Origin: an archaeon
GTDB lineage: Archaea; Nanobdellota; Nanobdellia; SCGC-AAA011-G17; PNOQ01
Length of the DNA stretch: 40,874 bases
NCBI GenBank assembly: GCA_018671245.1
Contig: JABHIB010000011.1
Coordinates: 1-40,874, forward strand
Reading direction: 5' to 3'
This document shows, piece after piece, positions 1 through 40,874 of the stretch. A program made the translations under genes and the position numbers. Each line of letters opens with the position of its first letter. Positions within the stretch are counted from its first letter, which is position 1. The notes below the pieces were generated by a model. That model searched no databases, was not told where the DNA came from, and saw only the letters and a list, made by a program, of their open reading frames with translations.

Positions 1-1
1 A

Positions 2-1063
2 AAGAGGTTATTATGTTTAGTTTTAGTGTTTCTTATAATTGGTATGTCTTTTGGTTATTCTTCTGATATTTTATTTAGTAATGTTGAAGTTCCTAGAGTT
101 AGTGTTGAAAAAGATTCTGAAAGAGTTTCTTCTGAAGGTTTGACTCGTTATGTTCGAGGTTTAAATGGATTAGTTGCATCGGTTAAGGATTCAGAGATTA
201 AATATTATCACTCTGATAGGATTCAGAGTAATCGATTAGTAACTGATTCTTCAGGTTCTGTTGAGAATGAATTTAAGTCATTGCCTTTTGGACAGAAGGT
301 TTTTAATTCTGGCGTCAAGTATGCTTTTGCAACTGGAAAGGAATTGGATGAATCTGATTTGTATTATTTTGGAGCTAGATATTATGATTCTAATTTGGGT
401 AGATTTACTAGTGTTGATCCATTTCCTTCTGAACCTGCTTATCAATATGTTAATAATAATCCAACGAATATGGTTGATTCTAGTGGACGATTTGCTATTG
501 CTATTCCTGCCATAGGCTTGGGAGAAGCAGTTATTTTAACAGCTGCAGTTTTAACAGCTACAGCTACCCTAATTCAAACTGGTAGTGCGGAAGCTGCTGC
601 TGAAAAATTTGAGGAAACATTTGTTGAACCTAATAAAATATTATTTGAAAATTTAGTCAATGCTCCTAAATTAGATGCTACTAATGTAGTTCCACTAATC
701 CTTATTAATATTCTAACAAAAAAAGGTTCAGAAGAAGATTCAACAACAGGTCCGGAAGAGAGTTCGGATTCTAATCCGATTAATAAGTGGTTAGATGAGA
801 TACTTGAAGATCATAAACGTGAACTTGGTGAAACTGGGACTCCTAATGATCCTGAAGAAGATCCAGATTTTGATCCGGATGGATCTAGAAGAAGTTCAGA
901 CGAAGATATACCTAAAAGGTTGTCTGATGAGTATGATTTAGATAAGGCTCAAAGAGGGAGACTTCGTGACCTTATGCATAAACAAAAGGGTCCAGGACAA
1001 AACCATTTACCTGAGCAGACTATAAGGGAACTAATTATAGATAACTTATTACCTCCATCTTAA
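2..1063 (+). CDS. Miniature secreted Rhs-core protein, copy 1 (5' end truncated by window edge); RHS-associated core, hydrophobic segment, acidic linker and unique C-terminal tail
   Basis: Core reads YYHSDRIQSNRLVTDSSG...LPFGQ...ATGKELDESDLYYFGARYYDSNLGRFTSVDP...YVNNNPTNMVDSSG, matching the RHS repeat-associated core pattern. The listed ORF start (GTG at 26) is internal; the same sequence at 40736 shows a true ATG start MKKRLLCLVLVFLIIGMSFGYSS. Confidence 0.85.
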   Translation, partial: KRLLCLVLVFLIIGMSFGYSSDILFSNVEVPRVSVEKDSERVSSEGLTRYVRGLNGLVASVKDSEIKYYHSDRIQSNRLVTDSSGSVENEFKSLPFGQKVFNSGVKYAFATGKELDESDLYYFGARYYDSNLGRFTSVDPFPSEPAYQYVNNNPTNMVDSSGRFAIAIPAIGLGEAVILTAAVLTATATLIQTGSAEAAAEKFEETFVEPNKILFENLVNAPKLDATNVVPLILINILTKKGSEEDSTTGPEESSDSNPINKWLDEILEDHKRELGETGTPNDPEEDPDFDPDGSRRSSDEDIPKRLSDEYDLDKAQRGRLRDLMHKQKGPGQNHLPEQTIRELIIDNLLPPS

Positions 1064-1089
1064 TTTTTAAATTAAAAAAAAGAATTTTT

Positions 1090-1290
1090 TTAAGACTTTT
1101 TAAATTTAGCAACTTCTTCAAGAAGATCAACATGACCTAAAAATAAAGCTCTACAACAATACCTTTTAATGCCTAAGTCATCTAAGACTTTCTTTTTGTC
1201 TTCGCCTTTCTCTTCAGTTCTTTCCTTGTATTCTTCCCAAAGGTGCCCTACAGGTTTTCCGCATGAAAAGCATCTTATTGGTATTATCAT
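1090..1290 (-). CDS. rpoN: DNA-directed RNA polymerase subunit N
   Basis: [21 protein letters not shown]...[25 protein letters not shown] is characteristic of RpoN/Rpb10. Confidence 0.97.
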
Positions 1291-1300
1291 TTTTATTTCC

Positions 1301-1696
1301 TTAACGGTATGATTTTGTACGTTTTGCTCTAGCTTTAGAATCGCCAGGCTTACAAGCTTCTTTGTATCTTGTGTCTGCTATTAATAAATGTCTATCATAA
1401 TCTAAGAATGTTTGTTTAAGTGATTTTTTTGATTCTACAAATGCACGTGCGATTGCCAATCTTGCAGCTTCTGCTTGAGCTTGCCATCCGCCACCATTAA
1501 CTCTTACTCTGATATCGTATTTAGAAGCATCTGCACCTACTATTATTATAGGTTCTTTTATCCTCATTTGAGCTATTTTTGGCTCATAGTTCTCTAAAAG
1601 TGTGGAGTTTATTCTAATCAAACCTTTTCCAGGTTTTATTGTTGCTTTTGCAACTGCTCTTTTTCTCTTTCCTGCTTTATGGAATATATTATTCAT
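1301..1696 (-). CDS. rps9: 30S ribosomal protein uS9
   Basis: [17 protein letters not shown]... and C-terminal [24 protein letters not shown]. Confidence 0.97.
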
Positions 1697-2103
1697 TTTA
1701 GGTTTTTACAAAGTTCTCCAACTGTAGTGTATTTTAAAATCTTTCCTTTTGTGATTTTTGCTGCTTCTGGACTTTCTGGCTTATTTTCTTTAAATTCGTC
1801 AGGCGCTCCTAAGTAGCACATTATTCTTTTGAATGCATTTTTACCTTTTTCTTTTTTGTATGGCAACATTCCTCTGATTGCTCTTCTTGTAAATCTATCA
1901 GGCATTTTTTGGAAAAAAGGACCTTTTAAGGGACATCCCCTTTTTGCTTTTATTTTATATGCTTCTAAAACAGATTTTTTATCTCCAGCTATAATTATGT
2001 TTTCACAGTTAATTATATCTATCTTCTCTCCGAGTAATGCTCTCTTTGCAACAATTGCTGCCATTCTTCCTAATATTAAATCTGTTCCATCTATTACTGC
2101 CAT
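1693..2103 (-). CDS. rpl13: 50S ribosomal protein uL13
   Basis: IDGTDLILGRMAAIVAKRALLGEKIDIINCENIIIAG...RAIRGMLPYKKEKGKNAFKRI. Confidence 0.96.
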   Translation of the reverse strand: MAVIDGTDLILGRMAAIVAKRALLGEKIDIINCENIIIAGDKKSVLEAYKIKAKRGCPLKGPFFQKMPDRFTRRAIRGMLPYKKEKGKNAFKRIMCYLGAPDEFKENKPESPEAAKITKGKILKYTTVGELCKNLK

Positions 2104-2104
2104 T

Positions 2105-2455
2105 TTAACAAATTATCCTTGTATTTTTTCCTTTTTGATCTTTCTTCAATAACTCTCTTATTGTTAGAGTGTTTTTAAGTTTATTTTTTGCTGTTTCTGA
2201 AAAGTGAAATGCAGCAATTGTTAACTCGTGATTTAGTTCACCATTACCTAGAACTTTTCCAGGCACTACTATAGTTTCCCCTTTTTTTGTTACTTTATTT
2301 AATTTTGAAATATTAACTGTCCTTTTTCTTCTTGTTGGTTTTTCTAATTCTTTAGCTATTACTTTCCAAAAAGGAGATTTCTCTTTATGTGAATGAACCT
2401 TCAAATCAAGTATCAGGTTTTTCAATTGTTCGTTTGTGTGTTTTGCTTTTTTCAT
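2105..2455 (-). CDS. rpl18e: 50S ribosomal protein eL18
   Basis: Archaeal eL18 pattern RRKRTVNISKLNKVTKKGETIVVPGKVLGNGELNHELTIAAFHFSETAKNKL; position between uL13 and tRNA-Leu/rpoD. Confidence 0.94.
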   Translation of the reverse strand: MKKAKHTNEQLKNLILDLKVHSHKEKSPFWKVIAKELEKPTRRKRTVNISKLNKVTKKGETIVVPGKVLGNGELNHELTIAAFHFSETAKNKLKNTLTIRELLKKDQKGKNTRIIC

Positions 2456-2465
2456 TTTTTTATTA

Positions 2466-2549
2466 TGCGAGGGACAGGACTCGAACCTGCGTAGGCACTA
2501 AGCCATACGGGCCTTAACCGTATCCGTTTGACCACTCCGGCACCCTCGC
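2466..2549 (-). tRNA. tRNA-Leu(AAG), type II with variable arm
   Basis: Acceptor GCGAGGG/CCCTCGC, D arm CCGGAGTGGTCAAACGG, anticodon stem-loop TACGG-TTAAGGC-CCGTA (anticodon AAG), long variable arm, T arm GCAGG-TTCGAGT-CCTGT. Confidence 0.9.
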
Positions 2550-2566
2550 ATTAGCGAGAGTGAATA

Positions 2567-3379
2567 TTATGATCTTTTTAAAGATGGTAGTTTTAACTTT
2601 TTACCGTCTTGTTTTATTGCTTTTGCAAAATCTCCAGTTTTCTCATTAAGTTTCTCTATTGAGGTTCTTAATATTTCTTCCGGAGCTAATTGTCCAAATG
2701 ATTCTACTTTGAATATGAAATTATCTCTATCATATTTGATAGCTAAGATATCTTTGTTTATATTTGCACAAGCTTGGTATAAATCATTTCTCAATAATTT
2801 TTCTTCATCTAATTTACCATCTTTAAATGCTTGCTTAGGATATTTGTCTTTAAATTTATCAAAATCTACATGTGAATTGTTTATTTTTAATTTTGCTTTG
2901 TGTTTGTAAAATATTGCACCAGGCATATACTTTGCATGGTTTTTTCCTAAACCTAATATTGCTGTAGCCTCGAATTTAATTTTTTGTCCTTCTAATAAAA
3001 GAACTAATGGCATTTTTGGATGATATGCTTTTATTTCCTCATCTGTTGCAGTTAATTCTTCTGCATAAACCATTTTAGGACCTTCTGATTTTAGAGATAT
3101 AATTGTTCTACAAAGATTACAACCTTCTCCTTTACATTTACAATTCTCTGGTAAATTATATATCTTAAGATCTGTTGTTAGTGGGACTAATCCTATTCTA
3201 TGAGCTAGTATTTCATCATAAAGTGCTGAATCATTTGCGAAGAAATTTATTTCATCAATTGCCATAGTTGGCACTTCAGAAATCATTATTCTTCTTAGTG
3301 TGTTAGCAAATGTTTCATTTGATTCTGTTAATTCAAATGTTAATTTTTGCTCAGTTTTTTCTAGGATATTAATTTTCAT
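2567..3379 (-). CDS. rpoD: DNA-directed RNA polymerase subunit D
   Basis: MKINILEKTEQKLTFELTESNETFANTLRRIMISEVPTMAIDEINFFANDSALYDEILAHRIGLVPL; start set to the internal Met just after uS11, upstream ORF extension is probably not translated. Confidence 0.95.
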   Translation of the reverse strand: MKINILEKTEQKLTFELTESNETFANTLRRIMISEVPTMAIDEINFFANDSALYDEILAHRIGLVPLTTDLKIYNLPENCKCKGEGCNLCRTIISLKSEGPKMVYAEELTATDEEIKAYHPKMPLVLLLEGQKIKFEATAILGLGKNHAKYMPGAIFYKHKAKLKINNSHVDFDKFKDKYPKQAFKDGKLDEEKLLRNDLYQACANINKDILAIKYDRDNFIFKVESFGQLAPEEILRTSIEKLNEKTGDFAKAIKQDGKKLKLPSLKRS

Positions 3380-3380
3380 T

Positions 3381-3788
3381 TTATACTCTTCTTCCTCTTT
3401 TACCACCTTTCTTACGACATCCATCGTGAGGTACAGGTGTTACTTCTGAGATCTTTCCTATTCTTATTCCTGCTCTTGCAAGTGTTCTTATTGCTGCCTG
3501 TGCACCTGATCCTGTACTCATAGGTCCATTGTGTCCACCAGGAGCTCTAATTCTTAAATTTAAGGCATTGATTCCTTTATCTCTTATATTCTCTGCAATC
3601 ATCTTTGCTGCGTTCATAGCTGCAGTAGGACTGCTTTCTAATCTGTGGGATTTTGTAACCATTCCACCAGATGATTTAGCTATAGTTTCTGTTCCAGTAA
3701 TATCAGTTACATGAATTATTGTATTATTATATGATGAATAAATGTGTGCTATTCCCCATTTCAATTTTTTTTGTTGTTTTTGAATCAT
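3381..3788 (-). CDS. rps11: 30S ribosomal protein uS11
   Basis: [52 protein letters not shown]...[19 protein letters not shown]. Confidence 0.97.
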
Positions 3789-4516
3789 TTTTTATCCTCT
3801 TTAACTTCTTCTTTAGGGGTTTCTTTAACTTCTTCAGTTTTCGGAGTTTCCTCTACCTTAGGTTTTTCTTCAGTTTTTGGAGCTTCTTTTTTAACTGGCT
3901 CTTCTACTTTAGGTTTTGGAATTTCCTTTACTTCTTTTGGAGATTCAGGTTTTTCTTCAGTCTTAACAACTTCTTTTTTCTCACCTTTATATTCTCCAGG
4001 AACTTCTTTTTTATCTTCCATATCTTCTTTTGCAAATCTTGAGTTAGGATTTACTACAACTTTCCCTTCTTCGTCTGCATTAACTAAGTATGATGGAATT
4101 GTTATTTTTTTATTATCTACTAGTACATGTCCATGAACTATCATTTGACGTGCTTGATCAATTGTTCTTGAGACTTTTCTTTTGAAGACTATTGTTTGCA
4201 ATCTTCTCTCTAAAAAATCTTTTGTTGTTAATTCAAGAATATCATCAAGGTCTGTACCTTTTGCGATTAATTTAAATTTCATTAAATGGGTTAAAAGATC
4301 TTCTTTCTCTTTTAGAGCTTGTGGAGAATCTTTTGCAGCAATAATTTTCTTAACTTGAGTTGTTACTTTTCTTAATTTTGCTGTACTCTTCCAAATCTCT
4401 TCCTTATTTTTTAAACCGTAATCTCTCTTTAATTCTTTCTCTTGGTCTATTCTTTCTTTTTGCCAAGGGTGCGAAGGAGTTGTATACTTTTTTCTTTGTC
4501 TTTTTGTTTGTCCCAT
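3785..4516 (-). CDS. rps4: 30S ribosomal protein uS4 with long K/E/P-rich C-terminal extension
   Basis: N-terminal [25 protein letters not shown]...[12 protein letters not shown] and S4 domain [42 protein letters not shown]; followed by about 70 aa low-complexity tail. Confidence 0.96.
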
Positions 4517-4526
4517 TTTAATCTAG

Positions 4527-4991
4527 TTATTTCTTTTTCTTCTTTACTCCCATACCTTTACCTTTATTGCTTCTGAAGTTTGATCTTGTTCTTTGACCTC
4601 TTACAGGTAATCCTACGGATAGTCTTAAACCACGATAACTTTTAATTTTTTGTAATCTTTTGTAATCGAATTCTTTTTGAAGTTTTAAATCAATATTAAT
4701 TTTATGTTTATCTATTCCTTCGTCGTAATCTTTTCTTCTATTTAGTGCCCAACTTGGAATTCCTATTTTTTCAGGATCTTTTAGAGCTTCTTCTATTTGT
4801 TGTATTTCTGCGTCTTTAAGATCTCCTATTCTTTTATTTTTATCTAGGTCTAAAGCTACACAGATTGCGTTGGAAAATGAATGTCCTATCCCCTTTACTT
4901 TTATTAGTCCACCTATGATTGATTTTTTCCCATCTATATCTGTCATAGAGATACGTACGATGTGTTTGAAATCTTTATTTTCTTCTGTCAT
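4527..4991 (-). CDS. rps13: 30S ribosomal protein uS13
   Basis: HIVRISMTDIDGKKSIIGGLIKVKGIGHSFSNAICVALDLD...SYRGLRLSVGLPVRGQRTRSNFRSNKGKGMGVKKK. Confidence 0.96.
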   Translation of the reverse strand: MTEENKDFKHIVRISMTDIDGKKSIIGGLIKVKGIGHSFSNAICVALDLDKNKRIGDLKDAEIQQIEEALKDPEKIGIPSWALNRRKDYDEGIDKHKINIDLKLQKEFDYKRLQKIKSYRGLRLSVGLPVRGQRTRSNFRSNKGKGMGVKKKKK

Positions 4992-5043
4992 TTTATGTGT
5001 TTACAAAGTTTCGATTGGCTTTAAAAAGCTTTTGGCCAGTCAT

Positions 5044-5610
5044 TTAATTGTTTGTGAAGATCTTATGTTTGTCTTCGTTATCTAATTCAACAAATATTCT
5101 CTTTATTATTGTATTTTTTGGGTTCGGAACTAGTTTAATACGATTGCTAATATCTTCGAATGACTCGAAGGGTTTTTCGTCTCTTTTATCTAGTATTTCT
5201 CTTGTGTGTCTTTTCCCAATTCCAGGTAATAATTCTAACTGGTGCATTCTCATGTTTATTGGTCCTGCGTTATTGAAAAAGTCAACAAATCTTTTTTCAT
5301 TTTTATCTATTAAAGATTCTATTGCGTCTTCTATTTCTAGTTTTGCTGTTTGAGTTAATTTTGATAGTGGTATCTTCCCAGATATATGATGGATCCTATC
5401 TCTTTTACCTTCTCCAATATATACTTTATCTAGAGGCTGTAAGAATTCATCTTTTTTTGGAACTAATTCTAATATTGTAAAATGTTCACACCCTATAGCT
5501 TGGGCTATTGCAGTCTTCTGATGCAACGGCCTTGAATCGTAATGATATCCGTGTTTTAGAAAGTCCAATATTATTGCACTTTCTTCTTTTGCTATTGGTG
5601 TTCTCAACAT
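5044..5610 (-). CDS. DUF655 family protein (helix-hairpin-helix containing, archaeal conserved)
   Basis: AIGCEHFTILELVPK...VYIGEGKRDRIHHISGKI...LELLPGIGKRHTREILDKRDEKPFESFEDISNRI; located next to rpoF/eL21 as in many archaea. Confidence 0.88.
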   Translation of the reverse strand: MLRTPIAKEESAIILDFLKHGYHYDSRPLHQKTAIAQAIGCEHFTILELVPKKDEFLQPLDKVYIGEGKRDRIHHISGKIPLSKLTQTAKLEIEDAIESLIDKNEKRFVDFFNNAGPINMRMHQLELLPGIGKRHTREILDKRDEKPFESFEDISNRIKLVPNPKNTIIKRIFVELDNEDKHKIFTNN

Positions 5611-5630
5611 TTTTAATTATGATATTGTTA

Positions 5631-5960
5631 TTAGGCATGTTTTTTCACTGTGTCTAGTATTTTCTTTAAATCTTCTTCTTTAAGAGTTAGATTTTCTCCA
5701 GATAGAGTTGTTTTCAAACTGTCAATATCTGTTGGCATGATGTTCATTATTGTTGTTATGTTATGTTCACCAAGTCTAGTTATGCCTAGCTCTTCAAGTT
5801 CTTTTCTTATTTCACTTGGTTTTCTTGATTTTGTAATTATCCCTATATATTCGTCGACTTTTTTTGCTCTGAAGTTAAGTTCTTTATCTCTTTTCTTCAT
5901 TTCGTCAAGACTTTTCTTTATCTCGAATGCATCTAGGGATTTTTGTGATATTATTTCCAT
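5631..5960 (-). CDS. rpoF: RNA polymerase Rpb4/RpoF-family subunit
   Basis: Small helical protein with ...RKELEELGITRLGEHNITTIMNIMPTDIDSLKTTLSGENLTLKEEDLKKILDTVKKH; synteny eL21-rpoF-DUF655. Confidence 0.9.
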   Translation of the reverse strand: MEIISQKSLDAFEIKKSLDEMKKRDKELNFRAKKVDEYIGIITKSRKPSEIRKELEELGITRLGEHNITTIMNIMPTDIDSLKTTLSGENLTLKEEDLKKILDTVKKHA

Positions 5961-5961
5961 T

Positions 5962-6252
5962 TTATTGTTTTTTTAAGTGGATCGGATGAGATATCAGTGT
6001 TTTTGTTTTTTTCCCATCTTTTATTTTTATACAGTAATTTGATCCTTGTTTTCCTTCAACTATTCCAGCTTTTCCATGAAATCTTGGATGGAACATTCCT
6101 TTTTGTACTGCTGGTTCTGCAACTAAATAAACTGCTTCTCCTACATCGAACTTTTGAGAATATTTCGTTACACTAATTTTTCCTCTAGTTCTAACGCTTT
6201 TTCGCAGTTTTGATCTTGTTTTTCTTCGGTTTCCACCTATTCTTTGTACCAT
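5962..6252 (-). CDS. rpl21e: 50S ribosomal protein eL21
   Basis: RIGGNRRKTRSKLRKSVRTRGKISVTKYSQKFDVGEAVYLVAEPAVQKGMFHPRFHGKAGIVEGKQGSNYCIKIKDG. Confidence 0.96.
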   Translation of the reverse strand: MVQRIGGNRRKTRSKLRKSVRTRGKISVTKYSQKFDVGEAVYLVAEPAVQKGMFHPRFHGKAGIVEGKQGSNYCIKIKDGKKTKTLISHPIHLKKQ

Positions 6253-6301
6253 TTTTGTTCTATTTAGTCCTATTGGGGCTATTTATAAATGTTTTTATAA
6301 T

Positions 6302-6583
6302 TTAAACTTTAGCTAATATATCTTTAAGTGCTTGATTTACTGCATAAAATATGTTATCGTTTTTGTTAGTTGATGTATATATTCTATCTGCAGTTATTGA
6401 AATGTTTATCTCGTATTTTGAATCTTTTTCTAATTCTACTGTTATTTTCTTGAAACTATTCGATTTTTCCAAAATATCTTCTGTAAATTTTCCAATGATT
6501 TTTTTTATTACTGATAATTCTAGTGGATCTATTATTTCGAAATTCACTAATTCTATAATTCCATCACCTAATTCTATTGTCAT
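6302..6583 (-). CDS. Small conserved hypothetical protein, weak resemblance to the HPF/RaiA-like ribosome-associated fold
   Basis: 93 aa; pattern FKKITVELEKDSKYEINISITADRIYTSTNKNDNIFYAVNQALKDILAKV. Confidence 0.55.
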   Translation of the reverse strand: MTIELGDGIIELVNFEIIDPLELSVIKKIIGKFTEDILEKSNSFKKITVELEKDSKYEINISITADRIYTSTNKNDNIFYAVNQALKDILAKV

Positions 6584-6588
6584 TTTGT

Positions 6589-8316
6589 TTATTCCGGTTT
6601 AGATTGTTTTAAATCTTTCGTTACATAAGGTCCTTCTTTTTTATATCCTATATTGTAATAATACTCCCTAACTCCGATTCCAGAAATAACAACCATTTTG
6701 TTTTTTTTGTTTTGTATTGCTATGTCTTCTGCTTCTTGCATTAGTTTCTTTCCCCAACCTCTATGTTGAACTTTTCCTATATCTCCTATCGCCGTAGCTG
6801 TTCCGTATACATGTAGCTCTCTAATTAATGCAGAATCTTTTGTAATTTCTTTTCTTAAGAATTCATGAGGAAATCTCATTCTTACAAATCCGACTAATAT
6901 ATTATTCTTTGTATCTTCTACAGATATGAAAAATTCTGTTCCTTTTGATGCTTTATATTTGTCAACTTTTAATTTTACACTATTCCAGTCTATCTCTCTT
7001 CCTCTAGGTTCTCTGCACCTTATACAATTACATTCCATCTTGTAGTTTTCTGAAATGTATTGTCTAAAATTTGTCATCTCTACTCCTGCTGCCCATTGTT
7101 TCGTTGGGATGTCTCTTTGTATTCTCATAATTCTACAGTACTCTGGAACGTGTTTTTTGAATTTTACAATCATTGCTGCTGCATCTTTTGCCGAGAGTGG
7201 AACGAATGTCCCATTTTCGTATTCTGTGTAGAGTGCTGTACCTTTACTTACCATTGTTGGATATATTTTCAACATGTCCGGTTTAAAATCAGGGTTTGAA
7301 AATAATTCTTTCATACCTTCTAGATCTCTTTTTTTATCTGTCATTGGAAGTCCAGGCATGTAGTGTCCTGCAACTTTGAATCCTAGATCTTTTAGATTTC
7401 TTATCGATGTTTTTGTGTCTTCAACTGTGTGCCCTCTGTTGATTTTTTTTATCACATCTTCGTAAACTGTTTGTATTCCTAATTCAACTCTTGTGCAACC
7501 CCATTTTAACATTTGATTCCCGTGTTCTAAAAATCCCCAATCTGGTTTTGTTTCTATACAGAGTGCAACACATCTTACTTTCGCTGTTTCATTTTCTATT
7601 TGTTCTTTTTCTAGTGAACATTCTTTTTTTAGTTTCAATAATCTTTTGTGAATTCTTTTTGTTCTTTCTTTATCTTCAAAATTATCTGTTGGTAGTTCGT
7701 AGAATTCTTTGAACTTTTTGTAATCAAAATCTCCATTTTTTTTGAAAAATAATTTTGAAAAATCGTTCATTGCCTTGAAAGAGTATTTGATAAATTCTTC
7801 CTGATAATCTAGTGGAAATGAAGGGAATGTCCCACCCATTACTATTAGTTCAACTTTGTCGAAGTTGTGTCCGAGTAAAACATATTGTTCTAGTCTGTTA
7901 AATATTTGTAGATATGCATCGAAATGATTTCTTATTCCTCTCATTGTTGCTGGTTCTCCACCAGTGTAAGATTGAGGTACATCTCCGTATCTACTGTTTG
8001 GTCCACCTGGGCAGTATATGCATCTTCCGTGCGGACAAGGAATAGGTTTTGTCATTATTGCTACTGGCGCAATTCCTGAGATACTTCTTGTTGGTTTTGT
8101 CATTAGAACTTTTTTTAATTTTGAGATTTTGTCTTCTGGAGCGTTTATTAAAATTTCAACAAGACTTGGAAATTTTGCAGGTTTGTGTTCTTTTGCTAGC
8201 TTATCTCTAAGGTTGAGAATTTCTTTTCTAGTTTGTATATCTCGCTCTAGTATTTCCTTTGCTACTAGTTTACAAAATTTTTCCGTTTCCATAGGGTTTT
8301 CATTTAATCGCAACAT
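6589..8316 (-). CDS. elp3: Elp3 family tRNA uridine(34) acetyltransferase (radical SAM plus GNAT)
   Basis: CPHGRCIYCPGGPNSRYGDVPQSYTGGEPA, ETKPDW, TRVELGIQTVYEDVIKKINRGHTVEDT, C-terminal GNAT HRGWGKKLMQEAEDIA. Confidence 0.97.
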   Translation of the reverse strand: MLRLNENPMETEKFCKLVAKEILERDIQTRKEILNLRDKLAKEHKPAKFPSLVEILINAPEDKISKLKKVLMTKPTRSISGIAPVAIMTKPIPCPHGRCIYCPGGPNSRYGDVPQSYTGGEPATMRGIRNHFDAYLQIFNRLEQYVLLGHNFDKVELIVMGGTFPSFPLDYQEEFIKYSFKAMNDFSKLFFKKNGDFDYKKFKEFYELPTDNFEDKERTKRIHKRLLKLKKECSLEKEQIENETAKVRCVALCIETKPDWGFLEHGNQMLKWGCTRVELGIQTVYEDVIKKINRGHTVEDTKTSIRNLKDLGFKVAGHYMPGLPMTDKKRDLEGMKELFSNPDFKPDMLKIYPTMVSKGTALYTEYENGTFVPLSAKDAAAMIVKFKKHVPEYCRIMRIQRDIPTKQWAAGVEMTNFRQYISENYKMECNCIRCREPRGREIDWNSVKLKVDKYKASKGTEFFISVEDTKNNILVGFVRMRFPHEFLRKEITKDSALIRELHVYGTATAIGDIGKVQHRGWGKKLMQEAEDIAIQNKKNKMVVISGIGVREYYYNIGYKKEGPYVTKDLKQSKPE

Positions 8317-8343
8317 TTAAAAGTTGTGTTTATAGGATAGTTA

Positions 8344-8614
8344 TGTAGGCTAGACTGGGTAGTTAGCTCTTACTTGTTACCACAAATGAGCTTTATGGTG
8401 GGGTTGAAGCCTAGTTGAGGCTTTAGATTTGATAAATGGTCTCAGCTCGTACGTTGATACTTTGCCCTATTTGGCGGGTATTTTTGAGAATTAAGTCAGG
8501 CCGGGAACGGAGCAGCTTTAATCTTTTATATCCGTGCTTGTAGGATCCAAAGGGGAGGAAAAGCTGGGGTTAAGCTGTTTATTGAGTTTTTTGTCGATAC
8601 TGGGTGTGCCTACA
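8344..8614 (+). ncRNA. ffs: Signal recognition particle 7S RNA
   Basis: Conserved helix 8 segment gtcaggccgggaacggagcagc at about 8493-8515 and terminal complementarity gtaggc (8345) / gcctac (8608-8613); about 270 nt. Confidence 0.9.
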
Positions 8615-8658
8615 CTTATTTATTGGATAAGTTTATATATATTTTATTTTATATCTGT

Positions 8659-9756
8659 ATGAAAAAGAGAGGAGTATCTTTAGTTTTAGCATTGCTTATA
8701 ATTTGCATGCCTATAGGCTACTCTTCTGATGCATTATTTAGTAAGGTTGATGTTCCTAGAGTTGGCGTTGAAAAAGATTCTGAAAGAGTTTCTTCTGAAG
8801 GTTTGACTCGTTATGTTTATGGTTCTGACATGGTTGCATCTGTTAAGGATTCAGAGATTAAATATTATCATTCTGATAGAATTCAGAGTAATCGTTTAGT
8901 AACTGATTCTTCAGGTTCTGTTGAGAATGAGTTTAAGTCATTGCCTTTTGGACAGAAGGTTTCAAATTCTGGTGTGAGATATGCCTTTGCAACTGGAAAA
9001 GAATTGGATGAATCTGATTTGTATTATTTTGGAGCTAGATATTATGATTCAAATATTGGGAGATTTACTAGTGTTGATCCAGTTAAAGAAAATGAACCTT
9101 ATAGCTATGTTAGGAATAATCCTATGAATTTAGTTGATCCTACTGGGATGGATCCTGAAGAAGAAGAAGAAGAAACCATACCTTGCGTTCAGTGCCATGG
9201 TAGTGGTATTGATTTTGATAAAGAGTTCTCTGATGATGGCTTAGGAGAAGACTACTTAAAGAATTTTGAACATAATCTTCGTGCTATTGTTCTTGCTTAT
9301 ATTGATCTAAATGGACTTCCAAAATATTACGAGGCAGTAGGAAATAGTCCAGGTTATTGGCATTGGGGAGCTATTGGAAATAATGCATTTCTGCCAGACA
9401 AGCTTAAAAATACGGTTATCGCGCATATAAATACTGCATTTAAGATTGTTAATGATAAGAAGAGGTACAATAATTTCCATTTTGTTATTGATCCAAGATA
9501 TCCAGATTTGATTCGACAGAGTCTTGTGAGGATTAGAAATACATTTAGTCCAAGTGGGAATACGCGAATGAGTGGATTATATGTGGCGGAAGGTATTACT
9601 CTTTTGAGAGGGTTGGAACTTATGGTGACATTAGCAACCCCTGGTCTTTTTATAGTTGGAGGAGCCATATCAACAGATGCAACAATTAAGTATATGTCTG
9701 CCCAATCTCCTGAAGAAAATGCAGTTTTTATAGAGGCTATGTCTGGTAAAATGTAG
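8659..9756 (+). CDS. Miniature secreted Rhs-core protein, copy 2, unique C-terminal tail
   Basis: MKKRGVSLVLALLIICMPIGYSS signal peptide; RHS core YYHSDRIQSNRLVTDSSG...YYFGARYYDSNIGRFTSVDP...YSYVRNNPMNLVDPTG. Start set to ATG 8659 downstream of a TATA-like tttatatat. Confidence 0.88.
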   Translation: MKKRGVSLVLALLIICMPIGYSSDALFSKVDVPRVGVEKDSERVSSEGLTRYVYGSDMVASVKDSEIKYYHSDRIQSNRLVTDSSGSVENEFKSLPFGQKVSNSGVRYAFATGKELDESDLYYFGARYYDSNIGRFTSVDPVKENEPYSYVRNNPMNLVDPTGMDPEEEEEETIPCVQCHGSGIDFDKEFSDDGLGEDYLKNFEHNLRAIVLAYIDLNGLPKYYEAVGNSPGYWHWGAIGNNAFLPDKLKNTVIAHINTAFKIVNDKKRYNNFHFVIDPRYPDLIRQSLVRIRNTFSPSGNTRMSGLYVAEGITLLRGLELMVTLATPGLFIVGGAISTDATIKYMSAQSPEENAVFIEAMSGKM

Positions 9757-9987
9757 TTACATATAAAATATGTTGATACTAAATCTTTTGTTATTTAAAT
9801 TTCAGTTTTTCAATTCATTTTTACTTGGGAAAAACTAATTGAGCTTAAACTGTTGGGGATATATTGGGTGGGAAGAATGATCTTTTTTTTATAAATTGAA
9901 TGGTTGATTGTTTCAAACTATGTTTTTATGCCCAGTATTGGTGGAGAGATATTTATAGATCTTATCATTATTAATACTTTCCAATCT

Positions 9988-10470
9988 TCAAACTTCACTT
10001 AATTCAGAAATAGTCTCACCAAGATTTTTTATTACAACATTATACATTCTTTGAATTATTAATTCATACATTGATTCTTTTAGTGGTCCAGAACAGTGAT
10101 CTAGAACATCTGTTGTTCCAACAAGTGTTGTTTCTTTTGGTATTTCACAAATCATATTTTTTCCTTCAAACATATCTTTCATCTCTTGTTCTGCTGAATG
10201 GCTAACTTTGATAAGAGTTATTTCAACTCTACAGAGGTCATTAGATTTTCCTAAAACTCTATATTTAAATGTACTATTATTTTCTTCTGAGACAGCTTTT
10301 GCAGAATTGCAAGAAGAAATAGCATTATTAAGACAAGACATATCATCATAACAATTCTTTTCATAATTCATAAAGAATATCAAACTTACTAATAGTATTA
10401 CGAATAATCCTAATAAAAAATTAAAGGATGGACGATATGAACTCTTTCTCTTTCTTTTCATATCGTCCAA
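9988..10470 (-). CDS. Hypothetical protein with one N-terminal transmembrane helix
   Basis: 160 aa ORF, basic N-terminus then FNFLLGLFVILLVSLIFFM; no family recognised. Confidence 0.6.
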   Translation of the reverse strand: MDDMKRKRKSSYRPSFNFLLGLFVILLVSLIFFMNYEKNCYDDMSCLNNAISSCNSAKAVSEENNSTFKYRVLGKSNDLCRVEITLIKVSHSAEQEMKDMFEGKNMICEIPKETTLVGTTDVLDHCSGPLKESMYELIIQRMYNVVIKNLGETISELSEV

Positions 10471-10503
10471 ATTGGAATTTGTCTTTTATATCTTTTTTGG
10501 TTT

Positions 10504-11760
10504 CTATATGTCTTTTTTTGTTGTTATGTTCATAGACCCAGAAACTGAACTCGGAACTTTGGAGTCCATTGAAACTAAATGTTTTATGTTGTTTTGTTCA
10601 GATATTCTAACTAAATCTCTGTTAATAGTACCATCAAAAACAACTGCATAAATGTTCGTTCCAATATTTCTGATTGTTGTTGAAAGTTCTGATGTTGGAA
10701 CTTTTCCAAGAACATTATTTTCTTGATCAAGGAGGTATGCTCCTCTTGTTCCGACTAATGAATTCAACATATCTCCGAACACTGCCTTTTCTTCTTTTGT
10801 TAGCTTTGATTTTTGGGTCGAACTAACTCTCGAAGTTGTTTTTTTTATTGGCCTTTGTGTTCGTACAGAAATTACTTTCGGTTTAAATTTCTTAACATAT
10901 CTTTCACTTGATGGAGCAGATTTTATATATTTAATATCTTTTTTGTATTGCTCTATTGCAACTTGTCCCCTAAGTGCTTTGTTTAGTTCTTTAGTTGTAA
11001 GTTCTTCAACTTCTTTTCCATCAGGTGCTTTTGTAACAAAGTCTAATTCTGTTGTATTGATTAAATCTTTTATGATTAAATCTCCACCACGGTCTCCATC
11101 AACAAATGCTGTGATAGTTTTCGTTTTACTCAATTCCTTTATTGTTTCCGGAACTTTTGTACCATTCATAGCGATTGCATTTTTTATTCCGTGTTTCATA
11201 AGATTAAGAACATCTGCTCTGCCTTCTACTAGAATTATTTCTTCAAAATCATCGATTCCAGGACATGCTGCTAATTTTTCTTTTCCATAATCTATGATTC
11301 CCATCATTCTTACGGAATGGAATACATCATTTGTTATGTCTTTTGAATCAGGAAGTACATTTTCTGTTAGTTCTTTCAATAATTCTTTAGCTCTTTCGAC
11401 AACGAAATTTCTTTTAGAGATTCTAACATCTTCTATTGCATTAATCTTTACTTTAGAATTACATGGTCCGATTCTTTGGATTGTTTCTAATGCTGCTCCA
11501 ATTATTGCAGTTTCTACCTTGTCTAAACTTGATGGAATAGTTATATCTCCTGTAGCTTTTCCGTTTTTATTCTTCATATTTACTTCTATTCTACCTATTT
11601 TTCCATTTTTTTGCAACTCTCTTAGTTCCAAGTCTGAGCCAAGTAATCCTTCTGTTTGGCCAAATATTGCCCCAATTACATCTGGTCTTTCTACAGATCC
11701 TTCAATTGAGATATTAGCTTGAACTATGTATTTTGTTGCTTCTATACTTATTTTCCCCAT
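10504..11760 (-). CDS. dnaG: Archaeal DnaG primase (Toprim)
   Basis: EATKYIVQANISIEGSVERPDVIGAIFGQTEGLLG, Toprim IILVEGRADVLNLMKHGIKNAIAMNGTKVPETI...TAFVDGDRGGDLI. Confidence 0.96.
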   Translation of the reverse strand: MGKISIEATKYIVQANISIEGSVERPDVIGAIFGQTEGLLGSDLELRELQKNGKIGRIEVNMKNKNGKATGDITIPSSLDKVETAIIGAALETIQRIGPCNSKVKINAIEDVRISKRNFVVERAKELLKELTENVLPDSKDITNDVFHSVRMMGIIDYGKEKLAACPGIDDFEEIILVEGRADVLNLMKHGIKNAIAMNGTKVPETIKELSKTKTITAFVDGDRGGDLIIKDLINTTELDFVTKAPDGKEVEELTTKELNKALRGQVAIEQYKKDIKYIKSAPSSERYVKKFKPKVISVRTQRPIKKTTSRVSSTQKSKLTKEEKAVFGDMLNSLVGTRGAYLLDQENNVLGKVPTSELSTTIRNIGTNIYAVVFDGTINRDLVRISEQNNIKHLVSMDSKVPSSVSGSMNITTKKDI

Positions 11761-11935
11761 TTTTTTTATTCCTCCAGTTATACTATTTATCTAATCCTAC
11801 TGGTATGTAAAGGTATTAAGAACAAACTTAGTATTTTTGTTTGAATGTTATACTTGAGTGTGATGAATTGATGATTATCTTCATTTTTGTTCTTCCTATG
11901 TACACAATTTTTATGAATTGTAAGATTTTGATAGT

Positions 11936-12015
11936 TATGTAGCCCGTAACACTAACTCCCAAGTTCATGGCTAGATATTATCATGAGCTCCGTTGGGTAT
12001 TCTCATGACGGGCCG
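11936..12015 (-). ncRNA. Candidate structured RNA, possibly H/ACA-like (orientation uncertain)
   Basis: Nested pairings: GCCCGT/ACGGGC outer stem, CCCA/TGGG, and an 8-position stem AGTTCATG/CATGAGCT; on the minus strand the outer stem is followed by T-ACA; intergenic. Confidence 0.35.
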
Positions 12016-12052
12016 AAGTATTAGTAAGAAATGGAGTATAAAAAGCTTTTGT

Positions 12053-12544
12053 TTATTTAAATTTGTACATATTTAGGAAGAATTTCGTTTTATTATATAC
12101 TTCATGGGTGTGATCATCTAGGGTTTTTTCGTATTTTTTTCGTTTTTCTGAGTTCATTACTTTGTCATAAACTCCTCTAATAAATTTTTGAAAGGGATTT
12201 GATTCCCATTTCTCTTCAAAATCTGTTTCAATGTAGGATTCAAACTCCATTTTTAGAGATCCTTCAACTAATTTCTCTTTTTTTGTGGAAACTATCTTAT
12301 AATTGCTTATTTTTATTGATACTTTGATTGTAAATAGAGTATAATCATCTATTGCCTTTGTTGCTTCCCACTTGATTTTTGTATCTTTTTTGTTATTTTT
12401 TATTCTGTCATCATATTCTTTTTCATAGAGAATATATCCTTTTAATCTGAACCACTCTTTCAGAGTGTTATAAAGTTCAACCATATTAAAATTAGCTTCT
12501 TGTTTTATTACTAAATCCCTAATAACATAATCGCATTCTGGCAT
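12053..12544 (-). CDS. Hypothetical protein, tandem paralogue A
   Basis: About 160 aa; shares layout with the next two ORFs (xxMxELYxxLKEWxxxxGY..., W-A/T-K-x2-x-DY, ENKW-like block, C-terminal helix). Confidence 0.7.
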   Translation of the reverse strand: MPECDYVIRDLVIKQEANFNMVELYNTLKEWFRLKGYILYEKEYDDRIKNNKKDTKIKWEATKAIDDYTLFTIKVSIKISNYKIVSTKKEKLVEGSLKMEFESYIETDFEEKWESNPFQKFIRGVYDKVMNSEKRKKYEKTLDDHTHEVYNKTKFFLNMYKFK

Positions 12545-12577
12545 ATTTTATTTATCCTCTTTTTTGTTTATAAATTT

Positions 12578-13081
12578 TTAGTATTTATGTAATTCTAAAA
12601 ATGTTTTAATTTCGTCATGTAGTGAGTATATTTTTTGATATAAAGCTATTTTATGGTCTTCTATCCTTTGAGGGATTATGAATCTTTCATAGAATCCTCT
12701 CATTATCTCATTTTTCCATTTATTTTTTGGATCTTTCACTAATTTTGCACTTAATCTCAGTTCTAAATCTGCCTGACTTGTTGTAAATTCTTTTCCATCT
12801 TTTTGTATTTTTATTTTCTTTAATCCTATAACAAAATAAGTCAATTCTATAACATAACTGAAGTAATCACCAACTTGTTTTTCTGCTTTCCATCCTATTT
12901 CTAATTGTTTGGAATCTCCCTTGGATCTTTCAACATATCTTTCTTCTTTGAATGATTTACGTTCGTCCCCGTAACCATTATAATCTAACCAATACTTAAT
13001 TGATTTGTATAATTCATCCATATCAAATGGACCTTTCCATTTAAGTTTTAATCCGCTACAAATTGGAATTGATTCTGACAT
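12578..13081 (-). CDS. Hypothetical protein, tandem paralogue B
   Basis: FDMDELYKSIKYWLDYNGY...IGWKAEKQVGDYFSYVIELTYFVIGLKKI...DPKNKWKNEIMRGFYERFIIPQR. Confidence 0.7.
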   Translation of the reverse strand: MSESIPICSGLKLKWKGPFDMDELYKSIKYWLDYNGYGDERKSFKEERYVERSKGDSKQLEIGWKAEKQVGDYFSYVIELTYFVIGLKKIKIQKDGKEFTTSQADLELRLSAKLVKDPKNKWKNEIMRGFYERFIIPQRIEDHKIALYQKIYSLHDEIKTFLELHKY

Positions 13082-13122
13082 AATAGGACTTTAGAAAACC
13101 TGTTTAATAAACATTTTGGTTT

Positions 13123-13605
13123 TTATCTGTACATCTCTAATTCTTTTTTAGTTAAATCTTTGAGATTTTCTATTTCTCCGGATAATTTAAGCATATGTTT
13201 TTTGATTTTTGGTGTTATTATATACTTATTATATATAGAATTTAGAAATTTCAAAAATTCAGTGTGTTGCCATTTGTTTTCATAATCTAATATCAGATTG
13301 GACTTAAATGTAATTTGTAAGTTTCCTACCGATAGTCCATTTTCTATTTTATACATACCCTTTAGTAGAAATTCTATTGTTGTTTCATATTGCATGTAAT
13401 CGGTTGTTTCTTTTGTTAGGACCCATTTTAATATTATTTCGTGTCCATTTTGTAACAATTTATCAACATGGTCTTTTTCATGGAATTCATATTTATTTTT
13501 TTTAGACCATTCTTTCATTTTTTTGAATATTTTATCAAGATCAAATGCCCCGTTTTGTTTCAATCTAAAACCTTGGCCTAGATTTACTTTAATTTTTGTG
13601 CTCAT
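13123..13605 (-). CDS. Hypothetical protein, tandem paralogue C
   Basis: FDLDKIFKKMKEWSKKNKYEF...LKWVLTKETTDYMQYETTIEFLLKGMYKI...DYENKWQHTEFLKFLNSIYNKYIITPK. Confidence 0.7.
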   Translation of the reverse strand: MSTKIKVNLGQGFRLKQNGAFDLDKIFKKMKEWSKKNKYEFHEKDHVDKLLQNGHEIILKWVLTKETTDYMQYETTIEFLLKGMYKIENGLSVGNLQITFKSNLILDYENKWQHTEFLKFLNSIYNKYIITPKIKKHMLKLSGEIENLKDLTKKELEMYR

Positions 13606-13647
13606 TTTTAGTATAGAAAAAGAATTTGGATTTAATAAATATTTTGG

Positions 13648-14190
13648 TTATTTTATTCTGCAAGGTTCGCATCTCCATCTTCCATTTAATCTGGTTAATT
13701 TATTATATGATCTACAAGATGGACAAACTCCTTCAACATAGTGTTGCTTTGAAGGTTTTTCTTCAGGTTCCCTGATTTTATATTTTTGAACAAAGATGTC
13801 ATACAAGTCAGGATGAATTTTTAGTATATCTTTATGTGTTAGTAAACCTAATACAAATTCTTCTGAAATAACTGGCAATCTTCGTACATCTTCTCGTGAC
13901 ATAGTTAAAATTGCATCATATAGGTCTTCGTTCCCTGCTATTGATATTATATCTTCTTTTTTTGTCATAATTTTTTTTACTGGAATTGAAGTGTCTTCTC
14001 TGTTTGCTATAACTTTGGCTAGAAAATCTGTTTCTGTAACTATCCCTAATAATTTTCCTTCTTTCTTTATAATTAGGCTGCCTATGTCATGTTCTTTCAT
14101 CTTTTCTGCACATGCTAGAATTGTATCTTCTGGTTTTGCATATACTGGAGATTTAGTCATAGCGTCTGAAACTTTTATTCCGGTTTTCAT
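13648..14190 (-). CDS. CBS-domain pair protein with C-terminal zinc ribbon
   Basis: VSDAMTKSPVYAKPEDTILACAEKMKEHDIGSLIIKKEGKLLGIVTETD ... CPSCRSYNKLTRLNGRWRCEPC. Confidence 0.9.
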   Translation of the reverse strand: MKTGIKVSDAMTKSPVYAKPEDTILACAEKMKEHDIGSLIIKKEGKLLGIVTETDFLAKVIANREDTSIPVKKIMTKKEDIISIAGNEDLYDAILTMSREDVRRLPVISEEFVLGLLTHKDILKIHPDLYDIFVQKYKIREPEEKPSKQHYVEGVCPSCRSYNKLTRLNGRWRCEPCRIK

Positions 14191-14339
14191 AGGTAAAATC
14201 TAGCTTTATTTCTTAATAAAGATATAGTTTAATCAGTATATATTTGATAATTCCAAGTTTTTATATCAAAACCTTTATAAGTTTTCTATCTGTCAGGAAA
14301 TTAAGATATTCTCCTTATGGAGCTTAAAGGTATTAAAAA

Positions 14340-15962
14340 ATGACTAATCAAAATCAACCAATATATATAATCTCTGAAGATAGTAAACGGACTTCTGGAA
14401 AAGATGCACAAAGAAATAATATTGCTGCTGCTAAATTAGTAGCGGAAACTATTAGGACAACTCTAGGGCCAAAAGGTATGGATAAGATGCTTGTTGACGG
14501 TATGGGTGACATTATTATTTCAAATGATGGAGTAACTATTTTAAATGAGATGCAAATTGAACATCCGATTGCTAAGATGCTTGTTGAAGTTGCTAAAACT
14601 CAAGAAGATGAAGTTGGAGATGGTACTACTACTGCTGTTGTTTTTGCTGGCGAGCTTTTGAAAAATGCTGAGAGATTATTAGATTTGGAAATTCATCCTA
14701 CAGTTATTTCTAAAGGTTATAGAATTGCTGCTGAAAAATCTCAAGAGATACTGAATGAGATGGCTGAAGATATAAATAATGAAGATCTTGATTTGTTAAC
14801 AAATATTGCCATAACTGCAATGACTGGAAAAGGTGCTGAATCTTCTAAAGATGTTCTTTCTAAGATCTCTGTTGGTGCTGTTAATCATATAGTTGATAGT
14901 AATGGCGATATAGATATAGATAATATTAAAATTGAAAAGAAAGTTGGAGATAGTACTGGTAATTCTGAATTAATTAAGGGAATTGTTCTAGATAAAGAAC
15001 GAGTTCATTCTGGTATGCCAAAGTTAGTGAAAGATGCTAAGATTTTATTGATTGATATTCCTTTAGAACTAAAAGATACTGAAATTGATGCTAAGATCCA
15101 GATTAATGATCCTTCTCAATTACAATCTTTTGTTGAACAAGAAGAAAAGATCTTGAAAAATATGGTTGAAAAGATTGCAAAGTCTAATGCTGATGTTTTG
15201 TTTTGTCAGAAAGGAATTGATGAAGTTGCACAGTACAATCTTTCTAAAAAGGGGATTTATGCTGTTCGAAGAGTTAAAGAATCTGATATGAAAAAGTTGG
15301 CTAGAGCTAGTGGTGCTAAAATTGTAAGTAGCTTAAAAGATATTAATCCTAGCGATCTTGGATTTGCAGGTAGTGTTGAAGAAAAAAAGATTGGAGATGA
15401 AGAAATGACTTTTGTAGTAGATTGTCATAACCCTAAATCTGTTACTATTTTACTTCGTGGCGGAACTGAACATGTTGTTGATGAAGTTGAAAGAGCTATG
15501 ATGGATGCTATCGGGGATTTGATTGCGGTTCTTAAAACTAAGAAAGTTGTTGCTGGTGCTGGAGCTCCAGAAGTTGAACTTGCAAAAAAATTGAGGGAGT
15601 TTGCAAATAGTCTTAATGGTAGGGAACAGTTGGCTGTACAATCTTTTGCTGATTCTGTTGAGATAATTCCTAGAACTTTGGCAGATAATTCAGGATTAGA
15701 TCCTATAGATGTATTGGCCGAATTAAAAGTTAAACATGATGCTGGAGAAAAATGGGCTGGTATTGATGTAGCTAGTGGAACAGTTAAAGATGCTTGGAAA
15801 TTAGGCGTTTTAGAACCTTTGAAAATTAAAACACAAGCTATAAGCTCTGCTTCCGAAGTTGCCGAACTTATTCTTAGAATAGATGATATAATTGCTTCAG
15901 ATAGAAGTAGTTCATCTAATTCTGCTATGCCTCCAATGGGTGGCATGCAGAGTTATGAATAA
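14340..15962 (+). CDS. thsA: Thermosome subunit (group II chaperonin)
   Basis: [47 protein letters not shown]-terminal MPPMGGM. Confidence 0.98.
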
Positions 15963-15998
15963 GAAAAGTTTATAAAAACTCAAAGTTAGTTTAGTTTT

Positions 15999-16634
15999 AT
16001 GTTTAAATTTCTATTTAAAAGAAGAGAGAAAGATGAATTTGAGTTGCTTATTGATAAATTTAATTCTAATTTGAATAAAGGAAAATTTGATAGTGCTCTT
16101 GCTGGTTATTCTGATTTTAGTTCTGCTTATGATAAATTGGAGTTTAAAGATAAGGAAAAATATGATATTCAATTCTCTTTAATTAAGGAACAAATGATTG
16201 TTTATATGAAATTGGAAGAGTTGTTAATTTCTATAAAGTCTGATGACATGAAATTAATGAGGGCTAGTCTTGATTTTATTTTTGAATCTATGGCAAAATT
16301 AAAGGGCAACTCTAGATTGATGAGCTTTATTGATAGTAAATATAGTTCTTGTTCTAGGATTTATAATTATAAATTATCTAAAACTCAATTCAATGATAAA
16401 CTTTCTGAACTTTATCATCTCATGGATGAAGGTGCCTATGATTTTGCTTTGAAAGAGTTCGATCATTTATTACATTATTTTAAAAAAATGGAGAGTTATT
16501 CAGGTAAGTATGATTCTGATCTCTATGGGAAACTGATGGATATGAAAGAAGATATAAAACTTAAAATGTTGAAGGATCAAGCTTATTCTGAAGAGGCTAA
16601 ATATACTAGGGTGAAAAAGAAAAAAAATGTTTAA
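15999..16634 (+). CDS. Hypothetical charged helical protein upstream of ftsY
   Basis: 211 aa ORF overlapping the ftsY start; no family recognised. Confidence 0.6.
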   Translation: MFKFLFKRREKDEFELLIDKFNSNLNKGKFDSALAGYSDFSSAYDKLEFKDKEKYDIQFSLIKEQMIVYMKLEELLISIKSDDMKLMRASLDFIFESMAKLKGNSRLMSFIDSKYSSCSRIYNYKLSKTQFNDKLSELYHLMDEGAYDFALKEFDHLLHYFKKMESYSGKYDSDLYGKLMDMKEDIKLKMLKDQAYSEEAKYTRVKKKKNV

Positions 16635-17673
16635 TAGTTTGAAAAAAAAGTTGAAGGGAGCAGTAGATAAAATCAGTAAGAAAGTAGATGAGGCTCCTGA
16701 ATTAGAGAGTGTTTCTGAAGAGATCATTGAGGAAAAACCAATTAAAGAAGAGAAATTAAAAGAAGAAGAAACAAAACTTGAAGAAAAAGATAATAAACCT
16801 GGAATTCTTGGCAAATTAAAAAAGAAAGTTGGTTCAAAAAAGATTTCTGAAGCAGAATTTGATGAGATATTTTGGGATCTTGAATTAGGATTGTTAGAAA
16901 ATAGCGTTGCTGTAGAAGTGATAGATAAGATTAGAGAGAGTTTAAAGATTGATTTGGTAGATGTTCCAATTGATAGGAAAAATATTAAAGATATTATTAG
17001 CAATACTCTTCATGAGAGTATTTCGGAATTATTTAGTTCTAAAGAGTTTGATTTAATTGAAGTTGTTAAAAATAATGATGGCCCTTATGTCATCCTTTTT
17101 TTGGGAGTAAATGGTAGTGGTAAGACTACTAGTATTGCGAAGATTGCTAAGTTATTAAAATCAAATGGATTAAAAGTGGTTATGGCAGCTGCAGATACTT
17201 TTAGGGCTGCTGCAATTGAACAGTTAGAGATCCATGGCAAAAATCTTGAGATTGGTGTGATTAAACACAAATATGGTTCTGATGCTGCTGCTGTTGCATT
17301 TGATGCTATTAAACATGCTAAGGCTAAAGGTATTGATGTTGTTTTGATTGATACTGCAGGTAGATTACATAGCAATGCTAATTTAATGGGTGAGTTGAAA
17401 AAAGTTGTTAGAATTTCTAATCCTGATCTAAAAATATTTGTTGGTGAATCTATTACTGGAAATGATTGTGTTGAACAGGCAGTTGCATTTAATGAGTCTG
17501 TAGGTATTGATGGTATAATTCTTTCTAAGGCAGATGTTGATGAAAGGGGTGGAGCTGCAATTTCTATAAGTTATGTTAGTGGAAAACCTATTCTTTATTT
17601 TGGAACTGGTCAGAATTATGGAGATTTAGAGAGATTTAATCTTGATAAGTTTTTTTCTAATCTTGGATTGTGA
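16627..17673 (+). CDS. ftsY: Signal recognition particle receptor FtsY
   Basis: NG domain: LGVNGSGKTTSIAKIAKLL, AADTFRAAAIEQL, VLIDTAGRLHSNANLMGEL, PILYFGTGQNYGDLERF. Confidence 0.97.
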   Translation: MFNSLKKKLKGAVDKISKKVDEAPELESVSEEIIEEKPIKEEKLKEEETKLEEKDNKPGILGKLKKKVGSKKISEAEFDEIFWDLELGLLENSVAVEVIDKIRESLKIDLVDVPIDRKNIKDIISNTLHESISELFSSKEFDLIEVVKNNDGPYVILFLGVNGSGKTTSIAKIAKLLKSNGLKVVMAAADTFRAAAIEQLEIHGKNLEIGVIKHKYGSDAAAVAFDAIKHAKAKGIDVVLIDTAGRLHSNANLMGELKKVVRISNPDLKIFVGESITGNDCVEQAVAFNESVGIDGIILSKADVDERGGAAISISYVSGKPILYFGTGQNYGDLERFNLDKFFSNLGL

Positions 17674-17723
17674 TTTTCTTTTAATAGAATTATTTATAAA
17701 TAATGATATTACTAATTAATTCT

Positions 17724-19076
17724 ATGGTAATGGATAAACTTGGTTCTGCTTTGAAAGATTCACTGAAGAAAGTTGCTAAGAGTTTGTTCTTTAATGAAAA
17801 ATTAGTTGATGAAGTAATTAAAGATATTCAGAGGGCCCTATTGAGGGCTGATGTAAATGTTGAGTTAGTTTTTAAATTAAGTAAAGATATTAAAAAGAGG
17901 GCACTAGATGAGAAAACTCCAAAAGGAATCAGTCAGAAAGAATATTTGATAAAAATAGTCTATGAAGAGTTGGCAAATTTTCTTGGTGGTGAACGGAAGG
18001 GTATAGTTATTAAAAAGAAAAAACCTTTCAAGATAATGCTTGTTGGTTTGTTTGGTAATGGTAAAACTACTTCTTCTGCAAAGATTGCTAATTATTATAA
18101 AAAACGGGGATATAGTGTTGCTCTTGTTGGTTTGGATGTTTATAGACCTGCTGCAACTCAGCAATTAGAGCAGGTAGGTAAATCTGTAAATGTTCCGGTT
18201 TTTGTTAATTCTGAACAAAAAAATCCTTTAGCTGTATGGAAAGAATTTGAAGCGGATTTAAATGGTTATGATATTGTAATCGTGGATACTGCTGGAAGAG
18301 ATGCATTGTCTGAAAGTCTAATTGATGAAATTAAAGATTTGAATGATGAAATTAAAGCTGACGAAAATCTATTGGTTATTAATGCAGATATGGGGCAGAC
18401 TGCAAAAAAACAAGCTGAACAGTTTCATGATAGTTGTGGAGTTTCTGGAGTTATAGTTACTAAAATGGATGGTACTGCTAAAGGTGGTGGCGCGATAAGT
18501 GCCTGTGCAGCTACAGGATCTCCTGTTAAATTTATTGGTGTTGGTGAGAAGTTTGATGATTTAGAAGAATTTAATCCAGAAGGTTTTGTTGGAAGATTAT
18601 TAGGTATGGGTGATCTTGAAGCATTATTAGAGAAAGCAAAAGAAGTCATGAGTGAAGAGGATGCTAAAGATATGACTGAAAAAATGATGAAGGGTGATTT
18701 TAATTTCTTTGATTTATTTGAACAGTTAAATGCTATGAATAAGATGGGGCCTCTAAATAAAATTATGGAAATGGTTCCAGGTATGGGTGGAGCTAATGTA
18801 CCAAAAGAGATGCTTGATGTTCAAGAAGATAAAATAAAGAAATGGAAACATATTATGGCTTCAATGACAAAAGAAGAACTTGAAAATCCAGATTTAGTTT
18901 TTAATCGTTCTAGAATAGATAGGATTGCAAATGGTTCTGGTACTACTGCTCGTGATGTTCGTGATTTGCTAAAACAGTATAGGCAAGCAAAGAAGATGAT
19001 GAAGATGATGAAGGGTGTCAAGGGTATGAAAGAAGGCGATATGAAAAAAATGATGAAGAAATTCGGCATGAAATAA
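17724..19076 (+). CDS. srp54: Signal recognition particle 54 kDa protein
   Basis: GLFGNGKTTSSAKIANYY, GLDVYRPAATQQLEQ, IVDTAGRDALSE, Met-rich M domain; start refined to MVMDKLGSALKDS. Confidence 0.97.
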   Translation: MVMDKLGSALKDSLKKVAKSLFFNEKLVDEVIKDIQRALLRADVNVELVFKLSKDIKKRALDEKTPKGISQKEYLIKIVYEELANFLGGERKGIVIKKKKPFKIMLVGLFGNGKTTSSAKIANYYKKRGYSVALVGLDVYRPAATQQLEQVGKSVNVPVFVNSEQKNPLAVWKEFEADLNGYDIVIVDTAGRDALSESLIDEIKDLNDEIKADENLLVINADMGQTAKKQAEQFHDSCGVSGVIVTKMDGTAKGGGAISACAATGSPVKFIGVGEKFDDLEEFNPEGFVGRLLGMGDLEALLEKAKEVMSEEDAKDMTEKMMKGDFNFFDLFEQLNAMNKMGPLNKIMEMVPGMGGANVPKEMLDVQEDKIKKWKHIMASMTKEELENPDLVFNRSRIDRIANGSGTTARDVRDLLKQYRQAKKMMKMMKGVKGMKEGDMKKMMKKFGMK

Positions 19077-19078
19077 AT

Positions 19079-19705
19079 ATGGCAAATCTAAATACTGTTG
19101 TCACACCTAGAGTAGAAGTTATTACTGGTCCGATGTTTTGTGGAAAAACTGAAGAATTAATCCGGCGAGTTATTAGATATGAAATAGCAGGTTATAATTA
19201 TCAAGCTTTCAAACCAATTATTGATGATAGATATTCTTCCGATTCTATCGCTTCGCATAGCGGTTCTAAATTAAAAGCTACTTGTGTAGATTGTTCTTTG
19301 GAAGATGTTCTGAGAAATTTGGATGGGAATAAACGGGTTTATGCCTTTGATGAAATTCAATTTTTTAATGATGAAATTCTGGAGTTTTTTTATGACAGTA
19401 GATTTGTTGAAGATAAAATAATTCTTGCTAGTGGATTGAATCAGGATTTTACCGGAAGACCTTTCAAATTTAAGGATTCTAATAAACATATGGGAGATCT
19501 TTTAGCTTCTGCAGATGAAATCACACATTTAAATTCTATTTGTACATATATTAGTGAGAAGAATATTTGTGGTGCTCCTGCTACAAAGACTCAAAGATTA
19601 ATTAATGGGATTCCTGCAAGTATAGATGATGATCTAGTTTTAGTTGGTGGAGATGATAGTTACGAAGCAAGGTGTAATGTGCATCATTTTGTTAGATATG
19701 GTTAA
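19079..19705 (+). CDS. tdk: Thymidine kinase
   Basis: EVITGPMFCGKTEELIRRVIRYEIAG, KPIIDDRY, YAFDEIQFF, ASGLNQDFTGRPF. Confidence 0.95.
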   Translation: MANLNTVVTPRVEVITGPMFCGKTEELIRRVIRYEIAGYNYQAFKPIIDDRYSSDSIASHSGSKLKATCVDCSLEDVLRNLDGNKRVYAFDEIQFFNDEILEFFYDSRFVEDKIILASGLNQDFTGRPFKFKDSNKHMGDLLASADEITHLNSICTYISEKNICGAPATKTQRLINGIPASIDDDLVLVGGDDSYEARCNVHHFVRYG

Positions 19706-20321
19706 AAAAATAATTCAACAGGGCGCTGAAGCAATATTGTATAAAGAAGGCAATATTTTGATTAAAGAGAGAGTTCCTAAAAAATATAGGCATCCTGAAA
19801 TTGATATTGCTAAAAGAAAATATCCAACTCGGAGTGAAGCAAAGTTACTTGTTAAGGCTAAAAATGTAGGGATTAATGTTCCCGAATTAATTGATTCTGA
19901 TGATGAGTCTATGAAAATTAGTATGGAATTTCTTGATGGTGATGTTTTGAAAAATAAGTTAGATAAATATTCAAAATCTAAAAGAAATAAAGTTTGCGAA
20001 CTTATTGGTGAGCAGGTCGCTTTGATGCATGATGGTGAGATTATTCATGGAGATCTTACAACTTCTAATATGATTTATAAGGATGGGAAAGTTTATTTTA
20101 TTGATTTTGGGCTAGGATTTGTTTCAAATAAAGTAGAGGGTATGGCAGTAGATATCCACTTATTGAGTCAGGCATTTGAGAGTAAACATTACAAGGTTTC
20201 TGATGAACTTTACAAATATTTTTTGAAAGGATATCACAAGAAAAAAGATTATAAGAAAGTTCTTGAAAGGTTGGAGCAGGTTGAGAAAAGAGGCAGATAC
20301 AAAAATAAGAATTGCCATTAA
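19698..20321 (+). CDS. bud32: KEOPS complex kinase Bud32
   Basis: IIQQGAEAILYKE, IKERVPKKYRHPEID, IIHGDLTTSNMIYKDGKVYFIDFGLGFVS; start refined to ATG 19698. Confidence 0.95.
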   Translation: MVKKIIQQGAEAILYKEGNILIKERVPKKYRHPEIDIAKRKYPTRSEAKLLVKAKNVGINVPELIDSDDESMKISMEFLDGDVLKNKLDKYSKSKRNKVCELIGEQVALMHDGEIIHGDLTTSNMIYKDGKVYFIDFGLGFVSNKVEGMAVDIHLLSQAFESKHYKVSDELYKYFLKGYHKKKDYKKVLERLEQVEKRGRYKNKNCH

Positions 20322-20388
20322 TCTGTTTATAATAATTTTTTTTCAAACAATAATATTTAAAAAGGATGTAGTAACTTTATTCTCAAAT

Positions 20389-20461
20389 AGTCCCGTAGTC
20401 TAGCGGTCAATGATTCTGCCCTTTGGAGGCAGAGACCCAGGTTCGAATCCTGGCGGGACTA
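20389..20461 (+). tRNA. tRNA-Gln(TTG)
   Basis: AGTCCCG/CGGGACT acceptor, anticodon stem-loop CTGCC-CTTTGGA-GGCAG, T loop GTTCGAAT. Confidence 0.93.
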
Positions 20462-20502
20462 TCAAAAACTTTGAATATTTAAGATCTCTATATTCTTTTA
20501 AT

Positions 20503-20580
20503 ATGGTAGAAGAAAAATTAATTGGGAAAGTTTTTTCTTTTTTTGACAAAATATGTATTATAAAAAGATTTATAAACTGA
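20503..20580 (+). pseudogene. Possible remnant or micro-ORF resembling the N-terminus of an EF-Tu-domain-II-like conserved archaeal protein
   Basis: MVEEKLIGKVFSFFDKICIIKRFIN*; N-terminal pattern K-IGKV--FF-KI then stop. Confidence 0.25.
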
Positions 20581-20674
20581 GATATTTTTCTTGGATGGAA
20601 GGGTAAGGCGGTCAAAAGCTTACTTATACTGGAAATAGATATTTTTTTCTGTTTCTGAGGACTTATTTAAAAAA

Positions 20675-21130
20675 ATGGCAAGAATGTATTCTAGAAAAAA
20701 AGGAAAGAGCGGAAGTACTAAACCGAGTGATATAAAAAAGAAATCTTGGGTTAAGTATGATGCAAAAGAAATAGAGGCACTAGTTTTAAAATTGACTAAA
20801 GAGCTAAATAAACCTAGTAAAATTGGAATGATTTTGAGGGATAGTTATGGTATTGCCGATGTTAAGATTATAACTGGTAAAAGCATAAGTAAGTTATTGG
20901 AGAAAAATAAAATTGCTCCTGAACTTCCTGAAGATATAGCTTCTTTAATTAAAAAACAAGTATTTCTGTTAGATCATCTTGATAAGAATCATAAAGATGA
21001 AACTGCTAAGCGTGGATTAATATTGACTGAGAGTAAGATCAATAGGTTAATGAAATATTATAAGAAAGCTGGTAGACTTCCAAAGACTTGGAAATACGAC
21101 AGAGATAAAGCTAAATTACTTATTAATTAA
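20675..21130 (+). CDS. rps15: 30S ribosomal protein uS15
   Basis: MARMYSRKKGKSGSTKP...DSYGIADVKIITGKSISKLL...ESKINRLMKYYKKAGRLPKTWKYDRDKAKLL. Confidence 0.97.
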   Translation: MARMYSRKKGKSGSTKPSDIKKKSWVKYDAKEIEALVLKLTKELNKPSKIGMILRDSYGIADVKIITGKSISKLLEKNKIAPELPEDIASLIKKQVFLLDHLDKNHKDETAKRGLILTESKINRLMKYYKKAGRLPKTWKYDRDKAKLLIN

Positions 21131-21142
21131 TTTTTAAAAAAT

Positions 21143-21172
21143 TGACCTTGAAAAAGGTCATAGTTTTTTTTA
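21143..21172 (+). terminator. Hairpin plus T-run between convergent genes
   Basis: GACCTT-gaaa-AAGGTC followed by atagtttttttt, immediately downstream of rps15. Confidence 0.6.
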
Positions 21173-21173
21173 T

Positions 21174-21521
21174 TTATATTGAACAGTTAGAAAGTTCTGC
21201 TAGTTTTGATAGTGTTTGTGTACCTGGCAATAACTCCCCATTAGGAAGTACCCATGATGGATATCCTTGGATACCTTTTGTCATACACCATTCTCTTTCC
21301 AGATCACAATTGTGATAATCTATATATTGAAATGATTCTCCGAACATTTCTTTTTGTGTCTTACAGTGTGAACACCATTCTGTTCCAGCCATAGAAACTC
21401 CTTTTTGTGTTAGACAATTAGCGAATTCTTCATAATCTTTAGATTGCGAAGAGAATATCAAAATTAATATTGTTATTACAATTATTGCACCTATGCCTAC
21501 TTTTTTATTTGTTAGTTTCAT
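21174..21521 (-). CDS. Membrane-anchored thioredoxin-fold protein (similar to the Trx domain partnered with VKOR)
   Basis: N-terminal TM IGAIIVITILILIFS; GTEWCSHCKTQKEMFGESFQYIDYHNCD...GIQGYPSWVLPNGELLPGTQTLSKLAELSNC. Confidence 0.82.
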   Translation of the reverse strand: MKLTNKKVGIGAIIVITILILIFSSQSKDYEEFANCLTQKGVSMAGTEWCSHCKTQKEMFGESFQYIDYHNCDLEREWCMTKGIQGYPSWVLPNGELLPGTQTLSKLAELSNCSI

Positions 21522-21610
21522 GTTATTGGATTTTTTTATTTGTTTTTAAGTTTTTTTATTTGTTTGAATAATAGAAAGGTTTATTAATAGCTTTTAGGTC
21601 AGTTTTGTTT

Positions 21611-22186
21611 ATGGCTAAAGGAAAAGTAAAGAGAACTGGATTAAAAAAGAAAAAGAAAGTTTGGTTTAGTGTAATTTCTCCAAAATCTTTTGGTGGCATC
21701 GAGATTGGTGAGACCTTAGGTTATGATCAAAATGCTATAATTGGTAGGAAAATTACTATGAATCTTAGTTCTGTTTCTAATATTATGAAAAAACAAAATG
21801 TTGTTGTATCTCTTTCTATTAATGAAGTCAAAGATAATAAAGCGCAAACTGAATTAGTTGGATATAAACTTGAGCCTGCATTTGTTAAAAGAATGGCAAG
21901 GAAAGGTAAGAGTAAAATTTCAAATACTTTCAAATTAAAGACAAAAGATGATGTTTCTATTGATATTAAACCAGTGCTTGTTACTAGAAATAAAGTTAAT
22001 AGGGGAATTCGTGTAGCTCTATTCAATTCTTGTGAAGAGTATGTTAGTTCAAATGTTAAAAATTTAACATTCGATAAACTTTGTGATTCTGTAATTAGTC
22101 AAGATTTCCAAAAAGAGTTAAAAAAAGTAGTTGGAAAGATCTATCCTCTTGGTGCAGTAGCAGTAAGAGAGATTAAGAAAAATTAA
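21611..22186 (+). CDS. rps3ae: 30S ribosomal protein eS1
   Basis: KKKKKVWFSVISPKSFGGIEIGETLGYDQNAIIGRKI...KLCDSVISQDFQKELKKVVGKIYPLGAVAVREIK. Confidence 0.93.
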   Translation: MAKGKVKRTGLKKKKKVWFSVISPKSFGGIEIGETLGYDQNAIIGRKITMNLSSVSNIMKKQNVVVSLSINEVKDNKAQTELVGYKLEPAFVKRMARKGKSKISNTFKLKTKDDVSIDIKPVLVTRNKVNRGIRVALFNSCEEYVSSNVKNLTFDKLCDSVISQDFQKELKKVVGKIYPLGAVAVREIKKN

Positions 22187-22232
22187 ATTCTTTAGAAAAC
22201 TTTTTAAATTGGGTAATTGTTTTAGATTTTAT

Positions 22233-22305
22233 GCCTCCGTAGCTCAGTGGCTAGAGCAGCTGCCTTGTAAGCAGCAGGTCGTGGGTTCAAATCCCTCCGG
22301 TGGCT
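22233..22305 (+). tRNA. tRNA-Thr(TGT)
   Basis: GCCTCCG/CGGTGGC acceptor, anticodon stem-loop GCTGC-CTTGTAA-GCAGC, T loop TTCAAAT. Confidence 0.93.
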
Positions 22306-22362
22306 TATTCTTTTTTATTAAATAGATAATTATAAAAATGATTTTCAATTAATCTTTTTATG

Positions 22363-22433
22363 AGCCCGTGGTCTAGTGGTAGGGCGTCGCCTTGACTTGG
22401 CGAAGGTCGGGAGTTCGATCCTCTCCGGGCTCA
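22363..22433 (+). tRNA. tRNA-Val(GAC)
   Basis: GAGCCCG/CGGGCTC acceptor, anticodon stem-loop TCGCC-TTGACTT-GGCGA. Confidence 0.93.
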
Positions 22434-22441
22434 TCTAAAAA

Positions 22442-22771
22442 ATGATAAAAGGAATTGTAAATTTATTTGATGAAAGAGAATTGAGTTTGGATGAGATAGT
22501 TGATTTTAATTTTGTTGAAAATCATTTAAATCTTTTAGATCAAGAGGTAGATATTAATTTATATAATTCTCTAGATAGTAGAAGAACTGTAGTTGAATCT
22601 ACTCCAGAAAAGACTCTTAATCGTTTAAATCTATTCAAACCATACGAACAGAAAAAATATGAATTTGTCCATCAAGTATATAGTGGTATTAAAACTGAAA
22701 AACATTATTTCGAATTAAAATTTGGTGATTCTTTAAGTTTAGAATTTAATTATCTTATTGAATTTGATTAA
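22442..22771 (+). CDS. Hypothetical protein
   Basis: 109 aa ORF with plausible codon usage; no family recognised. Confidence 0.5.
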   Translation: MIKGIVNLFDERELSLDEIVDFNFVENHLNLLDQEVDINLYNSLDSRRTVVESTPEKTLNRLNLFKPYEQKKYEFVHQVYSGIKTEKHYFELKFGDSLSLEFNYLIEFD

Positions 22772-22816
22772 ATTTTATCAAAAGTTTTATAAAACAAATA
22801 TGCCAGTATTATTTGT

Positions 22817-24808
22817 ATGAAAAAAAGAGGTCAGGTAACTATTTTTATAGTCTTAGGGATAGTAATTTTAGCATCTATTAGTTTCGTTTATTTAGTTAGG
22901 ACAGATTATTTTAAATCTGAGTTTGAAAAAGAGCGAGATAAGGTTAAAATTCCCGAGCAATTGGCTCCTGTAAATACATTTTTAGAGAGTTGTTTAAATT
23001 CATTAGCTTCTGATGCTATTAAGATAGTTGGGGCGAATGGAGGTTATTATTCTAATGCTCCAAGTGATTTACTCCCTCGTTCTGTAGTGAATCCATTTTC
23101 TAATTCTTTAGAAGTTTTTAATGGTGTTGAAATTCCTTATTGGTTTTATGAAAGTGTGAATGGTATACAAACTACACAAATTCCTACAAAAAGAGATATG
23201 TCAAAAGAGGTTTTAAATTATGTTGATGAAAATTTTTATGAGTATTGTATCACTCAATTGAGTTCATTTGTTGAACAAGGTTATTCTTTAGACTTGAGAG
23301 GATATGGTGAAGAAAATATTATTAATATTGAAGATACTCATGTAGAGGTTATTTATGATTTTCCTATTTTTGTTGAATTGGGTGGAGTGGGAATATTGAT
23401 GGAGAAACATTATACAGATGTTGAAATAAATCTTGGCCAGATGTATGATCTTGCTACAAAGATTATTGAAACAGAAAATAGTAATTTCTTTTTGGAAGAA
23501 AAAACTATAGATATCATGTCTGTATATGATGAAATACCTTACTCAGAGGTTGAATTTAGTTGTGATAAAAAAGTTTGGAGTAAAGATAAAGTTGTTTCAG
23601 ATTTTAAAAGGATAGTAAAGGATAATATAAGGGCATTAAAATTAGATGGAACTGGTTTTGAAAGAGGAGGAGATATTTATGATTATTTTGTTGTTGATGT
23701 AGGGAGTGTTAAAAATTTAAATGCTGCTACATTTTATTATTCTGAAGATTGGCCTTTTGTTGTTAATGTTCAACCAGAAGAAAATGGGATTTTAACTGGT
23801 GATGCTATTACTCAAAATGCTGGAGGAAAGGTTGGAGATTATCTTTCTAATATATTATGTATTAATAATTATCATTTTGTTTATGATGTAAAATATCCTG
23901 TTCTTATAACATTAGTTGATGAAGAGGGATTCGTATTCCAGTTTGCTAGTATGGTTATTGTAGATAATAATCAACCTAGAGAGAATTTACTTGGCATCAT
24001 TAATTATGAAGATGAAGGAAATCTTGGAGAGGCATATTGTGGGAGTGCTATAACTGAAACTAGTGTTGTTGCATTAGATGCTTCTAATATGGATGAAATT
24101 GTTGATGCAGATGTTTTCTTTAAATGTTTTACAACTGAATGTAATATGGGTAAAACTGAATATGATGGACTTTTGGTTTCTAATTTCCCACAGTGTATGA
24201 ACGGTTTAGTTAGTGTTAGCAAGGAAGGTTATTTTAGAGGAGAAGCAATTTTATCTACCAATGTTGTTTCTCAAGCCAGTGTTTTACTTGAACCTTTATA
24301 TGATATAGATTATGAAATAAAAATTATTGAACAAGATGGTTCAATAAGAGAGCTTCTAGAAGATGAGGAAGTAGTATTCACATTAGAAAATGAAGAAGGT
24401 GGATTCAGTGTTAATATTGAAGGGGCTAGTGGGAATGTTGCTTTAATTGGTGGAGATTATTTGGCTAAATCATATTTGATAAAAGAGGCAGAGTTTGAAC
24501 TTGAAATTTCTGAAGGTTCTGCTAAAAAATGTGTCAGTGTTCCTAGAGGGGGATTGCTGGGAGTATTTTTCAAAGAAGAGAAATGTTTTGATTTTGATTT
24601 TGATGAAACTACTTTAGATGAAGCTATGGTTGGTGGTGTAGAATTTGGTGTGAGATTTGAGAGGTATTCATTAGATGAAGGGGACCGAATTACATTTTAT
24701 ACTGTGTTTGATAAGAATCCTTCAACTTATGAGGAAGTAAAGGAGATACATGATTCGATTGAGTTCAATCATTTGTTAGGTGAATTTAGATATCCTATTA
24801 TTAATTAA
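22817..24808 (+). CDS. Surface or secreted protein with pilin-like KKRGQVTIFI N-terminus
   Basis: MKKRGQVTIFIVLGIVILASISFVYLV N-terminal segment, then about 640 aa ectodomain with scattered Cys. Confidence 0.75.
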   Translation: MKKRGQVTIFIVLGIVILASISFVYLVRTDYFKSEFEKERDKVKIPEQLAPVNTFLESCLNSLASDAIKIVGANGGYYSNAPSDLLPRSVVNPFSNSLEVFNGVEIPYWFYESVNGIQTTQIPTKRDMSKEVLNYVDENFYEYCITQLSSFVEQGYSLDLRGYGEENIINIEDTHVEVIYDFPIFVELGGVGILMEKHYTDVEINLGQMYDLATKIIETENSNFFLEEKTIDIMSVYDEIPYSEVEFSCDKKVWSKDKVVSDFKRIVKDNIRALKLDGTGFERGGDIYDYFVVDVGSVKNLNAATFYYSEDWPFVVNVQPEENGILTGDAITQNAGGKVGDYLSNILCINNYHFVYDVKYPVLITLVDEEGFVFQFASMVIVDNNQPRENLLGIINYEDEGNLGEAYCGSAITETSVVALDASNMDEIVDADVFFKCFTTECNMGKTEYDGLLVSNFPQCMNGLVSVSKEGYFRGEAILSTNVVSQASVLLEPLYDIDYEIKIIEQDGSIRELLEDEEVVFTLENEEGGFSVNIEGASGNVALIGGDYLAKSYLIKEAEFELEISEGSAKKCVSVPRGGLLGVFFKEEKCFDFDFDETTLDEAMVGGVEFGVRFERYSLDEGDRITFYTVFDKNPSTYEEVKEIHDSIEFNHLLGEFRYPIIN

Positions 24809-24810
24809 AG

Positions 24811-27800
24811 ATGGAAAGTAAAAAACTAATTGCAGTATTTTGTATGGTTTTGATAATCGGTTTGCCGTTTGGTTCTTTAAGTGTTGCTGCACAGGATCCA
24901 ATTAATCCTCGTAAAAGTTTAGGTGATGCTCTAAATCCTTTTGTTGATGAAGTTGATGTAGGAGAAGCAGTAATTGTTAATGTTGATGGTTATGAACCAA
25001 TAACAATCAGTTCAGATTATTTACAAAATCAAGATTTTCCAGTCTATGTTTTTTTGAAAGGTATGACTGCAGGTAGTATTCTTTTTGGAGATGATTCTGA
25101 AGAGGGTTCAGATCCTTTATTTGGTGGTATAAATATCAAACGAGTGGTCATTACTCCTGAGAATATGTCTTTGAGATTTATTAATGGTGCTCCAGTTCAT
25201 ATTCCTCCTCAAGATAGATCTTATACAGTTAGTAGTGATGGGTTAATTGATTTTGGATATATGATTGTAAATCTGAGAAAAATAAAAAATGAAAACGATC
25301 TTCCGGATAGTATTGATTTGAATATGAGTGCAAGAGTTTATTTTGATAGTGATGCAGGAATTGGAGGGTTGTTTGGTGCCCAAGATTTAAATTTAAAACC
25401 TTATTCTGATGAAAGTGATTGGCTTGAAGATCCTAGTGCTCAGGCTAAAAGTAGTTTTTGGAGTGGAAAAGGATATATTAGAACTACAAGTATTGGTGAT
25501 GATTATGTGACAGTTTCTATTTATGATGGAATGCGTAGAAATGTAGTTTCCAATTTAAAATTAAATCTTAATTCAGAACCTTCGGCCTTTACTCTCCCTG
25601 GATTTTCTTCGCTTTTTGGTGAAAAATCTAGAATTGATTTGAAGGCTATAAATGGTGCTCAAGATTCTGTAAATCTTTTGATTAAAACAAGTGTTAACTC
25701 TGATCCTTATGAAACAACTTTAGTAAAGGGTATGCGTATTTTCCCAGGTAGTGAATGGACTATTTATAGTGTTAATGGAGATAGTGTAGTGATCTCTGAT
25801 AATAGTGGAAATAAAAGGGAGTTAATTTATGGTACTGGTGATATTGTAGCCGATCAATGTAAGGATTTTGTCACAGTTTCAGATTCAGATCTTTCAGATT
25901 CTTCTATACCTAGTGCAAAAATGAGACATTATTGTACTGCTATATCTGAGGCAAAAAGTGCATTAGGTTATGCATTAAGTGCTCAGCCTTCTAGCGAAAA
26001 TACTGAACTTCTTAAAGAGATTTATGGTCATTTGTATAAGTATTATAATGAAATTGGAGATTATGCTAATGCTTTAGAAAATCTTCAGAAAAAAGAGAGT
26101 TTAGAATTTACTACAATTGGCCAAAATGAAATTAGTGCCTTATTCAATTCTCTTGATTCTGATGGGAAAACAATTCCATTAGATAGTGGAGCCTCAATTA
26201 CTTTACTTAAGATAAATCAAATGGAAGAGGTCGCTAGTGCTAAGGCAAAGGTTGGAGATTCTTTAGATTATGTTGAAATTAATGTTCATGATCCTTTAAT
26301 TCATGGAATCAGAGAGGGAGATAGGACTTATGATTGGGTTGTTAGTAGTTTAAGTGAAGATAGAATAATGATTAGAAAGCATTATGATGATGGTGAGTGG
26401 GCCGATTCTTTTTCATTAGATGAAGGATATAATAATGTTTATGGTACATCTGTAACTATAAAAGATGTTGATACAAAACAATCTGCATTATTAAGTATTC
26501 TCCCAGGTTCTGGTAGGGCTTTTAGTGAATCTAATTTCATGGTTCATTTACCTATTGAAAAACGAGCTATTCAGTGGGTTCCTGAAGAGATTGATAAGAA
26601 AATTAATTCTACTACTTCAACAATAGCAAAATTGGAAAGTTCAATAGATAACTTAGAATCTTTAGTTAAGGGTTGGAAGATAGCCTGTTTAAGTGTGTTT
26701 ACTTTTTTAACTGTTAAAAATTCATTTTTTGGTAATCCTATTGCTAGGCAGTTGGTTATGAGAGATTGGAAAGAGACTTGCAAACAGAAATATGTTGGTG
26801 GACAGTATTCTAGTGTTGATGAATGTTTGGAGTTTAATAGTGAAATTATAGAAGATCAAATTGATAATTCTGGTGATGCTGTTGATGTTGTAAATGATGT
26901 TATGAAGGATTTTAAAGACTTTGATGATAGTGATTCTAGATCTGCTATTTCGAATGCAATTGGTAATGATTTGAATGAATCACAAATTAGGTTGTTAGTT
27001 GAATATGGTGGTTTTGATTTAGAAGATGCACGAAATATGATTTATTTGAAAAATTTTAATGATACTGTTTATAATACTAGATTAATTGAGGTTGGAGAAG
27101 ATCTTGATCTTTATTCTGATATTGATGTGGGATTAAGTTCTATAACTGATGAAGATGCGAAAAGATTATATGTTTTCTCAAAGTTTCATGAAACTAGTAT
27201 GACTGATCTTCGTACTTATGGTGAATCTGCTGATGCATGGGCTATTGAATATCTTGAAGGGGAGTATGGTGCATCTGCTGTGTCTGGAGTTTATAGGGTT
27301 GAAGAAGCTACTAGAGATACTAGTACATCTTCGGGAATTGAATTTTATACATATTATAATGGTAATAAAAGAAGTGGATTAAGTATGGTTATGGATGATG
27401 AACAACTTCCTATTTCTGTGGGTGGTAAGTCTGTTTTCAAAGATAATGATGATAAACTTTATTTAGTGAATCGTGGATCTATGTTTGGTAATGAATACAG
27501 TCGCGATTTCTTTCCGAAACCAAAGATTGAATACACTGAATCTGGAAAACCTTGGATAATTCCTATGAAATTAAGGTCAGGTTTATTCGAACATTCTGAA
27601 TATGCAAATTATGTTCTTGTTGGATTTGATTCTAGTGGTAATCCTGATTCTTATCAAATCTGGAATGTGGGTAGTGATGGGAAAGCTGATGTGTATAAGG
27701 CAAATTATGAAGAGAGTGATGATGTTCTAGTTATGCATGAGAGTATTTTAGAATCTAATCCTAGTGTTCTCGGAACTGTAACTAGAACATATTCTACTGC

Positions 27801-30003
27801 TAATGTTAAAGTGCAAGAAGGTAAAAAAGTTCCAGGTACAGATTATGCTGCTAGTTATGCCGCTTCAAAAATTCAAGAGACTTCTCTTGAGTGTATGGAT
27901 TTTATGAGTAAGGGAGATTGCGATTTATTGTTCGGTGTTTGTGATCCTGTTATGTGTCCTGTATCTAGATTTGATCTTGGAGGGCATTGGAAAGTGGATA
28001 GTGTTGTCCAAACTGGGATTGTAGGAAGTGTATTTTTAGGATTACATAATTTTGGTATCAAGGAACCTTTACCAGTTTGTTTGACTGGTATACTTGCTGG
28101 CCTTCAGAATATCAAGACTCTTTATCAAGGTTATAATGAGTGTTTGAATACTGCTAAAGTTAGTGGAGAATCTGTAGGTATTTGCAATACTATCAGATCT
28201 GTTTATGTTTGTGAAATGTTGTGGAGGGAGGCAATAGCATTATTCAGCGTTCATGGGAAAATTTTAAGTTTTGTTTCAGAAAAAATATTTGGTAAGAGTG
28301 ATGGTGGTGGAGAGTATATGGCTTGGCAATCTAGTTGGAAGAATCTTGAAAACTCTGTTACTTTCTTCACAAGCGATTATGCTCAAAGTGCGTTTGCTTC
28401 ATATAGTTCAAGAAGTACAGAAGAACTAGGTAATGAAGTTTGTAAATCTGCAATATTTGCAAAAGCTCCAGGTGTTGGAGATTTCTTTTCTCAGTTAACA
28501 AAACCAGAAAGCCCTCCTCAATTTACTGCATGGTTTGATGAATTAGATTATACTAGTTCAGAAAAAGTAGGATTTTTAGATAAACAATCCTTGTATAGAA
28601 TTTATTATCATATCTATGCTGGTGAGACTCAAGAATTACAATATACAGTCTATTTGAAAGGACCAAATCTCTATAATCTTGTAGTGACTGATCCTGAGAA
28701 AAAGATGAATCGAGCTTATTTGAAAGCTGGTGAATTCGCAGACAAAAGTTTCACAGTTAGTGGGAATAGTGGATATAATGAAGTGTGTGTAGAATATAAT
28801 GGAATTACTAAATGTGGCTTTGGGAAGACTACTAGTGCATTTTCATTGAATTATTTGAATGATATGATTGTTAGGGATGAAGTTAATAGGCAGATAGATA
28901 GTGCTGATATGTGTATTCCTGATTCTCCTAGGGTTGGTCCTAGTTTGGGTAGCTTGATTACTCCTTCAAATTATGGATTGCTTAGAACTGGAATAGTTAG
29001 GGTTTGTTCTGTCACAGATCCTGATGATAATAGTGGTAGTGATAAATGGGAAGTAGTTGGGAGTTGCGGTATGGATAGTGTTGGAAGGTCTCTAGGATAT
29101 TGTTGGTTAGATTCTTCTACATTTCAACTTAATGATGTTATTGATAGGGAAGAAATATTGGCCCAGGTAAGTTCGGATTATGTTGCAGACATTAGTACAC
29201 AGGCAGGAATGTTATCTGCAAATGAAGCGAATGTTATGATTGATAATAATGCAAATACTAATTCACTGAATGAGTATATTCACAATTTAAGAGAAATTAT
29301 GAAATACTCCAATGATAATCATATAAAAGCAAGAGGACATACTCTTATTTCTTGGAAGTATTTTTCTGAAGGTTTGAAAATTACTGGACCTGCATCACCT
29401 AGTAATGATCTAAATTGTATCGTAGAATATGATTTTGATATCGGTTGGTTCAGTGGCGATACTTTAATTAAATCTCAACATTCTATTGTTGCTAATAATC
29501 TTGATTTTAGTTGTGAGTCCGGATCTTGGTTTGTTAGATGGGATAGTTTATTTGATAGTGGAAACTGGCATAATTTGGCAAGCTTATCTGAATGTGGTGG
29601 CGATGAAAATTCTGCAAATAGATGGTTTTCTGTTAGTGATAATAATTTTTTAGAAATGTTGAAATGCAGGTATAGGTTGATTCTTCCTACAAGCGGCGCA
29701 CATTCGAGTTTGTTCCAAGATGATAAAGATGATCTTCCTTTTGTATTTAATACATTAATTCCTCAAATGTCTTATGCGACTGATTGTGATGAAGGTATTA
29801 AAATTTTAGTTAATTTGGCAAGAGAGGGTCCGGGTAATGATGATGAACTTCATGTTATTGTAGGTAATGATAAGAAGACTTTTAGTAGTGGCGATTTACA
29901 AGACCGGACTGAAAGAACATCTGATGATATATATAATTTATGTACTGGTTTGACCTCACCTAATGATGGTTATTTTGTTCTTCCACCTTATGGTCCATTT
30001 TGA
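24811..30003 (+). CDS. Giant (1730 aa) secreted/membrane protein with signal peptide
   Basis: MESKKLIAVFCMVLIIGLPFGSLSVAAQDP signal peptide; uninterrupted ORF, Cys-containing ectodomain, short helical-repeat-like stretch (ALENLQKKESLEF). Confidence 0.8.
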   Translation: MESKKLIAVFCMVLIIGLPFGSLSVAAQDPINPRKSLGDALNPFVDEVDVGEAVIVNVDGYEPITISSDYLQNQDFPVYVFLKGMTAGSILFGDDSEEGSDPLFGGINIKRVVITPENMSLRFINGAPVHIPPQDRSYTVSSDGLIDFGYMIVNLRKIKNENDLPDSIDLNMSARVYFDSDAGIGGLFGAQDLNLKPYSDESDWLEDPSAQAKSSFWSGKGYIRTTSIGDDYVTVSIYDGMRRNVVSNLKLNLNSEPSAFTLPGFSSLFGEKSRIDLKAINGAQDSVNLLIKTSVNSDPYETTLVKGMRIFPGSEWTIYSVNGDSVVISDNSGNKRELIYGTGDIVADQCKDFVTVSDSDLSDSSIPSAKMRHYCTAISEAKSALGYALSAQPSSENTELLKEIYGHLYKYYNEIGDYANALENLQKKESLEFTTIGQNEISALFNSLDSDGKTIPLDSGASITLLKINQMEEVASAKAKVGDSLDYVEINVHDPLIHGIREGDRTYDWVVSSLSEDRIMIRKHYDDGEWADSFSLDEGYNNVYGTSVTIKDVDTKQSALLSILPGSGRAFSESNFMVHLPIEKRAIQWVPEEIDKKINSTTSTIAKLESSIDNLESLVKGWKIACLSVFTFLTVKNSFFGNPIARQLVMRDWKETCKQKYVGGQYSSVDECLEFNSEIIEDQIDNSGDAVDVVNDVMKDFKDFDDSDSRSAISNAIGNDLNESQIRLLVEYGGFDLEDARNMIYLKNFNDTVYNTRLIEVGEDLDLYSDIDVGLSSITDEDAKRLYVFSKFHETSMTDLRTYGESADAWAIEYLEGEYGASAVSGVYRVEEATRDTSTSSGIEFYTYYNGNKRSGLSMVMDDEQLPISVGGKSVFKDNDDKLYLVNRGSMFGNEYSRDFFPKPKIEYTESGKPWIIPMKLRSGLFEHSEYANYVLVGFDSSGNPDSYQIWNVGSDGKADVYKANYEESDDVLVMHESILESNPSVLGTVTRTYSTANVKVQEGKKVPGTDYAASYAASKIQETSLECMDFMSKGDCDLLFGVCDPVMCPVSRFDLGGHWKVDSVVQTGIVGSVFLGLHNFGIKEPLPVCLTGILAGLQNIKTLYQGYNECLNTAKVSGESVGICNTIRSVYVCEMLWREAIALFSVHGKILSFVSEKIFGKSDGGGEYMAWQSSWKNLENSVTFFTSDYAQSAFASYSSRSTEELGNEVCKSAIFAKAPGVGDFFSQLTKPESPPQFTAWFDELDYTSSEKVGFLDKQSLYRIYYHIYAGETQELQYTVYLKGPNLYNLVVTDPEKKMNRAYLKAGEFADKSFTVSGNSGYNEVCVEYNGITKCGFGKTTSAFSLNYLNDMIVRDEVNRQIDSADMCIPDSPRVGPSLGSLITPSNYGLLRTGIVRVCSVTDPDDNSGSDKWEVVGSCGMDSVGRSLGYCWLDSSTFQLNDVIDREEILAQVSSDYVADISTQAGMLSANEANVMIDNNANTNSLNEYIHNLREIMKYSNDNHIKARGHTLISWKYFSEGLKITGPASPSNDLNCIVEYDFDIGWFSGDTLIKSQHSIVANNLDFSCESGSWFVRWDSLFDSGNWHNLASLSECGGDENSANRWFSVSDNNFLEMLKCRYRLILPTSGAHSSLFQDDKDDLPFVFNTLIPQMSYATDCDEGIKILVNLAREGPGNDDELHVIVGNDKKTFSSGDLQDRTERTSDDIYNLCTGLTSPNDGYFVLPPYGPF

Positions 30004-30018
30004 TTCTATAAAAATTAA

Positions 30019-30102
30019 TGCGGGGGACAGGACTCGAACCTGCGTAGACACTAAGTCACTAGGTCCTAAGCCTAGCCCGTTTGACCACTCCGGCACCCCC
30101 GC
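30019..30102 (-). tRNA. tRNA-Leu(TAG)
   Basis: GCGGGGG/CCCCCGC acceptor, anticodon stem-loop CTAGG-CTTAGGA-CCTAG, type II variable arm. Confidence 0.93.
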
Positions 30103-30143
30103 GTTATAAATTTTAATTAAATTTTAGTTTATATAATTTACTG

Positions 30144-31316
30144 TTAAGTGAATATTTCTAAAATATCTAAGTGTTTTAATTTATGATCTTTTCCAACTAT
30201 CTTTTTTGTTTTTACATCTATTGCCTTGATAAAATTATCTCCGAAGTCTGAGTGCAATCTGTATGCAAAATTTAAAGCTGTTGAACCTTCTGGTAATAAG
30301 AAACAGTCTGGTAGCACATTCCCTTTTGAGTCTTCTAATTTATTTGCTCCACCAGGATGTATTGCGATGTAATCTAAAACTTCAAAAGTTATTGTGTCTA
30401 AAATTTTTTGTAATCCTGTACCATTTTCATAAGTTAAAACATTCTCTTTTATGAATTCAAGTGCTTTTGTTTGTGCGGCGCTTAATTCGCCAGTTATCTT
30501 GAAATTTTTCTCTCCAGGAGTATATTCTATTAATTCATGTTTTGTGGCCTCTTTTAGTGCTAATTCGGATTCTGCCGAGCAACCTATTATTTTGTAGTTA
30601 GGAAATTCTTCTTTTATTCTTTTGAGATTTTCTTCTGCTCCAGGTATGTCTACCTTATTTGCTGCGATTATTATTGGTTTACTCAGTTCTCTTAATCTTG
30701 TGGCTAATTGCCCTAGTTCATTATCTGTCCACTCTCTTGGATTACTACTAAAATCTTTTATTGATTCTTTAACCATATCTTCACTAACTCTTAGTCCGGA
30801 AAGTTGTTTTGCAATTTCTTTATGTATTTCTTTATTTACCAATGATCTTGAAAATTTTTCCCAACCTTTTTTCATAATTCTTAAGTACCACATATCTAAC
30901 TCAAATTCTAAAAATCTTACATCTTCTGAAGGATTGTAACTTAATGCATTCACAGAATCTCCTTTTTCATTTGTTGATCCTGAAACATCAATTACGTGAA
31001 TTAATGCATCTGCTTGATTTAAGTCATCTAAGAATTGATTGCCCATACCTTTACCTTTGTGAGCTCCGGGAACGATTCCTGCGACATCTAATAATTCTAT
31101 TGGTACAAATCTATTATCTCCAAGAATAAATCCTTCTCTAGGATTTGCAGTTTTATCAAATTCTTTTGCAACATCTTTTATTTTCACATAACCAATCCCT
31201 TGATTAGGTTTTATTGTTACGAATGGATAATTTGCTATTTCTATATCTGCTTGAGTTGCAGCTTTAAAGAATGTAGATTTCCCACAATTTGGTTTCCCAA
31301 CAATTCCGATTAACAT
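30144..31316 (-). CDS. ychF: YchF/OLA1-type GTPase with TGS domain
   Basis: MLIGIVGKPNCGKSTFFKAATQADIEIANYPFVTIKPNQGIGYV, LLDVAGIVPGAHKGKGMGNQFLDDLNQAD, C-terminal TGS NFAYRLHSDFGDNFIKAIDVKTKKIVGKDHKLKHLDILEIF. Confidence 0.95.
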   Translation of the reverse strand: MLIGIVGKPNCGKSTFFKAATQADIEIANYPFVTIKPNQGIGYVKIKDVAKEFDKTANPREGFILGDNRFVPIELLDVAGIVPGAHKGKGMGNQFLDDLNQADALIHVIDVSGSTNEKGDSVNALSYNPSEDVRFLEFELDMWYLRIMKKGWEKFSRSLVNKEIHKEIAKQLSGLRVSEDMVKESIKDFSSNPREWTDNELGQLATRLRELSKPIIIAANKVDIPGAEENLKRIKEEFPNYKIIGCSAESELALKEATKHELIEYTPGEKNFKITGELSAAQTKALEFIKENVLTYENGTGLQKILDTITFEVLDYIAIHPGGANKLEDSKGNVLPDCFLLPEGSTALNFAYRLHSDFGDNFIKAIDVKTKKIVGKDHKLKHLDILEIFT

Positions 31317-31366
31317 AGTTTTTATTGTTTAGAATGTTTTTTAAAGTATTCTGTTTTAAAAGTGTC

Positions 31367-32044
31367 ATGTTAAAAGTAGACTTACATTTACATACAAAAG
31401 AAGATAATTATGATAATCTAGATTATAGTGCAAAAGAACTTATTGATAGAGCTGTTGAATTAAAGTTTGATGTTCTTGCTATAACTCTTCATAATGAAAT
31501 ATTTTTTTCTAAAGATTTAATTTCTTATGCTGAACAAAAAGGTATATTATTAATTCCAGGTGTCGAACTTTCAATAGAGAAAAAACACGTGTTGTTGTAT
31601 AATGTTTCTGAAGATGAACTAAAAGAATTAAAGAAACTTGATGATCTTGAAAAAATTAAAAATGAAAAGAATCTCATCATTGCTGCCCATCCTTATTATT
31701 TTGGGTCTAGTTGTTTGGGGAAAAAGTTAGATAAATATTTTAGATTTTTTGATGCAATCGAATATGCTCATTTTTATTATAAATTTTTTAATCCAAATAA
31801 GAAAGCTATTATTACTAGTAGAAAATTTCACAAAACTCTAGTAGGTAATTCTGATTCTCATAATTTATATCAATTTGGTAGCACCTATTCTTTAGTTGAT
31901 TCTAAAAAAGATATTGGAAGTATTATTGCTGCAATAAAAAAAGGAAATGTTGAAGTAGTTAGTGCCCCATTATCTTTAAAATTGTTTTTGAAAATTCTTT
32001 TTTTCAATTTAAATCCTAAAAAGATATTTAGAAAGTTATTTTAA
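31367..32044 (+). CDS. PHP-domain metal-dependent phosphoesterase
   Basis: MLKVDLHLHTKED...VLAITLHNE...LLIPGVELSIEKKHVLLYNV...NLIIAAHPYYF...VGNSDSHN. Confidence 0.9.
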   Translation: MLKVDLHLHTKEDNYDNLDYSAKELIDRAVELKFDVLAITLHNEIFFSKDLISYAEQKGILLIPGVELSIEKKHVLLYNVSEDELKELKKLDDLEKIKNEKNLIIAAHPYYFGSSCLGKKLDKYFRFFDAIEYAHFYYKFFNPNKKAIITSRKFHKTLVGNSDSHNLYQFGSTYSLVDSKKDIGSIIAAIKKGNVEVVSAPLSLKLFLKILFFNLNPKKIFRKLF

Positions 32045-32092
32045 TTATGAATATTTAGAAAACTATTTAAATTATATTCTGCTGAAATTAAT

Positions 32093-33253
32093 ATGAAAAT
32101 GGGTGTGATATCTTTAGTTTTAGCATTGCTTATAATTAGTATGCCTGCAGGTTATTCTTCTGATGCTTTATTTAGTAAGATTGATGTTCCTAAAGTTAGT
32201 GTTGAAAAAGATTCTGAAAGAGTTTCTTCTGAAGGTTTGACTCGTTATGTTTATGGTGCTGGTTTGGTTGCTTCTGTTAAGGATTCAGAGATTAATTATT
32301 ATCACTCTGATAGGATTCAGAGTAATCGATTAGTAACTGATTCTTCAGGTGTTGGTGCTGTTGAGAGAGAATTCAAATCATTACCTTTTGGACAGGAAAT
32401 TTCTAATTCTGGAGTGAAGTATGCCTTTGCAACTGGAAAGGAATTGGATGAATCCGAGTTGTATTATTTTGGAGCTAGATATTATGATTCTAATTTAGGT
32501 AGGTTTACTTCTGTTGATCCGGTTAAAGAAAATGAACCTTATAGTTATGTTAGAAATAACCCTATGAATATGATTGATCCTAGTGGTATGGATGAAATGT
32601 CTTGGGTTGATGAAGATGTATTTAATAGTGTTGATGAGAATTATGGGTCAATCATTTCTGAAGTTGGATCTCAGTTAAGTCTTACTGATGGCCAGATTGC
32701 TGGAATATTTGGGTCTATATATTCTGAACAATTGAGAAGAGATAGTGGAGGAATAAAAGAAACAAGCAAAAAATATCTTCGAAGTGTTATGGGATTTATG
32801 GGATTTGAAGATGATTTAAAAAGAACAAATAAATATGGGGCTGGTCCTGGACATATACATAGGGATGCTGCACTTGATGTATGGAATTATTACTCTTCAC
32901 ATAAGGATATGTTTCCGAAAGATTATATAGATAAACCTTCTAAGTCTTTAGAGAACATTGATAGTGCCGAACAAAATATAAAATATATGGGAATTTTATT
33001 TATTAAATTTGTTAGAGATTGGAATACTATAGGTGCTGATATTTCAAATCGTCCAGGAGTATTATCTACTTTTTATAATCAAGGTTATGGGTCGAAAGGA
33101 ATTAGTGAGAGGGAATTAATCCCTGGTGGAGTTGATATTCAAGGAGTGGGATTTGGTGTTCATTCAGCTAATGCAGGAAGACAATTTAATGATAATGTAT
33201 TTTTTGAAACTAATATAGTGGAGCCATTTTTATTATCGGTAATGTTTGAGTAG
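32093..33253 (+). CDS. Miniature secreted Rhs-core protein, copy 3, with putative lysozyme/transglycosylase-like C-terminal domain
   Basis: Signal peptide MKMGVISLVLALLIISMPAGYSS; RHS core ...YYFGARYYDSNLGRFTSVDPVKENEPYSYVRNNPMNMIDPSG; tail contains AGPGHIHRDAALDVW ... ENIDSAEQNIKYMGILFIKFVRDW...DISNRPGVLSTFYNQG. Confidence 0.85.
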   Translation: MKMGVISLVLALLIISMPAGYSSDALFSKIDVPKVSVEKDSERVSSEGLTRYVYGAGLVASVKDSEINYYHSDRIQSNRLVTDSSGVGAVEREFKSLPFGQEISNSGVKYAFATGKELDESELYYFGARYYDSNLGRFTSVDPVKENEPYSYVRNNPMNMIDPSGMDEMSWVDEDVFNSVDENYGSIISEVGSQLSLTDGQIAGIFGSIYSEQLRRDSGGIKETSKKYLRSVMGFMGFEDDLKRTNKYGAGPGHIHRDAALDVWNYYSSHKDMFPKDYIDKPSKSLENIDSAEQNIKYMGILFIKFVRDWNTIGADISNRPGVLSTFYNQGYGSKGISERELIPGGVDIQGVGFGVHSANAGRQFNDNVFFETNIVEPFLLSVMFE

Positions 33254-33346
33254 TGAAAGAGTATGTCTATTCCTTAAATCAAAGGTAAAAATTATTATCT
33301 AAATATAGAAACTTTTAAATAGGAATTTTTAGTTGTAATGTTGTGC

Positions 33347-33463
33347 GGGCCCGTAGCTTAGCCTGGTTTATAGCACTGGTCTTATATGACAGTCTTTGGT
33401 AACTTGTTGCCAAATTCTTGCTAGGAACACCAGAGGTCGCCGGTTCAAATCCGGTCGGGCCCA
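33347..33463 (+). tRNA. tRNA-Ile(TAT) with 41-nt intron at 37/38
   Basis: GGGCCCG/CGGGCCC acceptor; anticodon stem CTGGT/ACCAG; exon loop CTTATA + C; intron 33387-33427 with bulge-helix-bulge central helix CTTA/TAGG and internal hairpin TTTGGTAA/TTGCCAAA. Confidence 0.88.
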
Positions 33464-33602
33464 CTTTTTATTTTTATAAAATTTGGAAATATATTTAGTT
33501 GTTTTTTTAAATTTATTGATAGAATTTAATTTATTTGAAAAAAGTTATATTGATAGATTATAGCAAACTTTAAAAACAATTAACTTTCTCAGATTATGTT
33601 AT

Positions 33603-33677
33603 GCTCCTTTGGTGTAGTCCGGTCAAGCATTTCGGCCTTTCGCGCCGAGGACCCGGGTTCAAATCCCGGAGGGAGCA
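33603..33677 (+). tRNA. tRNA-Glu(TTC)
   Basis: GCTCCTT/GGGAGC acceptor region, anticodon stem-loop TCGGC-CTTTCGC-GCCGA. Confidence 0.93.
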
Positions 33678-33714
33678 TAAACCTTATAAATAGAAGTATA
33701 AGAAGGTTTACTCA

Positions 33715-33819
33715 ATGAAACGAAGTTCGAGAAGATGGAAGAAGAAAGGTCAGATGCGCTGGAAGTGGCAACGTAAAAGGTTGCGAAAAGAAAAGCGAAG
33801 AAGACGAATGAAGAAGTAA
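33715..33819 (+). CDS. rpl41e: 50S ribosomal protein eL41 (34 aa, below ORF-track cutoff)
   Basis: MKRSSRRWKKKGQMRWKWQRKRLRKEKRRRRMKK*; eL41-like MRxKWxxKRxRRxKRKRRK composition. Confidence 0.8.
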   Translation: MKRSSRRWKKKGQMRWKWQRKRLRKEKRRRRMKK

Positions 33820-33860
33820 TAATCAGAAGCTTTATAAATCATCGAATAGTGATTCATTGA

Positions 33861-33942
33861 CAGAAGAAAGTTGTCTTCTGATTTACATTTCATACAAGTT
33901 CGTTTGAAATGTTTTGTGAGTACTTAATATTGTTATTGAGTA
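33861..33942 (+). promoter_or_regulatory. 16S leader with three consecutive hairpins
   Basis: CAGAAGA/TCTTCTG (33861-33880), ACATTTCA/TGAAATGT (33885-33912), TACTTAATA/TATTGAGTA (33921-33942). Confidence 0.65.
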
Positions 33943-33944
33943 TG

Positions 33945-33976
33945 ATGTACGAATAAGAACAAAGATAGTGATATTG
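33945..33976 (+). promoter_or_regulatory. 5' strand of pre-16S processing stem with bulge-helix-bulge
   Basis: ATGTACGAATAA-GAACA-AAG-ATAGTGATATTG pairs with 35504-35535. Confidence 0.85.
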
Positions 33977-34014
33977 TGTCAATTTATCATTAAGTTTTGA
34001 ATGCGACAATTTTA

Positions 34015-35486
<1,472 letters not shown>

Positions 35487-35503
35487 TTATTATAATAAAA
35501 TCG

Positions 35504-35535
35504 CAGTATCACTATTGTTCAGATTATTCGTACAT
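35504..35535 (+). promoter_or_regulatory. 3' strand of pre-16S processing stem
   Basis: CAGTATCACTAT-TGTTC-AGA-TTATTCGTACAT, complementary to 33945-33976. Confidence 0.85.
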
Positions 35536-35543
35536 TTATACAC

Positions 35544-35614
35544 GGGCCCATAGTCTAGTGGTAGAACAGGGCGTTTGCAACGCCCAGGCCCGGGTTCGAT
35601 TCCCGGTGGGTCCA
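35544..35614 (+). tRNA. tRNA-Ala(TGC) in the 16S-23S spacer
   Basis: GGGCCCA/TGGGTCC acceptor, anticodon stem-loop GGGCG-TTTGCAA-CGCCC. Confidence 0.94.
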
Positions 35615-35734
35615 TAGCACTTTTATTAGTGCTTATCGTGCAACTCGTTTACTTTAAAAAGTGGCGAGTGAAGGACTTTATGGTTCATAAAGTTAATTTA
35701 TGTTCATATGGTTGTGCATAGGTGAATATGCCTT

Positions 35735-38640
35735 AAAGCTTTTTTAAGCCATTAGGTGAATGACTTGGCTCGAAATGCCGATGAAGGTCGTGGCAATCTG
35801 CGATATGCCCAGGTGAAATGCATGCAGTTATTGACCCTGGGATTGCTGAATGGGACATCCTATACTTCGGTATGACCAGTAATGGTCGGGAACGCGGGGA
35901 ACTGAAGCGTCTTAGTACCCGCAGGAAAAAAAATCAATTGAGATTCGGTAAGTAACAGCGAGTGAAAACCGAACAGAGCAAACTGAATCCCTGTTAGAAA
36001 TAATAGGGAGATGTGGTGTTTTAGACTGTTTTTTCGTCCTAGTTGACTGATTCAAATATCTCTGGAAAGAGAAACCATAGAGGGTGATAGTCCCGTAGAA
36101 GAAGGTCAAAGGATTTAACAGGATCTAGAGTAGGATTCATTGGAAATTGGGTCTGAATTTGGGGGCCATCAATCCCCAACTCTAAATACATTTCGAGTCC
36201 GATAGTGTACTAGTACCGTGAGGGAAAGTTGAAAAGTACCCGTAACAGGGAGTGAAAAGATTTGAAACCTAATGGCGATAGTGTGATGCGGCTCTTAGGA
36301 GTTGCATCGTACGTTTCGAATAACGGACCAGGGAGTGTGCTTAAGTGGCGAGAGTAAGAATCAACGATTCGTACTCGAAGGGAAACCAATAGTCCGCAAG
36401 CAATGAGGGACAAGGTGTGAAAGCGCCTTTAGTCATTTGAGTACTACCCGAAACCGGGTGATCTATCCGTGGGCAAGGTGAAGCGAAGGTAAAACTTCGT
36501 GGAGGCCTGAAGAGGTTCTGTGGACAAGCGTTCTTCTGACCTGTGGATAGGGGTGAAAAGCCAATCGAACCCGGTAATAGCTGGTTCCTGCCGAAGTTGG
36601 CTTCAGTCAAGTCTCCGACGAGATTGTAAAGGTTGTAAAGCTACGGATTTGAAATTAAGGGGAAGAAATTCCTCGGTTTCTTGTCCAACTCAAAATGCCT
36701 TTACATTGTAGACTCGGGGATACGGCGGTATGCGGTAAGCGCGTATCGCGAGAGGGGAACAACCCAGACCATAGTTAAGGTCCCAAAATACTGATTAAGT
36801 GTTAAAGGGTGAAGAGTGTATATTAGCAAATACAGATAGGAGGTAGGCTCAGAAGCAGCCATCCTTTAAAGAAAGCGTAACAGCTCACTATTCTAGCTAA
36901 TATGTCTCGAAAATGGACGGGACTAAATCAGTTACCGATACTATGGACATCATAAATGATTGTGGTAGGCAGGTGTTCTGCTTGAGAAAAATTTTTTCCG
37001 TAAGGAGAAGTGAATCGAGTAGAAATAAGAATCCTGGTGGTAGTAAGATCAATTTGCAGTGAGAATCTGCAATACCGAAAGGGCAAGGGTTCCTTGGCAA
37101 TGTAGATCAGCCAAGGGTAAGTCGATCCTAACTCAACTCGTAAATCGAGTGAGGGGAAAGGGAAAAAGGTTAAAATTCCTTTACTATCTAAGTACCCGGC
37201 AACGAAAGCTTTATTTCTGACGTTTCAGGCTAGGTCAATACTTACTGTCGTGAGTATTAACTAAAATAAGTCGAGGGAGTATCTTAATGGTGAGAACTCG
37301 ATTAAATTTAGGAATAGTGTTCCTTAAGGAACATTTGGCCAATGCCCGGAACCCATGAAAAAGAAATAAAGATGAATCTTAGATAATCGTACCCAGAACC
37401 GACACAGGTGCCCCTAGGTGAGAAGCTTAAGGTATGAGAGAGTAATCCAATTAAGGGAATTCGGCAAATTAGTCCTGTATCTTTGGTATAAGGGATCCCT
37501 GCGATTGTATTTGTATAAATGCGATTACAGGGCTCAGTGACTAGAGGGGTCCGACTGTTTAATAAAAACTTAACTGTTCGCTAGCCCGCAAGGGTGTGTA
37601 TGGACAGTTACGTCTGCCCAGTGCCAGAACTTGAAACTTCTTTTCAAGGAAGCTAAGAGCTGGTAAACGGCGGGAATAACTATAATTCTCTTAAGGTAGC
37701 GAAATGCCTTGTCGTTTTATTGACGACTTGCATGAAAGGCGTAACGAGATCCCTACTGTCCCTAATTGGAACCTCCTGAACACTCCATACTGGTGCAAAG
37801 GCCAGTGACCTCCAGTGGGAAGCAAAGACCCCGTAGATCTTTACTACAGCATGTTGTTGCGAAGTGAGTTTTGTCGTGCAGTGTAGGTGGGAGTTGTTAA
37901 AACTTGAACGCTAGTTTAAGTGTAGACATCAATGAGACACCACCCTTCAAAATTTACTTTGCTTACTTTGGAAACGAAGGACATCTATATGTGGGTAGTT
38001 TGGCTGGGGCGGCACCCTGCTGAAAAGATATCAGCAGGGCCCAAAGGTTGGCTCAATCGGGTCGGAAATCCGATGTAGAGTGCAAGAGCAAAAGCCAGCT
38101 TGACTGTGTTCCTAATAAAACGGAACTCAGCAAGGAAACTTTGGTCTAGCGAACCCTTACACCTTCTTGATGAGGGTTAAGGATGACAGAAAAGATACCT
38201 CGGGGATAACTGAGTGGTAGCGCCTAAGAGTTCATATCGACGGCGCTGTTTGCTACGACGATGTCGGCTCGCCGCATCCTGGATGTGCAGAAGCATCCAA
38301 GGGTAGGGGTGCTCACCCATTAAAGCGGCTCGTGAGCTGGGTTTAGAACGCTGTGAAGCAGTTTGTTCGATATCTAGTGGAGGTGTTCAATGTCTGAGAG
38401 GAAGGATCATTTAGTACGAGAGGAACAGTGGTTCGGGGCCTCTGGTGTATCGGTTGTCTGATAAGGCAGGCCGAGCAGCTACGCCCCAAAGGATAAGAGC
38501 TGAAAGCATCTAAGCTCGAAGCCTACCTCGAAAAGAGACATTACAATCACTCGCAAAAGACGAGTTTGATAGAAACGGCGTGTAAGTATCGAGGTAACGA
38601 GATATTCAGCGTGCGTTCACTAACTGATTGGACCTTGTTT
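35735..38640 (+). rRNA. rrl: 23S ribosomal RNA (ends approximate)
   Basis: Conserved blocks tactataattctcttaaggtagcgaaatgccttgtcg (about 37677), gtacgagaggaacag (about 38415); bounded by pairing 35711-35733 / 38642-38664. Confidence 0.95.
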
Positions 38641-38725
38641 TAGGCATATTCACCTATGTACAACTTATGATTTTTTTATTTTTTTCGAAGTTTTTATATA
38701 TGTAGAGAGATTACCCTTTTTACAA

Positions 38726-39427
38726 ATGACTACTATCGTTGGATTGAAAACTAGTGTTGGACCTGAAGCTATAGTTCTTGCTGCAGATTATACTGCTACT
38801 TCCATTTCAGGAAATAGTGGAATGAATCAGATGGAATTTAAAAAATTATATTGTTCTAATAATTTTGCTTTTATGATAGCCGGAGGAATTAAACATCAAG
38901 CTTTTGATTTTTTAAATGATCTTAAAGTTAAGAATAAAAAGAGTGATAGATTTATTGATGTAAAAAGAGGATTAGAATTAGGTTTTTTTCCAGAAGTAAA
39001 ATATCTTAATTTAGATATGGGTGCTGATTCTGATAGCGTTTATGATGCTGATAATCAATTACGTTTCATCTTTGCAACAAGATTTAATAGAAAATTAGGA
39101 TTGCATTATGTTTATCCTATGGGTATGGTTGATGAACATCAAGATTATGTTTGTGAAGGTTCTGGTTCTGAATTTATCGAAGACTTATTGAAACAAACTT
39201 ATGCTCCTAACTCTTTAGAGGGAACTAATATCGATTTGGAAAAGGCAGTTAAATTAGCAGATGAGTGTATGAATTTAGCTAGGCAGGATTTGTTTAGTGG
39301 AGGAAGGATTATTGATTTTGCTATTATAACTAAAAAATCTATTGATTATTATGGTGATAGTCTTAGAGAAGATCTTGAAAATTTCCGTAAGCAAAAACTT
39401 GATGATATTATCTGTAAATATATTTAG
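38726..39427 (+). CDS. Proteasome beta-like Ntn hydrolase
   Basis: MTTIVGLKTSVGPEAIVLAADYTAT...EFKKLYCSNNFAFMIAGG; Thr directly after Met1. Confidence 0.82.
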   Translation: MTTIVGLKTSVGPEAIVLAADYTATSISGNSGMNQMEFKKLYCSNNFAFMIAGGIKHQAFDFLNDLKVKNKKSDRFIDVKRGLELGFFPEVKYLNLDMGADSDSVYDADNQLRFIFATRFNRKLGLHYVYPMGMVDEHQDYVCEGSGSEFIEDLLKQTYAPNSLEGTNIDLEKAVKLADECMNLARQDLFSGGRIIDFAIITKKSIDYYGDSLREDLENFRKQKLDDIICKYI

Positions 39428-39474
39428 TATTTTCTAAATAGTTAATTTTATAAACTAATTTTTTTTATTTTCTA

Positions 39475-39779
39475 TGTAGGTAGGTACTTAACTATCCTGT
39501 CAATGGGAGGAAAGTCCGCACACTATAAACGGTCGCTTACGTAAGTTAAGTTGGAGAAATCCAAGGCAACCGCTCAGAAACGACACGTCCTTATATTGTT
39601 ATAAAGATGTGGCATGCGAAGTTTTCCGCGAGGGAAATGAGTTAACCTGCTGAATAGATATAGGGGAACGATGAAACGGCGAGTCCCGATTTGTGCAAGT
39701 CAGTGAGACGCTTAGTTGAATGTTAAGGTGGTCTGTTCGATTACGAAGACCAACAAGATGCGGCTTATTCCTACCTACA
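39475..39779 (+). ncRNA. rnpB: RNase P RNA
   Basis: gggaggaaagtccgcac (about 39505), distal element ...gatgcggcttattcc, terminal P1 pairing gtaggtagg/cctacctac. Confidence 0.92.
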
Positions 39780-39820
39780 TTTTTAGTTAATTTTATAAGT
39801 ATTTAATGTTAATATTTGTT

Positions 39821-40156
39821 ATGAAAATAAATAAACATGTATTTTTCGCCTTGTTTCTTAGTTTGATTTTTTTATCTGGAGGTACTTTTTATTTTCATAG
39901 TGTTGAAAATTGGTCTCCTGTAGATTCATTTTATTTCTCTACTATGACTCTAACAACTATAGGGTATGGGGATTTTGTTCCAACTATGGATGAATCTAAG
40001 ATTTTTGTTTCAATTTATGCTATTTTAGGAGTTGGAATTATGTTATATTTACTTGGGAGTATTATTGCTGCATTTTTAGTTGATCAGGAAGATAGATTTT
40101 TCAAAGTTGTATCAAAACTTGATAGAAGACAAAAGAAGAAGAAGAAATTTTCATAA
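39821..40156 (+). CDS. Two-TM potassium channel-like protein
   Basis: TM1, pore with selectivity filter TLTTIGYGDFVP, TM2. Confidence 0.9.
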   Translation: MKINKHVFFALFLSLIFLSGGTFYFHSVENWSPVDSFYFSTMTLTTIGYGDFVPTMDESKIFVSIYAILGVGIMLYLLGSIIAAFLVDQEDRFFKVVSKLDRRQKKKKKFS

Positions 40157-40201
40157 GGCTATATAAAAAACTTTATAAATCAACTAATTTCTTTAGTTTT
40201 T

Positions 40202-40375
40202 ATGGCACAAGACAAAATGCAAATGCCTTCTGGTATGGGCGGACTAGTAAGATATTTTGATGAGTATAAAAGTAAGATTACTTTTAAACCTGGGACTGTT
40301 TTATTCTTTGTAGTATTGGTAATTTTAATTGAAATATTTTTACATAATTATGGTTCAGGGATATTCATAAAATGA
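40202..40375 (+). CDS. secG: Preprotein translocase Sec61-beta/SecG homologue (57 aa)
   Basis: MAQDKMQMPSGMGGLVRYFDEYKSKITFKPGTVLFFVVLVILIEIFLHNYGSGIFIK; cytosolic tail plus one TM helix typical of archaeal Sec61-beta; stop overlaps NAC start. Confidence 0.85.
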   Translation: MAQDKMQMPSGMGGLVRYFDEYKSKITFKPGTVLFFVVLVILIEIFLHNYGSGIFIK

Positions 40376-40695
40376 TGCCAAATTTAGATCCTCGAAAAAT
40401 GCAGAAGATGATGAATAGAATGGGGATTAAACAGGAAGAGATTGATGCTGTTGAAGTCATAATAAAAACTAGTGATAAAAATTTAATTATTAAAAATCCT
40501 AGCGTATTAAAAGTTGATATGATGGGTAAAAATACTTTTCAAGTAAGTGGAGAAGTTGAGGAAGAAAGTTCTATTTCTGATGAAGATATTAAAACTGTTT
40601 CTGAACAGGCTGACGTTTCTAAAGATGAAGCTAAAAAAGCTTTAGAAGAAACTGATGGTGATTTGGCTGAAGCTATAATCAATCTGAAGAATTAA
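40372..40695 (+). CDS. nac: Nascent polypeptide-associated complex protein (NAC domain plus UBA)
   Basis: DPRKMQKMMNRMGIKQEEIDAVEVIIKTSDKNLIIKNPSVLKVDMMGKNTFQVSGEVEE; C-terminal UBA QADVSKDEAKKALEETDGDLAEAIINL. Confidence 0.95.
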   Translation: MMPNLDPRKMQKMMNRMGIKQEEIDAVEVIIKTSDKNLIIKNPSVLKVDMMGKNTFQVSGEVEEESSISDEDIKTVSEQADVSKDEAKKALEETDGDLAEAIINLKN

Positions 40696-40735
40696 TTTTA
40701 GTTAATTTTATATATATAGTTTATATTTGTTTAGT

Positions 40736-40874
40736 ATGAAAAAGAGGTTATTATGTTTAGTTTTAGTGTTTCTTATAATTGGTATGTCTTTTGGTTATTC
40801 TTCTGATATTTTATTTAGTAATGTTGAAGTTCCTAGAGTTAGTGTTGAAAAAGATTCTGAAAGAGTTTCTTCTG
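40736..40874 (+). CDS. Miniature secreted Rhs-core protein, copy 4 (5' fragment, truncated by window end)
   Basis: ATG at 40736, MKKRLLCLVLVFLIIGMSFGYSSDILFSNVEVPRVSVEKDSERVSS; bases 40741-40874 identical to 1-134. Confidence 0.85.
   Translation, partial: MKKRLLCLVLVFLIIGMSFGYSSDILFSNVEVPRVSVEKDSERVSS

Follow-up and report, generated by a model that had tools for sequence, protein, structure and literature searches.

A candidate murein-cutting tail on a short Rhs protein of a DPANN-type archaeon

In the genome of a DPANN-type archaeon we identified what is probably a secreted polymorphic-toxin cassette, an Rhs protein whose C-terminal tail is likely to cleave bacterial peptidoglycan. The protein, referred to here as Rhs copy 3, is encoded in a stretch of DNA of 40,874 nucleotides (the window; contig JABHIB010000011.1 of assembly GCA_018671245.1). 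The conserved head of the protein, consisting of a putative signal peptide and one Rhs core, would export it, and the tail may be freed by cleavage beside DPSG. With its predicted lysozyme-superfamily fold, closest to the DUF1402, SLT and Tse3 types, the tail would then use Glu212 as its general acid in cutting the MurNAc-GlcNAc backbone of bacterial peptidoglycan. The features on which this reading is built are collected in Table 1.

Table 1. Coordinates of Rhs copy 3, its parts and the other Rhs heads of the window
Feature	Position	Strand	Basis
Rhs copy 1, lacking its start at the contig edge; shares the head, has its own tail	2..1063	+	genome search
Rhs copy 2; shares the head, has its own tail	8659..9756	+	genome search
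Rhs copy 3, 386-aa protein, head and variable tail	32093..33253	+	intact ORF
Signal-peptide-like N terminus MKMGVISLVLALLIISMPAGYSS	32093..32161	+	by eye; other copies have the same shape
Rhs-associated core domain, residues 98-166	32384..32590	+	TIGR03696, E 1.9e-19, 70 bits, cut-off 32.5
DPSGM motif closing the head	32576..32590	+	sequence comparison of copies
Variable tail, predicted lysozyme/lytic-transglycosylase-like domain, from residue 165	32585..33250	+	profiles, alignments, alignment-guided model
Glu212 (tail Glu48), within GSIYSEQLRRD, proposed catalytic acid	32726..32728	+	invariant column in alignments A1 and A3; family profile placing it on Tse3 Glu250
GPGHI, residues 251-255, within GAGPGHIHRDAALDVW; counterpart of second SLT motif	32843..32857	+	alignment
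DISNRPGVLSTFYNQG, counterpart of DIs.RPeiLaTLYNiG, including the YN.G third motif	33038..33085	+	Pfam match, relatives, hhalign
Start of a further head, cut by contig end	40736..40874	+	genome search

Archaeal origin and the likely target

The region 3' of copy 3 carries two tRNA genes, an archaeal 16S gene, a further tRNA gene, a 23S gene and an RNase P RNA gene, and the contig is archaeal because archaeal rRNA genes lie on it. Elsewhere in the window (24811-30003), a secreted-looking protein of 1730 residues adjoins an ORF of 663 residues. Mur_ligase_M and Transpeptidase, two families of murein synthesis, were not found in the genome (615 kb, 93% complete), and bacterial controls were positive; their absence is not absolute, since the genome is incomplete to that extent. 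The preliminary description of this DNA had supposed an archaeal source that makes no murein, and both the rRNA genes and the absence of these two families agree with it. Because both families are absent, an exported murein hydrolase would act on others.

Within 400 bases downstream of copy 3 there is no ATG-started ORF of at least 60 residues, and a tRNA gene follows. Copy 3 is therefore not accompanied by the adjacent immunity gene that is typical of Rhs polymorphic toxins. The lack of a neighbouring immunity gene is what would be expected if the producer has no target for the enzyme. If the tail does cut murein, a 615-kb archaeon without murein synthesis invests coding space in an anti-bacterial enzyme, carried in a cassette built for exchange, and DPANN archaea would be linked to predation on, or competition with, bacteria.

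The same fold and the same catalysis might instead be directed at another beta-1,4-linked surface polymer, either chitin-like or a glycan of an archaeal host, and serve attachment to or invasion of that host. The superfamily includes chitinases, one of which (3w6f) is among the Foldseek matches, and PMC6642349 describes DPANN archaea as often dependent on archaeal hosts. However, the closest sequence and structure matches are peptidoglycan enzymes, and the bacterial relatives come from murein-bearing bacteria, several of them with an N-terminal membrane segment. We consider a substrate other than murein unlikely.

A short Rhs head with exchangeable tails

The Rhs head that had been attributed to copy 3 is borne out by its match to TIGR03696. 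As in Rhs polymorphic toxins, the Rhs-associated core carries a DPxG motif at its end, and a tail of 222 residues follows. The head has only about 165 residues and a single Rhs core, rather than a long shell of YD repeats that encloses the toxin. In Rhs and TcC proteins the pattern GRFxxxDP...DPxG is tied to self-processing or self-cleavage; comparison of the Rhs copies of this genome shows that nearly all retain it.

The copy 3 protein has 14 matches in the genome. About nine copies bear tails, no two of which are alike; the remaining matches are either fragments of a head or run off the end of a contig. Identity among the heads is 64-83%, and the combination of a conserved head with C-terminal domains that vary across copies is again that of Rhs polymorphic toxins. 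Related heads are present in 35 of the 371 genomes of the phylum, with several copies each in the same family and with differing tails. The tail of one such relative contains the pre-toxin domain PT-TG above cut-off, and tails of other relatives resemble transglutaminase-like and DUF4846 proteins below the cut-offs. The Rhs set thus has the anatomy of polymorphic toxins, with a head far shorter than the classical Rhs shell.

Several observations concern the integrity of these copies. Positions 1-134 of the window are identical to positions 40741-40874, and both lie inside an Rhs head. Because these terminal 134 bases match inside a head, the contig is either circular or ends at both sides in identical heads where it was cut, and heads are likewise found at several other contig ends. 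One copy (L017:1935-3083, on contig 14 of genome G000) has an in-frame TGA inside the head and is either broken or a sequencing or assembly variant. Two head fragments of 58-68 residues (L020:6131-6334 and L018:4352-4525) have neither core nor tail and are possible remnants of recombination. By eye, three further tails (L020:403-1074, L016:730-1920 and L016:6556-7227) resemble wall hydrolases, with NlpC/P60-like (DC.G), amidase-like and SleB-like features. We do not claim SleB-type or NlpC/P60-type identity for other tails of this genome, since nothing beyond weak matches came from searches with profiles and of the PDB.

It is rather improbable that these proteins are variable surface proteins, such as adhesins or decoys, with tails that vary for binding or antigenic change. 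Such a role would fit the lack of an evident immunity gene adjoining copy 3, although a murein-cutting enzyme needs no immunity where the cell has no murein. It would also fit two tails in relatives (L131 and L135) that look like beta-rich surface domains, but the PT-TG tail and the transglutaminase-like and DUF4846-like tails of other relatives are of the kind found in polymorphic toxins. The toxin reading of copy 3 may, tentatively, be extended to the whole set: ultra-small archaea might keep rapidly reshuffled short Rhs toxins that swap whole tails, part of the set serving to breach bacterial cells. It is equally tentative that these tails comprise lysozyme-like and perhaps papain-like wall hydrolases, and that the design is a minimal, cross-domain one with neither shell nor dedicated immunity.

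The lysozyme-like tail and its predicted catalytic residue

In an unselected scan, DUF1402 (PF07182) was the sole Pfam match of the tail (E 0.0033), with a score of 17 bits that lies below the curated cut-off of 27 bits. To collect relatives we used a degenerate DNA pattern for I..RP.[VI]L.T.YN.G, derived from the last motif of the tail, on 257 billion bases of prokaryote genomes. This search yielded 73 stretches (L055-L127), nearly all of which encode one protein family of Bacteroidota and Patescibacteria, and the few remaining matches are from Bacillota and Bdellovibrio-like bacteria. The family is DUF1402-like and common in Bacteroidales and Patescibacteria, and on inspection many of its members start with a hydrophobic segment. 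Pfam matches among the 19 members of the alignment (P0002 counted) are to DUF1402 in 16, SLT in two and Tse3_cat in one; relative L056 exceeds the SLT cut-off (22.3 versus 21.3 bits). The best PDB matches of the family profile are Tse3 entries (E about 0.01), which place the conserved Glu on Glu250. When the tail was compared with a profile made from bacteria only, hhalign gave 96.6% (P 6.9e-10) over tail residues 41-175, versus 0.5% and 0.1% for two other tails of the same genome used as controls. The links to Tse3 and SLT suggest that the bacterial family is itself a murein hydrolase, and murein cutting by the tail, if it occurs, would likewise hint at what this uncharacterised family of Bacteroidota and Patescibacteria does biochemically.

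No direct homologue of the tail was found in 98 relatives, the genome collection, viral contigs, plasmids or phages, and profile A1 detected none over the 371 genomes of the phylum. Searches for DUF1402 in Sinorhizobium megaplasmids and for the degenerate motif in viral contigs gave no matches, and PADLOC found nothing. A PDB search with the tail alone retrieved only cyclophilin (E 0.42), which we took as a chance match.

The motifs previously quoted for the tail are all found in the intact ORF, at the quoted places and in the quoted order. When the tail is aligned with its bacterial relatives, the invariant columns beyond the searched motif include tail Glu48 and Gly87. As in SLT/GH23-like enzymes, a Glu lies in the first sequence motif: the Glu of GSIYSEQ, which the preliminary description had singled out, aligns with a Glu that is invariant in the family, and the family profile in turn places it on Glu250 of Tse3, with moderate statistical support. 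Glu250 was identified by mutation as the catalytic residue of Tse3 (PMC3792639). The second SLT motif reads GLGQV in Tse3, GISQV in L056 and GPGHI in the copy 3 tail, where His replaces Gln. The third is represented by YNQG at residues 328-331 (nucleotides 33074-33085), within NIDSAEQNIKYMGILFIKFVRDWNTIGADISNRPGVLSTFYNQG.

This His, and the strong divergence of the tail (13-24% identity to its relatives in the alignments), would be consistent with a lysozyme-superfamily fold that has no activity, the tail being degenerate or glycan-binding. However, Glu212, Gly251, Trp310 and the YN.G motif are all retained, and the Gln of the second motif is likewise missing from the Bacteroidota relatives, so that we regard an inactive tail as very unlikely.

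Because the relatives were chosen with a pattern from the last motif, agreement in that motif is built in, and we therefore hid it. The N-terminal half of the tail, which contains the Glu, was then beaten in an anchored test by 3 of 300 shuffles and by none of 105 real decoys. In a local test 11 of 300 shuffles and 4 of 105 decoys scored as high, which is marginal, and HMMER detected no similarity of this half to the family once the motif was masked. An earlier test of this half (z 5.4) was discarded because the tail had contributed to the alignment, and the cleaner repeat was weaker. Since the hhalign result and its controls are strong and the motif-hidden tests moderate, marginal or null, membership of the tail in the lysozyme superfamily is well supported by sequence comparison and the exact placement of Glu212 is moderately supported.

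A diverged lysozyme-like tail also occurs on an Rhs protein from another genus of the same family (L134:1641-2834, minus strand, contig 26 of genome G007, one of the 371 genomes of the phylum). With an HMM E-value of 8.5e-10 and an hhalign probability of 97.4%, it too matches the family of bacterial relatives, and it keeps the Glu. This tail is without most of the motif and was not selected by the pattern; it was found only on reading the Rhs tails of that genome.

AlphaFold gave no useful model from the single tail sequence (pLDDT 33). With an alignment of 26 rows it gave a model with pLDDT 71 and pTM 0.72, best at tail residues 11-50 and 81-170 and mostly of low confidence at residues 179-222. 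The failure with the single sequence means that the good model depends on an alignment selected by the shared motif. Of the 15 best PDB matches retrieved by Foldseek with the alignment-guided model, 13 belong to phage lysins, lytic transglycosylases (among them MltC, TM 0.50) or Tse3, and the viral library returned a named endolysin at a probability of 0.99, followed by many LT_GEWL and SLT proteins. All Foldseek E-values are above 0.001 (best 0.88 in the PDB and 0.048 in the viral library). Given these E-values and the reliance of the model on the alignment, the retrievals constitute agreement with a lysozyme-like fold rather than proof of it.

The DUF1402 or lysozyme-superfamily assignment, originally made by eye, is supported by the DUF1402 and hhalign profiles, the SLT and Tse3_cat matches of the relatives, the match of the family profile to Tse3 in the PDB and the retrievals with the model. 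Neither of the outcomes named beforehand as contrary to it, a fold that is not lysozyme-like or the lack of an acidic residue, has arisen: the model retrieves lysins and transglycosylases, with weak Foldseek E-values, and Glu212 is present in the sequence. That an unrelated helical fold has converged on one short stretch, RPGVL.T.YN.G, would account for the HMMER similarity lost on masking and the failed single-sequence model, but it is highly improbable given that hhalign spans residues 41-175 with controls near zero and that the L134 tail still matches in the rest of its length. In the preferred reading, the tail is one domain, small and soluble, in which a single Glu is predicted to be catalytic, and this makes its proposed anti-bacterial role testable.

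Comparison with known systems

DUF1402 and the relatives from Bacteroidota and Patescibacteria share NI..W....DIs.RP.vL.TlYN.G with the copy 3 tail, as well as the upstream EQ and G.xG motifs. However, the bacterial proteins stand alone rather than as Rhs tails, and several appear by inspection to be membrane-anchored. The likeness to the Pseudomonas muramidase Tse3 (3wa5, 4m5e) is that the EQ of the family falls on Glu250-Gln251, that G.xG is aligned and that the model retrieves it. Tse3 is a calcium-binding protein that is delivered by the type VI secretion system and has Tsi3 as its immunity protein (PMC3792639), whereas copy 3 has a putative signal peptide and an Rhs head and lacks a neighbouring immunity gene. 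Lytic transglycosylases and goose-type lysozymes (SLT, MltC, MltE and phage LT_GEWL endolysins) resemble the tail in the fold match of the model and are bridged to it through the SLT match of L056, but the tail has no direct sequence match to them and identity is low.

Polymorphic toxins are rare in archaea (PMC3482391). Copy 3 shares with the Rhs polymorphic toxins an Rhs core with a terminal DPxG, the variable C-terminal domain that follows it and the occurrence in many copies. In contrast to them, its single-core head is too short to form a full-length Rhs shell, it is archaeal, and no immunity partner adjoins it. A survey published in mBio in 2019 reportedly covered archaeal polymorphic toxins and may already include short Rhs proteins of this type.

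Bacteria-killing peptidoglycan hydrolases have already been described from archaea and are prominent in Nanoarchaeota (PMC12352652), and murein transglycosylases have been noted in Woesearchaeota (PMC9723730). The enzymes surveyed in these two studies, neither of which mentions Rhs in its main text, are modular hydrolases with catalytic and wall-binding domains or stand-alone GH23 proteins, whereas the copy 3 domain is the tail of an Rhs protein. To the extent that this could be checked, the novelty lies in a short archaeal Rhs head that bears a DUF1402/SLT-like domain as its exchangeable tail, a combination that occurs twice in one archaeal family.
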